Assembly (NCBI RefSeq): GCF_010725485.1
Contig: NZ_AP022598.1
Location: 1,116,001-1,180,000, forward strand
Direction of reading: 5' to 3'
Length of the DNA: 64,000 nt
Origin: Mycolicibacterium parafortuitum
GTDB lineage: Bacteria; Actinomycetota; Actinomycetes; Mycobacteriales; Mycobacteriaceae
Shown: piece after piece, positions 1 through 64,000 of the stretch
Numbering within the stretch: the stretch's first letter is position 1
How the letters are laid out: each line of letters begins with the position of its first letter
Notes under the pieces: generated by a model
What the model saw: only the letters and a program-made list of their open reading frames with translations
Databases searched by the model: none
Told to the model about the DNA's origin: nothing
Program-made: the position numbers and the translations under genes

Positions 1-229
1 TGTTGACCTCGTCGACGAACCGGGTCAGCTCACGGTCCAGGCATGCCCCGAACAACTCCTCCTTGGAGCCGTAATAGAGGTACAGCATCGGCTTGCTGAT
101 CTGCGCCTCGGCGGCGATCGCGTCCATCGAGGTCTCGTGGTAACCGTTGACCGAGAAGATCTCCACGGCCGCGTCCAGCATCTGCTGCTCACGCACAGCA
201 CGCGGTAACCGCTTGGTTCCACCTGCCAT
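1..229 (-). CDS. TetR-family regulator, N-terminal part
   Basis: The reading frame on the minus strand starts at ATG 229 and runs off the left edge, so only 76 residues are present. They form a typical TetR DNA-binding domain: a first helix around MLDAAVEIF, then the helix-turn-helix core with DAIAAEAQISKPMLYLYYGSKEEL. The ligand-binding C-terminal domain lies outside the window. It is downstream of lpqI on the same strand with a 67-base gap, so the two are probably co-transcribed. The gene sits where Rv0238 sits in M. tuberculosis, next to lpqI. The target is unknown; autoregulation is only an inference. Confidence 0.9.
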   Translation of the reverse strand, partial: MAGGTKRLPRAVREQQMLDAAVEIFSVNGYHETSMDAIAAEAQISKPMLYLYYGSKEELFGACLDRELTRFVDEVN

Positions 230-296
230 GCGTGTGCCTTCCTGACCGATCAGCGATGCTCGCGTGCTCAGACCAGGGTAAGCAATCGCGGACTGA

Positions 297-1511
297 TCAG
301 CCGCCGCACCGCGGCGACGGACCCTTCATCGCGACGATCCGGGACACCGCGGCGTCGACCCCGGACATGGTCAGCTCGCCGGCGCCGACCGCCTTCTCCA
401 GCCGGTCCAGCACCGCGGGCACCTCCCCGGTGGACAACCACAGCGCCACGTCGGCACCGGCCTGCAGCGAGCGCAGCACCGCGTCGGGAACGCCGAGCCG
501 GGCCGAGATCGCCTGCATCCCGGACAGGTCGTCGGTGAAGACCACCCCGCCGAACGGCGGGCCGCCGTAGCCGCCGGAACGCAGCAGCGCGTAGGCCTGC
601 GGACTGAGGCTGGCCGGCTCGTTGCCGGTCAGGCCGGGCACCTCGATGTGGCCCACCATCACGCCCACCGGCGCCTGCGCGGTCAGGGTCCGGTACGGGA
701 TCAGGTCGTGGTTCTTGAGTTCCTCGATCGACGGCGTGGACGCGCTGCCGGTGTGGGTGTCGCCCGACCCGGCGCCGTGGCCGGGGAAGTGCTTGAGCAC
801 CGGCAGCACCCCGGCGTCCCGCAGGCCGCGGGCGTACGCGCCCGCGTAGTCCGTGACGGTGGTCGGGTCCGCGCCGAACGAGCGGTCACCGATCACCGAA
901 TTGTCGGCGGCGTCGGTGACGTCGACGACGGGCGCGAAGTCGATCGTGATGCCGAGGCCGCGCATCTTGGCGCCGCGGTCGCGGGCGACCGCGTAGACCT
1001 CTTCGGGGGTGCTGGTGCGGGCCAGCTGGCGCGGCGACGGCTGACTGCCGATCAGCCCGGCCAGCCGGGACACCCGGCCGCCCTCCTCGTCGACGCTGAC
1101 CGCCAGCGGCAGCGGGCCGGAGTTGGCGATGTCGGGCAGGGATCCGTCGGTGAGCATGGACAGATCGGTCCAACTGCCGACCATGATGCCGCCGACGCGG
1201 TGCTCGGCGGCGACAGCGCGGGCGTCGGCGGCCCCGGTCACCCCGACCATCAACAGCTGCGCGAGCTTGTCGCGCGTCGACATCGCCGCCACAGCCGCGG
1301 CCGGGTCGCCGCACACCGGCGCGGCGGGCGGGACGGGTGCGGGAGCCTCGGGCCGACCCTGGGCGGTACCTGCGGTCAGCGAGGGCCCCTGCACGGCATC
1401 GACGGGCGCTTCATGCTGGTCAGCCCCGGTCGACGAGGTGCATCCGACCAGCAGCGCCGACGCCGCCAGCACTCCGATCAGGACGCTCGGTGTGGTCCGT
1501 GGTGCGGGCAT
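297..1511 (-). CDS. lpqI: LpqI, GH3 beta-N-acetylglucosaminidase lipoprotein
   Basis: A 404-residue NagZ-type glycoside hydrolase family 3 enzyme. NagZ enzymes remove N-acetylglucosamine from peptidoglycan fragments, and LpqI is known to prime peptidoglycan recycling in mycobacteria. A lipoprotein signal peptide ends at the lipobox LLVGC with Cys24, so the enzyme should be anchored outside the plasma membrane. The GH3 motifs are intact: DEEGGRVSRL, KHFPGHG (Lys near residue 240) and FTDDLSG with the expected nucleophile Asp near 327. The frame is open further upstream, but ATG 1511 is chosen because the signal peptide starts there. A TAGTGT hexamer lies 8 bases upstream, so the message may be nearly leaderless. 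It is divergent from the stress-protein gene. Confidence 0.93.
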   Translation of the reverse strand: MPAPRTTPSVLIGVLAASALLVGCTSSTGADQHEAPVDAVQGPSLTAGTAQGRPEAPAPVPPAAPVCGDPAAAVAAMSTRDKLAQLLMVGVTGAADARAVAAEHRVGGIMVGSWTDLSMLTDGSLPDIANSGPLPLAVSVDEEGGRVSRLAGLIGSQPSPRQLARTSTPEEVYAVARDRGAKMRGLGITIDFAPVVDVTDAADNSVIGDRSFGADPTTVTDYAGAYARGLRDAGVLPVLKHFPGHGAGSGDTHTGSASTPSIEELKNHDLIPYRTLTAQAPVGVMVGHIEVPGLTGNEPASLSPQAYALLRSGGYGGPPFGGVVFTDDLSGMQAISARLGVPDAVLRSLQAGADVALWLSTGEVPAVLDRLEKAVGAGELTMSGVDAAVSRIVAMKGPSPRCGG

Positions 1512-1671
1512 ACGTGCTGACACTAATAGCACCGCAGGCCGTTGTTCTAGCCCGTCCCCAGCGCGCCGGGGCCCCGATCGGGGTGGAAAAACGGCGCTGA
1601 AGTTCGGCGTCCACTTCTCTGAAGACCAAATATCCTGGGCCGAAGAGGTGGACGGCGAACAGGAGCGGTCG

Positions 1672-2157
1672 ATGGCGAGCCCGGTGCCCAAGGACAAGAA
1701 GACGGTGCTGCTGATCGCGTTCGACGGCTCGCGCACGGCACGGCGCGCGGTGCAGTACGCCGGCCGCTTCCTGACCGCCGACCGGGCGGTGGTGCTGACC
1801 GTGTGGTCCCCGATGGACCGCGGATCCGACCCCGGGAACTACGACTACGACCTCGACGGGCCACCCGATCCGCGCGACGACGAACTCGACATCGCACTCG
1901 CGGAGGCACAGCGGATCAACGACGAAGGGGTCGAGCTCGCGGTCAGCGCAGGCCTGCCCGCCGAGCCGATGCGCCGGGCCGCCACCTTTACCGTGTGGCA
2001 GTCGATCATCGAGGCCGCCGACGAACTCGACGCCGACCTGATCATCACCGGCACCCGCGCCACCACGGGTTTCCGGTCACTGCTGCAGTCCAGCGTGGCC
2101 GATCACGTCATGCGGCGCGGCCACCGTCCGGTGCTCATCGTGCCGCCGGAACCTTAA
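1672..2157 (+). CDS. Universal stress protein family protein
   Basis: A 161-residue single-domain protein of the Usp fold. The N-terminal strand VLLIAFDGS and the C-terminal segment with GTRATTGFRSLL followed by PVLIVPP are the family hallmarks. The usual ATP-binding pattern G-2x-G-9x-G-S/T is imperfect: the second Gly is Ala and the last Gly is Ser, so ATP binding is doubtful. ATG 1672 is chosen because AGGAG at 1661-1665 lies 6 bases upstream; a longer frame exists but runs back through lpqI on the other strand. A TATCCT hexamer at 1631-1636 could be the -10. It is divergent from lpqI. Function beyond a general stress role is unknown. Confidence 0.88.
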   Translation: MASPVPKDKKTVLLIAFDGSRTARRAVQYAGRFLTADRAVVLTVWSPMDRGSDPGNYDYDLDGPPDPRDDELDIALAEAQRINDEGVELAVSAGLPAEPMRRAATFTVWQSIIEAADELDADLIITGTRATTGFRSLLQSSVADHVMRRGHRPVLIVPPEP

Positions 2158-2168
2158 GGCCAGCATGC

Positions 2169-2174
2169 TAGGTT
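2169..2174 (+). promoter_or_regulatory. Candidate -10 box, leaderless start of DUF2613 gene
   Basis: TAGGTT fits the mycobacterial TANNNT -10 consensus and ends 7 bases before ATG 2182. That spacing places transcription start on the start codon, which would give a leaderless message. No clear -35 is seen. Confidence 0.45.
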
Positions 2175-2181
2175 GGGCCGC

Positions 2182-2355
2182 ATGGATCGGTTCCTCGTAC
2201 CCGCCGCGGCCAGCATTGTCGTCGGCCTGCTGCTGGGCGCGGCAGCCGTGTTCGGGGTGACGTTGATGGTGCAGCAGGACACGAAGCCACCGCTGCAAGC
2301 GGGCGACCCGGCGTCATCGGTGCTCAACAGGGTCGAGTACGGCGACCGCACCTAA
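2182..2355 (+). CDS. DUF2613 small membrane protein (Rv0236A-like)
   Basis: A 57-residue protein with one hydrophobic N-terminal segment (FLVPAAASIVVGLLLG to VTLMV) and a short polar tail ending in VEYGDRT. Size, sequence and position immediately before aftD match the DUF2613 family, conserved in mycobacteria directly next to aftD. ATG 2182 gives the family length and sits 7 bases after a -10-like TAGGTT; the TTG nine bases earlier is less likely. The role is unknown. Its fixed linkage to aftD suggests a part in arabinan synthesis or AftD assembly, which is inference. Confidence 0.85.
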   Translation: MDRFLVPAAASIVVGLLLGAAAVFGVTLMVQQDTKPPLQAGDPASSVLNRVEYGDRT

Positions 2356-2407
2356 TCCGGCCATCGAGCGTCCCACCGCCCAGCCGCTGTCCCGGCGCTG
2401 GCTCTGG

Positions 2408-5400
2408 GTGGCCGCCGCGGCGGCCCTGGTCCTGAGTTTCGCCCAGTCTCCGGGCCAGATCTCCCCCGACACCAAGCTCGATCTCACCGCCAATCCGCTG
2501 CGCTTCCTCGCGCGCGCGTTCAACCTGTGGAACAGCGAGCTGCCGTTCGGGCAGGCGCAGAACCAGGCCTACGGCTACCTGTTCCCGCACGGCACGTTCT
2601 TCCTGGCCGGCGACGTCCTCGGCGTTCCGGGCTGGGTCACCCAACGGCTCTGGTGGGCGCTGCTGCTCGTCATCGGGTTCTGGGGTGTGGTGCGTGTGGC
2701 CGAAGCGCTCGGCATCGGGACCACGCCGTCACGGGTGCTCGGCGCGCTCGCCTACGCGTTGTCACCGCGTGTGCTGACCACCCTCGGTGCGATCTCCTCG
2801 GAGACGCTGCCGATGATGCTGGCGCCGTGGGTGCTGCTGCCGATGGTGCTGGCTCTTCGGGGCGATCCCAGGGTGCGGACGCTGGCCGCCCGCTCGGCGC
2901 TGGCGATCGCACTGATGGGCGCGGTCAACGCGGTCGCGACGCTGACCGCGTGCCTGTGCGCGGCGGTGTGGCTGCTGTGCCACCGTCCGAACCGCACGTG
3001 GTGGCGGTTCGTGGCGTGGTGGCTGCCGTGCGTCGCGCTCGCGGTGGCGTGGTGGGTGGTCGCGCTGCTGCATCTGGGCCGGATCAGCCCGCCGTTCCTC
3101 GACTTCATCGAATCCTCGGGCGTCACCACGCAGTGGATGTCACTGACCGAGATGCTGCGCGGCACCGGGGCGTGGACGCCGTACGTCGCGCCGAGCGCGA
3201 CCGCGGGTGCGCCGCTGGTAACGGGCACGGTCGCGGTGCTGGCCACCTCCCTGGTCGCCGCGGCGGGGCTGGCCGGGCTCGCGATGACGCGGATGCCCGG
3301 CCGTGGCCGGCTGATCACGATGCTGATGGTCGGCGTCGTCCTGCTGGCGGCCACCTACTCCGGCGGGCTCGGCTCCCCGTTCGCGCCCGCGATCCAGATG
3401 TTCCTCGACGCCGACGGCACCCCGCTGCGCAATCTGCACAAACTCGACCCGCTGTTGCGGCTGCCGCTGGCGCTCGGGCTGGCGCATCTGCTGGGACGGG
3501 TGCCGTTGCCGGGCAGCGTGCCGCGCCCGGTGTGGCGTCAGGCATTCGCGCATCCGGAGAACGACAAGCGGGTCGCCGTCGGCATCGTGGTGCTGTCGGC
3601 GCTGACCGCCGCGACGGCGCTGGCCTGGACCGGCCGGATGACCCCGCCCGGTGCGTTCGACGCAATCCCGCAGTACTGGCACGACACCGCGAACTGGCTG
3701 GAGGAGAACAACACCGACGGGCGGGTACTGGTCGCCCCGGGTGCCCCGTTCGCCACCCAGGTGTGGGGCAACAGCCACGACGAGCCGCTGCAGGTGCTCG
3801 GCGGAAGCGCGTGGGGGGTACGTGACTCGATCCCGCTGAACCCGCCGGAGACGATCCGCGCGCTGGATTCGGTGCAGCGGCTCTTCGCGGCGGGTCGCCC
3901 ATCCGCCGGGCTGGCGGACACCCTTGCCCGGCAGGGCATCTCGTATGTCGTGGTGCGCAACGACCTGGATCCGGAGACGTCGCGCTCGGCGCGGCCGATC
4001 CTGGTGCACCGCGCCGTCGACGGCTCCCCCGGCCTGACGAGGGTCGCCGAGTTCGGCGACCCGGTCGGGCCGGGGACCCTGGAGGGATTCGTCGCCGACG
4101 GCGGCCTGCGACCCCGCTACCCTGCGGTGGAGATCTACCGGGTCGATGCCCCAGGGTCGATGAAACCGTATGTGGCCGAAGCGGATACGCTGGCTCGTGT
4201 CGACGGCGGCCCGGAGTCGCTGCTGCGACTCGACGAGCGCAGGCGGCTGACCGGAAAGCCGCCGCTGGGACCGATGCTGCTGACCCAGGACGCGCTGCGC
4301 GCCGGTCTGGACGCGCCGCTGGTCACCGTCACCGACACCCCGACCGCGCGTGAGACCGACTACGGGCGCGTCGACGACCACTCGTCGGCGATCCGCGGGC
4401 CCGACGACGCGCGCCACACCTTCAACCGGGTGCCCGACTACCCGTCCGACGGCGCCGAGTTGGTGTACGGGCGATGGGGTGGTGGCCGCGTCACCGTGTC
4501 CAGTGCCGCGTCGGATTCCACGGCTCTGCCCAATGTCTTGCCGTCGTCGGGGCCCGCGGCGGCCGTCGACGGGGACGCGTCGACCAGCTGGGTGTCCAAC
4601 GCGCTGCAGACCGCCGTCGGCCAATGGCTTCAGGTCGATTTCGACCATCCGGTCACCAACGCCACCCTGACGATCACCCCGAGCGCGACCGCGGTCGGGG
4701 CACAGGTGCGCAGGCTTGAGGTCTCGACCGTCAACGGCACCACGTCGGTCCGGTTCGACCAGGCCGGTAAGCCGTTGACCGTCGCACTCCCCTACGGCGA
4801 GTCACCGTGGGTGCGTATCACCGCCACCGGGACCGACGACGGGTCGCCCGGGGTGCAGTTCGGCATCACCGACATCAACGTCACGCAGTACGACGCCAAC
4901 GGGTTCGCCCATCCGGTGCATCTGCGTCACACCGTGGTCGTACCACCGCCCGATCCGGATTCGGCGGTGGCGCTGTGGGATCTCGGGTCCGAGTTGCTCG
5001 GCCGCGCTGGATGCGCCGACAGCCCCACCGGGACGCGGTGCGCGGCGGCGATGGCCCTGGCGTCGGAGGAACCGGTGAACCTGAGCCGGACACTGACCGT
5101 GCCGACCCCGACCTCGGTGACGCCGACGGTGTGGGTGCGGGCCCGGCAGGGACCCGCGCTGGCCGATCTGGTGGCCCAGCCCGGCGCGACACGGGCCGTG
5201 GGCGACGCCGACCCGATCGACGTGCTCGGCTCCGCCTACGCCGCCGCCGACGGAGACCCCGGTACGTCCTGGACCGCGCCGCAGCGCACGGTACAGCCGC
5301 CGACCGCGCCCGCGCTGACGCTGCGCCTGCCCGGCCCGCGCACCGTGTCCGCGATCGAGGTGACCCCGAGCGCGTCGCCGCTACCGGCCCGCCCCACGCT

Positions 5401-6547
5401 GATCGCCGTCGACCTCGGCGACGGCCCGCAGGTACGCCGCCTGGACGCGTCCTCGGACGGCGCGACCGAAACGCTGCGGCTGCATCCCCGGCGTACCGAC
5501 ACCGTCACCGTCTGGCTGATGGACTGGGTCGATGTGATCGACCGCACCGCACTGGGATTCGATCAGCTCAAACCTCCGGGTCTGGCCGAGGTCACCGCGC
5601 TCGACGAGCGCGGTGAACCGATCGGCGCCGCGGACGCCGAGGCCAACCGGGCGCGCACCATAACCCTGGAATGCGGGCGCGGTCCGGTGATCGGCGTCGC
5701 CGGCGAATTCGTCCAGACATCGGTCACCACCACCGTCGGCGCGCTGTTGAGCGGCGAACCGATCGCCGCGCGCCCGTGCCGCGACCAGCCGATCCGGCTT
5801 CCAGCAGGTGAACAGGAGCTTGTGGTGGGCCCCGGCGCCGGGTTGATCGTCGACGGTGTCCAGCTGGCGACACCCCGGTCTGACGAGATCCGTTCGGCCA
5901 CAACGCTATCGGTGGACGTCGACCGGTGGGAGCCCGCACACCGGGTGGTCACGGTCGCGGCGTCGGGCACCTCGCGGGTGCTGGTGGTCCCGGAGAGCGT
6001 GAACCCGGGCTGGATGGCCCGGGACGCGGCAGGCACCGCACTGACGCCGATCACGGTGAACGGCTGGCAACAGGGCTGGGTGCTGCCCGCAGGCACCGAC
6101 GGACCGGTGGCACTGGACTTCTCGTCGAACACGACCTATCGGGCCGGCCTGATCGGCGGCCTCGCGCTGCTGCCGCTGCTGTTGGTGCTGGCGTTCGTAC
6201 CGGTGCGCCGTCCCACCGAGGCGATCCCCGCCGCGCAGCCGTGGCAGGTCGGCGCGCCCGGCGCCGGCGTCGCGACCGTGGTTGCGGCCGGGGTCATCTC
6301 AGGATGGTTCGGCGCGGTCGTCGGTGCTGCCGCGGTCGGGATCCGCTATCTGCTGCGCCGCCGCACCCGGCTGCTGGACCGGATCACGTTGGGCACCGCG
6401 GCATTCGGGCTGATCCTGGCCGGTGCGGTGCTCAGCGGCAACCCGTGGCGCTCGGTCGACGGGTATGTCGGGCATTCCCCCGGCGTGCAGTTCCTCGCGC
6501 TGCTGTCGGTGGTCGCGGTGGTGGCCTCGACGATGCGGGAGTCCTGA
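2408..6547 (+). CDS. aftD: AftD, alpha-(1->3)-arabinofuranosyltransferase
   Basis: A very large GT-C membrane glycosyltransferase (1379 residues from GTG 2408; family about 1400). AftD adds alpha-1,3 branches to arabinan of arabinogalactan and lipoarabinomannan, using decaprenyl-phosphoarabinose on the outer face of the plasma membrane. The N-terminal part has many membrane helices and the expected acidic first loop ISPDTKLDL. The large extracytoplasmic region holds two F5/8 type C (discoidin-like) carbohydrate-binding modules, near residues 700-810 and 935-1050. Four helices close the C terminus (about 1244-1379). The start is uncertain: residues related to the known N terminus (PLSRRWLW) lie in frame just upstream, but no ATG, GTG or TTG occurs between the in-frame stop at 2264 and 2408. 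Confidence 0.95.
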   Translation: MAAAAALVLSFAQSPGQISPDTKLDLTANPLRFLARAFNLWNSELPFGQAQNQAYGYLFPHGTFFLAGDVLGVPGWVTQRLWWALLLVIGFWGVVRVAEALGIGTTPSRVLGALAYALSPRVLTTLGAISSETLPMMLAPWVLLPMVLALRGDPRVRTLAARSALAIALMGAVNAVATLTACLCAAVWLLCHRPNRTWWRFVAWWLPCVALAVAWWVVALLHLGRISPPFLDFIESSGVTTQWMSLTEMLRGTGAWTPYVAPSATAGAPLVTGTVAVLATSLVAAAGLAGLAMTRMPGRGRLITMLMVGVVLLAATYSGGLGSPFAPAIQMFLDADGTPLRNLHKLDPLLRLPLALGLAHLLGRVPLPGSVPRPVWRQAFAHPENDKRVAVGIVVLSALTAATALAWTGRMTPPGAFDAIPQYWHDTANWLEENNTDGRVLVAPGAPFATQVWGNSHDEPLQVLGGSAWGVRDSIPLNPPETIRALDSVQRLFAAGRPSAGLADTLARQGISYVVVRNDLDPETSRSARPILVHRAVDGSPGLTRVAEFGDPVGPGTLEGFVADGGLRPRYPAVEIYRVDAPGSMKPYVAEADTLARVDGGPESLLRLDERRRLTGKPPLGPMLLTQDALRAGLDAPLVTVTDTPTARETDYGRVDDHSSAIRGPDDARHTFNRVPDYPSDGAELVYGRWGGGRVTVSSAASDSTALPNVLPSSGPAAAVDGDASTSWVSNALQTAVGQWLQVDFDHPVTNATLTITPSATAVGAQVRRLEVSTVNGTTSVRFDQAGKPLTVALPYGESPWVRITATGTDDGSPGVQFGITDINVTQYDANGFAHPVHLRHTVVVPPPDPDSAVALWDLGSELLGRAGCADSPTGTRCAAAMALASEEPVNLSRTLTVPTPTSVTPTVWVRARQGPALADLVAQPGATRAVGDADPIDVLGSAYAAADGDPGTSWTAPQRTVQPPTAPALTLRLPGPRTVSAIEVTPSASPLPARPTLIAVDLGDGPQVRRLDASSDGATETLRLHPRRTDTVTVWLMDWVDVIDRTALGFDQLKPPGLAEVTALDERGEPIGAADAEANRARTITLECGRGPVIGVAGEFVQTSVTTTVGALLSGEPIAARPCRDQPIRLPAGEQELVVGPGAGLIVDGVQLATPRSDEIRSATTLSVDVDRWEPAHRVVTVAASGTSRVLVVPESVNPGWMARDAAGTALTPITVNGWQQGWVLPAGTDGPVALDFSSNTTYRAGLIGGLALLPLLLVLAFVPVRRPTEAIPAAQPWQVGAPGAGVATVVAAGVISGWFGAVVGAAAVGIRYLLRRRTRLLDRITLGTAAFGLILAGAVLSGNPWRSVDGYVGHSPGVQFLALLSVVAVVASTMRES

Positions 6548-6553
6548 CCTGGT

Positions 6554-6611
6554 CGAGGTTGCATCCAGGCAGGAGAAGTGCGAGTGGAGTCCTGCCGGAA
6601 TGCAATTTCGG
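6554..6611. repeat. Palindromic intergenic element, copy 1
   Basis: An imperfect inverted repeat lies between convergent aftD and the acyltransferase gene. The left arm (6554-6574) and right arm (6590-6611) share GTTGCAT and GGCAGGA, then TCCTGCC and GGAATGCAATTTCGG, around a loop containing CGAGTG. The same arms and loop recur at 27616-27676 and partly at 63888-63914. It may act as a bidirectional terminator, but a conserved loop also fits a dispersed repeat. Confidence 0.75.
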
Positions 6612-6619
6612 CGACAGAA

Positions 6620-7792
6620 TCAGCGCGCGATGGCGGGCTCGATCTCCTCGGTGATCGAAGAGTCCAGCGGGGTCGGGTCGTTGCGCCGCTCCCAGCGCCG
6701 CAGCGCGTTGCGGCACGGCGCCTCCACCAACGCATAGCTGACCGCGGCGATCGCGAAGCCGAACAGCGTCGTCAGCACGAGCACGATCGTGAAGTGCCCG
6801 CTGAACGGGAACTCGCCGATGATCGGGAACACCATCGCCAGCGCGGCGAGGTGCCACACGAACAGCCCGTAGGACCAGCGGCCCAGCGTCACCATCAGCG
6901 GGCTGCCGAGGATCCGGTGTGAAGTGTCGACGCGGTCGAGCACCAGCGGCGCGAGCAGCGCCCCGGCGACGATCGCGCCCATCGCGGTCTTGAGCGTCAC
7001 CTGGATCACCGAGCCGGGGTGCAGGCCTTCGTTGCCGGCCAGCGGGGACGCCGCGATCGTGAACGCCGTCACCGCGATCAGCGCCATCAGCACCCGTCGC
7101 CGCGCCAGCCGGTGCACCCGGCCGACCGGGCTGACCGTCAGCTCCGCGAGCACCATGCCCGCGGCGAACCACGAGAAGAAGGCCGGGGGCCAGTTCCACA
7201 GGTTGTGCCCGGAGTCCCTGTCGAACGGGATGTGCACCCACAGCAGGCTGGCCGCCGCGACCACGACGATCACCGGGATCCGGGCCCGCACCGGCAGGTA
7301 GCGCGCGAGCAGCGCCAGCAGGGGCAGCGCGAGGTAGAAGCTCATCTCCACCGACAGGCTCCACATCTGCGTCAACCCCGCGGTCAGGGTCAGCGGAACA
7401 TAGATCTGGGTCAGGGTCAGATTCGCCAGCCACACCGTGAAGTCGGCCCTCGCCTCCGGAAGCAGGGTCAGGATCACCACGACCGCGACGAGGTAGCCGG
7501 GCATGATGCGCACGATGCGCGACCGCAGATAGTGGCCGGTCCTGGGCCGGGACCGCAGCCCGCGCGCGGCGGCGGCGTGACCGCGCCACAGCAGGAACCC
7601 CGACAGCGCGAAGAACACCGCGACCGCGAGGTCGAAGCGGCCCAGGATGCGTCCGGCGACGCCGGAGTTGATCCCGGTCTGGAACGCGACGTGGGTGACG
7701 ACGACCCCGATGGCCGCGCACGCGCGCATCCCCTCGACGGCGGGAAGGAAGCTGCGCGTCCCGCCGACGGTCTCACCGACGGCTGTAGTCAC
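6620..7792 (-). CDS. Acyltransferase 3 family membrane protein
   Basis: A 390-residue integral membrane protein of the acyltransferase 3 (OafA/Rv0228-like) family, which moves acyl groups onto extracellular carbohydrates or lipids. The N-terminal motif places an Arg and a His about ten residues apart (RACAAIGVVVTH), as in the family, followed by FFALSGFLLW. About ten membrane helices are visible. GTG 7792 is the start; a CAGACT hexamer lies 7 bases upstream, so the transcript may be leaderless. It is convergent with aftD, with the repeat element in the 72-base gap. The acceptor is unknown; the neighbourhood points to a cell-wall glycan or glycolipid. Confidence 0.88.
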   Translation of the reverse strand: MTTAVGETVGGTRSFLPAVEGMRACAAIGVVVTHVAFQTGINSGVAGRILGRFDLAVAVFFALSGFLLWRGHAAAARGLRSRPRTGHYLRSRIVRIMPGYLVAVVVILTLLPEARADFTVWLANLTLTQIYVPLTLTAGLTQMWSLSVEMSFYLALPLLALLARYLPVRARIPVIVVVAAASLLWVHIPFDRDSGHNLWNWPPAFFSWFAAGMVLAELTVSPVGRVHRLARRRVLMALIAVTAFTIAASPLAGNEGLHPGSVIQVTLKTAMGAIVAGALLAPLVLDRVDTSHRILGSPLMVTLGRWSYGLFVWHLAALAMVFPIIGEFPFSGHFTIVLVLTTLFGFAIAAVSYALVEAPCRNALRRWERRNDPTPLDSSITEEIEPAIAR

Positions 7793-7893
7793 GACGACCA
7801 GTCTGCCCGGTGACGCGTGATCCGGGCGAAACCGGGGAAGTAAGGCACGTGCGCTCAGGCGCCGGAGTAAGCGACGACCTTAAACAGTGCTGT

Positions 7894-7957
7894 TAGGGTC
7901 AAACGGGCTTTCAGGCGTCTGACTGGGCGCCGCCTCCGCCATGCCCCGTGGCGGCGC
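7894..7957 (+). promoter_or_regulatory. Candidate -10 and 5'-UTR hairpin before DUF3068 gene
   Basis: TAGGGT at 7894-7899 fits a -10 box. Between it and the ribosome-binding site is an 8-bp hairpin, GCGCCGCC at 7927-7934 pairing with GGCGGCGC at 7950-7957, five bases before GGGAG. It could modulate initiation. No -35 is recognised. Confidence 0.35.
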
Positions 7958-7975
7958 GCGAAGGGAGACACGGTA

Positions 7976-9181
7976 TTGAACCGCGCAGTTGCGCTGAGGA
8001 TCGCCGCGTGCGGAATCATGGGCCTCGGAGCGGCCTTGCTCATCGCCGCTCTGCTCTTGTCCACCTACACCAAGGGCAAGATCGCCAAGATCCCGCTGAA
8101 CATCGACGCCACCCTCGTCAGCGACGGCACGGCGACGGCCTTCGATCCGGCGTCGCTGCTCGGTGAGCGCTTCGTCGTCAACGACGACGTCCCCGTGGTG
8201 CAGCAGCAGCAACTGAGTGTGGAGTCGCCGGCCAACGCCGACGTCGTCACGCTGCAGGTCGGCACGACGTTGCGGCGCACCGATCAGCAGCAGGACAACG
8301 GTCTGCTGCTGGCGATGGTGGACACCGTGACGGTCAACCGCCAGACCGCGGAAGCGGTGTCCAGCGAGACCAACCCCGGCGGTTCGGTTCAGAAGCCGCG
8401 CGCGATCGAGGACGAGGCCCCGCCGACCAGCATCGCGCTGCCGCACGAGGGCCTGACCTACCGGTTCCCGTTCGACACCGAGAAGAAGACCTATCAGCTC
8501 TTCGATCCGATCGCCCAGCGTCCGTTCGACGTGAACTACTCCGGCGAGGAGGACGTCAACGGCCTGACGACGCTGCGGTTCACCCAGAACGTCGGGTTCG
8601 ACAACGACGGCGAACTCGTCGAGCCGGTGAAGTTCGCATCGCTCTACGACGACGACGCCGACAGCCAGGTGACCGCGCGTGCGTCGCTGTGGGGCCTGGA
8701 GGGCGATCCGGAGGAAGAGATCACGATGACGCGGTACTACGCCGCGCAGCGCACCTTCTGGGTCGACCAGGTCTCGGGCACCATCGTCAAGGAGACCGAC
8801 CGCGCCTACCACTACTACGCCCGCGATGCGCTCAAGCCCGAGATGACCTACGTCGACTACACGGTCACCTCCGATGAGGAGACGATCGAAGCCCAGGTCG
8901 CCGCCGCGCAGGACGAGCGCGACCGGGTGGCGCTGTGGGGCCGCATCCTGCCGATCACGTTCACCGCGCTGGGCCTGGTCCTGCTCGTCGGCGGCGCGCT
9001 GCTCGGCACGTTCAGCCTGCGCGCGGAGTCCATGCTGACCGATCCGGGTCTCGACGACACCGGCGACCGGTTCTACGGCAAGCGGGGCGAGGAAGGCGAG
9101 CCGGTCCCGGGTGCCGAGGCGATGACCGAGAAGCTCCCGGCGCAGCGGCCGACCGATCTGCCACCGGACCGACCGGTCTGA
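7976..9181 (+). CDS. DUF3068 (PorA-family) membrane protein, Rv0227c-like
   Basis: A 401-residue protein with an N-terminal membrane anchor (about residues 5-28), a large extracytoplasmic domain rich in Asp, Thr and Glu, and a second membrane helix near residues 322-345 (ILPITFTALGLVLLVGG), then a short cytoplasmic tail. This matches the DUF3068 family of Corynebacteriales; Rv0227c is the M. tuberculosis counterpart and is reported essential. TTG 7976 is supported by GGGAG at 7963-7967, 8 bases upstream. The next gene overlaps or abuts its stop, so the two form an operon. The biochemical function is not known; envelope assembly is a reasonable guess. Confidence 0.85.
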   Translation: MNRAVALRIAACGIMGLGAALLIAALLLSTYTKGKIAKIPLNIDATLVSDGTATAFDPASLLGERFVVNDDVPVVQQQQLSVESPANADVVTLQVGTTLRRTDQQQDNGLLLAMVDTVTVNRQTAEAVSSETNPGGSVQKPRAIEDEAPPTSIALPHEGLTYRFPFDTEKKTYQLFDPIAQRPFDVNYSGEEDVNGLTTLRFTQNVGFDNDGELVEPVKFASLYDDDADSQVTARASLWGLEGDPEEEITMTRYYAAQRTFWVDQVSGTIVKETDRAYHYYARDALKPEMTYVDYTVTSDEETIEAQVAAAQDERDRVALWGRILPITFTALGLVLLVGGALLGTFSLRAESMLTDPGLDDTGDRFYGKRGEEGEPVPGAEAMTEKLPAQRPTDLPPDRPV

Positions 9182-9204
9182 TCGCTCGTCTCCGCACGCT
9201 CGCG

Positions 9205-10893
9205 GTGCCGGCCTATGCGCTGGCGCTGACGCTGGCGGTCACCGCACCGCTGCTGGGTCCCGGTCATCTGCTGCTGCGCGACGCGGTGTCGACGCCGCGC
9301 TCGTATCTGACCGACGCCGCACTTGGCCTGTCCCAGGCCGCGCCGAGGGCGCTTCCTCAGGACTTCTTCGTCGCGCTGGCCTCGACCGTCGTCGACGGCG
9401 GTGTGGTGGTCAAGGCGCTGCTGATCTTCGGGCTGTTCCTGGCGGGCTGCGGCGCGGCTCGGCTGGTCGCGGTCGTGTTGCCGGACGCGGGGATGGCCGG
9501 GCAGAGCGTGGCGGTGACGGTCGCGATCTGGAATCCCTATGTCGCCGAGCGGCTTCTTCAGGGCCACTGGAGCCTGCTGGTCGGCTACGGCTGCCTGCCG
9601 TGGGTGGCCGCGTCGGTGCTGTCTCTGCGGACCTCGCCGCGCGGCGGGGTCGCGGCGCTGGTGTTCTGGCCGGCGCTGGCCGGCCTGACCCCGACGGGGC
9701 TGCTGCTGGCCGCGGCGGTCGCGCTGACGGCCGCGCTGGCGCCGGGCACCGGCCGGCCGCGCCGGTGGTGCGCGGCGGTCAGCCTGGCGGCGTCGTTGAC
9801 GGCGGCGCTGCCGTGGCTCGTCGCGTCGGCACTCGGCACCGGCTGGGCCGATCAGGACGCGGGGCTGCGCGCGGGCATCGACGCGTTCGCCGCGCGTGCC
9901 GAACCCGGACTGTCCACGCTGTTCAGCCTCGCCAGCCTGGGCGGGATCTGGAACTCCGAGGCAGTCCCCGCATCCCGCACAACGCTTTTCGCGGTCGCAT
10001 CGGCGGTGGTGCTGCTCGGCATCGTCGCCGTCGGCGTGCCGCGGCTGATCCGCGGCCGCACCGCGGTCCCGCTGGTGGTGCTGGCCGTCCTGGCCATCGT
10101 CGGGCCGACGCTGATGGCGACCGGACCCGGTCTTGCGGCGCTGGAGGCGCTCAGCCGCGCCGTCCCCGGACTGGGGGTGCTGCGCGACGGCCAGAAGTGG
10201 GTGGCACTGGCCATGCCCGCGTACGCATTGGCCGGTGCCGCGGCCGTCGTGACGCTGCGCCCGCGGGTTCCCGCGCTGGCCACGGCGACGGTGTGCTGTG
10301 CGGCGCTGATCGCGACGCTGCCGGATCTGGTCTGGGGTGTCGGCGGCCGGGTCGCGCCGGTGCGCTACCCACCGGGCTGGACCGCCGCGGCCGCCGTAAT
10401 CAATGCCGAGCCCGCGCCGGTCGCGGTGTTGCCCGTCGACAGCATGCGCCGATTCCCTTGGGGCCCAGACGCACCCGTCCTCGACCCGCTACCACGGTGG
10501 CTGCGCGCCGAGGTGCTCAGCACCGGTGACCTGACCGTGGCGGGCCACACCGTGCTCGGCGAGGGCGCCCATGCCCGCGACATCCAGCGCATGCTGACCG
10601 CCGGCGCGGGGCGCGACGAACTCGCCGCGGCCGGGGTCGGGTGGGTCGTCACCGAGGGCCCGGTGCCCGCGCTCACGCTGCCGGTCGCCTATCGCGACGA
10701 CGACATCGCCGTCTACGCCGTCGGCGGAGACGCCGCAGGCTCGCCGCACCGGCCGGTGATGATCGCCGCGCATGCGGTGTGGCTGGGTCAGCTGGGGCTT
10801 GCGCTGGCCGCGATGATCATCGGGCGGCTGCGGTCACGGCACGCACACCGACGGGACGAGAACGAACAGCGGCCACAGACCGGCCATCAGTAG
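9205..10893 (+). CDS. Polytopic membrane protein, Rv0226c-like
   Basis: About 562 residues with ten or more membrane helices. The first extracytoplasmic loop (GPGHLLLRDAVSTPRSYL) has an acidic residue followed by a Pro/Arg stretch, resembling the first loop of GT-C glycosyltransferases such as AftD; that link is inference. The coding frame enters from within the DUF3068 gene and the first usable start after its stop is GTG 9205; a start overlapping the upstream gene cannot be excluded. The last 60 bases overlap tail-to-tail with the minus-strand small membrane gene. The conserved link to DUF3068 and aftD suggests a shared envelope pathway. Confidence 0.78.
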   Translation: MPAYALALTLAVTAPLLGPGHLLLRDAVSTPRSYLTDAALGLSQAAPRALPQDFFVALASTVVDGGVVVKALLIFGLFLAGCGAARLVAVVLPDAGMAGQSVAVTVAIWNPYVAERLLQGHWSLLVGYGCLPWVAASVLSLRTSPRGGVAALVFWPALAGLTPTGLLLAAAVALTAALAPGTGRPRRWCAAVSLAASLTAALPWLVASALGTGWADQDAGLRAGIDAFAARAEPGLSTLFSLASLGGIWNSEAVPASRTTLFAVASAVVLLGIVAVGVPRLIRGRTAVPLVVLAVLAIVGPTLMATGPGLAALEALSRAVPGLGVLRDGQKWVALAMPAYALAGAAAVVTLRPRVPALATATVCCAALIATLPDLVWGVGGRVAPVRYPPGWTAAAAVINAEPAPVAVLPVDSMRRFPWGPDAPVLDPLPRWLRAEVLSTGDLTVAGHTVLGEGAHARDIQRMLTAGAGRDELAAAGVGWVVTEGPVPALTLPVAYRDDDIAVYAVGGDAAGSPHRPVMIAAHAVWLGQLGLALAAMIIGRLRSRHAHRRDENEQRPQTGHQ

Positions 10894-11100
10894 ATAGGCC
10901 GCCATCCCGCCGCCGGCCGGGACCGCGGTCTGCAGCAGGTCTTCGAGATGGCGGACCTTCTCGACGTTGAAGAACGCCCACGCGAGCCCGATCACCACGT
11001 ACGGGATGGCCATCCACAGGCCGAACTCGATCATGCCCGCGACCGAGACACGCCTGCTCAGCAGGCTTCTGGTCCGGGTGCGCATCGACATCACCGCCAT
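10834..11100 (-). CDS. Small membrane protein B of DUF2236 triad
   Basis: An 88-residue protein with two membrane segments (about IEFGLWMAIPYVVIGLAWAF and AAYLLMAGLWPLFVLVPS) separated by a charged stretch NVEKVRHLEDLL. ATG 11100 overlaps the stop of the DUF2236 gene (TGATG), so translation is probably coupled. It resembles protein A of the triad at two places: PYVVIGLAWAF against PYGAIGLVFAV, and LWPLFVLVPSVCVP against FWPLLLFADVCPP. I do not recognise a named family. Its 3' end overlaps the convergent Rv0226c-like gene by 60 bases. It may be a membrane partner of the oxygenase. Confidence 0.75.
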   Translation of the reverse strand: MAVMSMRTRTRSLLSRRVSVAGMIEFGLWMAIPYVVIGLAWAFFNVEKVRHLEDLLQTAVPAGGGMAAYLLMAGLWPLFVLVPSVCVP

Positions 11101-11957
11101 CACACCAACTGCCGGTGTCGGCGGACCCGCCTCCGGACATCGGCCAGCAGCAGGTAGCTGCCGCCCTGACGCAGGAATCCGGGGATGAAGCGGTTGACGA
11201 ACGCGACGAACAGGAACAGCTGCTCGAACATCCGCTGCCGGCCCGGTCCCCAGGACAGGCGGAGCTGCTCGCGGAACACCGGCGCCAGGAACCCGGTGGT
11301 GAGGAACTTCAGCAGCGGCCTGAACGGCAGTCCCAGCAGCGGATTGATCATCCGCAGGTTGATCAGGTCGAGCAGATAGCCGCGGACGGTGTCGTCGACC
11401 GCGACGTGCTCGCATTCGGTGTCCCAGTAGCGGTCGAAGTCCGCGCGGGTGGCGGGCCACCGGTCCTCGGTGACCTGCAGCGTGGTGCCCAGTGTCCAGG
11501 CCGACCGGTAGAACTGCTCGGCCTGTTCGGGCGTCATCTCGCCGCGCAGTAGCTGATAGCTGTCCTCCAGTCCGACGAACAGGCAGGCGGCCACCCACAT
11601 CTGCAGGTCGCGGTCGAATGCGTTGTAGCGCACCGGGCTTGACGGTGTGGATTTGACGTGCCGGTGCGCCCCGTCGACGGCCTCGCGGAACGCGGCGCGG
11701 TCGCCGTCGGTGCCGAAGATCGCCACGGCCAGGTACTGGAATGTGGTGCGTGCCCGCTTCCACGGGTGCTTCATCAGGTTGCCGGAGTCGACCCTGCTCT
11801 CCACCACGCCGTGGCCGACGCCGGGCCGCGACAGCTGCATGATCACGTTGGCGGCACCGGCGGCGAAGGACCAGAAGTCCATCGCGTCAGCGACTTTCAC
11901 CGGTTCGTCGCTCCAGCGGGCGGTCCGGCGGGTGATCGTGATCCGGTTCCCGGTCAT
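11100..11957 (-). CDS. DUF2236 / MpaB-family oxygenase-like protein
   Basis: A 285-residue protein of the DUF2236 family, which includes latex-clearing (Lcp) heme oxygenases and the ER-bound oxygenase MpaB. Supporting segments are the region around FREAVDGAHRHVK, the middle block LQMWVAACLFVGLEDSYQ, and the downstream YRSAWTLG with PATRADFDRYWD. The start ATG 11957 overlaps the stop of protein A by four bases (ATGA), and the stop overlaps the start of protein B, so all three should be translated together. The divergent neighbour is a cytochrome P450, which suggests oxidation of a shared lipid or terpenoid substrate; that is inference. The heme ligand cannot be assigned from sequence alone. 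Confidence 0.82.
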   Translation of the reverse strand: MTGNRITITRRTARWSDEPVKVADAMDFWSFAAGAANVIMQLSRPGVGHGVVESRVDSGNLMKHPWKRARTTFQYLAVAIFGTDGDRAAFREAVDGAHRHVKSTPSSPVRYNAFDRDLQMWVAACLFVGLEDSYQLLRGEMTPEQAEQFYRSAWTLGTTLQVTEDRWPATRADFDRYWDTECEHVAVDDTVRGYLLDLINLRMINPLLGLPFRPLLKFLTTGFLAPVFREQLRLSWGPGRQRMFEQLFLFVAFVNRFIPGFLRQGGSYLLLADVRRRVRRHRQLV

Positions 11958-12178
11958 GGCGGGCACACGTCGGCGAACAGCAGCAGCGGCCAGAACAGTA
12001 CGGTCCCGACGAACGCCGGGACCTTCGCCGGGCCGTCGACGGCGGTGACGAAGTCGGGGCGCAGCACCGCGAACACCAGCCCGATCGCACCGTAGGGCGC
12101 CAACAGCAGCACTGCGGTGCCGAACCATTCCGCCAGCGTCATCTCATAGCTCAGGAGTCGGCGCAGGTCGCTGAGCAT
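11954..12178 (-). CDS. Small membrane protein A of DUF2236 triad
   Basis: A 74-residue protein (start ATG 12178) with two membrane segments, AVLLLAPYGAIGLVFAVL and PAFVGTVLFWPLLLFADV, joined by a charged loop. ATG 12178 is preferred over ATG 12184 because TAACAT, a good -10 box, lies exactly 7 bases upstream on the minus strand, fitting a leaderless message. It is the first gene of the triad and overlaps the DUF2236 start by four bases. It looks like a distant paralogue of protein B. Function unknown. Confidence 0.72.
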   Translation of the reverse strand: MLSDLRRLLSYEMTLAEWFGTAVLLLAPYGAIGLVFAVLRPDFVTAVDGPAKVPAFVGTVLFWPLLLFADVCPP

Positions 12179-12185
12179 GCCCATT

Positions 12186-12277
12186 ATGTTAATGGCTGTT
12201 CGTCGTGGTGTCTGCAATACCGCGGGTGAATCATCTTGATCAATCGCCACTTCCACGCCGAGGCGCCCGGCTACAGT
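12186..12277. promoter_or_regulatory. Divergent leaderless promoters, triad and P450
   Basis: Two back-to-back -10 boxes can be seen. TAACAT on the minus strand (12191-12186) is 7 bases before ATG 12178, and TACAGT on the plus strand (12272-12277) is 7 bases before ATG 12285. This arrangement predicts leaderless transcripts both ways. No convincing operator was found between them. Confidence 0.5.
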
Positions 12278-12284
12278 GCGCCCT

Positions 12285-13502
12285 ATGGCCACGGACGCGA
12301 TCACCGTCGGCAGCGTCGATCTCACCGAACCGGACGTCTACCTGGCAGGGATGCCCTACGACGCGTTCCGCGAACTGCGCCACCGGGCGCCGGTGGCGTG
12401 GCACCCGCACGGCGACACGGGTTTCTGGGCGCTGACCCGCTACGACGACATCTACGCGGTGTCCAGGGACAGCGAGACGTGGTCGTCGCAGGCGACCGGG
12501 GTGTTCTTCGACGTCCCGGCGCCCGAGGACGCCTATCAGCTCGAGCTGATGATGCTGACGATGGACCCGCCGCGGCATACCGCGCTGCGAGCGCTGGTCA
12601 GCCGCGGCTTCACCCCACGCCATGTCGCCCGGCTCAGCGCGCGCACCGCGGACATGGCCCGCGCGATCGTCGACGACGCGCTGGAGCGCGGCGAATGCGA
12701 GTTCGTCAACGACGTGGCCGGTGCGCTGCCGTCCTACGTGATCGCCGAATTGCTGGGCATTCCACTCGAAGACGGCCGCCGACTGTATGCGCTGACCGAC
12801 ATCATGAACACCCGGCCACTGCACGATCCCGAACTCGTGCAGGCCCAGATGCAGATGTTCGAGTATGCGAGCGAACTCGCCGCGCTGAAACGGGCCTCGC
12901 CGGGCGATGACATCGCGACCGCGCTGCTGCACGCCGAGGTCGACGGGCAGCGCCTGACCGACCTCGAGTTCAACCTGTTCTTCCTGCTGCTGCTCAACGC
13001 GGGCGGCGACACCACCCGAAACCTCGTCGCCGCAGGAACTCTCGCACTGATCGAGCACCCCGAGCAGCGGAGGCGGCTGACCGCCGATCCGTCGCTGATG
13101 CCCACCGCGATCGAGGAGATGCTGCGCTGGACCAGCCCGGTCACCGTGTTCACCCGCACGGCGACCCGCGACACCGAGGTGGGCGGCGTGCGGATGCGTG
13201 CCGGCGAGCGGGTCGCGATGTTCTACCCGTCGGCCAACCGGGACGAGGCGCATTTCGCCGACCCGGACCGCTTCGATGTCGGCCGCACCCCGAACCAGCA
13301 TCTGGCGTTCGGTGGCGGCGGCACGCACTTCTGCCTCGGCGCCAGCCTGGCCCGCGCCGAAGCCGCCGCGATCTTCAGCGAGATCCTGGCTCGCACAACG
13401 GATATCGAGCCGATCGGACCGGCCGAGCGGGTCCGCTCGGTGCTCATGAACGGTATCCGGTCGATGCCGGTGCGCCTGGTGCCCGCGGCCGTGCCCGCCT
13501 GA
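12285..13502 (+). CDS. Cytochrome P450
   Basis: A 405-residue soluble bacterial P450 with all hallmarks: the I-helix oxygen-activation motif AGGDTT, the ExxR pair EEMLR, and the heme loop FGGGGTHFCLG with the ligand Cys near residue 350. It resembles the mycobacterial CYP families that hydroxylate sterols and branched lipids, but the substrate cannot be read from sequence. ATG 12285 is chosen over GTG 12276 because TACAGT sits 7 bases upstream. It is divergent from the DUF2236 triad and convergent with the glycosyltransferase, with only four bases between stops. No ferredoxin gene is nearby, so electrons must come from elsewhere. Confidence 0.95.
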   Translation: MATDAITVGSVDLTEPDVYLAGMPYDAFRELRHRAPVAWHPHGDTGFWALTRYDDIYAVSRDSETWSSQATGVFFDVPAPEDAYQLELMMLTMDPPRHTALRALVSRGFTPRHVARLSARTADMARAIVDDALERGECEFVNDVAGALPSYVIAELLGIPLEDGRRLYALTDIMNTRPLHDPELVQAQMQMFEYASELAALKRASPGDDIATALLHAEVDGQRLTDLEFNLFFLLLLNAGGDTTRNLVAAGTLALIEHPEQRRRLTADPSLMPTAIEEMLRWTSPVTVFTRTATRDTEVGGVRMRAGERVAMFYPSANRDEAHFADPDRFDVGRTPNQHLAFGGGGTHFCLGASLARAEAAAIFSEILARTTDIEPIGPAERVRSVLMNGIRSMPVRLVPAAVPA

Positions 13503-13506
13503 CGCG

Positions 13507-14700
13507 TCAGAGGACGCCGCTGGTGATGCGGCCGGCGTGCACCGATTCCAGTACCGCGCGCATCGCGTCGGCGCTCTGCCGCCAGGAGAACTCGCCGCTG
13601 CGCACCTGCGCCTTGGTGCCCAGCTGCTCGCGCAGCACGTCGTCGGTGAGCAGCCGCTCCAGCCCGTCGACCAGATCGCTGTAGCCGTCGACCAGCATGC
13701 CGGTCACCCCGTCGACGATCGAGTCGGTCAGCCCGCCCGAGGACCGGTACCCGACGGTCGGCACCCCGTGCTGGGCGGCCTCGACCACCGCGAGCCCCCA
13801 GCCCTCCTTGCGCGACGGCAGCACCTGGACCCAGCTGCGTTGCAGCACAGAGTGTTTGGTGGTGTCGTCGACGTGGCCGTGGAAGGTGACCGCGTCCGAG
13901 ATGCCCAGCTGCGCGGCGTGGTCGATCAGCTTCTGCGCCCACCAGCCGTCGCCGAGCACGTCCAGGTGCAGGTCGGGGATCCTGGGCCGCAGCGCGGCGA
14001 TCACGTCGAGTGCGTCCTCGATCTGCTTGTGCGGCACCAGCCGGGACAGCACCACCACCCGCGGGGTCGCCGAGCGCGGCACGGTCAGAGACTCGGCGGG
14101 TGCGGCGTCGACGCCGTTGCGCACCACCGCGACGTGCTCGGGCTGCACGCCCAGCACGGCCAGGTCGCGCGCCGACGGCAGCGACACCGTCACGTACTGG
14201 TTGCCCCGGTACAGCCGCGGCGCGATCCGCGACTCGACGAACCAGCCGATGCGGCTCATCACCGGCCCGGCCACCGGCCATTGCTCGCGGTGGCAGTGGT
14301 GCACCAACACCACCGCGCGGCGGCCGTGCACCAACCGGGACAGGAACGGCAGACCGTTCTGGGTGTCGACGACGACGTCGGGCCGGACCCGGCGCAGCGG
14401 GCCCAGGCCGATCTTGGCCGCGGCCATCGCCAGCCCGGCCCACACGTAGACCGTGTAGGCGCCGCCGCGGCGCTGGATGTGCACGCCGTCGACGACCTCG
14501 CGGCGGGCCGAGCCCGGGTAGCGCGCGGTGCGCAGCGTCACCCTGGTGCCCGAGGCGGCCAGCTGCGCGCCGATGCGCTGCAGATAGGTCTCGGAACCGC
14601 CGCCCTGCGGGTGCCCGGTGTCGCGCCAGCACAGCAGCAGTACGGAGCCCACAGGTGCGGCGGGCAGCGCACGCGGGGAGCGTTCTAGCCGGGGTGACAT
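13507..14700 (-). CDS. GT4 family glycosyltransferase, Rv0225-like
   Basis: A 397-residue GT-B fold glycosyltransferase of family 4. The N-terminal glycine-rich loop for the acceptor is HPQGGGSETY, and the C-terminal donor domain has VVLSRLVPHK and the E-x7-E motif in EGWGLAVVEAAQHG. It is cytoplasmic and retaining by family. It is divergent from the methyltransferase gene and sits at the Rv0225 position. The sugar and acceptor are unknown; the conserved clustering with aftD, DUF3068 and Rv0226c-like genes suggests envelope glycan or glycolipid work. TAGGCT lies 9 bases before ATG 14700, a possible -10. Confidence 0.9.
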   Translation of the reverse strand: MSPRLERSPRALPAAPVGSVLLLCWRDTGHPQGGGSETYLQRIGAQLAASGTRVTLRTARYPGSARREVVDGVHIQRRGGAYTVYVWAGLAMAAAKIGLGPLRRVRPDVVVDTQNGLPFLSRLVHGRRAVVLVHHCHREQWPVAGPVMSRIGWFVESRIAPRLYRGNQYVTVSLPSARDLAVLGVQPEHVAVVRNGVDAAPAESLTVPRSATPRVVVLSRLVPHKQIEDALDVIAALRPRIPDLHLDVLGDGWWAQKLIDHAAQLGISDAVTFHGHVDDTTKHSVLQRSWVQVLPSRKEGWGLAVVEAAQHGVPTVGYRSSGGLTDSIVDGVTGMLVDGYSDLVDGLERLLTDDVLREQLGTKAQVRSGEFSWRQSADAMRAVLESVHAGRITSGVL

Positions 14701-14726
14701 AACCGTGCAAGCCTAACCGCCCTGCG

Positions 14727-14732
14727 TAGGGT
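14727..14732 (+). promoter_or_regulatory. Candidate -10 box, leaderless methyltransferase gene
   Basis: TAGGGT matches TANNNT and ends 7 bases before GTG 14739, predicting transcription start on the start codon. Confidence 0.5.
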
Positions 14733-14738
14733 GTCCGG

Positions 14739-15506
14739 GTGGCCGCTACGGATCTGCTCGCCCGGCGGGCGACGCTGTCACGGTCACTGCGGCTGCTCTC
14801 GGCGTTCCGGTTCGAGCGCAACGACCCGGACCGGTTCTACGGCCCGCTGGCCGCCGATACCGTCGCGATGGTCGACGACCTGTGGCGTTCGGCCGTCGGG
14901 GGCTCCACCCGGGGTCTGACGCTGCTCGACGTCGGCGGCGGGCCGGGCTACTTCGCGTCGGCGTTCACCGCGGCCGGGGTGCGCTACATCGGGGTCGAAC
15001 CCGACCCCCGCGAGATGCACGCGGCGTCGCCGCGCACCCACGACCCCGCCGGCACGTTCCTGCGGGCCTCGGGCACCGCGTTGCCGATCGCCGACGACAG
15101 CGTCGACATCTGCCTGTCCTCGAATGTCGCCGAGCACGTGGCGCAGCCGTGGCGGCTCGGCGACGAGATGCTGCGTGTGACCCGCCCCGGCGGGCTCGTG
15201 GTGCTGTCCTACACGGTGTGGCTGGGCCCGTTCGGTGGTCACGAGATGGGCCTGACGCACTATCTCGGCGGGTATCGCGCAGCCGAGCGCTACACCCGCA
15301 AACACGGCCACCGGCCGAAGAACGACTACGGCTCGTCGTTGTTCGCCGTCTCGGCGGCCGACGGACTGCGCTGGGCGCGCGGCACCGGTGCGCTGGTCGC
15401 CGCATTTCCTCGCTACCACCCGCGATGGGCGTGGGGGCTGACGGGTGTGCCCGGGGTCAGGGAATTCCTGGTGAGCAATCTGGTGCTGGTGTTGCAGCCG
15501 TCTTGA
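14739..15506 (+). CDS. SAM-dependent methyltransferase, Rv0224c-like
   Basis: A 255-residue class I methyltransferase of the Methyltransf_11 type. Motif I is LLDVGGGPGYF, the acidic ribose-binding residue follows in GVEPDP, and the motif near LSSNVAEHV is the usual post-II loop. Sequence and position match Rv0224c, an essential protein in M. tuberculosis with unknown substrate. GTG 14739 is preceded by TAGGGT at leaderless spacing. It is divergent from the GT4 gene and 54 bases upstream of the aldehyde dehydrogenase. Confidence 0.9.
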   Translation: MAATDLLARRATLSRSLRLLSAFRFERNDPDRFYGPLAADTVAMVDDLWRSAVGGSTRGLTLLDVGGGPGYFASAFTAAGVRYIGVEPDPREMHAASPRTHDPAGTFLRASGTALPIADDSVDICLSSNVAEHVAQPWRLGDEMLRVTRPGGLVVLSYTVWLGPFGGHEMGLTHYLGGYRAAERYTRKHGHRPKNDYGSSLFAVSAADGLRWARGTGALVAAFPRYHPRWAWGLTGVPGVREFLVSNLVLVLQPS

Positions 15507-15547
15507 CGGCTGTCTTGCAACAGGTTCTCGTTTCGCGATCCGGTCGG

Positions 15548-15553
15548 TAGTGT
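15548..15553 (+). promoter_or_regulatory. Candidate -10 box, leaderless aldehyde dehydrogenase gene
   Basis: TAGTGT matches TANNNT and ends 7 bases before ATG 15561. It supports that start over GTG 15552, which would overlap the box. Confidence 0.5.
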
Positions 15554-15560
15554 GACCGGT

Positions 15561-17039
15561 ATGACACAGAGCACGGCCTTCAGGACCGAATGGGACAAGC
15601 TGTTCATCGGCGGCAAATGGGTCGAGCCGGCGACCTCGGATGTGATCGAGGTGCGTTCGCCGGCCACCGGAGAACTCGTCGGCAAGGTGCCGCTGGCGTC
15701 GGCGGCCGACGTCGACGCCGCCTGCGCCGCCGCGCGTGAGGCGTTCGACAACGGCCCGTGGCCGCAGCTGTCGCCGGCCGAGCGCGCCGAGGTGCTTGGC
15801 CGCGCGGTCAAGCTCATGGAGGAGCGCGCCGACGAGCTGAAGTTCCTGCTGGCCGCCGAGACCGGTCAGCCGCCGACGATCGTCGACATGATGCAGTACG
15901 GCGCCGCGATGTCGTCGTTCCAGTTCTATGCCGGCGCGGCCGACAAGTTCACCTGGCAGGACATCCGCGACGGCGTGTACGGGCAGACGCTGGTGGTGCG
16001 TGAGCCGGTCGGCGTCGTGGGCGCCGTCACCGCGTGGAACGTGCCGTTCTTCCTGGCCGCCAACAAGCTGGGTCCCGCACTGCTGGCCGGCTGCACCGTC
16101 GTGCTCAAGCCCGCCGCCGAGACCCCGCTGTCGGTGTTCGCGATGGCCGAGATGTTCGTCGAGGCCGGCCTGCCCGAGGGCGTGCTGTCGATCGTGCCGG
16201 GCGGCCCGGAGACCGGTCAGGCGCTGACCGCCAACCCGAACCTGGACAAGTACACGTTCACCGGCTCGTCGGGCGTCGGCAAGGAGATCGCGAAGATCGC
16301 GGCCGACAAGCTCAAGCCGTGCACGCTGGAACTCGGCGGCAAGTCCGCGGCGATCATCCTCGACGACGCCGACCTGGACTCCACACTGCCGATGCTGGTG
16401 TTCTCCGGCCTGATGAACTCGGGCCAGGCGTGCGTCGGGCAGACCCGCATCCTGGCACCGCGCTCACGCTACGACGAGGTCGTCGAGAAGTTGTCGGCCG
16501 CCGCGGCCGGGATGGCTCCCGGGCTGCCGGACAACCCCGCCGCGATGATCGGCCCGCTGATCAGCGAGAAGCAGCGCGACCGCGTCGAGGGCTACATCAA
16601 GAAGGGCATCGAGGAAGGCGCGCGGGTGGTCACCGGCGGCGGCCGCCCCGAGGGCCTGGACAGCGGCTGGTTCGTCCAGCCGACGGTGTTCGCCGACGTC
16701 GACAACTCGATGACCATCGCGCAGGAGGAGATCTTCGGCCCGGTGCTCGCGGTGATCCCGTACGAGGACGAGGACGACGCGGTGCGCATCGCCAACGACT
16801 CGGTCTACGGGCTGGCCGGTTCGGTGTACACCACCGACAACGACCGGGCGCTGCGGATCGCGCGGCGGATCCGCACCGGCACCTACGCGGTCAACATGTA
16901 CGCGTTCGACCCGTGCGCCCCGTTCGGCGGTTACAAGAACTCGGGCATCGGCCGTGAGAACGGCTGGGAGGGCATCGAGGCCTACTGCGAGCAGAAGAGC
17001 ATCCTGCTGCCGTTCGGCTACACGCCGCCGGCCGGCTAG
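15561..17039 (+). CDS. NAD(P)-dependent aldehyde dehydrogenase, Rv0223c-like
   Basis: A 492-residue ALDH superfamily enzyme oxidising aldehydes to acids. The nucleophilic Cys is in SGQACVGQTR, the general base Glu in LELGGKSA, and the cofactor-binding FTGSSGVGKEI and EEIFGPVL segments are intact. Sequence agrees closely with Rv0223c along its whole length. ATG 15561 is chosen from the -10 box 7 bases upstream. A strong hairpin follows the stop. The natural aldehyde is unknown; nearby P450 and lipid genes make a fatty or terpenoid aldehyde plausible. Confidence 0.94.
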   Translation: MTQSTAFRTEWDKLFIGGKWVEPATSDVIEVRSPATGELVGKVPLASAADVDAACAAAREAFDNGPWPQLSPAERAEVLGRAVKLMEERADELKFLLAAETGQPPTIVDMMQYGAAMSSFQFYAGAADKFTWQDIRDGVYGQTLVVREPVGVVGAVTAWNVPFFLAANKLGPALLAGCTVVLKPAAETPLSVFAMAEMFVEAGLPEGVLSIVPGGPETGQALTANPNLDKYTFTGSSGVGKEIAKIAADKLKPCTLELGGKSAAIILDDADLDSTLPMLVFSGLMNSGQACVGQTRILAPRSRYDEVVEKLSAAAAGMAPGLPDNPAAMIGPLISEKQRDRVEGYIKKGIEEGARVVTGGGRPEGLDSGWFVQPTVFADVDNSMTIAQEEIFGPVLAVIPYEDEDDAVRIANDSVYGLAGSVYTTDNDRALRIARRIRTGTYAVNMYAFDPCAPFGGYKNSGIGRENGWEGIEAYCEQKSILLPFGYTPPAG

Positions 17040-17046
17040 CGCGACA

Positions 17047-17094
17047 AGACACAAAATCGCACGCTCACGACGGTGGGCGTGCGATTTTGTGTCT
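17047..17094. terminator. Bidirectional terminator hairpin
   Basis: A perfect 18-bp inverted repeat (17047-17064 with 17077-17094) with a 12-base loop lies between the aldehyde dehydrogenase and the convergent SnoaL-like remnant. The stem ends in ACACAAAA / TTTTGTGT, so each strand has a T-rich 3' arm. Confidence 0.85.
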
Positions 17095-17127
17095 GGTGGG
17101 CGCTGGGCGCTCAGGGCACCGGTGGCC

Positions 17128-17389
17128 TCAGTTCTCGATCGGGAACGAGTGGTGCTCGTGGGCGATCAGCCACTGCCCGTCCACTTTCCGCAGGCCGATG
17201 GTGATGCGAGAACGGCGGCCACGAGTCGCGGTAGGCGGCGGTGCCCCGAACCCCGTCGTAGGGCGGGGTCGCATCGAACATCACGAGGTCGTCGGTATGG
17301 GCGGCGAGCACGCCGTCGATATCGCGGGCGCGGATCGCCTCGATCCACCGCTCGACGGTGTCCCGGATCTGTCGCTGGTTATCGGTCAC
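17128..17389 (-). pseudogene. SnoaL/DUF4440-like protein with internal deletion
   Basis: From GTG 17389 the first 55 or so residues read as a normal SnoaL-like (NTF2 fold) protein: RDIDGVLAAHTDDLVMFD and PYDGVRGTAAYRDSWPPF. Then the frame loses the family pattern. The expected C terminus, ITIGLRKVDGQW followed by IAHEHHSFPIEN and a stop, is present immediately after but in another frame. About 40 residues from the middle of the fold, normally between these blocks, are missing. The simplest reading is one internal deletion not divisible by three. The in-frame product would end at 17111 with an unrelated tail and could not fold normally. Confidence 0.75.
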
Positions 17390-17509
17390 GGGCGTACCGA
17401 CCTCCTGCGGGTCCGGGACTCATCGGCGTGTTGCCATCGAGTGCACGGATATTGCTGCGATATGCCCCGAAATCGCGCAGAAAGCGTGCGTTCGGCGAAG
17501 AGACCGCGC

Positions 17510-19345
17510 TCAGAACGCGGCTTCGGCCAGGTCCATCGCGGTCAGGTCGACGGCCTGCAGGATCGTCCGCTGCGCGGTCAGCCGCGGAAGCACGTTGCGG
17601 GCGAAGAACTTTCCGGTCGCGACCTTGCCGGTGTAGAACGCCCGGTCCCGCTCGGCGATGTCGCCGTCGAGGGCGTTCAGCGCGATCTCGGCCTGCTGCA
17701 GCAGCAGCCAGCCCAGCAGCAGGTCGCCGACGGCGAGCAGGAACGGCACCGACTCCAGACCGAGGCGGTACAGCTCGCGCGGGTTCTCCTGCGAGTCGAC
17801 CAGGAACTTCGTCATCGCCGCGACCATCTCCTGCACGTCACCGACGGCGGTGGCCAGCAGCGAGCGTTCGGTGGCCAGCTCCGGGCGGGCCGCGGAGTCG
17901 TCGAGGAACTTCCGCAGCTGGCCCACCACGTGCAGCAGTGCGCCGCCCTGATCCCTGGCGATCTTGCGGAAGAAGAAGTCCTGCGCCTGGATCGCGGTGG
18001 TGCCCTCGTACAGCGAGTCGATCTTCGCGTCGCGGATGTACTGCTCGATCGGATAGTCCTGCAGGAAGCCCGATCCGCCGAACGTCTGCAGCGACTCGGT
18101 CAGGCACTGGTAGGCCCGCTCGGAGCCGACGCCCTTGACGATCGGCAGCAGCAGGTCGTTGACGCGCCCGGCCATCGCCTCGTCGGCGCCGGAGACGATC
18201 GCGGCGACCCCGGTGTCCTGGTGCGCGGCGGTGTAGAGGTAGAGCGCCCGCAGCCCCTCGGCGTAGGCCTTCTGTGTCATCAGCGCGCGCCGCACGTCGG
18301 GGTGGTGGATGATCGTGACGCGCGGCGCCGTCTTGTCGGTCATCTGGGTCATGTCGGCGCCCTGCACGCGGGTCTTGGCGTACTCGAGGGCGTTCAGGTA
18401 TCCCGTCGACAGTGTCGCGATCGCCTTGGTGCCCACCATCATTCGCGCGTACTCGATCACCTTGAACATCTGCGCGATGCCGTTGTGGGTGTCGTTGACC
18501 AGCCAGCCGACCGCGGGTGTCCCGTGCTGGCCGAACGTCAGCTCGCAGGTCGCCGACGCCTTGAGACCCATCTTGTGCTCGAGACCGGTGACGAACACGC
18601 CGTTGCGGTCGCCGAGGTCGCCGGTCTGCGGGTCGAAGTGGAACTTCGGCACGATGAACAGCGACAGCCCCTTGGTGCCGGGTCCGGCGCCCTCCGGGCG
18701 GGCCAGCACGACGTGCACGATGTTCTCGAACAGGTCGTCGGTGTCGCCGTTGGTGATGAACCGCTTCACGCCGTCGATGTGCCAGCTGCCGTCGGCCTGC
18801 TGGACCGCCTTGGTGCGTCCGGCGCCGACGTCGGAGCCGGCGTCGGGTTCGGTCAGCACCATGGTGGCGCCCCAGTTGCGGTCGATCATCAGCTTGGCCC
18901 AGTGCCGCTGCTGCTCGTTGCCGATGGAGTCGATGATGTGGGCCATCTTCGGACCCGCGGCGTACATGAACGCGGCCGGCTGCGCGCCGAGCGCGAGCTC
19001 GTTGATCGCCCACTCCAGCATCGACGGCGCGGGCACGCCGCCGATGGCCTCGGCCATGCCGACGCGGAACCAGTCGCCGTCGTACCAGGCCCGGAACGAC
19101 TTCTTGAACGCCGCCGGAATGGTCACGACGTGGGTTGCCGGGTCGAAGGACGGCGGGGTGCGGTCGGTCTCGGCGAACGCCTCCGCGACCGGACCCTCGG
19201 CCAGCTCGGCGGCTTGGACGAGCATGTCGCGGGCCGACTGCGGATCGAGGTCACCGAAGTCGCCGCCGGCGAGGGCCTTCTCCAGCGCGAGCACCTCGAA
19301 GAGGTTGAACTCCAGGTCGCGGACGTTGCTCTTGTAGTGCCCCAT
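17510..19345 (-). CDS. FadE5-like acyl-CoA dehydrogenase
   Basis: A 611-residue acyl-CoA dehydrogenase with the same length as FadE5 (Rv0244c) and long stretches of near identity, for example [17 protein letters not shown] and [16 protein letters not shown]. FadE5 enzymes are FAD-dependent and oxidise a broad range of straight-chain acyl-CoAs in beta-oxidation. The catalytic base is expected at the Glu of LYEGTTAIQ. The C-terminal extension beyond the core fold is typical of this subfamily. GGAGG lies 7 bases before ATG 19345. The standard fadE5 locus lies near this block in M. tuberculosis, so this could be a paralogue. The remnant gene downstream is on the same strand, 120 bases away. Confidence 0.93.
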
Positions 19346-19414
19346 GCTGCATCCTCCGGTTCCGCCCCCGCTGAACGAGTTTGCTGTCAGCCTACGTCCG
19401 GATGCGGTCGCGGC

Positions 19415-19936
19415 CTAAACCCGACGCCAGTGCGCGCACACGAAATCACCGTTGACGGCCGAGGACACCAGCGACCACTCCGAGCGCATCGGCAGCACCC
19501 GGGAACCGGCGCCGAGCGTGCACGGTGCGTAGGACACGATCATCTCGTCGACCAGGCCGGCGTCGACGAACTGCCGGGCGACCTCGCCACCGCCGACCAC
19601 CCACACGTTCTTGCCCGCCGCGGCCTCGACCAGGCGAGGGTGCAGCTCGGCGGCGGGCCCTTCGTAGGTCTGCACGGAATGCTCGGCGGCGACGATCCCG
19701 GGCCGATGGGTCATGACCCACGACGGCTGGGAGTACATCCATTCCCCCGGATGGTTGGCGAGGATCCATTCGTAGGTGTCGGCGCCCATCACCAGGGAGC
19801 CGACACCGGCCATGAACTCCTCGATCGAAAACGGCCCGTCCTCGCGGATGTCGCGGGTCACCAACCAGTCCAGGCTGCCGTTCTCGTCGACGATGTAGCC
19901 GTCCAGGCTGGCGGCGGTGTAGTAGATCGTGCTCAT
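19415..19936 (-). CDS. Dihydrofolate reductase / RibD C-terminal family protein
   Basis: A 173-residue protein with the RibD_C/DHFR fold. It has the N-terminal ASLDGYI motif, LVMGADTYEWI, and the nucleotide-binding VWVVGGGEVARQF. Members reduce pterins or riboflavin intermediates with NADPH, but stand-alone actinobacterial copies are mostly uncharacterised. ATG 19936 shares one base with the stop of the AraC gene upstream (TGATG), so the two are translationally coupled. It is the last gene of a nat-araC-reductase operon. Confidence 0.87.
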   Translation of the reverse strand: MSTIYYTAASLDGYIVDENGSLDWLVTRDIREDGPFSIEEFMAGVGSLVMGADTYEWILANHPGEWMYSQPSWVMTHRPGIVAAEHSVQTYEGPAAELHPRLVEAAAGKNVWVVGGGEVARQFVDAGLVDEMIVSYAPCTLGAGSRVLPMRSEWSLVSSAVNGDFVCAHWRRV

Positions 19937-20958
19937 CAGGTGCTCCTCATCCAGTCCAGGGGATCCCCGCGCCGGGTGCTGACGCCGTGCTCGGCGAGCA
20001 TGGCGCGGGCGAGTTCGCGGCGGTGCGCCGAATACGTCAGGACGTGCGCGACGATGCCGTACAGCTGGAAGGATTCCGGCGGATCACACAACGCGTCGAT
20101 CACGGTGTCGCCGAGCCGGCCCGCCGCCGAGTATTCGCAAACCATTGCGCGCCAACGCTTCGCGATGTCGTCGTGGTGGGCGGCGAGCGCCTCGGCGTCG
20201 ACGAACCCGGGTTGGGTCGACGTGCGGGCAGGGAAGTCGTCGCCGCGGATCGTCGCGAGCCACACCTCTTTGCTCCACACGATCGTGCCCAACACGGCCC
20301 CGATGCTGGGCTCCGGGCCGTCCCACTCCAGCACCGTCTGCGCGGGCCGGATCTCGGCGACCCACTGGTCTGCGGTCAGTTCGGTGGCCCGCGCCAACAG
20401 ATGCGCGGTGTCGTCGATGTCGTGCGCGATCATCAGCTCGGCGATGCCCGCGACGGCGGGATCTTGCTCGCGGTCGCTGTCGAGCCACAGCGACTGCGGG
20501 GGATGGAAGTGCAGGCCGTTCGGGGCGGGCAGCCGGAACGGCACGTCGCCGGCCTGCGACGGCGGCACCCCGTAGGTCCGGCGGAAGGCCCGGGAGAACA
20601 CCTCGGCCGAGGACCAGCCCTCGTCGGCGGCGACCGCCGACACCGGTTCGCCGCGCTGCAACCGCCATGCGGCGCGTTCGAGCATCACGCGCCGCCGCAG
20701 CGTCGCGGGGGGTTCCCCGGTCAGGCGCCGGACCTCGCGGGAGAAGTGGAACTCCGACGCATAGCTGCTGCGCGCCATGTCGGCGACGTCGGTGTTGCCG
20801 GCGTCGGTGACGGCGTCGAGGAGCTCGCGCAGCCTGTCGCGGTGGCGATGACCGCTTGCGGGAAGAGCAGACGACTCAGCATGACCGCTTGCGGGAAGAG
20901 CAGACGACTCAGCATGACCGCTTGCGGGAAGAGCAGAGGACTCAGCAGGATCGCTCAC
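19936..20958 (-). CDS. AraC-type regulator with DinB-like C-terminal domain
   Basis: A 340-residue protein (GTG 20958). Residues 7-39 are three exact 11-residue repeats, AESSALPASGH. An AraC/XylS helix-turn-helix pair follows (about 45-140: ARSSYASEFHFSREVRRL and GWSSAEVFSRAFRRTYG). The second half (about 175-335) is an all-helical DinB-like domain with SIGAVLGTIVWSKEVW and YGIVAHVLTYSAHRREL; such domains often bind a metal and act on thiol cofactors. A DNA-binding module ahead of a DinB-like domain suggests a ligand-sensing regulator. The upstream gene is nat (56-base gap). Target genes are unknown; its own operon is the obvious candidate. Confidence 0.82.
   Translation of the reverse strand: MSDPAESSALPASGHAESSALPASGHAESSALPASGHRHRDRLRELLDAVTDAGNTDVADMARSSYASEFHFSREVRRLTGEPPATLRRRVMLERAAWRLQRGEPVSAVAADEGWSSAEVFSRAFRRTYGVPPSQAGDVPFRLPAPNGLHFHPPQSLWLDSDREQDPAVAGIAELMIAHDIDDTAHLLARATELTADQWVAEIRPAQTVLEWDGPEPSIGAVLGTIVWSKEVWLATIRGDDFPARTSTQPGFVDAEALAAHHDDIAKRWRAMVCEYSAAGRLGDTVIDALCDPPESFQLYGIVAHVLTYSAHRRELARAMLAEHGVSTRRGDPLDWMRST
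20848..20946. repeat. 33-bp tandem repeat, three units, in araC-type gene
   Basis: Three direct 33-bp units at 20848-20880, 20881-20913 and 20914-20946; only one base differs (in the third unit). The unit is a multiple of three and encodes AESSALPASGH on the minus strand, so copy-number changes would leave the frame intact. Confidence 0.95.
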
Positions 20959-21014
20959 GGTGTCCGAGTATCGTCGGCCGTCGCCGCGCGGGACATGACA
21001 ATTCCTGCTGCCCT

Positions 21015-21851
21015 TCAGATGTCGATCACCTCGGCGATGCGGCGCTGCAACTCGGCGCGGTCCCCGAGATCGGCGACGGCGATCCCGAACCGGGACTCCA
21101 GCACCTCGACGACGGCTGCGGGACCGTCGAGCAGGGTGGTGTCGGAGCCGTCGGTGCGGTGCACGGTGAGCCGGCGCCCGCTCAGGTTCCACCGCGCGTC
21201 GTCGGTGACCAGCGCCGCTCGCAGCCCCGTGACGAACCCCGAGTGCGGGAACGTCGAGACGTACCAGCTGCCGACCTCCAGATCGATCCGCGGCCGCGGC
21301 CGCAGGCCCAGCAGGTACAGCGATCGCCACTCGCCGCGGATCTCGGCCTGTAGTTCGACGCCCTCGGCGTGGTCGAGCAGCCGGTACGGCTCGTGGCGGG
21401 TCTGCTGCACCGGGCCGGTCCGCAGTCGCATCGGCGACGACGGCGTCTGGCCGCCGAAACCGACGTCGACGAGCCACGGTCCGTCGCCGTCGGGCAGTGT
21501 CACCGCGAGCGCCTGGTGGGTCTGGGCAGGCAGGTCGGCGCCGTCGTGCATCCACACCACCCGTCCGGCCAGCCGCTGCACCTCGTAGCCGAGGTCGTCG
21601 AGCACGTAGCCGAGCAGCCCGTTGTGTTCGTAGCAGTACCCGCCGCGGCGGCGGGCGATGAGCTTGTCGGACAACGCGTCGGCGGACAGGTCCGCCACCG
21701 GGATGCCGCACAGCGGGTCGAGGTTCTCGAACGGGATCACCGCGGTGTGCGCGGCGACGATTCGCCGGAGGGCGTCGACATCCGGGGCGGCGGGGGCGGT
21801 GACCCCGATCCGGGACAGGTATGCATCGGTCAGGGCGGTCATGGCGCCCAT
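21015..21851 (-). CDS. nat: Arylamine N-acetyltransferase
   Basis: A 278-residue NAT enzyme, transferring acetyl (or propionyl) from CoA to arylamines and hydrazines. The catalytic triad is visible: Cys in RRRGGYCYEHN, His in THQALAV and Asp in VDVGFGG. PFENLDPL near the N terminus is also typical. ATG 21851 has GAGG 7 bases upstream; ATG 21842 would put the catalytic Cys at position 70, as in the M. tuberculosis enzyme, so both are possible. In M. tuberculosis nat belongs to the cholesterol gene cluster; here it heads a different operon with the AraC-type regulator and a reductase. It may be a second NAT in this genome. Confidence 0.93.
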   Translation of the reverse strand: MGAMTALTDAYLSRIGVTAPAAPDVDALRRIVAAHTAVIPFENLDPLCGIPVADLSADALSDKLIARRRGGYCYEHNGLLGYVLDDLGYEVQRLAGRVVWMHDGADLPAQTHQALAVTLPDGDGPWLVDVGFGGQTPSSPMRLRTGPVQQTRHEPYRLLDHAEGVELQAEIRGEWRSLYLLGLRPRPRIDLEVGSWYVSTFPHSGFVTGLRAALVTDDARWNLSGRRLTVHRTDGSDTTLLDGPAAVVEVLESRFGIAVADLGDRAELQRRIAEVIDI

Positions 21852-21893
21852 CGTGCGACCTCGACAAGGGTTCAGGTCAAGACCCCCGAAATG

Positions 21894-21932
21894 CACTATG
21901 GCGGAATCCCCCGACCGGGTCCCGCCATAGTG
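21894..21932. promoter_or_regulatory. Inverted repeat between nat and SDR genes
   Basis: CACTATGGCGG (21894-21904) and its exact reverse complement (21922-21932) are separated by 17 bases in the 191-base divergent region. TATAAC at 21942-21947 could be a plus-strand -10. It may be a regulator-binding site or a stem-loop. Confidence 0.4.
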
Positions 21933-22042
21933 GTTAGACCCTATAACGGTCGACGGGCGCGGCGCCGGATTTTCGGCGGAGTTGCCGGTGCCCTTACCCG
22001 CTAGCTGCAAAACCCGGCCGCCGTGGGACGCGTGGCCGGGTC

Positions 22043-22750
22043 ATGAGTGTTGAGCCGGATATGACGAACAACGAACACACCGTGGCTCTGGTCACCGGAG
22101 CCAACCGCGGACTGGGCAAGCGCTTCGCCGAAGAGCTTGTCGCCCGAGGCGCGAAGGTCTACGCCGGCGCACGGCGCCCCGAGACCGTCGACATCTACGG
22201 CGTCATCCCGATCGCACTCGACATCACCGATCCCGAGTCGGTACGGCGCGCCGCCGAACAGGCCGGCGACGTCACTGTGGTGGTGAACAACGCCGGGGTG
22301 TCGACGCGCGCGAATCTGCTCGACGGGCCGATCGAGGACATCCGACTGGAGATGGAGACGCACTACTTCGGCACGCTGGCCGTGACCCGGGCGTTCGTGC
22401 CTGTCATCGAGCGCAACATCGCCGAGAACGGGGGCACCGGCGCGATCCTGAACGTGTTGTCGGTGCTGTCGTGGCTGCATCCCGGCACCAGCGGCGCGTA
22501 TTCGGCAGCCAAGGCCGCGGGCTGGGCGATGACCGACGCCGTGCGAGAGGACCTCGCGCCGCGCGGTATCCACGTCGCCGCGCTGCACGTCGGATACATG
22601 GACACCGATATGGTCAGCTACATCCCGGCCGACCAGAAAACCGATCCGGCGCTGATCGCGAAGCTGGCCCTCGACGGCCTGTTCGCCGGGCAGAACGAGA
22701 TCCTCGGTGACGCGCTGACCCGGACGGTGAAGGCCTCGCTGTCCGGTTAG
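22043..22750 (+). CDS. Short-chain dehydrogenase/reductase
   Basis: A 235-residue classical SDR. The Rossmann motif TGANRGLG is near the N terminus, NNAG follows the fourth strand, and the catalytic Tyr153 and Lys157 are in YSAAK with an upstream Ser. The cofactor is likely NADP(H), as Arg follows the glycine loop. ATG 22043 is used; ATG 22061 is also possible and neither has a strong ribosome-binding site. It stands alone between nat and the fadD12 operon. The substrate is unknown. Confidence 0.88.
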   Translation: MSVEPDMTNNEHTVALVTGANRGLGKRFAEELVARGAKVYAGARRPETVDIYGVIPIALDITDPESVRRAAEQAGDVTVVVNNAGVSTRANLLDGPIEDIRLEMETHYFGTLAVTRAFVPVIERNIAENGGTGAILNVLSVLSWLHPGTSGAYSAAKAAGWAMTDAVREDLAPRGIHVAALHVGYMDTDMVSYIPADQKTDPALIAKLALDGLFAGQNEILGDALTRTVKASLSG

Positions 22751-22834
22751 ACCCTTGACGGCTCTGCGCCGGTACTGGATTCTTCGGTCACGTGATGCTG
22801 GTCATAGCTGGAGGGACCCCCTCGGCGAAGTGGG

Positions 22835-22840
22835 TAGACT
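22835..22840 (+). promoter_or_regulatory. Candidate -10 box of acyltransferase-fadD12-lipO operon
   Basis: TAGACT matches TANNNT. Transcription would start near 22847, at the edge of the KstR-like palindrome. Confidence 0.45.
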
Positions 22841-22848
22841 GGCAAAAC

Positions 22849-22862
22849 TAGAACACGTTCCA
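22849..22862 (+). promoter_or_regulatory. KstR-like operator
   Basis: TAGAACACGTTCCA fits TnnAACnnGTTnnA, the published consensus of the TetR-type cholesterol repressor KstR, at every fixed base. It overlaps the predicted transcription start and lies 32 bases before the acyltransferase start codon, a good position for repression of the operon. Confidence 0.65.
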
Positions 22863-22894
22863 GTCCGACGCCGACGTCTTCCGAGGGGGCCGCG

Positions 22895-23704
22895 ATGAGC
22901 GCGACCGACACGATCCCGTCCGAGATCACCAAATGGGACCCCGTCCTCACCGAGCGGGTGATGGCCATCCTCAAGCCGTTCCTGAAGGGATGGCACCGCG
23001 CCGAGGTGCGCGGCCTGGAGGACTTCCCCGAGGGCGGTGCGCTGGTGGTGTCCAACCACTCCGGCGGGCTGTTCGCGATGGACGTGCCGATCTTCGCCAG
23101 CGGGTTCTACGACAAGTTCGGCTTCGACCGGCCGGTCTACACGCTCAGCCACGACATGCTGATGATCGGGCCGACGGGCGCGTTCTTCAAGAAGACCGGG
23201 TTCATCCCGGCCAACCACCACAACGCCGACGAGGCGCTGCGCTCCGGCGGGGTGGTCGTGGTGTTCCCCGGGGGTGACTACGACGTCTACCGCCCGTCGG
23301 CGGCGGCGAACAAGATCGACTTCGGCGGCCGCACCGGCTACGTCCGGGCCGCGATCAACGCCGGTGTGCCGATCGTGCCGACCGTCGGCATCGGCGGCCA
23401 GGAGAGCCAACTGTTCCTGAGCCGCGGCACCGACATCGCCAAGGCGCTCGGCCCCATCGCCAAGCTCGCCCGGACCAAGATCCTGCCGATCTCGTTCGGT
23501 TTCCCGTTCGGCCTGTCGGTCGTGGTGCCGCCGAACGTGCCGCTGCCGGCGAAGATCACGATGAAGGCGCTGCCGCCGATCGACATCATCGCCGAGTTCG
23601 GCGAGAACCCCGACATCGACGAGGTCGACGCACACGTGCGCCGGGTGATGCAGCGCGCCCTCGACGAGCTGGCCCAGGAGCGCAAGCTCCCGATCCTCGG
23701 TTAG
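22895..23704 (+). CDS. PlsC-type lysophospholipid acyltransferase, Rv1428c-like
   Basis: A 269-residue glycerolipid acyltransferase-like protein. VVSNHSGGLFAMD is in the place of the catalytic NHxxxxD block, though the His-to-Asp spacing is longer than the classic motif. FPGGDYDVYRP stands for the usual FPEG substrate-binding loop. ATG 22895 has GAGGGGG 5 bases upstream. It is the first gene of an operon with fadD12 (4-base gap) and lipO, the same trio as Rv1428c-fadD12-lipO. It probably acylates a lipid alcohol with acyl-CoA. A KstR-like operator upstream suggests induction by sterol degradation products. Confidence 0.85.
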   Translation: MSATDTIPSEITKWDPVLTERVMAILKPFLKGWHRAEVRGLEDFPEGGALVVSNHSGGLFAMDVPIFASGFYDKFGFDRPVYTLSHDMLMIGPTGAFFKKTGFIPANHHNADEALRSGGVVVVFPGGDYDVYRPSAAANKIDFGGRTGYVRAAINAGVPIVPTVGIGGQESQLFLSRGTDIAKALGPIAKLARTKILPISFGFPFGLSVVVPPNVPLPAKITMKALPPIDIIAEFGENPDIDEVDAHVRRVMQRALDELAQERKLPILG

Positions 23705-23708
23705 CCCG

Positions 23709-25343
23709 ATGGGCCTCACCGACTCCGTGACCAACGCGCTCGGCCTGATCTCGACGATGGCGCGTGCCGGCGTGATCGCACCGCTGCGCCCCGATAAGTA
23801 CCTGCGCATCGTCGGCGCGATGCAGCGCGAGAACATGGCGATCACCTCCGGCTTCGCCGCAGCCGCCCAGCGCTGCCCCGACCGCGCCGGCCTCGTCGAC
23901 GAACTGGGCATCCTGACCTGGCGCCAGATCGACCGGCGCGCCGACGCGCTCGCCGCCGCGCTGCAGGCGCTGCCCGGCGGGCAGCCCGAGGTCATCGGGC
24001 TGATGGCCCGCAACCACCGCGGGTTCGTCGACGCGCTGATCGCTGCCAACCGCATCGGCGCCGATGTGCTGCTGCTCAACACGTCGTTCGCCGGTCCCGC
24101 GCTGGCCGAGGTGCTCGAGCGCGAGGGTGAGGGCCGCTCGGTCGCGGTGATCTACGACGAGGAGTTCACCGAAACGGTGGACCGCGCGGTGGCCGGGCGA
24201 CCCGACACCACCCGGATCGTCGCGTGGGCCGACACCGACACCGACGCGCTGACCGTGGAGTCGCTGATCGCCGAGCACGACGGCCGCCAGCCGGTGCGCT
24301 CGGTGGAGAAGGGGCGGGTCATCCTGCTCACCTCCGGGACCACCGGAACACCGAAGGGCGCCAAGCATTCCGGTGGCGACCCCAGCGTTCTGAAGGCGAT
24401 CCTGGACCGGACCCCGTGGCGTGCCGAACAACCCGTCGTGATCGCCGCACCGATGTTCCACGCGTGGGGCTTCTCGCAACTGGCGTTCGCCGCGTCGATG
24501 TCGTGCACGATCATCACCCGGCGGAAGTTCGATCCCGAAGCCACCCTGGAACTGGTGGACAAGTACCGCGCCACCGGATTGTGTGTGGTGCCGGTGATGT
24601 TCGACCGCATCATGGAGTTACCGCCCGAGGTCCTCGACAAGTACAGCGGGCGCTCGCTGCGCTTCGCCGCCGCGTCGGGCTCGCGGATGCGTCCCGATGT
24701 CGTCATCGCGTTCATGGACCGCTTCGGCGACGTGATCTACAACAACTACAACGCCACCGAGGCCGGCATGATCGCCACCGCGACGCCGCGGGATCTGCGC
24801 GCCGCGCCCGACACCGCCGGCCGACCCGCGGAGGGCACCGAGATCCGGATCCTCGACACCGAGTTCAACGAGGTGCCCACGGGGCAGACCGGCGGCATCT
24901 GGGTGCGCAACTCGACCCAGTTCGACGGCTACACCTCGGGGACCACCAAGGATTTCCACGACGGGTTCATGTCCTCGGGCGATGTCGGCTATCTCGACGA
25001 GGACGGCCGGTTGTTCGTCGTCGGCCGCGACGACGAGATGATCGTGTCCGGCGGCGAGAACGTCTACCCGATCGAGGTCGAGAAGACGCTGACGACCCAT
25101 CCCGACGTCGCCGAGGCCACCGTGCTCGGGGTCGACGACGAGAAGTTCGGTCAGCGGCTGGCGGCATTCGTGGTTTTGAACCCTGGCGCCGCGGCTACCC
25201 CGGAGACGCTGAAACAGCACGTTCGCGACCATCTGGCGAATTACAAAGTGCCGAGGGAGATCACGGTGCTCGACGAGCTGCCCCGCAGCATCACCGGCAA
25301 GATCTCCCGCAAGGATCTGAAGGAACGCCTGGAGAATGCCTAA
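23709..25343 (+). CDS. fadD12: Acyl-CoA synthetase FadD12-like
   Basis: A 544-residue ANL-superfamily ligase that activates carboxylic acids as acyl-adenylates and then CoA thioesters. The P-loop LTSGTTGTPKGAK, the adenine-binding YNNYNATEAG, the hinge region GDVGYLDEDG and the catalytic Lys in ITGKISRKDL are complete. Order and similarity fit FadD12 (Rv1427c). Its stop overlaps the lipO start by eight bases. With a PlsC-type acyltransferase before it and an esterase after it, the operon can release, activate and re-esterify an acyl chain. Confidence 0.9.
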   Translation: MGLTDSVTNALGLISTMARAGVIAPLRPDKYLRIVGAMQRENMAITSGFAAAAQRCPDRAGLVDELGILTWRQIDRRADALAAALQALPGGQPEVIGLMARNHRGFVDALIAANRIGADVLLLNTSFAGPALAEVLEREGEGRSVAVIYDEEFTETVDRAVAGRPDTTRIVAWADTDTDALTVESLIAEHDGRQPVRSVEKGRVILLTSGTTGTPKGAKHSGGDPSVLKAILDRTPWRAEQPVVIAAPMFHAWGFSQLAFAASMSCTIITRRKFDPEATLELVDKYRATGLCVVPVMFDRIMELPPEVLDKYSGRSLRFAAASGSRMRPDVVIAFMDRFGDVIYNNYNATEAGMIATATPRDLRAAPDTAGRPAEGTEIRILDTEFNEVPTGQTGGIWVRNSTQFDGYTSGTTKDFHDGFMSSGDVGYLDEDGRLFVVGRDDEMIVSGGENVYPIEVEKTLTTHPDVAEATVLGVDDEKFGQRLAAFVVLNPGAAATPETLKQHVRDHLANYKVPREITVLDELPRSITGKISRKDLKERLENA

Positions 25344-26592
25344 ACGCCGGCCGCTGCTGCGGGCCACCGCGGAGTTGCTCAACGCCGCCAACGGATTGCA
25401 GCCGCTGGCCCGCGAGGGATATCCGACCATCCCGGTCTTCGCGTTCGGGTGGCCGACCTCCGAGTTGTCGCCGCTGTACATGGCCGGCTCGATGCTCGAT
25501 GCGGTGCGCCGCGGCATCCGCGGCGACTTCGGCGGACCGCGCGGCCGGATCGCACTCGCGCTGACCGCGGTGTCCTGGGCGGTGCTGTACCTGATCCACC
25601 GCCGCAACGTCGCGGCCCAACCGCATTTCGAGGATCCGCTGCGCGAGGCGCTCGGCGCCGACTACCAGGACATCGCCGAGAAGGCGAAGTCCACGCGGCG
25701 CCGCTACATCGGTGTGCCGCCGAACGAGATCGTCCGCCGCCGCTACGTGGAGAAGGCCGGCACCGTGCAGTACGGGCCGCTGCGGGTCAACCGGGCCGAC
25801 ATCTGGCGCCGCGCCGACCTACCGCGCGACGGCAAAGCCCCTGTGCTGCTGCAGGTCCCGGGCGGCGCATGGGCGATCGGGATGCGCAAACCGCAGGCCT
25901 ACCCATTGCTGAGCCATCTGGCCGACCACGGCTGGATCTGCGTGTCGATCGACTACCGGGTCAGCCCGCGCAACACTTGGCCGGACCACATCGTCGACGT
26001 CAAACGGGCGCTGGCCTGGATCAAGGAGCACATCGCCGAGTACGGCGGGGACCCGGATTTCGTCGCGATCACCGGCGGTTCGGCCGGCGGGCACCTGTCG
26101 GCGCTGGCCGCGCTGACCGCCGACGATCCGACCTTCCAGCCCGGCTTCGAGGACGCCGACACCTCCGTGGTCGCCGCGGTGCCGATCTACGGTCGCTACG
26201 ACTGGGTCTCGGCGAAGGGCAACGGGCGCAAGGAATTCATCGCGTTCCTGCAGAAGTTCGTCGTCAAGAAGCCGATCACGCAGAACCGGCAGCTGTACGT
26301 CGACGCGTCACCGTTGCACCGGCTGCGTGCCGACGCGCCCCCGTTCTTCATCCTGCACGGCCAGGACGACTCGATCATCCCGGTGCCCGAGGGCCGTGAA
26401 TTCGCCGACGCGCTCAAGGGCGTGTCGACGTCCCCGGTGGTGTACGCCGAAATCCCGCACGCGCAGCACGCTTTCGACTTCTACTACGGTTCACCGCGGG
26501 CGCATTACACCGCCCAGGCCGTCGAGGAGTTTCTGTCCTGGGTGATGGCGACGCGCAAGACCGCGGCGGGGAATCAGGTCGAGGCGGGCTGA
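25336..26592 (+). CDS. lipO: LipO-like alpha/beta hydrolase
   Basis: A 418-residue esterase/lipase of the alpha/beta hydrolase fold (hormone-sensitive lipase-like). The oxyanion region is VPGGAWAIG, the nucleophile Ser lies in GGSAGGH, the acid is expected in HGQDDSIIP and the base in PHAQHAFDF. The N-terminal ~90 residues with hydrophobic stretches precede the catalytic core, as in LipC and LipO. ATG 25336 overlaps the fadD12 stop. It is convergent with the TetR gene with 12 bases between stops. The natural ester is unknown. Confidence 0.88.
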   Translation: MPKRRPLLRATAELLNAANGLQPLAREGYPTIPVFAFGWPTSELSPLYMAGSMLDAVRRGIRGDFGGPRGRIALALTAVSWAVLYLIHRRNVAAQPHFEDPLREALGADYQDIAEKAKSTRRRYIGVPPNEIVRRRYVEKAGTVQYGPLRVNRADIWRRADLPRDGKAPVLLQVPGGAWAIGMRKPQAYPLLSHLADHGWICVSIDYRVSPRNTWPDHIVDVKRALAWIKEHIAEYGGDPDFVAITGGSAGGHLSALAALTADDPTFQPGFEDADTSVVAAVPIYGRYDWVSAKGNGRKEFIAFLQKFVVKKPITQNRQLYVDASPLHRLRADAPPFFILHGQDDSIIPVPEGREFADALKGVSTSPVVYAEIPHAQHAFDFYYGSPRAHYTAQAVEEFLSWVMATRKTAAGNQVEAG

Positions 26593-26604
26593 TCCACCCG
26601 CCGA

Positions 26605-27135
26605 TCACCGTGGCATGCGCAGGATTCCGTCCAGAAGCGCGGCCAGCCGGGTGACCCAGGCGTCGCCGACGGCGCCGGTGCGGGCCAGTTCGGCGACGTA
26701 GCTGCCGACGATCATGTCGATCACGGTGTCGGCGCTGTGTTGGTCGAGCTCGAGTGCGTCGATGGCATGGCGGCGGTACGCCACCAGAATCGAGCGGAAC
26801 GCGTCGCTGAACTCCGGGTCCTCGTCGGTGAGCAGCGCGGCGAATCCCCCGGCGCCGATGCCCCGCGCGATCACGTCGACGGACTGTTCGATCACCCAGC
26901 GCAGTCGCTGCTCACGGTCGGCGTCGGCGGATACCGACGGCCGCTCGTCCAGCGTCTCCAGCGCGGCGGCGAGCAGGCTGCGCCGGTTCGGATGGCGCCG
27001 GTAGATCGTCGTCTTCGCGATACCTGTCGCATCGACGATCGCCTGCATCGTCACCGCCTTCGGACCGCGCGCCCGCAGGAGTTCCAGCGCCGCGTCCAGG
27101 ATGCGGGCGCCGACGGCGTCGTCGGGTCTTTCCAC
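26605..27135 (-). CDS. TetR-family regulator
   Basis: A regulator of about 176 residues with an N-terminal HTH (ILDAALELLRARG, then VTMQAIVDATGIAKTTIYRRHPNR) and an all-helical ligand domain with LLTDEDPEFSDAFR. GTG 27135 is chosen because AGAGAGG lies 8 bases upstream and it leaves the usual short lead before helix 1; GTG 27180 would add 15 residues. It is divergent from a small membrane protein gene, and a perfect 18-bp palindrome between them is the likely operator for both. The inducer is unknown. Confidence 0.88.
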   Translation of the reverse strand: MERPDDAVGARILDAALELLRARGPKAVTMQAIVDATGIAKTTIYRRHPNRRSLLAAALETLDERPSVSADADREQRLRWVIEQSVDVIARGIGAGGFAALLTDEDPEFSDAFRSILVAYRRHAIDALELDQHSADTVIDMIVGSYVAELARTGAVGDAWVTRLAALLDGILRMPR

Positions 27136-27199
27136 CAGGGTCGCCTCTCTGCCGCGCGGGTGCACGTTCGCGGATCCCACGCTACACTGAACGTATCGC

Positions 27200-27217
27200 T
27201 ACGCTACTCGTAGCGTA
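27200..27217. promoter_or_regulatory. 18-bp palindromic TetR operator
   Basis: TACGCTACTCGTAGCGTA has perfect 8-bp arms around TC. It lies 18 bases before ATG 27236 and 65 bases before the TetR start. An extra half-site (CGCTACG) overlaps the left arm. Confidence 0.7.
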
Positions 27218-27235
27218 TTGATCAAGGAGGTTGTC

Positions 27236-27595
27236 ATGCGACATATGTTCAGAACAGCACCGCTGCCGGCGATCGGCTATGTGCTGACCCTGTTCGGCTT
27301 CGTATTCCTGGGGACCTTCACCGCGTCGCTGGCGCTCGGCAGCGGCACCCTCGCGATCATGTTCGGTGTCGCGATGGTTGCCAGTTACGGCCTGGGGCTG
27401 ACGTGCTTCATGCTGCGCAAGCGCTACATCGCCACGGCCGATCCCGACTCCGACGTCACGCTCGGATTCGACCCGATCCGCGGCGACACCGACCGGCGCG
27501 CGGCCGAGCGCTACCTGGCGCGGTACCGCGGACAGCCCGCGGCGGTGACCGAACTCCCCCGGACGCAGACGCCGGTGGCCGACATCGCCGCCTGA
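27236..27595 (+). CDS. Small two-helix membrane protein
   Basis: A 119-residue protein with two membrane helices (about IGYVLTLFGFVFLGTFTAS and LAIMFGVAMVASYGLGLTCF) and a hydrophilic C-terminal half with RRAAERYLARYRGQ. ATG 27236 has an excellent AAGGAGG 5 bases upstream, so the in-frame TTG at 27218 is rejected. It is divergent from the TetR gene across its likely operator, so it is the probable regulated target. I do not recognise the family. Small membrane proteins next to a TetR gene often belong to efflux or envelope-stress units, but nothing here proves that. Confidence 0.78.
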   Translation: MRHMFRTAPLPAIGYVLTLFGFVFLGTFTASLALGSGTLAIMFGVAMVASYGLGLTCFMLRKRYIATADPDSDVTLGFDPIRGDTDRRAAERYLARYRGQPAAVTELPRTQTPVADIAA

Positions 27596-27615
27596 CCCCC
27601 AGCACCACCCCGGGT

Positions 27616-27676
27616 GCCGAAATTGCGTTCCGGCAGAAGAAGTTCGAGTGCAGTCCTGCTGGAATGCAATTTCGGC
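27616..27676. repeat. Palindromic intergenic element, copy 2
   Basis: The best copy: left arm 27616-27636 and right arm 27656-27676 are 21 bp each and pair at 19 positions. The 19-base loop contains TTCGAGTGCAG. It lies between the convergent small membrane protein and WS/DGAT genes. Confidence 0.85.
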
Positions 27677-27683
27677 GAAGGTT

Positions 27684-29108
27684 CTACCCCACGTTCGGCA
27701 TTGCGGTGTCGACGACCGAGAAATCACCGGAAAGCCCCGCGGCACGGCGGATCTCAGCGAACTCGTCGAGCATCGCACCGCTGAGTTCGTGCGGGTCCTT
27801 GAGCGTCCTGCCGTCGGAGAGCACCGAGATGTTGATCTGGTCGACGTAGCTCCACACGGTGATGTTGAGGCCGCTGCCGACGGTCAATGGGCCCACCGAG
27901 AAGATCTCGGTGACCAGCGCCCCGCCGACGCGGGCCCGCTCGCGGGGGCCGGGCACGTTGGAGATCGGCAGGTTCATGATCTTGTTCTGGCCGTCCTTGG
28001 TGGCCAGCCAGCGGAACAACGCCTCGGCCGGGGCGGGCGGAAAGTACGCCGACCACCGGCTGACCAGCTCGGGCCCGAGCAGATTGTTGCTCTCCTTGCC
28101 GACCACGGCGGCCTCGTGCGCGGCGCGCACCCGCTCCAGCGGGTCGTCCAACTCGACCGGGATCGCGACCAGCACTCCGGTGAACTTATTGCCCGAGATC
28201 CGGTCGCGGGAGAAGTCGAAGCTCACCGGCACCGACGCCAGCAGCGGGTGCTCGGCGTGACCGTCGTAGCGCAGCAACAACTTTCGCAGCGCACCGGCCG
28301 CCAGCGCGAGCACCATGTCGTTGATGGTGGCGCCGAGCGCCTTGCCGGTGCTCTTGACCTCGTCGAGCGACAGCGTCGCGGTGGCGAATCTGCGGGTCGC
28401 GTCGATCTGATGGTTCATGAACGACGGCGGAGGGGTGAACGGCCTGGTGAGCTCCGGTGAGAGTTTCTGGCCGCTGCGTCGCACCCGCCGCATACCGGCG
28501 GCGGTGTAGCGCATCACGTCCGGGATCCGGCCGATCTGGCGGAGGTGGTCGTTGAACGCAGTCCGCACCAGTTCGCCGCGCGAAGGCGCGGGATCCGTTG
28601 CGTACGAATCACGGTCGGCCTGCGGACCGTCCTGCAGATCCATCCCGCGCGCGAGCAGGTTCGCCGAAGCGACGCCGTCGGCGAGCGCGTGGTGGATCTT
28701 GCCGAGCACCGCGATGCGGCCGCCCGCCAGGCCTTCGATCAGGTACATCTCCCACAGTGGCCGGTCCCGGCTCAGCGGGGTGCTCGCGATCCGGCCGACA
28801 GCCTCGTCGAGTTCACGGCGTCCACCCGGAGCCTCGACGCGGACCGACCGCACGTGGTAGTCGAGGTCGACCTCGGCGTTCTCCCGCCACATCGGATGGT
28901 GGAACTTGAACGGGATGTCGACCAGTTCATAGCGGAACGGGTCGAGCTTGTAGAGCCGGCCGTGGATGACCTTGCGCAGCTCCTCCACCCCGAATGTCGC
29001 GCCGCCGAGACCGTCGAGTTCGATCACCGCGAGCTTGAGGGTATGCATGTGGACGCTCGGGGTTTCGCTGTACAGCAGCACAGCGTCCCATCCACTCAGC
29101 CTTTTCAC
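27684..29108 (-). CDS. Wax ester synthase / diacylglycerol acyltransferase (Rv0221-like)
   Basis: A 474-residue WS/DGAT enzyme making triacylglycerol or wax esters from acyl-CoA. The catalytic HHxxxDG motif is HHALADG at residues 139-145, and the second block PLSRDRPLWEMYLIEGL and the C-terminal NLPISNVPGPRE are typical. GTG 29108 is preceded by GGAAGG. It lies 26 bases downstream of lipC, so the two are an operon, as Rv0220-Rv0221 are adjacent in M. tuberculosis. A synthase beside a lipase suggests control of storage lipid turnover. Confidence 0.93.
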   Translation of the reverse strand: MKRLSGWDAVLLYSETPSVHMHTLKLAVIELDGLGGATFGVEELRKVIHGRLYKLDPFRYELVDIPFKFHHPMWRENAEVDLDYHVRSVRVEAPGGRRELDEAVGRIASTPLSRDRPLWEMYLIEGLAGGRIAVLGKIHHALADGVASANLLARGMDLQDGPQADRDSYATDPAPSRGELVRTAFNDHLRQIGRIPDVMRYTAAGMRRVRRSGQKLSPELTRPFTPPPSFMNHQIDATRRFATATLSLDEVKSTGKALGATINDMVLALAAGALRKLLLRYDGHAEHPLLASVPVSFDFSRDRISGNKFTGVLVAIPVELDDPLERVRAAHEAAVVGKESNNLLGPELVSRWSAYFPPAPAEALFRWLATKDGQNKIMNLPISNVPGPRERARVGGALVTEIFSVGPLTVGSGLNITVWSYVDQINISVLSDGRTLKDPHELSGAMLDEFAEIRRAAGLSGDFSVVDTAMPNVG

Positions 29109-29134
29109 TGCGCCACCTTCCGTACAGGAGGTGA

Positions 29135-30355
29135 CTATATAACCTCTTTGGCCCCGATAAGGCTTCGGTTTCGGTGGATGTGGTTGAGGAACAAGCCGAT
29201 TGCCGTCGACGCCGCGCCGGTGCGGGCACCGTCGGTCATGTCGAAGCCGTGACCTGCGCCCGGCAGTTCGACATAGCCGACCACCGAGCGTGACACGCTG
29301 CGCAGCCGTTCGACGAAGCCCTGCGCCTGATGGACGGGGATGACGCTGTCGCCGGTGCCGTGGATCACCAGGAACGGCGGCGCCTCGGAATGGATGCGGG
29401 CCATCGGCGAGGCTTTGCGGAACACATCAGGGTGCTTGTCGAACTTGCGCTTGACGACCACACGCTCGAGGAAGTCCATGAAGCGGACGCGCTCGACGGT
29501 GGACTTGTCCTCCCAGTCGTAGCGTCCGTAGATCCCGACGACCGCGTCGACCGAGGTGTCGGAACCCTCCGGGAGTTCACCCTGCATCTCGGGATCGTTG
29601 GCGGTCAGACCGGCCAGCGCGGCAAGGTGGCCGCCGGCCGAGGTCCCGGCGATGGTGACGAAATTGCGGTCACCGCCGAACTTGTCGACGTTGGCGCGCG
29701 CCCACGCGATCGCGGTCTTCACATCGGTGATGTGCGCCGGCCACGGGTTGTGCGGCGCGACACGGTATTCCACCGACAGGCACACCCAGCCCATCTCGGC
29801 CAGATGGGACATCAGCGCATAGCCCTGCAGCACCCGGCCGCCGTGCACCCACGCGCCACCGGGCACGAAGATCATCACCGGCGCGTCCGACGACACATCC
29901 TCGCGCTTCCACACGTCGAGCAACTGCGTCGGGCGCGGCCCGTAGCGCACCGAGGTGCGGTGTACATGGCGCCGGTGTTCGCGCATCTTCCACACCGGCG
30001 GGGTCCGCTCGGCCTCGGGCCACTCGATCTCGAGGTCCTTCGGCGACACCACACCGCGCAGCGCGGCCTCGGTGACTGCATTCGTGCAGTCCCGCTCCTG
30101 CTGCTTTTTTTCGGCGTCGTTGGGCGTTACCAGCGACTTCGCCAGAGCCCCGACGAAATCCGGGGCGTGGCGGGCTCCCCAGACCCCGGCCGCGGTCAAC
30201 GCGCCCAGCGGCTCAAGGTGTTTCCCGATCACCGGCAGCGACGCCGACGCGACGCTCAGGGCCAGCATGTAGTCCGACGGACCCGCGTTCAGCAACCATT
30301 CCAAACGCGTGGTGAGGGTCGGGCCGGGATACCGGGTATCCGGTCGTGGGGTCAT
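29135..30355 (-). CDS. lipC: LipC-like esterase
   Basis: A 406-residue alpha/beta hydrolase. The oxyanion segment is VPGGAWVHGG, the nucleophile elbow GTSAGGH, the acid is expected in HGTGDSVIP and the base His in GAGHGFDM. It shares the long N-terminal extension and overall plan with the lipO-like protein in this window, so the two are paralogues. LipC of M. tuberculosis is a surface-associated esterase. It is divergent from the two-domain fadE across a 171-base region and co-transcribed with the WS/DGAT gene. Confidence 0.88.
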   Translation of the reverse strand: MTPRPDTRYPGPTLTTRLEWLLNAGPSDYMLALSVASASLPVIGKHLEPLGALTAAGVWGARHAPDFVGALAKSLVTPNDAEKKQQERDCTNAVTEAALRGVVSPKDLEIEWPEAERTPPVWKMREHRRHVHRTSVRYGPRPTQLLDVWKREDVSSDAPVMIFVPGGAWVHGGRVLQGYALMSHLAEMGWVCLSVEYRVAPHNPWPAHITDVKTAIAWARANVDKFGGDRNFVTIAGTSAGGHLAALAGLTANDPEMQGELPEGSDTSVDAVVGIYGRYDWEDKSTVERVRFMDFLERVVVKRKFDKHPDVFRKASPMARIHSEAPPFLVIHGTGDSVIPVHQAQGFVERLRSVSRSVVGYVELPGAGHGFDMTDGARTGAASTAIGLFLNHIHRNRSLIGAKEVI

Positions 30356-30411
30356 GGCGGCGAGCGTACCCCGGTGACATAGATCTCAAACGACAATCCG
30401 CGCCAAGTTGT

Positions 30412-30432
30412 CTACTCAAGTTTGAGAAGTAG
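30412..30432. promoter_or_regulatory. Near-palindrome between lipC and two-domain fadE
   Basis: CTACTCAA and TTGAG-A-AGTAG face each other across GT, with one unpaired base on the right. A further copy of the half-site CTCAAAC lies at 30385-30391. TAACGT at 30479-30484 could be the fadE -10. Confidence 0.4.
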
Positions 30433-30526
30433 TCAATTTGTGATCGGAGTCACAGATAGCACGTGGTGTGACCTCCGATAACGTCGGCTGACGACCGTCA
30501 ATTTCAGCGAAGAAGGCCTTACTTCT

Positions 30527-32695
30527 GTGAGCAAGAGCGCGAGCGCGTCCAAGTTAGCCATCACCGACGACCACCAGGACCTTGCGGAGGCCGCATCCGG
30601 CCAGCTGACCAGGCTGCAGGCACTGGCCGCGGCCCGCGCCACCCTCGACGGAGGCCCGTCGCATCCGGCGGACCTCTGGTCAGCCGCCACCAACCTGGGC
30701 TGGACCGGTCTGGCGCTACCCGAGGACGTCGGCGGCTCCGGCTACGGGCTCTCCGAGCTGGCCGTCGTGCTCGAATGCCTGGGTCGCCGGCTCACCCCCG
30801 GCCCGTTCCTGCCCAGCACCGCCGCCGCGGTGGTGATCGACCGGTGCGCGCCGGACTCCGTGCGCGCCGATACCCTGCCCGACCTGGCCTCCGGCACCAC
30901 CGTCGCGGCACTCGGCGTGTCCGGCACCCTGGCCGTCGCCGACACCGTCACCGGCCGAAGTCCCGCGGTGCTCGGCGCGCCGGATGCCGCGCTGCTCGTG
31001 CTGGTCGCCGGCGACGACGTGGTGATCGTCGACGCCGCCGACGACGGCGTCACGGTGACCCCGCTCGATTCGCTGGACCCGACCCGCAGCATCGGTTCGG
31101 TGACTCTGAGCGGCGTGGCCGTGCCGGCCGACCGGCTGCTGCGCGGGGCCGCGCGCAACGCCAGGACGGTGTTTCGCACCCTCGCCGCGGCCGAGGCCGT
31201 CGGGGTCAGCTGGGCGACACTGGACATGGCCGTCGAGTACGCGAAGGTGCGCGAGCAGTTCGGCCGCACCATCGGCACCTTCCAGGCGGTCAAACACCAC
31301 GCCGCGAACATGCTCGTGGCCGCCGAGACCGCGACGGCCGCAGTGTGGGACGCCGCCCGCGCCGACGACCTGGACAGCGCCGCCTTCGCCGCGGCGGTCG
31401 CCGCGGCACTGGCCATCCGCGCGCAGGTGTTCAACGCGCAGAACAACATTCAATTACACGGCGGTATCGGCTTCACCTGGGAGCACGATGCGCACCTGTA
31501 TCTGCGCCGCGCACGCACCCTGGCCGCGCTGATGGCCGACGGTGCCGACCCGCTCGTCGACATCGTCGACGCGCAGCGCTGCGGACAGGCGCACGGGGCG
31601 TCGTTCACCCTGCCCGCGGAAGCCGAGGAGTACCGCAGCCAGGCCCGCGATGCCGCCGCCAAGGTCCGGTCGCTGCCCGCCGAGCAGCAGCGCGACTTCC
31701 TCGTCGACTCCGGATACCTGGTCCCGCACTGGCCGAAGCCGTGGGGCCGTGGGGCGAACGTGCTCGAACAACTCGTCATCGAGGAGGAATTCGACGACGT
31801 CGAGCGCGTCGACATGGGTATCACCGGCTGGGTCGCACTGACGATCGCCCAGGCCGGCAGCGACGACCAGCGTGAACGCTGGGTCGAACCGGTGCTGCGC
31901 GGACAGAGCATGTGGTGTCAGCTGTTCTCCGAACCCGGCGCCGGATCCGACGCCGCCGCCGTGCGCACGTCGGCGAAGAAGGTCGACGGCGGCTGGCGGG
32001 TGACCGGCCAGAAGGTGTGGACCAGCCTCGCGCACATGTGCCAGTGGGGGCTGGCGACCGTGCGCACCGATCCGGACGCCCCGAAGCACGCCGGGGTGAC
32101 CATGATGGCGATCGACATGACCGCCGACGGTGTCACGGTCAACCCGTTGCGCGGCCTCACCGGCACCGCCCACTTCAACGAAGTGTTCTTCGACGACGTG
32201 TTCGTGCCCGACTCCGACGTGGTCGGCGACGTGAACAAGGGCTGGCTGGTCGCGCGGGCCACCCTCGGCAACGAGCGCATCTCGATCGGGGGTGGCTCCG
32301 GCGGCGCCTCCGGCACCACGCCCGCCCACCTCGTCAAGCTGCTCGACGACGCCCCCGACCCGCAACGCTACGTCCGGCGCGCCGGTGAGGTGATCGCCGA
32401 GATCCACTCGCTCAAGCTGCTGAACCTGCGCCGCGCGACCCGCGCGATCTCGGGAGCCGAGCCCGGCCCCGAGGGCAACGTCACCAAGCTTCTGGTCGCC
32501 GAGTCCGGTCAGCACCTGACCGAGCTGGCGTTCGAGCTGGCAGGCACCGCCGCGGTGACCGGACAGATTCCGCAACTGACGACCAGCTATCTGGGCAACC
32601 GGGCGATGACGATCGCGGGCGGCACCTCCGAGATCACCCGCAACACGATCGCCGAACGGATCCTCGGTCTGCCACGAGATCCGCTGCTTCGCTGA
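30527..32695 (+). CDS. Two-domain acyl-CoA dehydrogenase (FadE6/22/34 type)
   Basis: A 722-residue fusion of two acyl-CoA dehydrogenase folds, like FadE6, FadE22 and FadE34, the last of which acts on cholesterol side chains. Domain one (about 10-350) has VREQFGRTIGTFQAVKH and LHGGIGFTWEHDAHL. Domain two (about 365-720) has the FAD/substrate block SEPGAGSDAAA, VTGQKVWTS and AGGTSEITRNTIAERIL. The usual YEGT catalytic Glu region reads AGGTSE in domain two, normal for this class, where only one half carries the active site. GTG 30527 is the start. It is divergent from lipC and followed after 33 bases by a LipW-like esterase. Confidence 0.9.
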   Translation: MSKSASASKLAITDDHQDLAEAASGQLTRLQALAAARATLDGGPSHPADLWSAATNLGWTGLALPEDVGGSGYGLSELAVVLECLGRRLTPGPFLPSTAAAVVIDRCAPDSVRADTLPDLASGTTVAALGVSGTLAVADTVTGRSPAVLGAPDAALLVLVAGDDVVIVDAADDGVTVTPLDSLDPTRSIGSVTLSGVAVPADRLLRGAARNARTVFRTLAAAEAVGVSWATLDMAVEYAKVREQFGRTIGTFQAVKHHAANMLVAAETATAAVWDAARADDLDSAAFAAAVAAALAIRAQVFNAQNNIQLHGGIGFTWEHDAHLYLRRARTLAALMADGADPLVDIVDAQRCGQAHGASFTLPAEAEEYRSQARDAAAKVRSLPAEQQRDFLVDSGYLVPHWPKPWGRGANVLEQLVIEEEFDDVERVDMGITGWVALTIAQAGSDDQRERWVEPVLRGQSMWCQLFSEPGAGSDAAAVRTSAKKVDGGWRVTGQKVWTSLAHMCQWGLATVRTDPDAPKHAGVTMMAIDMTADGVTVNPLRGLTGTAHFNEVFFDDVFVPDSDVVGDVNKGWLVARATLGNERISIGGGSGGASGTTPAHLVKLLDDAPDPQRYVRRAGEVIAEIHSLKLLNLRRATRAISGAEPGPEGNVTKLLVAESGQHLTELAFELAGTAAVTGQIPQLTTSYLGNRAMTIAGGTSEITRNTIAERILGLPRDPLLR

Positions 32696-32728
32696 CGGAG
32701 TGCGTTGTCGCGCACGCATACTGATCGG

Positions 32729-33634
32729 GTGCATGGCATCGACTTCCATCCGGAGCTGCGACGCGCCGCCCGGATGCTGCCCCGACAGATCATCACCCCG
32801 GTCACGTTGCCGCTGCTGCGCCGCGCGTCGCGGCTGATGTGGCGCCGCGCCCCGGCCGACGACATCGAGGTGCTGACGCTGTCGTCCGGTGTCGGGGTTC
32901 GGCTCTTCCGCCCGGCCGGCGACGCCGGGACCACCCCTGCGCTGCTGTGGATCCACGGGGGCGGCTACGTCATCGGTGACGCCGCCCAGGACGACGTGCT
33001 GTGCCGGCGGTTCGCGCGCGAACTCGGCGCGACCGTCGCGTCGGTCGACTACCGGCTGGCACCGGACTTTCCGTATCCGGTTCCGCTGGAAGACTGCTAC
33101 GAGGCGTTGAAGTGGCTGGCCGCGCTGCCCGCAGTGGACCCGTCGCGGATCGCGATCGGCGGGGCCAGCGCGGGCGGCGGGCTGGCCGCGGCACTGGCGC
33201 TGCTGGCCCGCGACCGCGGCGAGATCCCGCTGGCAGCACAGCTTCTGGTGTACCCGATGATCGACGACCGCACCGTGTTACGTGGCGGGCTGGACAACCC
33301 GGGGCACCGGCTGTGGAACCAGGCCAGCAACCGGTTCGGCTGGCGCTCCTATCTCGGCGACGCCGATCCCGACGTCGCGGTGCCCGCGCGGCGTGGGGAC
33401 CTCGCCGGGTTACCACCGGCGTGGATCGGTGTCGGCACCCTGGATCTGTTCCACGACGAGGACCTCGCCTACGCCGAGCGGTTACGTGCGGCGGGAGTGC
33501 CGTGTGAGGTGGAGGTGGTGCAGGGCGCGTTCCACGGCTTCGACGGCATCGCACCGAAAGCCGAAGTGTCGCTGGCGTTCTTCCGCAGCCAATGCGCACT
33601 GCTGCGGACGGCGTTCGCGCCCGCGGCAGCCTAG
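32729..33634 (+). CDS. HSL-family esterase, LipW-like
   Basis: A 301-residue hormone-sensitive-lipase family hydrolase with the classic HGGGY oxyanion motif, nucleophile Ser in GGASAGGG, acid region GTLDLFHDED and base in GAFHGFDG. GTG 32729 gives the LipW (Rv0217c) length and has a -10-like CATACT six bases upstream; TTG 32705 is the alternative. Its stop overlaps the stop of the convergent amidohydrolase gene by four bases. The position next to FadE and Rv0216-like genes matches the lipW locus. Confidence 0.87.
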   Translation: MHGIDFHPELRRAARMLPRQIITPVTLPLLRRASRLMWRRAPADDIEVLTLSSGVGVRLFRPAGDAGTTPALLWIHGGGYVIGDAAQDDVLCRRFARELGATVASVDYRLAPDFPYPVPLEDCYEALKWLAALPAVDPSRIAIGGASAGGGLAAALALLARDRGEIPLAAQLLVYPMIDDRTVLRGGLDNPGHRLWNQASNRFGWRSYLGDADPDVAVPARRGDLAGLPPAWIGVGTLDLFHDEDLAYAERLRAAGVPCEVEVVQGAFHGFDGIAPKAEVSLAFFRSQCALLRTAFAPAAA

Positions 33635-34905
33635 CGCTCGTAGGCGACCTCGCCGCCGATCACGGTCGCGGCGACCGCGCCGGCGTCGAGGTCGGCCAGT
33701 GTCTCGTCCGGCGGGGTTTCCAGCACCACCAGGTTGCCCGGCCTCCCCTGGGCGACGGCCGCCGGTGCGCCCGGCCTGCGGCTCACGAACAGCGCCAATG
33801 CCGTTGCCGCGCCGATTCGTTCGTCGGGGCCCAGCACGTCGCCGGATCGGGTGCGACGGTTCACGGCGGCACGCATCGCCGCCCACGGGTCGGCGTCGCC
33901 GAACGGTGCGTCGGTGGACAGCGCGACGGGCACCCCGGCACGCAGCAGTGTGGCCAGCCGCCACAGCTCATGGTGTTCGGCCGCAGGGACGTCGACGAGG
34001 TACTGGTCGCCGCGCTCGGCGACGAAGTTCGGCTGGGTCACCACCGCGACCCCGCTCTGCGCGAGATCGCCGATGCTGTCGTCGGGCACCACCGCGGCGT
34101 GCTCGATGCGGTCGAGGGGGTGCCGGCCCGCCGCCCCGAATGCCGCCAGCCCGACCACCAACTGGGCGGCGGTGACACAGTGCAGCGCCGCCGGGACACC
34201 GACCGAATGGGTGTGGCGGATCCAGCGGGTCAGCGCGTCGAGGTCCAGATCGTCGTCGTGCAGGATCCGTTTCCCCGGCGCCAGGGCGCGCACCGTCTGC
34301 GGTAGCCGCTCGTGCAAGTCGGTGATGTCGCCCGCACCGAGATCCGGTGTCGCGTCGGTGACGTCGGTGACGCCGTACCGGGTGAGCCGTGCGGCGAGCC
34401 CGTCGAGGTCCGGATCGGTGTGCGGCAGAGCCCAACTCGGGTCGTCGCTGCGCAGAATCCCGTCCCGGTGGCCGGGTGCTCCGATCCGGTGCAGGCCGGC
34501 GGTGTTGAGGGTCCACTGCACGCCGCTGCGGTGCTGGACGCGGACCGGGGTGCCCGCGGTGATCTCGTCGAGGACGTGTCTGTCCAGTGGTCCGGCGACC
34601 GAGTCGTGGTAGCCGACGGCACGGATCCAACCGTCGCCGTCGGGGGTGGCGCGGGCGAGAACGTCGGCGAGGCCGTCCTTGCCACGCACGTTCTCGGGCC
34701 CGACGCGCACCGAGTGCAGCGCGGCCGCGGCGGCCCGCAGGTGGATGTGCTGGTCGTGCAGCCCGGGCAGCACGGTGCCGCCGGCCGCGTCGAACTCGGC
34801 CTCACCGGGCATCGTCCTGAGCCCCTCGCACACCTCGACGATCCTGTCCCCGACCCGGATGTCAGTGCGGGTGCCGTCGATCAGCACTGCGCGGCGGATC
34901 AGCAC
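33631..34905 (-). CDS. Amidohydrolase family 3 protein
   Basis: A 424-residue metal-dependent hydrolase of the amidohydrolase superfamily. The first metal-binding HxH is in GLHDQHIHLR. Later metal residues are expected at ALHC and at DRIEHAA, and the final catalytic Asp in LSTDAPFGDADPW. Members hydrolyse amides, ureas or formyl groups; the substrate is not evident. GTG 34905 lies inside the end of the CoA-transferase gene (7-base overlap), so it is the second gene of that operon. Confidence 0.86.
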   Translation of the reverse strand: MLIRRAVLIDGTRTDIRVGDRIVEVCEGLRTMPGEAEFDAAGGTVLPGLHDQHIHLRAAAAALHSVRVGPENVRGKDGLADVLARATPDGDGWIRAVGYHDSVAGPLDRHVLDEITAGTPVRVQHRSGVQWTLNTAGLHRIGAPGHRDGILRSDDPSWALPHTDPDLDGLAARLTRYGVTDVTDATPDLGAGDITDLHERLPQTVRALAPGKRILHDDDLDLDALTRWIRHTHSVGVPAALHCVTAAQLVVGLAAFGAAGRHPLDRIEHAAVVPDDSIGDLAQSGVAVVTQPNFVAERGDQYLVDVPAAEHHELWRLATLLRAGVPVALSTDAPFGDADPWAAMRAAVNRRTRSGDVLGPDERIGAATALALFVSRRPGAPAAVAQGRPGNLVVLETPPDETLADLDAGAVAATVIGGEVAYER

Positions 34906-35999
34906 GGTGCCGCCGACCGGTCGCCGACCATGCGGTCCACATCCTCGGTGTCGGCACCGAGTTCTCGCGCAGAGGCACGGATCAGCGGTGGTGCGGTGCA
35001 GACGATGTCGCCACCTCGCCGCAGGTGCGCGTACTCGGCGGCGACGGCGGCCATCGAGATCTCCAGTAGTTCGCCGCCGCCCCGGTTGCGCGCGGCGAGC
35101 ACCGCCGCGGCGGCATGGATACCGGTCAGCGGGTCGGCGATCGCGTCACCACAGAACTGCGGGTCCTCCACGCTCCCGGTGACCAGGCCACCGGACACCG
35201 CGGCGTCGTCACCGAAGGCCACCCAGTCGGCGCGCGCACCGTCGGTGCCGTGGCCGGTGATCCGGATCCAGACCCGGCCGGGGCGCGCCGGGATGTCCGC
35301 CGGGCCCAGGCCATGGCGCGCCAGCGCGGCGGGCCGCGACGACTCGATCACCACGTCGGCCGCCGCAAGCAGCCGGCGCAATCCGGCGGGCTCGGTGAAA
35401 TCCGCGTCATACGAGAGCTTTCCGGCGTTCATCCAGTCGAAGAACTCCGGGGGTCCGTGCCGGGGGCCGTCGGGCCGGGCCCTGCTCTCGACCTTGACGA
35501 CCGTCGCGCCCGTGTCGGCCAGCAGACGCCCGCACAGCGGCCCCGCCCACATCGTCGACAGGTCGACGACCAGAGGTTCGCACCATCCCGGGGTCGCGCG
35601 GCTTCCGCTGCGGCGCACCGTGATCGGCGCCGGGCCGGTTTCCCCGAGCACACCGACGGGAAGCCCGAGCAGCCGCGCCTGCTCGGCGACGGCGATGACC
35701 CCGACGTCCGCGGCACGCCTGGCGATCGCGTCCCACGGATCAGCGGCCACCTCGTCAGTCTCGAGCAGGGCGGGTACGGCCTGCAGGTCGTCGGGCCGCG
35801 ACAGCGTCAGCGCGCACCATCCGTCGGGTCCGCGCAGCAGCCGGGTCGCGCCACCCGCCGAGATCCGGTCGCCGGGCTGCCGGCCGAGCAGCGCGGCGCG
35901 GCCGCCGATCAGCGTCGCGGCGTCGGCACGCAACGCGGCCTCGTCGAGCACCCTCTGCGCGCGCGCCGGCACGGCGGCGGGGACGCGCATCGGGCTCAC
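34899..35999 (-). CDS. CaiB/BaiF family III CoA-transferase, unusual domain order
   Basis: A 366-residue protein of the family III CoA-transferases, which move CoA between acids. The motif that normally opens the fold (VDLSTMWAGPLCGRLLAD, then VVKVES) appears only near residue 145. The catalytic Asp is expected in the later DPLTGIHAAAAVLAA. The first ~140 residues, with ISAGGATRLL and DGWCALTLSRPDD, look like the C-terminal part of a CaiB fold, so the chain reads like tail-then-head. GTG 35999 is the start. It overlaps the amidohydrolase gene by seven bases and follows the MaoC gene by 24 bases. Confidence 0.82.
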   Translation of the reverse strand: MSPMRVPAAVPARAQRVLDEAALRADAATLIGGRAALLGRQPGDRISAGGATRLLRGPDGWCALTLSRPDDLQAVPALLETDEVAADPWDAIARRAADVGVIAVAEQARLLGLPVGVLGETGPAPITVRRSGSRATPGWCEPLVVDLSTMWAGPLCGRLLADTGATVVKVESRARPDGPRHGPPEFFDWMNAGKLSYDADFTEPAGLRRLLAAADVVIESSRPAALARHGLGPADIPARPGRVWIRITGHGTDGARADWVAFGDDAAVSGGLVTGSVEDPQFCGDAIADPLTGIHAAAAVLAARNRGGGELLEISMAAVAAEYAHLRRGGDIVCTAPPLIRASARELGADTEDVDRMVGDRSAAPC

Positions 36000-36023
36000 C
36001 GCTCCATTGTCGGTGACGGCGGA

Positions 36024-37001
36024 TCAGAACAGGACGCCGGTGAACCGCCAGTCGAGCACCTGGCGGTCAGCACCGTCGTCGGTGGCGAAGACCTTGGAGC
36101 GCAGCGCGACAGTTCCGCCGCGGCCGCCGCCGCGGGGCTCGGCGGATTCGACGGTCAGCTCGCTGTAAAGCGTGTCGTCCTCGTGCACCGGGCCGGTGTG
36201 ATCGCAGGACTCCCACCCGAGCACGGTGACCAGATTCGGCAGCAGCCGCGACGCCTGCGCGAGCGCGAGCCCGATGGTGTGCCCGCCGTACACCAGCCTC
36301 TTACCGGCGACTCGCGAATCATGATGGGTGGCAGCAATGTTCAGCGACAGGCGGGCCAGCTCGGGCGCGCTGCTGACCACGTCGGCGGTGCTGCGCAGCA
36401 CCGCCCCGGCCAGCGCGGGGTCGAAGTGCGGGCCAGGCACCCGGGAGCGGTAGGCGTCGGCGTCCCACTCGGAGACCGGATCCACCGGCGGCGCCGCGTC
36501 GCCGATCGCGGACAGGTCGTCGTTGTGCCCGGTCTGCACGTCCTCGCCGCTCAGCGGCAGCATCGCGCACCGGTAGAAGTCCAGCACCAACCGGCCGACC
36601 CCGTCGATGGTCGTCATCCGCAGCGCCGCCAGCCCGGTCGGCGCGCGGCCCGGCTTGGCCGAGTTCTGTTTCAGCCCGACGACTTCGGTGCGGGTGTAGA
36701 GCGTGTCACCGACGACCGGGAACCGGTGGAAGGTCAGCCCGCGATAGAACAGGTTGGCCTTCACCCGCTGCGTCACCAGCGTGGACTGCCCGATCGCGAC
36801 GTCGCACACCAGTGCCGGATGCGCGAGCGGGGCCGTCGCCCCCGTCACCGCGAACGACAGCTCGGCGTCGAGCGGCAGCCGCAGCCTGTCACCGATGATC
36901 GCCTGATGCGCCGCGGCGACCCCTGGGGTCAACGTCATCGACGGCGCCGAGTCGAACACCTGGCCCACGGTCAGATCGTCGAAGAAGGGGCCTCCGGACA
37001 T
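36024..37001 (-). CDS. MaoC-like double-hotdog hydratase, Rv0216-like
   Basis: A 325-residue protein with two hotdog domains, like Rv0216, whose structure is a double hotdog. The first domain begins FFDDLTVGQVFDSAPSMTLT; the second contains KRLVYGGHTIGLALAQASRLLPN, the typical MaoC helix. Such proteins hydrate enoyl-CoA esters, but Rv0216 itself has uncertain activity. ATG 36999-37001 has no clear ribosome-binding site; GTG 37019 would add six residues and cover one operator copy. It heads an operon with the CoA-transferase and amidohydrolase genes and is divergent from a fadE. Confidence 0.86.
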   Translation of the reverse strand: MSGGPFFDDLTVGQVFDSAPSMTLTPGVAAAHQAIIGDRLRLPLDAELSFAVTGATAPLAHPALVCDVAIGQSTLVTQRVKANLFYRGLTFHRFPVVGDTLYTRTEVVGLKQNSAKPGRAPTGLAALRMTTIDGVGRLVLDFYRCAMLPLSGEDVQTGHNDDLSAIGDAAPPVDPVSEWDADAYRSRVPGPHFDPALAGAVLRSTADVVSSAPELARLSLNIAATHHDSRVAGKRLVYGGHTIGLALAQASRLLPNLVTVLGWESCDHTGPVHEDDTLYSELTVESAEPRGGGRGGTVALRSKVFATDDGADRQVLDWRFTGVLF

Positions 37002-37002
37002 T

Positions 37003-37014
37003 TGGCCGTACAAA
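37003..37014. promoter_or_regulatory. Repeated operator-like site, copy 1
   Basis: TGGCCGTACAAA, just upstream of the MaoC start. With its preceding TT it reads TTTGGCCGTACAAA, with TTTG/CAAA arms. The identical 12-mer recurs 54 bases away. Confidence 0.5.
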
Positions 37015-37056
37015 GTCACGGTGGGATGCTGGCATCGGTGTGAGGCCGTGTCAATA

Positions 37057-37068
37057 TGGCCGTACAAA
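37057..37068. promoter_or_regulatory. Repeated operator-like site, copy 2
   Basis: A second exact TGGCCGTACAAA in the same orientation, 24 bases before the fadE start. The 54-base distance is about five helical turns. The GntR regulator encoded after fadE is the natural candidate to bind both. Confidence 0.5.
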
Positions 37069-37091
37069 TACGGATGGGCGGGGAGGGCACT

Positions 37092-38249
37092 GTGACGGAC
37101 GGGTTGAACAGCGAAGAGGCCATGCTGGTCGAGACGGTCCGGGCGTTCGTCGATCGCGAGGTCAAACCCACCGTGCGCGACGTCGAACACGCCAACACCT
37201 ACCCCGAGGCGTGGATCGAGCAGATGAAGCAGATCGGCATCTACGGTCTCGCGATCCCGGAGTCCTACGGCGGCACGCCGGTGTCGACCCGCTGCTATGT
37301 GCTGGTCACCCAGGAGTTGGCCCGGGGCTGGATGAGCCTGGCCGGAGCGATGGGCGGGCACACCGTGGTGGCCAAACTGCTGACACTGTTCGGCACCGAG
37401 GACCAGAAGCAGCGCCACCTCCCCGCGATGGCCACCGGTGCGATTCGCGCGACGATGGCCCTGACCGAACCCGGCGGCGGTTCCGACCTGCAGGCGATGG
37501 GCACCGTCGCCCGCCGCGACGGGGATGATCTGGTGATCTTCGGGGCGAAGACGTGGATCTCCAACGCCCGCCGCTCGGGGCTGATCGCGCTGCTGTGCAA
37601 GACCGATCCCGACGCCACCCCGAAGCACAAGGGCATCTCGGTCGTGCTGGTCGAGAACCCGACCCCGGGGCTGACGGTGTCGCGGGATCTTCCCAAGCTC
37701 GGCTACAAGGGCGTCGAGTCCTGCGAGTTGTCGTTCGACGGGTGCCGGGTGCCGGCCACCGCGATCCTCGGCGGCACGCCGGGTGAAGGCTTCTCTCAGA
37801 TGATGAAAGGGCTTGAGACCGGCCGTATCCAGGTCGCGTCTCGTGCTCTCGGGGTCGCGTCGGCCGCCCTGGAGGACGCGCTGGCGTATGCGCAGGACCG
37901 GGAGAGCTTCGGCCAGCCGATCTGGAAGCACCAGGCCGTCGGGCATTATCTCGCCGATATGGCGACCAAACTCACCGCCGCACGACAGTTGACGCTCTAC
38001 GCCGCCGACCGCTACGACAGCGGTGCGCGCGCCGACATGGAGGCGGGCATGGCCAAGCTTTTCGCATCCGAGGCCGCGATGGAGATCGCACTGAACGCGG
38101 TCCGAATCCATGGCGGCTACGGCTATTCCACCGAGTACGATGTCGAACGCTACTTCCGGGATGCGCCGCTGATGATCGTCGGCGAGGGCACCAACGAGAT
38201 CCAGCGCAACGTCATCGCCGGACAGTTGGTGGCCCGGGGCGGTATCTGA
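37092..38249 (+). CDS. Acyl-CoA dehydrogenase, FadE3-like
   Basis: A 385-residue acyl-CoA dehydrogenase. The FAD and substrate segments are MALTEPGGGSDLQAM and FGAKTWISNA, and the Arg-rich block DRESFGQPIWKHQAV is typical. The expected catalytic Glu is in IVGEGTNEIQRNVIAG. GTG 37092 is chosen because GGGAGG lies 5 bases upstream and it gives the family length; earlier ATGs at 37056 and 37074 lie in or next to the operator-like site. Its stop shares a base with the start of the GntR gene. Context fits FadE3 (Rv0215c) next to Rv0216. Confidence 0.92.
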   Translation: MTDGLNSEEAMLVETVRAFVDREVKPTVRDVEHANTYPEAWIEQMKQIGIYGLAIPESYGGTPVSTRCYVLVTQELARGWMSLAGAMGGHTVVAKLLTLFGTEDQKQRHLPAMATGAIRATMALTEPGGGSDLQAMGTVARRDGDDLVIFGAKTWISNARRSGLIALLCKTDPDATPKHKGISVVLVENPTPGLTVSRDLPKLGYKGVESCELSFDGCRVPATAILGGTPGEGFSQMMKGLETGRIQVASRALGVASAALEDALAYAQDRESFGQPIWKHQAVGHYLADMATKLTAARQLTLYAADRYDSGARADMEAGMAKLFASEAAMEIALNAVRIHGGYGYSTEYDVERYFRDAPLMIVGEGTNEIQRNVIAGQLVARGGI

Positions 38250-38971
38250 TGCCCCCGGCCTATCAGGTTCTGCGCGAGCGCCTCCGCGAGGAGATCGCGG
38301 CCGGGCGCTATCCCGACGGCATCCGGCTGCCCACCGAGTCCGAACTCGTAACGAGGTACGGACTTTCACGCCAGACGGTACGGCGGGCATTCCAAGATCT
38401 GGTCGCCGATGGCACCGTCTTCCGGGTGCCGGGACGGGGGAGCTACGCCAGCGAGCACGGCCGCCGTTACCTGCGACAGCTCGGTTCCATCGAGGACCTG
38501 ATGAGCTTGTCCGACGACACCACGATGGAGGTGCTCGACGGTCTGCACCGCCGCGTCGACATCGACGCGGCCAGTCGGCTGCGCCTCGACGGCGACGTCG
38601 TGTACACGGTGGTGTTCCGGCGGCTGCACGACGGTGTGGCGTTCGGACACACGACGATTCACCTGCCTCCTGCGGTGGCCGCCGCGGTACTGGACTCCCC
38701 CGACCTGGCGTCCGGCGCCGTCAGCACGCACACCGTGATAGGCCTGCTCGAACCGCACCTGCAACACCCGATCGCCGAAGCCGCGCAGTCGATCACGGTG
38801 ACCGCGGCCGACCCGGCCGCGGCAGCCGCGGTCGGATGCGGGCCCGGCCATCCGATGCTGCGGGTGGACCGGCTCTACGCCGACGAGCAGGGCCGCCCGG
38901 TCGAGTTGGCGGTCAGCCAGTTCCTGCCCGAGCAGTACACCTACCGCGTCACGCTGCGCCGGTCGAGTTAG
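38249..38971 (+). CDS. GntR-family regulator with UTRA-type effector domain
   Basis: A 240-residue HutC-subfamily GntR protein. The winged helix is at residues 5-70 (LREEIAAGRYPDGIRLPTE, then LSRQTVRRAFQDLVADG and GRGSY). The rest is a UTRA-like ligand domain ending ELAVSQFLPEQYTYR. ATG 38249 overlaps the stop of the fadE gene (TGATG), so production is coupled to that enzyme. The paired TGGCCGTACAAA sites in front of fadE and the divergent MaoC gene are the likely targets, with an acyl-CoA or acid as possible effector. Confidence 0.9.
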   Translation: MPPAYQVLRERLREEIAAGRYPDGIRLPTESELVTRYGLSRQTVRRAFQDLVADGTVFRVPGRGSYASEHGRRYLRQLGSIEDLMSLSDDTTMEVLDGLHRRVDIDAASRLRLDGDVVYTVVFRRLHDGVAFGHTTIHLPPAVAAAVLDSPDLASGAVSTHTVIGLLEPHLQHPIAEAAQSITVTAADPAAAAAVGCGPGHPMLRVDRLYADEQGRPVELAVSQFLPEQYTYRVTLRRSS

Positions 38972-38978
38972 TTGGCGG

Positions 38979-39023
38979 ATCGGGCGCGCTTTACGACGCC
39001 TGGCGTCGTTTTGCGCGCCCGAT
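38979..39023. terminator. Nested bidirectional terminator
   Basis: An outer stem of 11 bp (ATCGGGCGCGC, 38979-38989, with 39013-39023) encloses an inner stem of 8 bp (ACGACGCC / GGCGTCGT, 38993-39009) with a one-base loop. TTT runs join the two stems on both sides. It separates convergent GntR and enoyl-CoA hydratase genes. Confidence 0.85.
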
Positions 39024-39911
39024 TCACCCGAGCTCGTCGACGAGACGCCACCGCAGCGCCGTCGCGGCATCGATCGACCGGCCCGACAACACCAGATACG
39101 CGGTGCGCCAACGTCCGATCCGCCTGGTGATGCTCACCGTGCCGCCGGCGCCCGGGATCAGACCAAGCGCCAACTCGGGCAACCCGAGTACCGCATCGGG
39201 GTGACACGACACGGTCCCGCAGAACGCCGCCATCTCCAACCCACTGCCCTGCACCTGACCGTGGATCTGCGCGCGGCATCTGCCCCCCAACCGCGCGGTG
39301 ATCTCGTCGAGCACGAGGGCGGGGCTGTGCCGGGTGCGGGCGAGGTGCGCACTGGCCGGGTCGGCGAACGTGCCGAACTCCGCGAGATCCCCACCACTGC
39401 AGAAGGACGGCCCGTTGCCGGCCAGCACCACCTCGGTCACCGACGGATCGAGCCGGGCCACCTCCAGCGCCTCCAGCAGCGCCGCCCTCGCGTCGGTGGA
39501 GAACGCGTTGTGCCGCTGCGGCCGGTTGAACCGGATCGTCAGCCGATCGCCGTCACGTTCGGCGACAACGGGATTCGGGATCACGGGGACCTGCTTGGGT
39601 CCGCGTTCGGAGAGCCAGCGCGCGAACTCCGGCCCGGACTGCAGCGTCGAGTACGCCAGCGATTCGGTGACCACCCCGGTGAAGGTCGCACCGCACGGGT
39701 CGAACGCCCGCAGTACGTCGTCGCAGACCGCGGCCGCCTGCGGCCAGCGTGCGCAGCGCTCGGTCAGCTCGGCGAGCGCGTCGGGCACGGAACCCACCGT
39801 GACCGCGCGCCGGTCGTCGGTCGCGGCCTCGGTCAGCGTGAATGTCGCTTCGTCGGTGGGTGTTTGGAGACCGACGACGATCCCGCCGGCGAGCTCGACC
39901 AGATTGCTCAC
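39024..39911 (-). CDS. Enoyl-CoA hydratase/isomerase with N-terminal extension
   Basis: A 295-residue crotonase-fold protein. The core starts near residue 110 and has the oxyanion segment FCSGGDLAEFG, a Glu in GSGLEMAAF and the second Glu in GLPELALGLIPGAGGT, so both hydratase acids seem present. About 105 residues precede the core, longer than ordinary hydratases; they include ALAELTERCARWPQAAAVCDDVLRAF in two pieces and may be a partial second crotonase lobe. GTG 39911 overlaps the fadD stop by four bases (GTGA), so the two are coupled. Confidence 0.85.
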   Translation of the reverse strand: MSNLVELAGGIVVGLQTPTDEATFTLTEAATDDRRAVTVGSVPDALAELTERCARWPQAAAVCDDVLRAFDPCGATFTGVVTESLAYSTLQSGPEFARWLSERGPKQVPVIPNPVVAERDGDRLTIRFNRPQRHNAFSTDARAALLEALEVARLDPSVTEVVLAGNGPSFCSGGDLAEFGTFADPASAHLARTRHSPALVLDEITARLGGRCRAQIHGQVQGSGLEMAAFCGTVSCHPDAVLGLPELALGLIPGAGGTVSITRRIGRWRTAYLVLSGRSIDAATALRWRLVDELG

Positions 39912-41428
39912 GAGTACTTCTTGATGAGCTCCTGCTTGTACAGCTTGCCGGTGTCGGTGCGGGGCAGCTGCGCCTCGAACGACAGCGACCGCGGACACTT
40001 GTAGTGCGCCAGGCGATCCCGCAGCCAGGCGATGAGCTCGTCGGCGAACTCTTCGGTGGCGTCGGCCGGGTCGACGGTCTGTACGACGGCCTTGACCTGC
40101 TGGCCCATCTCGTCGTCCGGCACGCCGAACACGGCCGCGTCCATCACCTTCGGGTGCGTCACCAGCAGGTTCTCGGCTTCCTGCGGGTAGATGTTCACCC
40201 CACCGGAGATTATCATGTGGTGCCTACGGTCGGTCAGGTACAGGAAGCCCTCGTCGTCGAGATAGCCGATGTCCCCCACCGTCTTCCAGCCCTTCGGGTG
40301 GCGGGACGACTTGGTCTTGTCGGGGTCGTTGAGGTACTCGAAGTCGTAGCCGCCCTCGAAGTAGATCTCACCGGCCTGCCCGGGCGGCAGCTCCTCGCCG
40401 TCCTCGCCGACGATGTGGATCACGCCGGTCAGCGGCTTGCCGACCGAACCGGGATGCTCCAGCCACTGTTCGGCGGTGATCAGCGTCGAACCGTGCGCTT
40501 CCGAGGATGCGTAGTACTCATCGACGATCGGTCCCCACCAGTCGATCATCTGCTTCTTGACCTCGACCGGGCACGGCGCGGCCGCGTGCATGACGCGCTC
40601 CAGGCTCGACACGTCGTACTTTTCCCGGATCTCCTCAGGCAGCTTCAACATGCGGGTGAACATCACCGGCACGAACTGCCCGTGCGTGACCTTGTGCTTC
40701 TGGATCGCGTCGAGCGCGCCCTCGGCGTCGAACTTCTCCATGATGACCGTGGTGATGCCCCCGGCCTGGGTCTGCATCGACCACACCGACGGCGCGGTGT
40801 GGTACAGCGGCGCGGGGCTCAGGTACACCGCGTCGGGATGCATCCAGAACGACACCAGCATGGCCATCATGCCCGGCACCTCGGCCGGCGGCAGGTGCGG
40901 CAGTTCGCGTTTGATGCCCTTCGGGCGGCCGGTGGTGCCCGACGAGTACTGCAGCAGGTCGCCGTCGATCTCGTCGGCGATCGGTGTGTCCGGCTTGTCG
41001 GCCACGCACTCGGGGTAGCTCTGCCAGCCCTCCAGCTCTCCGCCGGCGACCAGCCGCAGCGGAGGGAGACCGTTGGGCAGTTCGGCTTCGAGACCGGCGA
41101 GGGTGTCGGCGAGCTTGGCCGAGCCGACGATCGCCTTGGCGCCGCAGTTGTCGACGATGTAGGCGACCTCGGCGGCGGTGAGGTGGGTGTTGATCGGGAC
41201 GTAGTACAGCCCGGCGCGGCGCGCGGCCCACATCACGGCGTGGAAGTGCTCGCTGTTCTCCATCAGCAGCGCCACGGCGTCACCCTCGACGAGTCCCGCG
41301 TCGCGGAACAGGTGCGCCAACCGGTTGGCCCTGGCTTCGAGCTCTCCGAACGTCACCACCGTCCCGGACGGATACATGATGACGGCGGGCTTGTCGGGCG
41401 TGGCGACGGCAGTGTCACGGATCTGCAT
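39908..41428 (-). CDS. Acyl-CoA synthetase, FadD4-like
   Basis: A 506-residue ANL-family acyl-CoA ligase. The P-loop is YSSGTTGRPKGIK, the adenine loop YYASSEAHGS, the hinge TVGDIGYLDDEGF and the catalytic Lys lies in DTGKLYKQEL. Its place between FadE3-like and pckG genes fits FadD4 (Rv0214). ATG 41428 has a TAAAGT -10 box six bases upstream and a TTGACA -35 inside a 16-bp palindrome. It is first in an operon with the hydratase. Confidence 0.9.
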   Translation of the reverse strand: MQIRDTAVATPDKPAVIMYPSGTVVTFGELEARANRLAHLFRDAGLVEGDAVALLMENSEHFHAVMWAARRAGLYYVPINTHLTAAEVAYIVDNCGAKAIVGSAKLADTLAGLEAELPNGLPPLRLVAGGELEGWQSYPECVADKPDTPIADEIDGDLLQYSSGTTGRPKGIKRELPHLPPAEVPGMMAMLVSFWMHPDAVYLSPAPLYHTAPSVWSMQTQAGGITTVIMEKFDAEGALDAIQKHKVTHGQFVPVMFTRMLKLPEEIREKYDVSSLERVMHAAAPCPVEVKKQMIDWWGPIVDEYYASSEAHGSTLITAEQWLEHPGSVGKPLTGVIHIVGEDGEELPPGQAGEIYFEGGYDFEYLNDPDKTKSSRHPKGWKTVGDIGYLDDEGFLYLTDRRHHMIISGGVNIYPQEAENLLVTHPKVMDAAVFGVPDDEMGQQVKAVVQTVDPADATEEFADELIAWLRDRLAHYKCPRSLSFEAQLPRTDTGKLYKQELIKKYS

Positions 41429-41434
41429 GGGCTG

Positions 41435-41466
41435 ACTTTACTTGGCTCCACTTGACACGTGTCAAG
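41435..41466 (-). promoter_or_regulatory. Promoter and 16-bp palindrome of fadD4-like operon
   Basis: On the minus strand, TAAAGT (41440-41435) is six bases before the start codon. CTTGACACGTGTCAAG (41451-41466) is a perfect 16-bp palindrome containing TTGACA at 41465-41460, 19 bases from the -10. A repressor on the palindrome would block the -35. Confidence 0.6.
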
Positions 41467-41481
41467 ATCCCGACGAACCCC

Positions 41482-43005
41482 TCAACGCCGGCGCGCCACG
41501 AAGTTCCCGTGGAAACCCTGCGGAAGGTGGCTGGTGAGCTGCGCGGTCGCCACCGGCCCGCGACTCGGGTCCGCGGCATCGAGGACGACCAGCCGCGACG
41601 TCTGCTGCGCGGCGCGGAACTCGACCGTCAGCAACCAGCCGTCGTCCTCCGCGGTGGCCCCTGGCCGCGGTACGAACACCGGCTCGCAGAAGCTGTTCCC
41701 GGGTTCGGTTGAGCTGTAAGTGCGCTCGGTGCGGTCGGTGAGATCGAGCTTGGTGACCGAGTCGTAGAACGCGCACAGCCGCGTCCTGGTGTTGTAGTAC
41801 GCGTAGCGATGCGGCCGACCCTCGTACGCCGGGTGATGCCGCGGGAATTCACACGAGTTGTCCGACAGCGGCTCGGTGAGCACCCGCCCGGACGCGGTGA
41901 TCCGGAACCGGGTGAACACCGACGGCGCGTCGTCGAGCGGGCTGGTCTGGAACCGCGCGATGCGTTCCAGCAGGCATGCGTCGCCGTAGGTGATGACGTC
42001 GACGACGACGTCACCGCCGTCGTCGAAGGCGTTGCTGAGGTGGAACTGCAGTATCGCGGCGTGGTCGATACGGCGGATCTTGCCGCCGTCGCGGGGCACC
42101 AGGATGAACGTGCTGCCCTTCTCGGGGCGATAGCGCAGGGTGTCCCCGATCGGTGCCCGCCCCAGCAGCACCGCCATCGCGTCGGGCAGGATCGGCGAGA
42201 CCAGGAACACCAGATAGCGCTCGGTGAGCGCGAAATCGTGCACCATCGCCGGATACGGCAGCGGCGTCGACCGGAAGTGCCGCAGACGTCCGGTCCGGTC
42301 GGTGTGATAGATCCGCAGGTGCGGCCGCGGTATCAGCTCGACCCCGAAGTTGAACATCGCCCCGCTGCTCGGGCAGAAGCACGGATGCGCGGAAAATGAT
42401 CCCAGCCAACGCAATTCACCGCCGAAGCGTCGGACCCCGATGGTTTCCAGGGTGTCCGGGTCGATCTCGTGGGGCGGGCCTGCCTCCCACAGCGCGTAGA
42501 GGTGCCCGGCATGTTCGACGACGCCGGTGTTGGCCAGGTTCGGCGGAACCCGGCCGATGTTGGCCCGCCAGCCACCCGGTGCGGCGGTCCCCATGTGGGT
42601 GACACCCGTGCGGCCCTGGAAGTGCCGGGTGCGCACGTAGCGGTTGCGATAGCGCACCCCGGCACCGTCCGCCCCGCCGCCGATGGTGAACGCCGACAGC
42701 ATGCCGTCGCCGTCGAACAGGTGGTGCAGCGGCCGGCCGGTGTGGTCCTGCCAGCGTCCAGGGCCGTTGCGATACAACGTCCCGCAGAGCCCGTCGGGCA
42801 GGGTTCCGGTGATCTCGTCGACCCGATAGTCGTGCTCGACCAGTTGCGGTTCGCTGGCGCCGAAGCTGAGCAGGTCCTCGAGCGAGAGCGCCGCGAGCCG
42901 GCCAAGCGCGCAACGGCGTTCGTCGCCGGACAGGTGGTCGAGGTAGCGGCGCAACGAGGGGAGCGAGGTCAGATCGACCGACGGCGCCACGGACATATCG
43001 GTCAT
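41482..43005 (-). CDS. Carotenoid oxygenase (RPE65-family)
   Basis: A 507-residue carotenoid cleavage dioxygenase. Four iron-binding His are expected in FSAHPCF, MVHDFALTE, FHLSNAFDDGG and the C-terminal PQGFHGNFV. The N-terminal GTLYRNGPGRW and HHLFDGDGML are strongly conserved in the family. These enzymes split polyene or stilbene double bonds; the substrate here is unknown. ATG 43005 is chosen for a purine-rich GCGGGGGA site upstream; a longer frame to 43092 crosses the palindrome. It is divergent from a TetR gene with a 28-bp near-palindrome between. Confidence 0.92.
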   Translation of the reverse strand: MTDMSVAPSVDLTSLPSLRRYLDHLSGDERRCALGRLAALSLEDLLSFGASEPQLVEHDYRVDEITGTLPDGLCGTLYRNGPGRWQDHTGRPLHHLFDGDGMLSAFTIGGGADGAGVRYRNRYVRTRHFQGRTGVTHMGTAAPGGWRANIGRVPPNLANTGVVEHAGHLYALWEAGPPHEIDPDTLETIGVRRFGGELRWLGSFSAHPCFCPSSGAMFNFGVELIPRPHLRIYHTDRTGRLRHFRSTPLPYPAMVHDFALTERYLVFLVSPILPDAMAVLLGRAPIGDTLRYRPEKGSTFILVPRDGGKIRRIDHAAILQFHLSNAFDDGGDVVVDVITYGDACLLERIARFQTSPLDDAPSVFTRFRITASGRVLTEPLSDNSCEFPRHHPAYEGRPHRYAYYNTRTRLCAFYDSVTKLDLTDRTERTYSSTEPGNSFCEPVFVPRPGATAEDDGWLLTVEFRAAQQTSRLVVLDAADPSRGPVATAQLTSHLPQGFHGNFVARRR

Positions 43006-43019
43006 CGATTCCCCCGCTT

Positions 43020-43047
43020 CTGAGACTGATTTCGAAAGTAGTCTCAG
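43020..43047. promoter_or_regulatory. 28-bp near-perfect palindrome, likely TetR operator
   Basis: CTGAGACT and AGTCTCAG form the outer arms and TTTCGAAA the centre; only the two GA/GT pairs between them fail to match. It lies 15 bases before the carotenoid oxygenase start and 47 bases before the TetR start. Confidence 0.75.
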
Positions 43048-43093
43048 TCGGAGCTGATCGTCAACGCCTCTGCGGCGAGTCGGCTGCGGCAAA

Positions 43094-43660
43094 ATGCGGG
43101 TGATGCCCTCGACCCGGTCGTTCGACGCGATGGTGACCTCGGCGCTGCAGCTGATCGCACGCAGCGGCGTGGACTCGTTGACGCTGAGCCAGGTCGCGTC
43201 GCACGCGCAGGTGTCGCGCGCGACGGCCTACCGGGAGTTCGGCGACAAGGACGGGCTGATCGGGGCGATCGCGCGCCGCGAGATCGAGCTGATGCTCGCC
43301 GCGGTGGGCGCCGACATCGATCCCGCCGCCGACCCGCCGCAACTGGTCGCCTCGATCGTCGTCTCGGTGTTGCGCTACCTGCGCGGTCACGACGCGTTCA
43401 CCTACGTGCGCGACCACGAGCCGCAATGGCTGCTCAACGCCGTGCTCGCGGTCGGCGATTCACGGATGAACCTGGTGCACACCGTCGCGACGGTCGTCGC
43501 GCCGGCGGTCGCGGTCGACGCCGCGCACCTGAGGCTGCCGGTGCTGCAGTCGACGGAGGTGATGGTGCGCGCGATCCTGTCGCACAGCCTGATTCCCGAC
43601 AGCGCGCTGACGGATCAGGAGGTCGGCGAGGCGGTCGCGCACGCCGTCATCGCCGACTGA
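43094..43660 (+). CDS. TetR-family regulator
   Basis: A 188-residue TetR protein with the HTH at LTLSQVASHAQVSRATAYREFGDKDGL and a helical effector domain. ATG 43094 is used; ATG 43103 is an alternative and neither has a ribosome-binding site. It is divergent from the carotenoid oxygenase and probably represses it through the palindrome at 43020-43047. A strong terminator follows. The ligand may be a carotenoid or its cleavage product, which is inference. Confidence 0.9.
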   Translation: MRVMPSTRSFDAMVTSALQLIARSGVDSLTLSQVASHAQVSRATAYREFGDKDGLIGAIARREIELMLAAVGADIDPAADPPQLVASIVVSVLRYLRGHDAFTYVRDHEPQWLLNAVLAVGDSRMNLVHTVATVVAPAVAVDAAHLRLPVLQSTEVMVRAILSHSLIPDSALTDQEVGEAVAHAVIAD

Positions 43661-43676
43661 GCGCGCCCGAAAAGCA

Positions 43677-43721
43677 CACCGCGAGCGGCGTGTCCCTGTG
43701 CAGACACGCGCGCTCGCGGTG
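43677..43721. terminator. Nested bidirectional terminator
   Basis: CACCGCGAGCG (from 43677) pairs with CGCTCGCGGTG (ending 43721), and inside it GCGTGTC pairs with GACACGC around an 8-base loop. It lies between the convergent TetR and pckG genes. Confidence 0.85.
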
Positions 43722-43748
43722 CGAAGTGCGGTACGAAACCTCCGGGAC

Positions 43749-45581
43749 CTACTGGCCCTCTTCGGCCAGGCGGGTCTTCAGCGCGTCGAACTCGTCCTTG
43801 ATGCCGGTCGGCAGCTTCTCGCCGACGAACTCGAACCACTCCTCGATCAGCGGCACCTCGGCCTGCCACTCGTCGACCTTGACGGCCAGCGCCTCGTCGA
43901 CGTCGGCGGGGTCCACGTCCAGACCCTCGAGGTCCAGATCGGCCGCGGTCGGGACGATGCCGATCGGGGTGCTCTTGCCTTCGGCCTTGTGCTCGATGCG
44001 CTCGACGGCCCACTTCAGCACGCGGCTGTTCTCACCGAAGCCCGGCCACAGGAACCGGCCGTCGTCGCCACGGCGGAACCAGTTGACGAAGAACACCTTC
44101 GGCAGCTTCGACTCGTCGGCGTTCTTGCCGATGTTGATCCAGTGCGCGAAGTAGTCGCCGACGTTGTAGCCGAGGAACGGCAGCATCGCCATCGGATCGC
44201 GGCGTACGGTGCCGACCTTGCCCTCGGCGGCGGCGGTCTGCTCGGAGCCAAGGGTGGCGCCGATGAACACGCCGTGCTGCCAGTCGCGGGCCTCGGTGAT
44301 CAGCGGGACGGTGGTCTTGCGGCGGCCGCCGAACAGGATCGCCGAGATCGGCACACCCTGCGGGTCGTCCCACTCCGGGGCCAGCGTGGGGCACTGCGAG
44401 ATCGGGGTGCAGTAGCGCGAGTTCGGGTGCGCCGCTTTGGTTTCCGTCTCACGCAGGATCCAGTCGTTGCCCTTCCAGTCGATCAGGTGATCGGGCTCGC
44501 CCTCCAGGCCCTCCCACCACACGTCGCCGTCGTCGGTCTTGGCGACGTTGGTGAAGACGGTGTTGCCTGCGGCGATCGTCTTCATCGCGTTCGGGTTGGA
44601 GTCCCAGTTGGTGCCGGGCGCGACGCCGAAGAAGCCGAACTCCGGGTTGGTCGCGTACAGGCGGCCGTCCTTGCCGAAGCGCATCCACGCGATGTCGTCG
44701 CCGACGGTCTCCGCGCGCCAACCGGGGATGGTCGGCTGCAGCATCGCGAGGTTGGTCTTACCGCACGCCGACGGGAACGCCGCGGCGATGTAGTACGCCT
44801 TGTTCTCCGGGCTGATCAGCTTCAGGATCAGCATGTGCTCGGCGAGCCAGCCCTCGTCGTGGGCCATCGCCGAGGCGATGCGCAGCGAGTAGCACTTCTT
44901 GCCCAGCAGCGCGTTGCCGCCGTAGCCCGAGCCGTAGCTCCAGATCTCGCGGGTCTCCGGGAAGTGGGTGATGTACTTCGTGTCGTTGCACGGCCACGGC
45001 ACATCCTTCTCGCCGGGCTCCAGCGGCGCGCCGATCGAGTGCAGCGCCTTGACGAAGAAGCCGTCGTCGCCGATCTTCTCCAGCGCCGCCGAGCCCATCC
45101 GGGTCATGGTGCGCATCGACACGACGACGTACTCCGAGTCGGTGATCTCGACACCGAGCTTGGGATCCTCGGCGTCCAGCGGACCCATGCAGAACGGCAC
45201 CACCCACAGGGTGCGGCCGCGCATCGAACCGCGGTACAGATCGGTCATGATGCCGCGCATCTCGGCCGGGTCCATCCAGTTGTTGGTCGGGCCGGCGTCG
45301 ATCTCACGCTCGGAGCAGATGTAGGTGCGCGATTCGACGCGCGCGACGTCGGACGGGTCGGACAGCGCGAGGTAGGAGTTCGGCTGCTTCTCCGGGTTCA
45401 GCTTCTGGAAGGTGCCGGCCTCGACGAGCTGCTCGCAGAGCCGGTTGTATTCCTCCTCGGAGCCGTCGGCCCACGCGACCCGGTCGGGCTGGGTCAGCTC
45501 GGCGACTTCGCGAACCCACGCGAGGAGACCCTCATGCTTGGTCGGTGCGGAATCCAGTCCCGGGATGGTCGCTGCGGTCAT
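43749..45581 (-). CDS. pckG: GTP-dependent phosphoenolpyruvate carboxykinase
   Basis: A 610-residue enzyme converting oxaloacetate and GTP to phosphoenolpyruvate, GDP and CO2, key for gluconeogenesis when mycobacteria grow on fatty acids or sterols. The kinase loop FPSACGKTN holds the reactive Cys273 and Lys275. [18 protein letters not shown] and [24 protein letters not shown] are the other active-site blocks. ATG 45581 gives the conserved N terminus [19 protein letters not shown] lies 10 bases upstream. It is convergent with the TetR gene across a terminator. Confidence 0.98.
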
Positions 45582-45778
45582 GCTGTGTTGTCTCCCCTGC
45601 ATCTGCTGAGCGATCGGTCTGCCGGGCACGGGCGCCAAGGGTCGGCGCCTTGGCCCAAATGTTCGGCAGCCGCGGCCGTCACTATCCAATGAGGTTAACG
45701 CGGGTCACATACCCGCGGGAATTCAGGACTATGTCCAATCACTCACAGGAACGATTCAGATGACGCTCACCGGGTGGT
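45582..45778. other. Intergenic region upstream of pckG
   Basis: The 197-base gap should hold the pckG promoter and the end of the upstream gene. It contains a 7-bp stem-loop, CGCGGGT/ACCCGCG at 45699-45717, and a weaker CCAAGG/CCTTGG pair nearer pckG. No clear -10/-35 pair was recognised. Confidence 0.4.
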
Positions 45779-46960
45779 CTACCGCCCGGTAACTTCCGCG
45801 GGCGGGTCCGCGGGCCGCGTGAGCTGGCGAAGTTCGGCCTCGACGGCGGCGATCCGGCGCCCGATTTCCCGGTCCGCGGAGGTCTCAGCGACGGCCGCGG
45901 TTTCGGCGGCCAGCAGCCCGGTCCCGATCCGCTCCTCGGCCGCGGCGCGCACCGCCGCGGCGACCTCGCCGGCCCATCCCGCCAGCACCGCCCGGTCGTG
46001 CAGCAGAGTCCGGGCCCGCACCACCCACGTCGTGGTCGCCAACCCGACGGCGGCACCGGCCCCCAGCGCCGCCGCGGTCAGCCCCGGTGCCAGCCCTGCC
46101 ACGAACCGGGTGACCACCAGCGCGACCCCGAGACCGAACCCGGCGCCCAGCACCGCGGTCAGTCGGCGCTCCAGCCGCCACGGCTGCGTGGGCGGTTCCC
46201 CGAGGTCGAGTTCGGGATCCCCGGCAGACGGCAACTGCCGGGTGTGCGCGGCGATGTCGGCGTCGACGCCGGCGAGGACGTCCGCGCAGCGGTGCCGCGC
46301 CCGGGCCGGGAACCGCGCCAGCGCGCTTCGGTCGGCCGCGGCCGCGTCGTGCAGGAGTTCGGTGCGCAGCGCCGCGCACCGGCGCCGGGCGGCGTGGGTC
46401 AGGGCCAGCCGGGCCTGCTGGGCGTCGCGGCGCCGCGCGGCCGCCTCGTCGAGGCGTGCCTGTCTGCGCCTGCGCACCAGCCGGTCGCGTTCCTCACCGA
46501 GCCGGCCCAGGCGCGTCTGGGCAGCCAACCGCACCGCACGGGCGTGCCGTTCCGGGTCGGCCAGTGCCACGTCGAGCGCGGCGAGCACGTCGTCGACCTG
46601 GGGCGATCCGAGCCGTGGCGCTGCCGCGGCACCGACCCAGGGCACCCCCGCGAGCCGTACCGACCACCGTCGCACGGCGGCCAGGTTGGCGTCACGCACC
46701 CGCCGCCAGTCCCGGTGGTCGTCGATCTTGGCCAGCACCGGGATCGTCACCGGCGCCTGGGCGGCGACGAGATCGGCCAGCGCACAATCGGATTCGGTCA
46801 TCGGCGCGACGGCGGAGACGACGAACAGCACCGCGGCCGGACAATCCTGCGGCTCCGGGTGCTCGATGAACCGGTAGGCCGAGGCCGGGCGGTTCAGAGC
46901 GGCCACCATCGCGCTGACCCCGGCCCGTGGCGGCCCGGCCACCACGACCAGCGCGCTCAC
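45779..46960 (-). CDS. P-loop (GTPase-like) membrane protein with degenerate Walker A
   Basis: A 393-residue protein that starts like a GTPase: ALVVVAGPPRAGVS is in the P-loop place, but Val15 stands where the invariant Lys should be. The G4-like region reads AKID (77-80) in place of NKxD. A long Arg/Ala-rich helical stretch (about 155-235, coiled-coil-like) is followed by two membrane helices near 275-320 and a short helical tail. This is the layout of bacterial dynamin-like or GTPase-related membrane proteins. GTG 46960 overlaps the stop of the companion gene by four bases. It resembles the Rv0209/Rv0210 position. Function unknown. Confidence 0.72.
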   Translation of the reverse strand: MSALVVVAGPPRAGVSAMVAALNRPASAYRFIEHPEPQDCPAAVLFVVSAVAPMTESDCALADLVAAQAPVTIPVLAKIDDHRDWRRVRDANLAAVRRWSVRLAGVPWVGAAAAPRLGSPQVDDVLAALDVALADPERHARAVRLAAQTRLGRLGEERDRLVRRRRQARLDEAAARRRDAQQARLALTHAARRRCAALRTELLHDAAAADRSALARFPARARHRCADVLAGVDADIAAHTRQLPSAGDPELDLGEPPTQPWRLERRLTAVLGAGFGLGVALVVTRFVAGLAPGLTAAALGAGAAVGLATTTWVVRARTLLHDRAVLAGWAGEVAAAVRAAAEERIGTGLLAAETAAVAETSADREIGRRIAAVEAELRQLTRPADPPAEVTGR

Positions 46961-47931
46961 CGGGACCTCGCCAGCAGGCGCAGCGAACCGCGGCTGACGT
47001 CGGCGGCGCCGCGGCGGTACAGCGCTGCCAGCGGGCCGTCGGCGTAGCGGCGCCATCGCAGCGCGCGCCGCAGATGGGCGTCGGGGTCGTCGCCCCGGTC
47101 GATGCGCAGACCGCAGCTCTCCAGGTGATCGACCGCGGCGGCCATCACCGCGACGACGACGGCGTCGGACACCAGGAACGCGCCGAGTTCGTCGTCGCGG
47201 GTCTCGATCGCCTCCCGGGTCAGCTCGGTGACCACGGCGCACACCCGGCGGTAGCCGACCTCCGGGGCGAACCCGGCCAGCGCGGCGACCACCTCGCCGC
47301 TGCGGCTGAGGGTCCGCAGTGCGGCCTCGACGTCGACCGGGGTTGCGCCGTCGGCCACCGCGAGGACGGCACGAGCGGTGCCGTAGCGGTCCAGCCGGGT
47401 GAGCAGCCGCTGCCGCACCTGCGCGGGCACCGGATGCTCGCCGGTGACGAACGCGTCCACCGACGACAGGTCGGCCGGTGTCGCCGCGAGCGCACGCAGC
47501 GCCGCGAACAGCTCGTCGTCGATGTCCGCCCCGGCCAGCAGCGCGACCATCGGCACCACGGGACGGCCCAGCGCCGCGGCGAGCCGGGCCGCGGTGCGAT
47601 CGGCCTCGGCAGGCGGCCCGCCCGGCACCCGGCCCGCCAGGTCGGCCTTGTTCAGCACGACCAGCGCCGGCCCGTCCGTCGCGAGCAGCGCCCGGTCCTC
47701 GGGTTTGACCGCTTCGGCGACCACGACGACCCGCACGTCGGCGCGCGCCGAATCGGCCACGACCGGCAGCCCCGCCGCGGCCAGCGCCGCCGCCACCGCG
47801 TGCCGTCCGGTGCCCGGACGGCCGCGGACCTCGACCGTCAGCGGCGCGCGCACCCGTTCGGCGGCCGCCGCCACCGCGCGGCGCTGCGTGCGCTCGGCGT
47901 ACTCCGTGAGTACATCGGTGAAAATCGGCAT
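46957..47931 (-). CDS. P-loop (GTPase-like) protein, partner of previous
   Basis: A 324-residue protein with a P-loop-like GRPGTGRH at 37-44, where Arg and His replace the usual Lys and Ser/Thr, and an intact G4 motif NKAD at 94-97. The rest is mainly helical, with VVVAVMAAAVDHLESCG near 265. ATG 47931 is preferred because it precedes the first predicted helix; a longer frame to 48036 exists. It is transcribed before the 393-residue partner and coupled to it by a GTGA overlap. The pair looks like two diverged GTPase domains that may act as a heterodimer. I recognise no named function. Confidence 0.72.
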   Translation of the reverse strand: MPIFTDVLTEYAERTQRRAVAAAAERVRAPLTVEVRGRPGTGRHAVAAALAAAGLPVVADSARADVRVVVVAEAVKPEDRALLATDGPALVVLNKADLAGRVPGGPPAEADRTAARLAAALGRPVVPMVALLAGADIDDELFAALRALAATPADLSSVDAFVTGEHPVPAQVRQRLLTRLDRYGTARAVLAVADGATPVDVEAALRTLSRSGEVVAALAGFAPEVGYRRVCAVVTELTREAIETRDDELGAFLVSDAVVVAVMAAAVDHLESCGLRIDRGDDPDAHLRRALRWRRYADGPLAALYRRGAADVSRGSLRLLARSR

Positions 47932-48025
47932 GTCCCGCTCCCCGGGTCGGCACGGCGTCCTCACCGAAATCGTGGCACCGGCCGGAGGTGGCCGACGACA
48001 CATCTTTTTGCCGATCGGCAGGTGG

Positions 48026-48041
48026 GGTACTTGCATGTACC
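48026..48041. promoter_or_regulatory. Palindrome upstream of trmB
   Basis: GGTACttgcatGTACC has perfect 5-bp arms. It lies in the divergent region between the P-loop pair and trmB, 58 bases before the trmB start. Confidence 0.3.
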
Positions 48042-48098
48042 AGGAGAAGGCAACTGTTGGGTATCAATCTGTAACACGATGCGGGGAGCATGCTCTTG

Positions 48099-48896
48099 AT
48101 GAGCGACCATGGACGGATGGATTCGACGGGTTCTGAGGTCGCCGCGTCCGTGGCGCCGGAGCCCGACCGATCCGACAGGGAAGCCGCGCACCCCCATTTC
48201 CACCGACGGGTGACCAGCTTCCGCGCCCGCCGCTCCTCCATCTCGGACAACCAGCAGGCGGTCTGGGACCGGCTGTGGCCCCAGCTGGGCACCGAGGCCC
48301 GCGACGGCGACGAACCCGCCGGACCGCTCGACACCGATGCCTGGTTCGGCAGGCACGCCCCGGTGATCCTGGAGATCGGCTGCGGAACCGGCACCTCGAC
48401 GCTGGCGATGGCCCAGGCCGAACCCGACCTCGACGTCGTCGCGGTCGAGGTCTACCGCAAGGGCTTGGCGCAGCTGCTCAGCGCGATCGACCGCACGGGC
48501 ACCACCAATATCCGGATGGTCCGCGGCGACGGCGTCGACGTCCTCACCTATATGTTCGGCCCCGCGTCGCTGACCGGGGTGCGGGTGTTCTTCCCCGACC
48601 CGTGGCCCAAGGCCCGCCACCACAAGCGGCGGCTGCTGCAGACCGACACCGTCGCGCTGATCGCCGACCGGCTGCGGCCCGGCGGCGTGCTGCACGCCGC
48701 CACCGACCACCAGGGTTACGCCGAGCACATCGCCGAGGTCGGCGACGCCGAACCGCGGCTGCGCCGCATCGCGATGGACGACGCGACGGAACCGGGCCGG
48801 CTCCCGATGTCGGTGCACCGCCCCGTCACCAAGTACGAACGCAAGGCCCTCGCCGGCCCGGTCGTGACCGAGCTGCTGTGGGAGAGAACGCCGTGA
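48099..48896 (+). CDS. trmB: tRNA (guanine-N7-)-methyltransferase TrmB
   Basis: A 265-residue SAM-dependent enzyme that methylates G46 of tRNA. The SAM motif is EIGCGTGTSTL, and the family signature FFPDPWPKARHHKRRL is complete; the end has TKYERKA. ATG 48099 is chosen because GGGGAG lies 10 bases upstream; for ATG 48090 that site would be only one base away. The N-terminal ~40 residues are poorly conserved. It overlaps the NYN gene by four bases (GTGA), matching Rv0208c-Rv0207c. Confidence 0.96.
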   Translation: MSDHGRMDSTGSEVAASVAPEPDRSDREAAHPHFHRRVTSFRARRSSISDNQQAVWDRLWPQLGTEARDGDEPAGPLDTDAWFGRHAPVILEIGCGTGTSTLAMAQAEPDLDVVAVEVYRKGLAQLLSAIDRTGTTNIRMVRGDGVDVLTYMFGPASLTGVRVFFPDPWPKARHHKRRLLQTDTVALIADRLRPGGVLHAATDHQGYAEHIAEVGDAEPRLRRIAMDDATEPGRLPMSVHRPVTKYERKALAGPVVTELLWERTP

Positions 48897-49603
48897 GCAT
48901 GACCGAGATCCCGTCGGTCACCGAGGTGGTCGACACCGCCGACGACGTCGGGAACACGCCCACCGAAACCGTGGCCCGGGTGCTGCTGGTCTGGGATGCG
49001 CCGAACCTGGACATGGGGCTGGGCTCGATCCTCGGCGGCCGCCCCACCGCCGCGCACCGCCCACGCTTCGACGCCCTGGGCCGCTGGTTGCTCTCCCGCA
49101 CCGCCGACCTGTCCTCCTCCTACGCCGAGCGCGGCCGGTCGGTGTCGCTGGAACCCGAGGCCACGGTGTTCACCAACATCGCCCCCGGCAGCGCGGACGT
49201 CGTCCGGCCCTGGGTGGAGGCGCTGCGCAACGTCGGCTTCGCGGTGTTCGCCAAGCCGAAAATCGACGAGGACAGCGACGTCGACAGCGATATGCTGGCC
49301 CACATCGCGCTGCGTCACCACGAGGGTCTGGCGGGTCTGATCGTGGCCTCGGCCGATGGTCAGGCGTTCAAACTGCCGCTGGAGGACATCGCCAGAACCG
49401 GCGTCGAGGTCCAGGTGCTCGGATTTCGCGAACATGCCAGTTGGGCGTTAGCGTCGGATACCTTGGAGTTCGTCGACCTGGAGGACATCCCTGGTGTCTT
49501 CCGGGAACCGCTACCGAGAATCGGACTCGATTCGCTACCCGAGCAGGGCGCATGGCTGCAACCATTCCGGCCGCTGTCGTCGCTACTGGCCTCGCGCGTC
49601 TAG
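48893..49603 (+). CDS. NYN-domain (PIN-like) RNase family protein, Rv0207c-like
   Basis: A 236-residue protein with a NYN domain, a PIN-like nuclease fold. Acidic residues that would bind metal are in LLVWDAPNLDMGLG, DSDVDSDMLAHIAL and LIVASADGQAF. Family members cut or process RNA. GTG 48893 overlaps the trmB stop and has GGGAGAG 6 bases upstream. Coupling to trmB suggests a link to tRNA processing or quality control; that is inference. It lies 62 bases upstream of mmpL3. Confidence 0.87.
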   Translation: MSMTEIPSVTEVVDTADDVGNTPTETVARVLLVWDAPNLDMGLGSILGGRPTAAHRPRFDALGRWLLSRTADLSSSYAERGRSVSLEPEATVFTNIAPGSADVVRPWVEALRNVGFAVFAKPKIDEDSDVDSDMLAHIALRHHEGLAGLIVASADGQAFKLPLEDIARTGVEVQVLGFREHASWALASDTLEFVDLEDIPGVFREPLPRIGLDSLPEQGAWLQPFRPLSSLLASRV

Positions 49604-49665
49604 ACATGACAAGAGTTTCGGTTTCGACGTGCGCGGACCGATGACATGAACTGAAGGAGCTGAAC

Positions 49666-52600
49666 GTGTTCGCCTGGTGGGGTCGAACGGTGTACCAGTA
49701 CCGATACATAGTGATCGGTGTCATGGTCGCACTGTGCCTGGGCGGCGGCGTCTACGGCATGAGCCTGGGACAGCACGTCACCCAGAGCGGTTTCTACGAC
49801 GAGGGCAGCCAGTCCGTCCACGCGTCGCTGGTGTCCGACGAGGCCTACGGCCGCGACCGGACCAGCCATGTCGTCGCGATCCTGACGCCGCCGGACGGCG
49901 AGAAGGTCGACAACCCGGAGTGGATGAAGAAGGTCACCGGGGAGCTCGACGATCTGGTCGCCGACCACGAGGACCAGGTCGTCAGCTGGGTCGGCTGGCT
50001 GCGCGCCCCCGACGCCGACTCGGCGACCGTGCAGCAGATGAAGACCGAGGACCTGTCCAAGACGTTCATCAGCATCCCGCTCAAGGGCGATGACGACGAC
50101 ACGATCCTGAAGAACTACCAGGCCATCGAACCGCAGCTGTCCGAGGTCAACGACGGCCGCATCCAGCTGGCCGGTCTCAACCCGCTCGCCAGTGAGCTGA
50201 CGGGCACCATCGGCGAGGACCAGAAGCGCGCCGAGGTGGCCGCCATCCCGCTGGTCTGCGTGGTGCTGTTCTTCGTCTTCGGCGGCGTGATCGCCGCGGC
50301 GCTGCCCGGCATCATCGGCGGCCTGACCATCGCCGGCGCCCTCGGCATCATGCGGCTGTTCGCCGAGTTCATGCCGGTGCACTTCTTCGCCCAGCCGGTG
50401 GTCACGCTGATGGGCCTGGGCATCGCGATCGACTACGGCCTGTTCATGGTGAGCCGGTTCCGCGAGGAGCTGGCCGAGGGCTACGACACCGAGGCGGCCG
50501 TGCGCCGCGCGGTGATGACCTCGGGCCGCACCGTGATGTTCTCGGCGGTGATCCTGGTGGCGTCCTCGGTGCCGCTGCTGCTGTTCCCGCAGGGCTTCCT
50601 GAAGTCCATCACCTACGCGATCATCGCGTCGGTCATGCTCGCGGCGATCCTGTCGATCACCGTGCTGCCTGCCGCCCTGGCCATCCTCGGGCCCCGGGTC
50701 GACGCGCTCGGCGTGCGCTGGCTGCTGAAGTTCATCCAGAACCAGGTCGCCTCCGATCCCGCCAACACCCGCACCAACCCGCTGGCGATCGCGTCGATCC
50801 CGGCCGGTGTGCTGGTCCCGCCGGCCGGTATCGCGCTGGGACACCTGGCCCGCAAACGCATCAAGACCTCCGGTGAGCAGGGCCTGCCGCTGACGGTGAT
50901 CGGCCTGACCCTGGGCTACGTCTGCACCCTCGGCGGGCTGGCCGCGGTGATCATCGCGAACAAGGACGCGCTCGGCACCGGCCTGTACTGGGTGCTGCTC
51001 GGCGTGGTCATCTTCGTCGCGGTGATCGCCGGTGGCCTCGCGCTGGCACGCTACGTCCCGCTGGCCCGCGGCCCGATCGAGTGGTGGGTCGAGTGGCTGG
51101 CCGAGAAGACGCAGAAGACCAAGACGCGCGCCGAGGTCGAGCAGGGCTTCTGGGGCCGGCTGGTCAACGTCGTGATGAAGCGCCCGATCGCGTTCGCCGC
51201 GCCGATCCTGATCGGCATGATCCTGCTGGTCATCCCGCTGGGCCAGCTGTCCCTCGGCGGTATCAGCGAGAAGTACCTGCCGCCGGACAACGGGGTGCGC
51301 CAGGCGCAGGAGGACTTCGACCGCAGCTTCCCCGGCTTCCGCACCGAACCGCTGACCCTGGTGATCGAGCGCACCGACGGCGAACCCGTCACCGATCAGC
51401 AGCTCGCCGAGGTCCGCGCCAAGGCGATGACCGTCAACGGCTTCATCGACCCGGACAACGACCCGTCGAAGATGTGGCAGGAGCGCGCGGTCCAGGAGGG
51501 CGGTTCGAAGGATCCGTCGATCCGGGTGATCCAGAACGGCCTGATCAACCGCAATGACGCGTCCCAGAAGATCGACGAGCTGCGCTCCATCCAGCCGCCA
51601 CGCGGTCTGGAGATCTCGGTGGGCGGCACGCCCGCGCTGGAGCAGGACAGTATCCACAGCCTGTTCGACAAGCTGCCGCTGATGGCGGTGGTGCTGATCG
51701 TCACGACGACGATCCTGATGTTCCTCGCGTTCGGCTCGGTGGTGCTGCCGATCAAGGCCGCGCTGATGAGCGCGCTGACGCTCGGCTCGACGATGGGCAT
51801 CCTGACCTGGATGTTCGTCGACGGGCATGGCTCAGGACTGATGAACTACACACCGCAGCCGCTGATGGCGCCGATGATCGGCCTGATCATCGCGGTGATC
51901 TGGGGCCTGTCCACCGACTACGAGGTGTTCCTGGTGTCCCGCATGGTCGAGGCCCGCGAACGCGGCCTGTCGACAGCCGAGGCGATCCGGATCGGCACCG
52001 CGACCACGGGCCGCCTGATCACCGGTGCCGCACTGGTGCTCGCCGTGGTGGCCGGCGCGTTCGTGTTCTCCGACCTGGTGATGATGAAGTACCTGGCCTT
52101 CGGCCTGCTGATCGCACTGCTGCTGGACGCGACGATCATCCGGATGTTCCTGGTGCCCGCGATCATGAAGCTGCTCGGCGACGACTGCTGGTGGGCGCCG
52201 CGCTGGATGAAGCGCCTGCAGGAGCGCATGGGCCTCGGCGAGACCGAGCTGCCCGACGAGCGCAAGCGCCCGGTGGTCCGTGAAGAGCGCGCCGAGCCGG
52301 CCGAGGCGCTGGTCGGTGCCGGTGGACCGCCGGTGATGACCGCCGCGCGGGGCCTGCCGCACGACCCGACCCATCCCGCACCCGGACGTCCGGCCCCGGT
52401 TCGTCCGCCGGCCACCACGACGCGGATGAACACGCCGGGTTACCCGGTGGACCCGGCGGTTGCGGGGACCACGCGGATCCCGGCCCCGCCGCGACCCCCG
52501 GTCGCGCCTCCCCCGCCGCCTCCGCCCGCCGACGAACCGCAGACCACGCGGCTGTCGGTCGCGAAGAACGCGGTACGCAACGCCGTCAGCGGCGCCGCCG

Positions 52601-53019
52601 CGGCTGCGCGGGGAGCCATGCCGTCCTCGACGCCGCCCGCCTCGACGTCGCAGCCCTCGCCGACGGCGCCGGGTCGCGAGGACCGCGAGATCGAGTCCTG
52701 GCTCGGTGATCTGCGTGGCGGCGACAAGCCGGATGCGGCTGCACCACAGCCACAGCCACAGCCGCTGCGCCCGTCGGCCGAGCCGACCCGGGCGATCGGC
52801 AACGCCGACGACACGACTCAGTCCGAGGACGACTCCGACGACGCGGCGACCAGGGCTATCCCGGCGCAGCGCCCACCGGACGCCGAGACCGCGACCGAGA
52901 AGCTCAACACCCGGCCCGATACCGACGCACCGCCCCGCAGTGGTGACGAGACCACCCGCCGCGGCAGCGGTCCCGGAGTCAGCGCGCAGGATCTGCTGCG
53001 CCGCGAAGGCCGGCTGTAG
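49666..53019 (+). CDS. mmpL3: MmpL3 trehalose monomycolate transporter with inserted membrane domain
   Basis: The essential RND flippase/exporter of trehalose monomycolate, here 1117 residues against about 944 in M. tuberculosis and 1013 in M. smegmatis. The proton-relay Asp-Tyr pairs are present: D256-Y257 in GIAIDYGLF and D751-Y752 in GLSTDYEVF. In M. smegmatis the second pair is at 645, so about 106 extra residues lie between. They are at about 356-470, between VDALGVRWLLKF and WLAEKTQKTKTR, and read like a DUF4190 domain (NPLAIASIPAG, ALGHLARKRIKTSGEQG, IGLTLGYV) plus another helix. A ~250-residue Pro-rich tail ends in the conserved SAQDLLRREGRL. GTG 49666 has AAGGAG upstream. Confidence 0.97.
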   Translation: MFAWWGRTVYQYRYIVIGVMVALCLGGGVYGMSLGQHVTQSGFYDEGSQSVHASLVSDEAYGRDRTSHVVAILTPPDGEKVDNPEWMKKVTGELDDLVADHEDQVVSWVGWLRAPDADSATVQQMKTEDLSKTFISIPLKGDDDDTILKNYQAIEPQLSEVNDGRIQLAGLNPLASELTGTIGEDQKRAEVAAIPLVCVVLFFVFGGVIAAALPGIIGGLTIAGALGIMRLFAEFMPVHFFAQPVVTLMGLGIAIDYGLFMVSRFREELAEGYDTEAAVRRAVMTSGRTVMFSAVILVASSVPLLLFPQGFLKSITYAIIASVMLAAILSITVLPAALAILGPRVDALGVRWLLKFIQNQVASDPANTRTNPLAIASIPAGVLVPPAGIALGHLARKRIKTSGEQGLPLTVIGLTLGYVCTLGGLAAVIIANKDALGTGLYWVLLGVVIFVAVIAGGLALARYVPLARGPIEWWVEWLAEKTQKTKTRAEVEQGFWGRLVNVVMKRPIAFAAPILIGMILLVIPLGQLSLGGISEKYLPPDNGVRQAQEDFDRSFPGFRTEPLTLVIERTDGEPVTDQQLAEVRAKAMTVNGFIDPDNDPSKMWQERAVQEGGSKDPSIRVIQNGLINRNDASQKIDELRSIQPPRGLEISVGGTPALEQDSIHSLFDKLPLMAVVLIVTTTILMFLAFGSVVLPIKAALMSALTLGSTMGILTWMFVDGHGSGLMNYTPQPLMAPMIGLIIAVIWGLSTDYEVFLVSRMVEARERGLSTAEAIRIGTATTGRLITGAALVLAVVAGAFVFSDLVMMKYLAFGLLIALLLDATIIRMFLVPAIMKLLGDDCWWAPRWMKRLQERMGLGETELPDERKRPVVREERAEPAEALVGAGGPPVMTAARGLPHDPTHPAPGRPAPVRPPATTTRMNTPGYPVDPAVAGTTRIPAPPRPPVAPPPPPPPADEPQTTRLSVAKNAVRNAVSGAAAAARGAMPSSTPPASTSQPSPTAPGREDREIESWLGDLRGGDKPDAAAPQPQPQPLRPSAEPTRAIGNADDTTQSEDDSDDAATRAIPAQRPPDAETATEKLNTRPDTDAPPRSGDETTRRGSGPGVSAQDLLRREGRL

Positions 53020-53038
53020 CCGCTTCGCGAGACGGCGG

Positions 53039-54190
53039 CTATTCGCGCGCCTCGACGTCGTCGGGTTCGGCGTTGACCAGGCCCTCGTCCTCGGCCTCGA
53101 ACGCCTGCTCCCGGGCGACGGGGTCGTCTGCGAGCAGCACCCGGATCGCGCTGTTCAAGAACGCCAGCACCGGCACGGCCAAGAGTGCACCGACGATCCC
53201 GGCCAGCACGCCGCCGCCGGCGATCGCGAGCACGATCGCCAGCGGGTGGATCGCGACGGCGCGGCCCATCACCAGCGGCTGCAGCACGTGGCCTTCCAGT
53301 TGCTGCACCGCGATGATCAGCCCGAACGTGATCAGCGCGTAGATCCAGCCCTTCGCGATCAGCGCGACGATGACCGCCAGGAAGCCGGTCACGACGGCGC
53401 CGACGAGCGGGATGAACGCGCCCATGAACACCAGCGACGCCAGCGGCAGCGCCAGCGGGACCCCCATGATCGCCAGGCCGACGCCGATACCGATCGCGTC
53501 GACGGCGGCCACCAGGAAGGTCGCCCGCACGTAACCGATCAGCGAGCGGAACCCGGCCCGGCCGGCGTCGCGCACCCGGTCGCGGACGTGCACCGGGAAG
53601 ATCCGGGTGACGAAGCCGAAGATGTTGCGGCCGCCGTGCAGCAGGAAGATCAGCGTGAAGAACACCAGCAGCGCGCCGGTGACGATCTCGGTCAACGTGC
53701 CCGCGGTGGACAGCGCCCCGCTGGTCAGCTTCTCCTGGTTGCTCTGCAGCGCTTCGATCGCCGTGTCGCGGGCCTGGTTGATCTGCTGGTCGCTGACCTG
53801 CAGCGGCCCGTCGGTGAGCCATCTGCCGACCCCCTCGATGCTGGTCGAGACCTGGCTGACCAGATCGGGCGCGCCCTCGACGAACTGGGTGACGACGAAC
53901 GCCAACAGCCCGCCGAACAGCGAAAAACCGGTCAGCAGCACGAGCGCCACTGCGCCGCCGCGCGGCGCGCCGCGCCGGTCCAGGAAGTCGACGACGGGCA
54001 GCAGCAGCGCCGCGATGATCGTCGCCAGTGCCACCGGCACCACCAGGATCTCCAGCCGCAGCACCACCCACAGCACCGTGACCACCGCAGCGAAGATCAC
54101 CAGCAGGCGCCACGACCATGCGGCGGCGCGGCGGACGACGGGGCTGACCGACTCGTCGGCGAAAGAGTCAAAGGACGGACGAGCAGACAT
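53039..54190 (-). CDS. AI-2E family transporter, Rv0205-like
   Basis: A 383-residue integral membrane protein of the AI-2E/UPF0118 (TerC-like permease) family with about eight helices. The family block [15 protein letters not shown] and the C-terminal [15 protein letters not shown] are clear. Both ends are hydrophilic, the C terminus being acidic. Sequence and position match Rv0205. Members are ion or small-molecule permeases; this one is uncharacterised. It is convergent with mmpL3 with 19 bases between. Confidence 0.9.
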
Positions 54191-54254
54191 TCCGGTAGCG
54201 TAACGGCGCTGCGCTGCCGCGCCTTGGATCTGCGATTCCTGTGAATCCGCGGCT

Positions 54255-54260
54255 TACTCT
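54255..54260 (+). promoter_or_regulatory. Candidate -10 box, leaderless start at 54268
   Basis: TACTCT matches TANNNT and ends 7 bases before GTG 54268, predicting a leaderless transcript for this gene and its downstream operon. Confidence 0.5.
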
Positions 54261-54267
54261 GTAGGGC

Positions 54268-55401
54268 GTGTCACAGGACGTGCCGGCGAGCGACACCCAG
54301 GCCGCGACGGCCGGGGCGCAGCGGACCCGCGGCAAGTACTGGTGGGTGCGCTGGGCCGTCATCGCGGTGGCCGTGATCGTGTTGGCCGTCGAGCTGGCAC
54401 TGGTGCGCGATCAGCTGGCCCAGGCCTGGACGAGCATGCTGTCGGCGAACTGGGTGTGGCTGCTGGCCGCCGCGGTCGCGGCGATGGCCTCGATGCACAG
54501 CTTCGCCCAGATCCAGCGCACTCTGCTGCGGTCGGCCGGGGTGCGGGTGCACCAGTGGCGCTCGGAGGCGGCGTTCTACGCGGGCAACGCCGTGTCCACC
54601 ACGCTGCCGGGCGGCCCGGTACTGTCCGCTACGTTCCTTTACCGCCAGCAGAGACTCTGGGGCGCAACACCTTTGGTGGCTTCCTGGCAGCTGGTGATGT
54701 CGGGTGTGCTGCAAGTGCTCGGGCTGGCGCTGCTCGGTTTGGGCGGGGCCTTCCTGCTGGGCGCCAGCAAGAACCCGATGTCGCTGATCTTCTCCCTCGG
54801 CGGATTCATCGCGCTGCTGCTACTCGCGCAGGCGGTGGTCAGCCGGCCCGAACTGATCGACGGGATCGGCGCGCGGGTGCTGGGTTGGTTCAATGCGGTG
54901 CGCGGCAAGCCCGCAGGCACCGGGCTGGCGAAGTGGCGCGAGATCCTGGCCCAGCTGGAGTCGGTGCAGCTCGGCCGCCGGGACCTCGGGGAGGCCTTCG
55001 GCTGGTCGGTGTTCAACTGGGTCGCCGACGTGGCCTGCCTGCTGTTCGCGTGCTACGCCAGCGGCGGGCATCCGTCGCTGGCCGGCGTCACCGTCGCCTA
55101 CGCGGCGGCCCGCGCGGTCGGGTCGATCCCGCTGATGCCGGGCGGGCTGCTCGTCGTCGAGGCGGTACTGGTGCCCGGCCTGGTCTCCAGCGGTATGCCG
55201 CTGGCCGCCGCGATCTCGGCGATGCTCATCTACCGGCTGATCAGCTGGATCTTCATCTCCGCGATCGGCTGGGTGGTGTTCTTCTTCATGTTCCGCACCG
55301 AGGGCCGGCTGGACCCGGACTCCACCGGCGACATCCCCGAGGAGGCGGCGCAGCCCCCGCAATTCCACCCGCCGGACGATCCGGACCATCCACGAAAGTA
55401 G
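54268..55401 (+). CDS. LPG-synthase/flippase-like membrane protein, Rv0204c-like
   Basis: A 377-residue protein of the lysylphosphatidylglycerol synthase transmembrane (UPF0104, AglD/MprF N-terminal) family. About eight helices are visible, with YAGNAVSTTLPGGPVLSA and the late block AVGSIPLMPGGLLVVEA that are typical of the family. It has no synthase domain, so a lipid flippase-like role is more likely than synthesis. The C-terminal tail is acidic and Pro-rich. It starts an operon with the M23 lipoprotein and DUF3054 genes. Confidence 0.9.
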   Translation: MSQDVPASDTQAATAGAQRTRGKYWWVRWAVIAVAVIVLAVELALVRDQLAQAWTSMLSANWVWLLAAAVAAMASMHSFAQIQRTLLRSAGVRVHQWRSEAAFYAGNAVSTTLPGGPVLSATFLYRQQRLWGATPLVASWQLVMSGVLQVLGLALLGLGGAFLLGASKNPMSLIFSLGGFIALLLLAQAVVSRPELIDGIGARVLGWFNAVRGKPAGTGLAKWREILAQLESVQLGRRDLGEAFGWSVFNWVADVACLLFACYASGGHPSLAGVTVAYAAARAVGSIPLMPGGLLVVEAVLVPGLVSSGMPLAAAISAMLIYRLISWIFISAIGWVVFFFMFRTEGRLDPDSTGDIPEEAAQPPQFHPPDDPDHPRK

Positions 55402-55410
55402 TTGCGCCAC

Positions 55411-56661
55411 ATGAAGGTACCTGCCCTTCTCGCCGTCGCCGCAGTATCGGTGCTCGCTGCCGGCTGTTCGTCGGCGCCGGAGACCACCACCGCCGCCACC
55501 AGCATGGCGGCACCGGCGAACGGCCCGGTCCCTCCACCCCCGTCCGCGGTGCCGCCGCCGGGACCGTCGACGGCCACCCCGGTGGTGGGGAGGGTGCTGG
55601 CCGCACCGATCCCGGTGCGGGCCAGCGACGGCAAGACCCACCTGGCCTACGAGTTGCAGCTGACCAACACCCTTTCCCAGGACGTCACGCTGACCTCGGT
55701 CGACGTCCGCGCCGGGGACCGCACACTGCTTCGGCTGCCCGGTGACCGCCTCGCCTACTGGACCCGTGTCCTCGGAAACCCCGACCCGGCAACGGTCATC
55801 GGTCCCGCACAGACCGCGACCGTGGTTCTGGATGTCGCGCTGCCACCGGACGAGGCGGTGCCCGAACAGTTGATCCATGCCGTGGGCATCACCGTGCCCG
55901 AGCCGATGCTGCCGCTGTTCCCTGCGGCGATGACCGCCGACATCGCCCCCGTCGCCGTGCAGACCCGCAAGCCGGTGACCATCTCCCCGCCCCTGGCCGG
56001 GCCGAACTGGCTGGACGCCAACAGCTGCTGCGATATGACGGCGCACCGGTCGGCACTGAACCCGATCAACGGTCAGATCTGGGCCGCAGAGCGTTTCGGG
56101 ATCGACTACCTGCAGATCGGCCCGGATGGCCGGTTGTTCACCGGGGCCGAGGACAACGTCGAGAGCTACCCGTTCTACGGCAGCGAGATCCTGGCCGTCG
56201 GCGACGGTCCGGTGGTGGACGTCCAGGACGGGCTGCCCGAGCAGATCCCCGGCGTGACACCGACGGGGCTGGCCCTGAACGAGTACGGCGGCAACTACGT
56301 CGTCCAGGATCTCGGCGACGGCAACTACGCGTTCTACGCGCACATGCAGACCGGATCGGTGCGGGTCAAGCCGGGTGAACAGCTCACCGCCCGGCAGGTG
56401 ATCGGCTCGCTGGGTAACAGTGGCAACAGCGATGCGCCGCACCTGCATTTCCACGTGATGGACTCTCCGGACCCGTTGGGCTCCAACGGGCTGCCGTTCG
56501 TCTTCACCGAGTACTCACTGGACTCGCGGGTGACCTCCGACGTCGCCGTCGAGGGCTTGCTGGCCGGTGACGCGGCGGAGCTTGAGCCGGGCTTCGCGCC
56601 GCGTGACGAAAAGGGCACCAGCCCACTGGTTTACGATGTGATGACCTATGCCGAACGATGA
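55411..56661 (+). CDS. M23-peptidase-like lipoprotein, probably inactive
   Basis: A 416-residue lipoprotein: the signal peptide ends in the lipobox LAAGC (Cys about 18-19) and a Pro/Thr-rich linker follows. An Ig-like region (about 60-190) is followed by an M23/LytM domain (about 215-370) with YAHMQTG, GNSGNSDAPHLHFHV (HxH at 346-348). The first zinc-binding HxxxD motif seems lost: Arg228 stands where the His is expected before Asp232 in RFGIDYL. So it may bind rather than cut peptidoglycan. ATG 55411 is chosen over TTG 55402 because the signal peptide fits. It overlaps the DUF3054 gene by 14 bases. Confidence 0.83.
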   Translation: MKVPALLAVAAVSVLAAGCSSAPETTTAATSMAAPANGPVPPPPSAVPPPGPSTATPVVGRVLAAPIPVRASDGKTHLAYELQLTNTLSQDVTLTSVDVRAGDRTLLRLPGDRLAYWTRVLGNPDPATVIGPAQTATVVLDVALPPDEAVPEQLIHAVGITVPEPMLPLFPAAMTADIAPVAVQTRKPVTISPPLAGPNWLDANSCCDMTAHRSALNPINGQIWAAERFGIDYLQIGPDGRLFTGAEDNVESYPFYGSEILAVGDGPVVDVQDGLPEQIPGVTPTGLALNEYGGNYVVQDLGDGNYAFYAHMQTGSVRVKPGEQLTARQVIGSLGNSGNSDAPHLHFHVMDSPDPLGSNGLPFVFTEYSLDSRVTSDVAVEGLLAGDAAELEPGFAPRDEKGTSPLVYDVMTYAER

Positions 56662-57040
56662 TCTCCCCGACCGGGGCCTGGTACTGAAGGCGCTTGCCGC
56701 CGACCTCGTGTGCGTCGTGGTGTTCTGCACGATCGGGCGGCGCAGTCACGCCGAAGGGCTGAGCCTGGCCGGGATCGCCGAGACCGCATGGCCGTTCGTG
56801 ACCGGGGCCGGTGCCGGCTGGCTGCTGGCCCGTGCGTGGCAACGGCCGACGGCACTGGTGCCGACGGGGCTGATCGTGTGGGCGGCGACGGTGATCGTCG
56901 GGATGCTGCTGCGCAAGCTGACCTCGCAAGGCACCGCGCCGAGCTTCATCGTCGTCGCGTCGCTGACGACGGCGGCGCTGCTGCTCGGCTGGCGCGGCGC
57001 GGCGCGGGCGCTGGCGCGCCGGTCGACGACCCGGTCATGA
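56648..57040 (+). CDS. DUF3054 membrane protein
   Basis: A 130-residue protein with four membrane helices and the family features VFCTIGRRSHAEG and TAWPFVTGAGAGWL. The ATG at 56648 lies inside the end of the M23 gene, so translation is coupled. The function of DUF3054 is unknown. It is convergent with the prrB gene, with 8 bases between. Confidence 0.88.
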   Translation: MPNDDLPDRGLVLKALAADLVCVVVFCTIGRRSHAEGLSLAGIAETAWPFVTGAGAGWLLARAWQRPTALVPTGLIVWAATVIVGMLLRKLTSQGTAPSFIVVASLTTAALLLGWRGAARALARRSTTRS

Positions 57041-57048
57041 CATCCCGG

Positions 57049-58416
57049 TCACGGTACTGAATCGTCGCGTGCGACAGGCGAAGTCGAGATCGTCAGCGTC
57101 GCCCGCAGGCCGCCGAGCGGACCGTCGCTGAGCGCGATCGTGCCGCCGTGCAGCGCGGCCTGCTGAGCGACCAGCGCCAGGCCGAGCCCGGAACCGCCCG
57201 GCGCGGCGGTGCTGCCGCGGGAGAACCTGCCGAGCACCGCCTGGTGTTCTGCGGCGGGCAGCCCCTGGCCGTTGTCGTCGACGACGATGGTGATGTCGGA
57301 CTGGTCCCGGCGGCCCGCGAGCACGATGTGCGATGCGGTGCCGTGGGTGACGGCGTTGCGCACCAGGTTGTCCACGGCCAGCCGTAGCCCGGTCGGCCAG
57401 CCCAGCACGGTCCCGAGGTCGTCGGCGGCCTCGATGTCGATGCGGACGTCCCGGTTGACCCGCATGTTCTCCCGCGCCACCCGCTCGAGCAGATCGGCGA
57501 TGTCGATGACCTCGCGGTCCTCGGCCTGGGCGAGCTCGCCGGATGCGAGCTGGCCCAGCGCGGTGATGATGCTCTCGACGCGGCGCTGTGCGCGGGCCAG
57601 GTCGCCGACGACCTCGGCGCGTTCGTCCTCGGGCAGGTCGTGGATGCGCAGGGTGTCCAGATCGGCGCGCATCGCCGTCAGTGGGGTGCGCAGTTCGTGG
57701 GCGGCGGTGGCGGCGAAGTCCTGCGCGGCCTGCAGTGAGCTGGTGGTGACGCGCTGGGCGGCGGCGAGCCGGTCGAGCATCGCGCTCATCGCCTCCGACA
57801 GGTCCTCGGCCTCGCGCACCCCGCGCACCGCCGGGATCTTCTCGGCGCCGTCGCCGAGCCGCTTGGTGTGTTCGGTCAGCCTGCGCAGCGGCCGGATCGC
57901 CGGACCGGCCAGCAGCCAGCCCAACACGCCGGCGATCAGCACCGTGACGACCCCGACGCCGATGTAGAGCGGGATCCGCGCCCGGCTCAGCAGGATGCTG
58001 TCGGCGCGGATCCCGACGGACATCAACACCCCGCCCTCGTCGGCGACCGGGATGGTCCGCACCCGGTACTCGACGCCATTGACGACGACGGTGTCGGTGC
58101 CGGGCGGCAGCGGCGGCAGCTGGAAGCCGCGCTGGAACACCACCTGCCCCGAGGACCGGGACCGGCCGGTCTGCAGCACCCCGCGCCGAGGATCGGTCAG
58201 CTGGTCGGGAAACACACTGGCGTCGACGATCGCATCGAGCCGCCGGTCGAGCTGGGCGTCGTCGTTGTTGGCCAGGACCACCGAGGTCAGCAGCGTGAAA
58301 GCGGCCACAACGGCCGCGGCGGCCGCCGCGGCGGCGATGGCCACCCGGGTGCGCAGGGAGGCCGAGCTGAGGAACCTCGGGACTCGCGGCACCTCACGAT
58401 CCTCGCTCGACGCCAT
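57049..58416 (-). CDS. prrB: PrrB-type sensor histidine kinase
   Basis: A 455-residue membrane kinase. Two helices (about 24-47 and 150-172) flank an extracytoplasmic sensor, then HAMP (RRLTEHTKRLGDG), the H-box AATAAHELRTP with the phosphorylated His240, and the ATPase N, G1 and G2 boxes (DNLVRNAVTHG, DDNGQGLP, GSGLGLALV). It resembles PrrB throughout. Rapid growers such as M. smegmatis have a second PrrAB pair between mmpL3 and mmpL11, which fits this position. The gap to prrA is filled by short tandem repeats. Confidence 0.9.
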   Translation of the reverse strand: MASSEDREVPRVPRFLSSASLRTRVAIAAAAAAAAVVAAFTLLTSVVLANNDDAQLDRRLDAIVDASVFPDQLTDPRRGVLQTGRSRSSGQVVFQRGFQLPPLPPGTDTVVVNGVEYRVRTIPVADEGGVLMSVGIRADSILLSRARIPLYIGVGVVTVLIAGVLGWLLAGPAIRPLRRLTEHTKRLGDGAEKIPAVRGVREAEDLSEAMSAMLDRLAAAQRVTTSSLQAAQDFAATAAHELRTPLTAMRADLDTLRIHDLPEDERAEVVGDLARAQRRVESIITALGQLASGELAQAEDREVIDIADLLERVARENMRVNRDVRIDIEAADDLGTVLGWPTGLRLAVDNLVRNAVTHGTASHIVLAGRRDQSDITIVVDDNGQGLPAAEHQAVLGRFSRGSTAAPGGSGLGLALVAQQAALHGGTIALSDGPLGGLRATLTISTSPVARDDSVP

Positions 58417-58417
58417 G

Positions 58418-58465
58418 GCCCTTGCAGACCGTGCTCTTGCCGACCGTGCTGCCCTTGCAGACCGT
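58418..58465. repeat. Triple short tandem repeat between prrA and prrB
   Basis: GCCCTTGCAGACCGT, GCTCTTGCCGACCGT and GCTGCCCTTGCAGACCGT follow each other and fill the whole space between the prrA stop and the prrB start. On the coding strand each unit carries GGCAAG or GCAAGG purine-rich stretches. Confidence 0.8.
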
Positions 58466-59259
58466 CACGCCTCTTCCCGCAGCACGTACCCGATGCCCCG
58501 CACCGTGTGGATGACCCGCGGCAACCCGTCGCGCTCCAGCTTGCGGCGCAGATAGGACACGAACACGTCGGCGACGTTGGTGTCGACGTCGAAGTCGTAT
58601 CCCCACACCAGCTCCAGCAGGCGCTGGCGGCTGAGGACCACGCCGGCGTTCTCCGCGAGTGCGGCGAGCAGGTCGAATTCGCGTTTGGTCAGCTCGACGC
58701 GCTCCCCGGCGACGAACACCAGCCGGCGTGCGGTGTCGATGGTCAGCGACCCGACCGTCATCGTGTCCGACGTCGGATCGGAGTGGTGGGCCCGGCGCAG
58801 CAGTGCGTGCAGCCGGGCCACCAACTCGCCGAGGTCGAACGGTTTGGTCAGGTAGTCGTCGGCACCGGCCTCCAGACCGGCGATGCGGTCGTTGACGGTG
58901 TCGCGGGCCGACAGCACGCAGATCGGGATGTCGTTGCCCAGCGCGCGCAGCGCGGTCACCACCGCGACGCCGTCGAGCTCCGGCATCTGCACGTCGAGCA
59001 CCAGCGCATCGTGGGATTCGCTGGACAGCAGCCGCAACGCCTCTTTGCCCGTCGCCGCGACGCGAACGTCGAACCCGGAGTGGCGCAGACCCCGGGCCAC
59101 CGAGGTCCGCACATCCGGGTCGTCGTCCACCATCAGGACCGTCCGGCCCGCGCCGTCCTGGGCGGACGACTCCCCCCACGAGCGGGAGGAGTGTCCACCC
59201 TGTCTCGCATCAGCGTCTAGAAACCGGGGCCGTCCGGGTCCTCCGGCGTGAAGCCGCAA
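58465..59259 (-). CDS. prrA: PrrA-type response regulator
   Basis: An OmpR/PhoB-family regulator. The receiver has the acidic pocket MVDDDPD, the phosphorylated Asp in [12 protein letters not shown] (residue 89 of the longest form) and the conserved Lys in [12 protein letters not shown]. The winged-helix effector ends [12 protein letters not shown]. It is close to PrrA, with divergence that suits a PrrA2 paralogue. The start is unclear: the only conventional in-frame starts are TTG 59259, inside the upstream hemophore gene and without a ribosome-binding site, or the ATG within the first strand of the receiver (TVLMVDDD). Confidence 0.87.
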
Positions 59260-59618
59260 CGGTGCTTGATGTCGGCCAGCGGCTGGCGCACGCCGCGCAG
59301 CTCCGCCTCGATCTGCGGGTTGTCGGCGAGGTACTCGGCGATCTCGGCGTCGAGCTGAGCGCGCGGGGCGCCGTGCAGGCTGGTGAAGAAGTTGTTCACC
59401 TCGGGGTGGGTGAACAGGTATGCCGACGTGCCCGCCGAGACACCGGACGCGACACCGGCGAAGTCAGCCGCGGTGCAGTTCGGCGGCGGCGGAGGCGGAG
59501 CGGGCTGAGCCGAGGCCGGAGCGGCGCCGAGCACGCCGAACAGCACAGCACCCGTAACCGCACCAGCGCCCAGCGCGCCTGCAACCGCACGGCGCACGAT
59601 GGGGGCCGAGTTCAACAT
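59217..59618 (-). CDS. Hemophore-like secreted protein (paralogue 1)
   Basis: A 133-residue secreted protein: a signal peptide (residues 1-37, ending ASA) is followed by a Pro-rich spacer and a helical domain with Cys48 and Cys121, probably disulfide-linked. Family: Rv0203-like heme-binding proteins. The Tyr-x3-His ligand pair of Rv0203 (Tyr59/His63) is kept as Y67 and H71 in AYLFTHPEV, while the third ligand (His89) corresponds to Y96. AAGGAG lies 6 bases before ATG 59618. Its 3' end overlaps the longest prrA frame. Confidence 0.8.
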
Positions 59619-59764
59619 GGAGGCTCCTTCTTCAGGGTTGACGAGCCGGGACCCATTCCAGTCTCCGACGACGACCATCCTAGGAAGCTAAGCAGAACCA
59701 GTACGCACTTTCCTGTCTAGCGGTTAACCAATCGTGAGAAAGTCCGGTTCGCCGGGCGCCGCCG

Positions 59765-60196
59765 CTACGGCTGCGCCGCCGGCACCGGGGCCTGCGCGGC
59801 GGCCTGCACCAGCCCGAACAACTGGGGCAGCGTGACCGGCAGCGTGCAGGTCCGCGACAGCGTCACCAGCGGCTGCTGCAGCCGTTGCAGGTCGGCGGCC
59901 ACCTTCGGGTTCGCATCGAAGTAGGCCGTCAGCGCCGCGACCGCTTCCGGGCCGCTGGGCTTCTGCGAGATCGCGGTGATCGCGGAGTTGGCCTTCGGGT
60001 TGGCCTCCAGATAGTTGCCGGTGTAGGTCGCGACCTCGGCGACGGTCTTGGCGACCTCGCTCGCCGCGCACGGATCCGGCGCGGCACCGGCGGTGGGCGC
60101 GGAATCGACACCTGCGATAATTCCGATCAGTGTGAACCCGGCTGCCACGGCCCCCCAACGGGCCGGAAACGGCCGGAAACCGGCGGGTGAATTCAT
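59765..60196 (-). CDS. Rv0203-like hemophore (paralogue 2)
   Basis: A 143-residue exported protein, the closer match to Rv0203 (DPCAASEVAKTVAEVA, then NYLEANPKAN). Rv0203 is an extracellular heme carrier that hands heme to MmpL3 and MmpL11. A signal peptide ends near AGAAP-DP, and Cys43/Cys117 may pair. Of the three Rv0203 heme ligands only Tyr is kept (Y62): His63 is N66 and His89 is Y92. AGGAG lies 6 bases before ATG 60196. It is divergent from mmpL11, as in M. tuberculosis, and 146 bases upstream of paralogue 1. Confidence 0.87.
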   Translation of the reverse strand: MNSPAGFRPFPARWGAVAAGFTLIGIIAGVDSAPTAGAAPDPCAASEVAKTVAEVATYTGNYLEANPKANSAITAISQKPSGPEAVAALTAYFDANPKVAADLQRLQQPLVTLSRTCTLPVTLPQLFGLVQAAAQAPVPAAQP

Positions 60197-60467
60197 TGCG
60201 AACTCCTAACGGTTTGCGAACACGTCACCCGTCTCGCAAACCTGCTGTGATCATTGGCAGAGGATCCCCGACGCCGCCCGCGGCTGTCTGGCCATAGTGC
60301 CACCGAGCACGCCGGGGTGACCGGTCACACCGGCGAACCCGCAGGTATTAAGGCTGCATGAGGCATTTCTGGCAGCGCTTCTGAGGACCGCCGACCTACA
60401 GAAAGCTGCTGTACGCTTCCGCTACGAAGCGCCCGGGAGAAAGTGGGGAGTTCCGATCCAGCAGTTC
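60197..60467. promoter_or_regulatory. Divergent promoter region of hemophore and mmpL11
   Basis: The longest gap of the window (271 bases). It holds an inverted repeat CGCTTC/GAAGCG at 60414-60431 about 40 bases before the mmpL11 start, a possible operator. No iron-box-like palindrome (AT-rich, IdeR type) was recognised. Confidence 0.4.
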
Positions 60468-63404
60468 ATGATGCGCGTGAGCAGCAACCTGCGCAGGTTC
60501 CGCTGGGCGGTGTTCGCGGTCTGGCTGCTGCTCCTCGTGCCGTCGATCTACCTGGCGATGAACCAGGCCGGCAATCTGACCGGCGGTGGGTTCGAGGTCG
60601 AGGGCTCCCAGTCGCTGTACGTGCAGCAGCAGCTCGAGGCGCAGTTCCCGGATCAGGGCGCGTCCCCGCTGGCGTTGGTGGCGGCACCGCGCCCGGACGC
60701 GACGTTCGAAGACATGAACAACGCGGTCGCCCACCTGGAGAGCCTGGCCGCCGAGATCCCCAGCCTCAAGGTCGTCCCGACCCCGCAGCAGCCCCCGCCA
60801 CAACCCGACCGGCCGTATGTGATCACCCTGCAACTGGACTTCGAGAACACCGGCGCCGTCGACATCGCCAAGCAGCTGCGGGAGAAGGTCGGCGTCGACG
60901 GCGAGGAGCCGGGCGAGACGGAGAACGGCAAGGTCCGGCTGTATGTGATCGGGCAGGGCGCGCTCGGCGCCGCCGCGACCGAGGCCACCAAGCACGACAT
61001 CGCGCAGGCCGAGAAGTGGAACTTCCCGATCGTCCTGGTCATCCTGCTCGCGGTGTTCGGCTCACTGGCCGCCGCGGCGATGCCGCTGCTGCTCGGCGTA
61101 TGCACGGTGGTCGTGACCATGGGCGTGGTGTTCGTGCTGTCGATGTACACGACGATGTCGGTGTTCGTCACCTCGACGGTGTCGATGTTCGGCATCGCGG
61201 TCGCGATCGACTACTCGCTGTTCATCCTGATGCGGTTCCGAGAGGAACTGCGCGCGGGCCGAGAACCCGAGGACGCCGCCGACGCCGCGATGGCCACGTC
61301 GGGTCTGGCCGTGGTGCTGTCCGGGTTGACCGTCATCGCGTCGGTCACCGGCATCTACCTGATCAACACCCCGGTGCTGCAGTCGATGGCGACGGGCGCG
61401 ATCCTCGCGGTCGCGATCGCGGTGTTGACCTCGACGACGCTGACGCCGGCGGTGCTGGCGACGTTCGGCCGCCGGGCCGCCAAGCGTTCGTCGTACCTGC
61501 ATTGGGGGCGCGGGGCGGAGGCGACGCAGTCGAGGTTCTGGAGCCGCTGGACCGGCTGGGTGATGCGCAGGCCGTGGCTGTCGGCGATCGCAGCGGCGGC
61601 GGTGCTGCTGACCTTCGCCGCCCCGGCCTTCTCGATGCTGCTCGGCAACAGCATGCAGCGGCAGTTCGACGCCACCCACGAGATCCGCGGCGGCGTGAAC
61701 GCGGCCGCGGAGGCACTCGGCCCCGGCGCGCTGGGCCCGATCCGGGTGCTGGTCACGTTCCCCGAAGGCGGTGAGGGCGCGGTGGCCGCCAAGGAGCCGC
61801 TGCTGGCCGAGCTGCGCCAGACGATGTCGGAGGCGCCGAACACGGTGTCGGTGACACCCCCGGTGTTCGGCACCGACTACCGCAGCGCGCTGCTGTCGGC
61901 GGTGCTGTCGGTCGACCCGGAGGACATGGGCGCCCGCGAGACGATCGACTGGATGCGGGAGAAGCTGCCCCCGGTGGCCGGGGACGCGGCGCGCGTCGAC
62001 GTCGGCGGACCGACGGCGCTGATCAAGGACTTCGACGACCGGGTGTCGGCGACCCAGCCGCTGGTGTTCCTGTTCGTCGCACTGATCGCGTTCGTGATGC
62101 TGCTGGTGTCGATCCGGTCGGTGTTCCTGGCGCTCAAGGGCGTCCTGATGACCGTGCTGTCGGTGGCCGCCGCGTACGGCTCGCTGGTGGTGGTGTTCCA
62201 GTGGGGCTGGCTGTCGGACCTCGGCTTCGACCAGATCTCGTCGCTGGACAGCACCATCCCGCCGCTGGTGCTGGCGCTGACGTTCGGCCTGTCGATGGAC
62301 TACGAGATCTTCCTGCTGACCCGGATCCGGGAGCGGTTCCTGCAGACCGGCAACACCCGCGACGCGGTCGCCTACGGGGTGTCCACCAGCGCCCGCACCA
62401 TCACCAGCGCGGCACTGATCATGATCGCGGTGTTCATCGGTTTCGCGTTCGCGGGGATGCCGCTGGTCGCCCAGCTGGGCGTGGCGTGCGCGGTCGCGAT
62501 CGCGGTGGACGCGACGATAGTCCGGCTGGTGCTGGTGCCCGCGCTGATGGCGATGTTCGACGAGTGGAACTGGTGGCTGCCGCGCTGGCTGGACCGCATC
62601 CTGCCGTCGGTGGACTTCGAGAAGCCTTTGCCCAAGGCCGATATCGGCGACCTGGTCATCATCCCCGACGACATCTCCGCCCTCGCCCCGTCCGGCTCCG
62701 ACCTGCGCACCGTGGTGAAGTCCGCGGCGAAGCTGAAAACCCTTGCCCCCCAAGCGATCACCGTCGCCGATCCGCTGGCGTTCAGCGGCTGCCTGCCGTG
62801 CGGGAAGATCAGCGGCACCCGGGTGGGCCGCGACGAGCGGATCACCGCGGCGGTCAGCAACCGGGCGCACGGCAAGACCGTCGCGGTCAAGCTGCCCAAG
62901 CATCCGGTGACGATGTGGCGCGGCAGGCTGGATGTGGCGCTGGACGCGCTGGCAGCCGAGCGCGCGGACGCCGAGCACAGCCACCAACTCATCCAGCGGA
63001 TCAGCCCGATGGAGACCACCAACGTGCTGTTGCCGACCGGGGACCGGCTGCAGATCCCGACCGGCGCCGAGACACTGCGGCTGAAGAGCTACCTGATCCT
63101 GCAGCGCAACCGCTCCCGCGATTTCCAGGAGCTCGCCGAGCTGGTGGACTCGATGGACACCAGCACCGCTGCCGAAGTGCTCGCCGGTATGGACCGGTAC
63201 TACGCTGGACAGTCGGCACGCGGGCAGGAAACCGCCCGTAACCGGCACTGGGTGGCCACCCAGCTGGTGCGCCGACTGGCCGAACCCCACCCCACGGACG
63301 GGCCGGACCTCGCGGAGGCGGGAGCCGACGCCGAGAGGCAGTGGGCGCAGGTCAGACAGCGCTGCCTGGCTGTCGCAGTGGCCATGTTGGAGGAGACGAG
63401 GTGA
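60468..63404 (+). CDS. mmpL11: MmpL11 lipid/heme RND transporter
   Basis: A 978-residue RND transporter (Rv0202c 966). It exports monomeromycolyl diacylglycerol and mycolate wax esters and takes part in heme uptake. The N terminus MMRVSSNLRRFRWAVF and AGNLTGGGFEVEGSQS match MmpL11. Proton-relay pairs are at D248-Y249 (AIDYSLF) and D611-Y612 (SMDYEIF). The C-terminal ~270 residues are cytoplasmic with SGCLPCGKISGTR, a CxxC-type pair. The stop overlaps the next start (GTGA). Confidence 0.97.
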   Translation: MMRVSSNLRRFRWAVFAVWLLLLVPSIYLAMNQAGNLTGGGFEVEGSQSLYVQQQLEAQFPDQGASPLALVAAPRPDATFEDMNNAVAHLESLAAEIPSLKVVPTPQQPPPQPDRPYVITLQLDFENTGAVDIAKQLREKVGVDGEEPGETENGKVRLYVIGQGALGAAATEATKHDIAQAEKWNFPIVLVILLAVFGSLAAAAMPLLLGVCTVVVTMGVVFVLSMYTTMSVFVTSTVSMFGIAVAIDYSLFILMRFREELRAGREPEDAADAAMATSGLAVVLSGLTVIASVTGIYLINTPVLQSMATGAILAVAIAVLTSTTLTPAVLATFGRRAAKRSSYLHWGRGAEATQSRFWSRWTGWVMRRPWLSAIAAAAVLLTFAAPAFSMLLGNSMQRQFDATHEIRGGVNAAAEALGPGALGPIRVLVTFPEGGEGAVAAKEPLLAELRQTMSEAPNTVSVTPPVFGTDYRSALLSAVLSVDPEDMGARETIDWMREKLPPVAGDAARVDVGGPTALIKDFDDRVSATQPLVFLFVALIAFVMLLVSIRSVFLALKGVLMTVLSVAAAYGSLVVVFQWGWLSDLGFDQISSLDSTIPPLVLALTFGLSMDYEIFLLTRIRERFLQTGNTRDAVAYGVSTSARTITSAALIMIAVFIGFAFAGMPLVAQLGVACAVAIAVDATIVRLVLVPALMAMFDEWNWWLPRWLDRILPSVDFEKPLPKADIGDLVIIPDDISALAPSGSDLRTVVKSAAKLKTLAPQAITVADPLAFSGCLPCGKISGTRVGRDERITAAVSNRAHGKTVAVKLPKHPVTMWRGRLDVALDALAAERADAEHSHQLIQRISPMETTNVLLPTGDRLQIPTGAETLRLKSYLILQRNRSRDFQELAELVDSMDTSTAAEVLAGMDRYYAGQSARGQETARNRHWVATQLVRRLAEPHPTDGPDLAEAGADAERQWAQVRQRCLAVAVAMLEETR

Positions 63405-63883
63405 CCCCCAGTATGTCCAAGACCGCCGGCTCCCCGACCCCTGCGCCCGACAGCCGGCCGGTCGAGTTCTGGCCGACGGCGGCGATCCGCGCGGCGCTGG
63501 AGAGCGACGACCTGAGCGTCTGGCAGCGCATCGTCGTCGCGATCAAACGCGATCCGTACGGCCGCACCGCCCGTCAGGTCGAGGAGGTCCTGGAGACCGC
63601 CCGACCCTACGGGGTGTCGAAGGCGATGCAGGAGGTGCTCAGCCGCACCCGCGAGCACCTCGAGGCCAACGAGTGCGCCGAGGTGGCCCGCCACGTGCAT
63701 CTGCTGCTGGAGCGTTCCGGGCTCGGTGAGCAGGAGTTCGCGTCCCGCATCGGGGTGCCCGCCGAACAGTTCGCCGAATACCTGCGCGGCACCACCAGCC
63801 CGGCCGCGTCGCTGATGATCCGGATGGGCCGGCTGTCCGACCGGTTCGCCAAAATGCGCGCCCAGCGCCCCGTCGAACCCTGA
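63401..63883 (+). CDS. Conserved cytoplasmic protein, Rv0201c-like
   Basis: A 160-residue protein matching the small gene after mmpL11 (Rv0201c). GTG 63401 overlaps the mmpL11 stop by four bases and has GGAGG 7 bases upstream. The C-terminal part (about 105-150: HLLLERSGLGEQEFASRIG, then VPAEQFAEYLRGTTSP) looks like a lambda-repressor type helix-turn-helix. A DNA-binding role, or a helical partner for MmpL11, is possible. No function is established. Confidence 0.82.
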   Translation: MTPSMSKTAGSPTPAPDSRPVEFWPTAAIRAALESDDLSVWQRIVVAIKRDPYGRTARQVEEVLETARPYGVSKAMQEVLSRTREHLEANECAEVARHVHLLLERSGLGEQEFASRIGVPAEQFAEYLRGTTSPAASLMIRMGRLSDRFAKMRAQRPVEP

Positions 63884-63887
63884 TCTC

Positions 63888-63914
63888 CGCGAAATATCAT
63901 TCCGGGCTGCACTC
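63888..63914. repeat. Palindromic intergenic element, half copy
   Basis: CGCGAAATATCATTCCGGG followed by CTGCACTC resembles one arm plus loop of copies 1 and 2 (GCCGAAATTGCATTCC, CTGCACTCGAAC) in reverse orientation. The other arm is absent. It again follows a gene end, between a plus-strand stop and a minus-strand open frame. Confidence 0.45.
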
Positions 63915-64000
63915 CGGCGACAGATCACGACCATGGCTTAACGCCGGCGAGTCGGCGAGTCGGCGCTCGATGACGTCGGCGCCGCGCGCCACCCCTCCGG
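63897..64000 (-). CDS. Possible 3' end of a minus-strand gene at the window edge
   Basis: A frame open to the right edge ends at TGA 63899-63897 and codes for 33 residues, including VARGADVIERRLADSPAL. Codon use is GC3-rich like real genes here, and it would be convergent with the Rv0201c-like gene. Too short to identify. Confidence 0.3.
   Translation of the reverse strand, partial: GGVARGADVIERRLADSPALSHGRDLSPECSPE

What the first reader, a model, noticed from the sequence alone, without database searches (positions are those of the whole stretch)
50731..51075. DUF4190-like membrane module inserted in the middle of MmpL3
The distance between the two proton-relay Asp-Tyr pairs is 495 residues here (D256 to D751) against 389 in M. 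smegmatis MmpL3 (256 to 645). The surplus of about 106 residues lies at the cytoplasmic joint between the two halves, between VDALGVRWLL and WLAEKTQKTKTR, and reads like a DUF4190 domain (NPLAIASIPAG ... GHLARKRIKTSGEQG ... IGLTLGYV) followed by another hydrophobic stretch. Flanks and C terminus are normal MmpL3. An even number of extra helices is needed to keep topology, so one hydrophobic stretch may be re-entrant. This is an unexpected add-on to an essential drug target.
Basis: partly seen in the sequence, partly recalled or inferred. Interest (0 to 1): 0.75.

Follow-up and report, generated by a model that had tools for sequence, protein, structure and literature searches.

The report
Membrane module spliced into MmpL3 transporter
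In this mycobacterium, and in a scattered minority of its relatives, the essential lipid exporter MmpL3 carries an extra membrane-embedded domain of unknown function (DUF4190) at the joint between its two halves, a variant not found in the papers we searched.

Summary
The mmpL3 gene (49666-53019, 1117 aa) carries a 114-residue insert (aa 356-469, nt 50731-51072) between TM6 and TM7. It stands in place of an 8-residue connector seen in insert-free relatives, a net gain of 106 residues. The insert is a DUF4190 domain followed by one extra strongly hydrophobic helix. It is not an artefact: 69 of 396 genomes of the genus have it. All 45 named loci fetched are Mycobacterium, Mycolicibacterium or Mycobacteriaceae. 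The full module appeared in no other of 85 genera sampled in the order.

On a tree of the MmpL3 core the insert is patchy (6 changes of state; one clade rejected). In some species the module resembles that of a different lineage from the rest of the gene, so it seems to have moved between alleles by recombination. It evolves about three times faster than the core, but under purifying selection.

Charges and prolines fit a re-entrant hairpin plus two spanning helices, which keeps the C-terminal half in its normal orientation.

Best reading: a captured membrane anchor with an added return helix, acting as a built-in accessory or scaffold. What it binds is unknown. This is a new variant of a known transporter.

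The parts
49666..53019 (+). mmpL3 coding sequence with insert (1117 aa, GTG start)
   Evidence: NF052608 1717.4 bits against a cut-off of 1400; PDB 7k8b alignment
49666..50730 (+). N-terminal half of MmpL3 (aa 1-355, TM1-TM6), ordinary
   Evidence: aligns without gaps to 7k8b_A 1-356
50431..50436 (+). first proton-relay pair D256-Y257
   Evidence: codon position
50731..51072 (+). insert, aa 356-469 (114 aa), in place of the 8-residue connector (such as VPFFRNWK) of insert-free relatives
50785..50940 (+). DUF4190 (PF13828) match, aa 374-425
50776..50844 (+). H1, aa 371-393, Pro-rich hydrophobic stretch, proposed re-entrant hairpin
   Evidence: mean KD 1.31, mean 3.25 Pro in 69 sequences; re-entrance inferred
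50845..50886 (+). L1, aa 394-407, basic loop, proposed cytoplasmic
   Evidence: at least 3 K/R in 69 of 69
50887..50955 (+). H2, aa 408-430, proposed spanning helix (in to out)
   Evidence: mean KD 1.49
50956..50979 (+). L2, aa 431-438, short loop, proposed extracytoplasmic
   Evidence: 0-1 K/R; fewer than L1 in 69 of 69
50980..51048 (+). H3, aa 439-461, strongly hydrophobic return helix outside the DUF4190 model
   Evidence: mean KD 2.55, no charge in 69 of 69; beyond the DUF4190 match
51049..51087 (+). basic and Trp-rich exit segment (aa 462-474), proposed cytoplasmic, crosses the right junction
51088..53019 (+). C-terminal half of MmpL3 (aa 475-1117, TM7-TM12 and tail), ordinary
   Evidence: aligns to 7k8b_A 369-1013
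51916..51921 (+). second proton-relay pair D751-Y752
   Evidence: codon position

Best explanation
This MmpL3 is a normal trehalose-monomycolate exporter whose cytoplasmic TM6-TM7 connector was replaced by a captured DUF4190 membrane anchor plus one return helix. SHOWN: the insert, its family, its place, its spread, its patchy distribution, the mosaic pattern that points to exchange between alleles, and selective constraint. INFERRED with good support: the chain leaves TM6 in the cytoplasm, dips into the membrane as a Pro-rich re-entrant hairpin (H1), comes back to a basic cytoplasmic loop (L1), crosses outward (H2) and returns (H3). The added count is even and TM7-TM12 keep their orientation. 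INFERRED weakly: the helices pack on the lipid-facing side next to TM6/TM7 and act as a built-in accessory subunit or docking face, as small separate membrane proteins do for other RND pumps (AcrZ for AcrB, MmpS for MmpL4/5; recalled). It would tune or localise MmpL3 without changing its proton relay or porter domains.
For: Insert and boundaries. DUF4190 identity. Census 69 of 396. Rest of gene normal. Mosaic pattern. Constraint: 19 pairs with core dS below 0.27 have insert dN/dS 0.03-0.32. Topology: L1 has at least 3 K/R and more than L2 in 69 of 69; H3 has no charge in 69 of 69. Several stand-alone DUF4190 proteins have Pro-rich N-termini and C-terminal cyclophilin, beta-propeller or Cys-containing parts. 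M. tuberculosis PpiB (Rv2582) is listed as a secreted glycoprotein found in secretome and membrane fractions (passages of PMC12757957), which fits N-in/C-out. Away from residues 344 and 474, beside the insert, the 11 further core residues tested followed its presence in only 0.2-1.6 of 4-5 independent pairs, as expected for a self-contained plug-in.
Against: The DUF4190 score of this copy is borderline (32 to 36.7 bits against 35). The insert evolves about 3 times faster than the core (summed dN/dS 0.32 against 0.12 over 34 pairs), which also fits a loosely constrained passenger. Insert-bearing species have not lost other DUF4190 proteins: 61 of 69 have at least one further match, against 198 of 327 other genomes with a match. 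So a simple fusion of an existing partner is not supported. On the PpiB analogy, the same paper models Rv2582 with its first 46 residues removed as a leader, by analogy with a C. fimi protein; if that held, DUF4190 would not be a stable anchor there. Several stand-alone DUF4190 proteins simply end after H2 and say nothing about the outer side. No binding partner is known.
Confidence: 0.55

Rival explanations
1. Tolerated passenger: the TM6-TM7 joint is a permissive site, the module folds on its own and does little for export; constraint reflects only the need to stay membrane-compatible.
For: Faster evolution than the core; repeated gain, loss or replacement; few of the core residues tested track its presence.
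Against: dN/dS well under 1 in all 19 close pairs; 15 columns invariant across 20 diverse inserts, including G-H, A-R and Gly positions not needed for mere hydrophobicity; kept in 69 genomes, one per species.
Confidence: 0.3
2. Captured partner (fusion): the stand-alone ancestor bound MmpL3 and was fused to it; a free DUF4190 protein does the same job in insert-free species.
For: Domain fusion often marks interacting partners (general knowledge); stand-alone homologues about a third to a half identical to the insert over the matched part are listed in the same genus (sequences).
Against: Further matches are not missing from insert-bearing genomes (61 of 69 against 198 of 327); those read are cyclophilin anchors or other membrane proteins with no MmpL3 link known to me.
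Confidence: 0.1
3. Assembly, frameshift or annotation artefact, or an intein.
For: None found; a priori possible for one genome.
Against: One-contig genome, open frame, same module in 69 of 396 genomes, G+C of the insert (0.709) like the gene (0.697), no intein family among the three Pfam hits.
Confidence: 0.01
4. All three hydrophobic stretches span the membrane and the C-terminal half is inverted, or a further segment compensates.
For: Three hydrophobic stretches are present.
Against: The basic L1 would lie outside in 69 of 69; the C-half, with relay pair and porter domain, is conserved as in ordinary MmpL3.
Confidence: 0.04

Closest known systems
MmpL3, trehalose monomycolate exporter (NF052608; PDB 7k8b, 7nvh)
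   Same: Both halves, both Asp-Tyr pairs, tail; 1717 bits against a cut-off of 1400; single copy over the cut-off in the genome.
   Different: 114 residues with three hydrophobic stretches in place of the short TM6-TM7 connector; the two PDB alignments shown break off there, and the best stretches of the other listed MmpL3 chains begin at 474-475.
DUF4190 (PF13828) stand-alone membrane proteins of actinobacteria
   Same: Short H1, often with Pro, then G-H-x-A/S, a basic loop of the type I-K/R...G-E-x-G, and a Gly-rich H2.
   Different: Many begin with Pro/Gly-rich tails and end in a further domain or stop after H2; the MmpL3 module has instead a third helix leading back towards TM7.
PpiB-type cyclophilins (Rv2582 family; label recalled)
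   Same: Carry a DUF4190 segment that matches the insert profile at E 8e-15 to 2e-17, in the range of the other stand-alone proteins read; PF13828 + PF00160 in 4 of 4 scanned.
   Different: Anchor an isomerase domain; unrelated to RND transporters.
AcrZ-AcrB and MmpS-MmpL4/5 (recalled)
   Same: Small membrane partners beside an RND transporter: a functional analogy only.
   Different: Separate proteins, no sequence relation tested; a review passage says MmpL3 has no associated MmpS (PMC10171966).

Membership tests
MmpL3 (NF052608) | Score over the curated equivalog cut-off (1400 bits) | tested here: met
   1717.4 bits; 1714.6 with both stretches in the genome search
MmpL3 (NF052608) | Two Asp-Tyr proton-relay pairs in TM4 and TM10 | tested here: met
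   DY at 256 and 751; role of the pairs recalled
MmpL3 (NF052608) | Colinear match to a solved MmpL3 structure | tested here: met
   7k8b_A aligned 1-356 and 475-1117, interrupted by the insert
MmpL3 (NF052608) | Exports trehalose monomycolate | not testable with these tools
   needs biochemistry
DUF4190 (PF13828) | Score over the Pfam gathering cut-off (35 bits) | tested here: met
   Insert alone 35.2, genome search 36.7; but 32 for the whole protein, under the cut-off; 20 of 20 relatives hit at E<=1, best 9.6e-15
DUF4190 (PF13828) | Shared conserved positions with stand-alone members | tested here: met
   G-H-x-A/S, loop Gly and G-x-x-x-G/S-Y patterns compared by eye
DUF4190 (PF13828) | Same membrane topology as stand-alone members (re-entrant H1, N-in/C-out; my proposal) | tested here: inconclusive
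   Charge and proline pattern agrees; no structure
RND accessory subunits (AcrZ, MmpS) | Sequence homology to AcrZ or MmpS | not tested
   The insert's Pfam hits at E<=1 were DUF4190 and a weak Tetraspanin only; no direct comparison made

The most novel reading that the evidence does not exclude
The DUF4190 module is an exchangeable cassette of MmpL3: it is swapped among mycobacterial mmpL3 alleles by recombination, independently of the equally mosaic first periplasmic part, and sets how the exporter is regulated, located or recognised. It would mean that an essential transporter is diversifying by domain swaps, perhaps under pressure from natural inhibitors, phages or changing partners.
Probability: 0.15. 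Interest if true: 0.75.

Novelty: new variant of a known kind. Interest (0 to 1): 0.5.

Why it matters
MmpL3 is one of the most studied mycobacterial drug targets. The solved MmpL3 chains found here are, as far as one search shows, of the short-connector form. About one in six of the genomes examined in the genus (69 of 396) encode a longer form with an extra membrane module at the joint of the two halves; named carriers include M. aurum, M. vaccae, M. parafortuitum, M. iranicum and M. tusciae. These natural variants allow direct tests of whether the joint can carry an accessory subunit, and of what DUF4190 does. They also warn that such species may not be faithful stand-ins for MmpL3 work.

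Tried and rejected
Artefact or intein: rejected by the census. One gain without loss or exchange: rejected, p-AU 2.06e-09 on the quick core tree. The gene is mosaic, so part of the conflict may be recombination, and the 40 insert-free rows are a sample of 327 drawn from the capped list of best-scoring matches. Coevolving core residues (13 columns tested on the tree): R344 (60 of 68 with the insert; N344 in 34 of 40 without) went the same way in on average 4.3 of 5 independent pairs, but five pairs cannot reach significance and 344 lies next to the insert, so linkage may explain it. W474, at the right junction, went the same way in 2.6 of 5. The other 11 (M291, V302, L297, A337, C198, M261, L478, A489, K132, G215: 0.2-1.6 of 5; I594: 0.9 of 4) mostly did not differ. 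Residues 470-473, in or at the junction, also differ by state but were not put to that test. A solved relative of the insert: nothing better than E 2.3. Loss of other DUF4190 proteins in insert-bearing species: not seen. Link of the reported viable mmpL3 deletion in M. neoaurum to the insert: that gene is given as 2871 bp (956 codons and a stop), too short to carry it by my reckoning (passages of PMC5440992). Literature: no paper in the held library has MmpL3 with DUF4190, nor DUF4190 at all. Three more searches listed nothing on the insert (listings seen, 20, 2 and 12 rows). The passages shown of two MmpL3 reviews (PMC10171966; PMC7503588) mention none. Subscription papers were not searched.

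Rows dropped: the summed figures use 34 disjoint pairs chosen greedily out of 2345; later pairs are distant, so I lean on the 19 with core dS below 0.27. L081 (503 aa) was left out of the trees as too short. L013 is the window itself and was left out from then on. The first extraction picked wrong reading frames for some rows and was redone.

Full report
WHAT IS THERE. The window holds an intact mmpL3 (49666-53019, +, 1117 aa) in a one-contig genome of 6.04 Mb. It is a true MmpL3: 1717.4 bits against the curated cut-off of 1400, both Asp-Tyr pairs present at 256 and 751, and near-continuous similarity to crystallised MmpL3. The best PDB alignment runs 1-356 to 1-356, stops, and resumes 475-1117 to 369-1013. 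The 106 surplus residues therefore sit at one point, the joint between the two halves. It is the only MmpL3 over the family cut-off in the genome.

BOUNDARIES. Of the 40 insert-free relatives aligned, all 40 have 29 residues where the window has 135. In several the stretch reads LGVRTLLR-VPFFRNWK-PMNWWLNWLADRT or differs from that only at its end; the window reads LGVRWLLK-[114 aa]-PIEWWVEWLAEKT.

WHAT IT IS. The first half of the insert is DUF4190 (PF13828): 35.2 bits for the insert alone and 36.7 in the genome search, against a cut-off of 35, but 32 bits when the whole protein is scanned. The borderline score of this copy is resolved by its relatives: 20 of 20 diverse inserts hit DUF4190 at E<=1, best E 9.6e-15, and 119 of the 120 listed protein homologues carry both Pfam domains (124 found). 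The rest of the insert is a strongly hydrophobic stretch (H3); no other family reached its cut-off on the insert. No solved structure matches the insert (best E 2.3).

DISTRIBUTION. Of 396 genomes of the genus, 69 (own genome included) have the full module in an MmpL3-type frame. I fetched the other 68 (loci) and saw the insert of every one. In one search all 396 genomes gave an MmpL-family match at E <= 1e-100 and 378 passed the MmpL3 cut-off. The 12 genomes outside the 69 whose best match there was not E = 0 were examined again. In seven the gene is missing or present only as pieces that do not reach across the joint, so they cannot be scored (G003, G041, G166, G267, G274, G307, G359); in five the match runs through the joint without an insert. 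For most insert-free genomes I rely on the tables and did not read the sequence; 40 were read. In a sample of 397 genomes of the order (85 genera) only 10 matches ran through the whole module, all 10 in the own genus; the others listed ended at or before position 80 of 118. A scan of named genomes gave 45 loci, all titled Mycobacterium, Mycolicibacterium or Mycobacteriaceae, among them M. vaccae, M. parafortuitum, M. bacteremicum, M. iranicum, M. aurum, M. tusciae, M. hodleri and M. novocastrense (the pattern scan is not exhaustive). One protein comes from a metagenome bin labelled Aeromicrobium, on a 2.8-kb contig; I take it as mis-binned.

HISTORY. On a tree of the MmpL3 core without the insert (108 rows: 68 with, 40 without) the label needs 6 changes, at least 5 on well-supported branches, and holding the insert-bearing rows together is rejected (p-AU 2.06e-09). 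Identity between N and C halves correlates at 0.81 over 2278 pairs, but insert with N half only at 0.43. Example: L080 and L071 have inserts 78-91% identical in DNA to that of L040 (51-76% to L065 and L072), yet their residues 60-180 are 83-91% identical to L065 and L072 and only 61-63% to L040. The simplest reading is that the module has been exchanged between mmpL3 alleles; the first periplasmic part also looks mosaic, and which part moved in each case is not settled. Nor is the direction of each change (gain, loss, replacement).

CONSTRAINT. In 19 close pairs (core dS below 0.27) the insert's dN/dS is 0.03-0.32, always below 1, and in 18 of 19 above that of the core. Over all 34 pairs the summed values are 0.32 for the insert, 0.12 for the core and 0.20 for a periplasmic part. 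So it is constrained, but less than the rest. G+C is like the gene's (0.709 against 0.697).

TOPOLOGY. In 69 of 69 inserts the loop between H1 and H2 has at least 3 Lys/Arg and more than the loop between H2 and H3; H3 has no charge at all; H1 holds on average 3.25 prolines. The positive-inside rule puts the first loop and the exit in the cytoplasm and the second loop outside. H1 would then be a re-entrant hairpin and H2/H3 a spanning pair: an even number, as the normal C half requires. Some stand-alone relatives give independent support. Several have a Pro/Gly-rich N-terminus, then DUF4190, then a C-terminal part that reads as extracytoplasmic: cyclophilin (PF00160 in 4 of 4 scanned), a beta-propeller protein, a Thr-rich, Cys-containing part. 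Others end after H2 and are silent on this. M. tuberculosis PpiB/Rv2582, which I recall as this cyclophilin, is listed as a secreted glycoprotein found in secretome and membrane fractions (passages of PMC12757957); the same paper models it with its first 46 residues removed as a leader by analogy, which would speak against a stable anchor there. N-in/C-out with a basic inner loop again means that H1 does not span. On this view H3 is what was needed to bring a one-way anchor back to the cytoplasm.

FUNCTION. Most likely, in my judgement, the module is a built-in accessory element beside TM6/TM7, for docking or tuning. Separate small membrane proteins serve other RND pumps (AcrZ, MmpS; recalled); a review passage states that MmpL3 lacks an associated MmpS and names interactors such as TtfA (PMC10171966). 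Passages of an interactome paper describe MmpL3 as a likely scaffold that binds CrgA, AftD and Rv0207c (PMC6656915). A nearly neutral passenger is the main rival. A plain fusion of a former partner is disfavoured, because insert-bearing genomes keep further DUF4190 matches (61 of 69, against 198 of the 327 other genomes).

NOVELTY. The held library has no paper with MmpL3 and DUF4190 or with DUF4190 at all, and further searches gave nothing on the insert. Public protein records already show the combined domain architecture. It is a new variant of a known transporter, not a new kind of system.

Noticed in passing
L071, L080 (residues 60-180 of MmpL3) against L040, L037: The first periplasmic part of MmpL3 falls into very different alleles (61-65% DNA identity across groups against 83-91% to L065 and L072) in a gene that is mostly 73-98% identical elsewhere outside the insert, which suggests recombination there too.
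   Followed up: partly
L174, L177, L179-L183, L185, L186: A mycobacterial protein seen in these 9 of 15 loci joins a Pro-rich N-terminus, DUF4190 and a cyclophilin domain (PpiB type); DUF4190 looks like its membrane anchor (Pfam scan of four of them).
   Followed up: partly
L002:1468-2181 (-): A stand-alone DUF4190 protein of the window's genome lies between a CitE-like gene and a short membrane protein followed by a SugC-like ABC ATPase; gene labels are recalled from the sequence.
   Followed up: no
L191/L203 (G045) and L192 (G097): In G045 the mmpL3 frame is interrupted near profile position 507-538; in G097 the match also ends at 508 in a 551-aa frame. A sequencing error or a truly split gene; described only.
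   Followed up: no
G307: No MmpL3 over the family cut-off in a 99% complete draft; best match is a paralogue of 392 bits, probably a gap in an assembly of about 590 contigs.
   Followed up: no
window 55402-56661 (+): ORF with a lipoprotein-like start (LAAGC) and an M23-peptidase-like C-terminal part (labels from reading the sequence, no search) close downstream of the mmpL3 cluster.
   Followed up: no
MmpL3 residue 344, codon just upstream of the insert: Arg in 60 of 68 insert-bearing and Asn in 34 of 40 insert-free proteins; may be linked to or compensate for the insert.
   Followed up: partly
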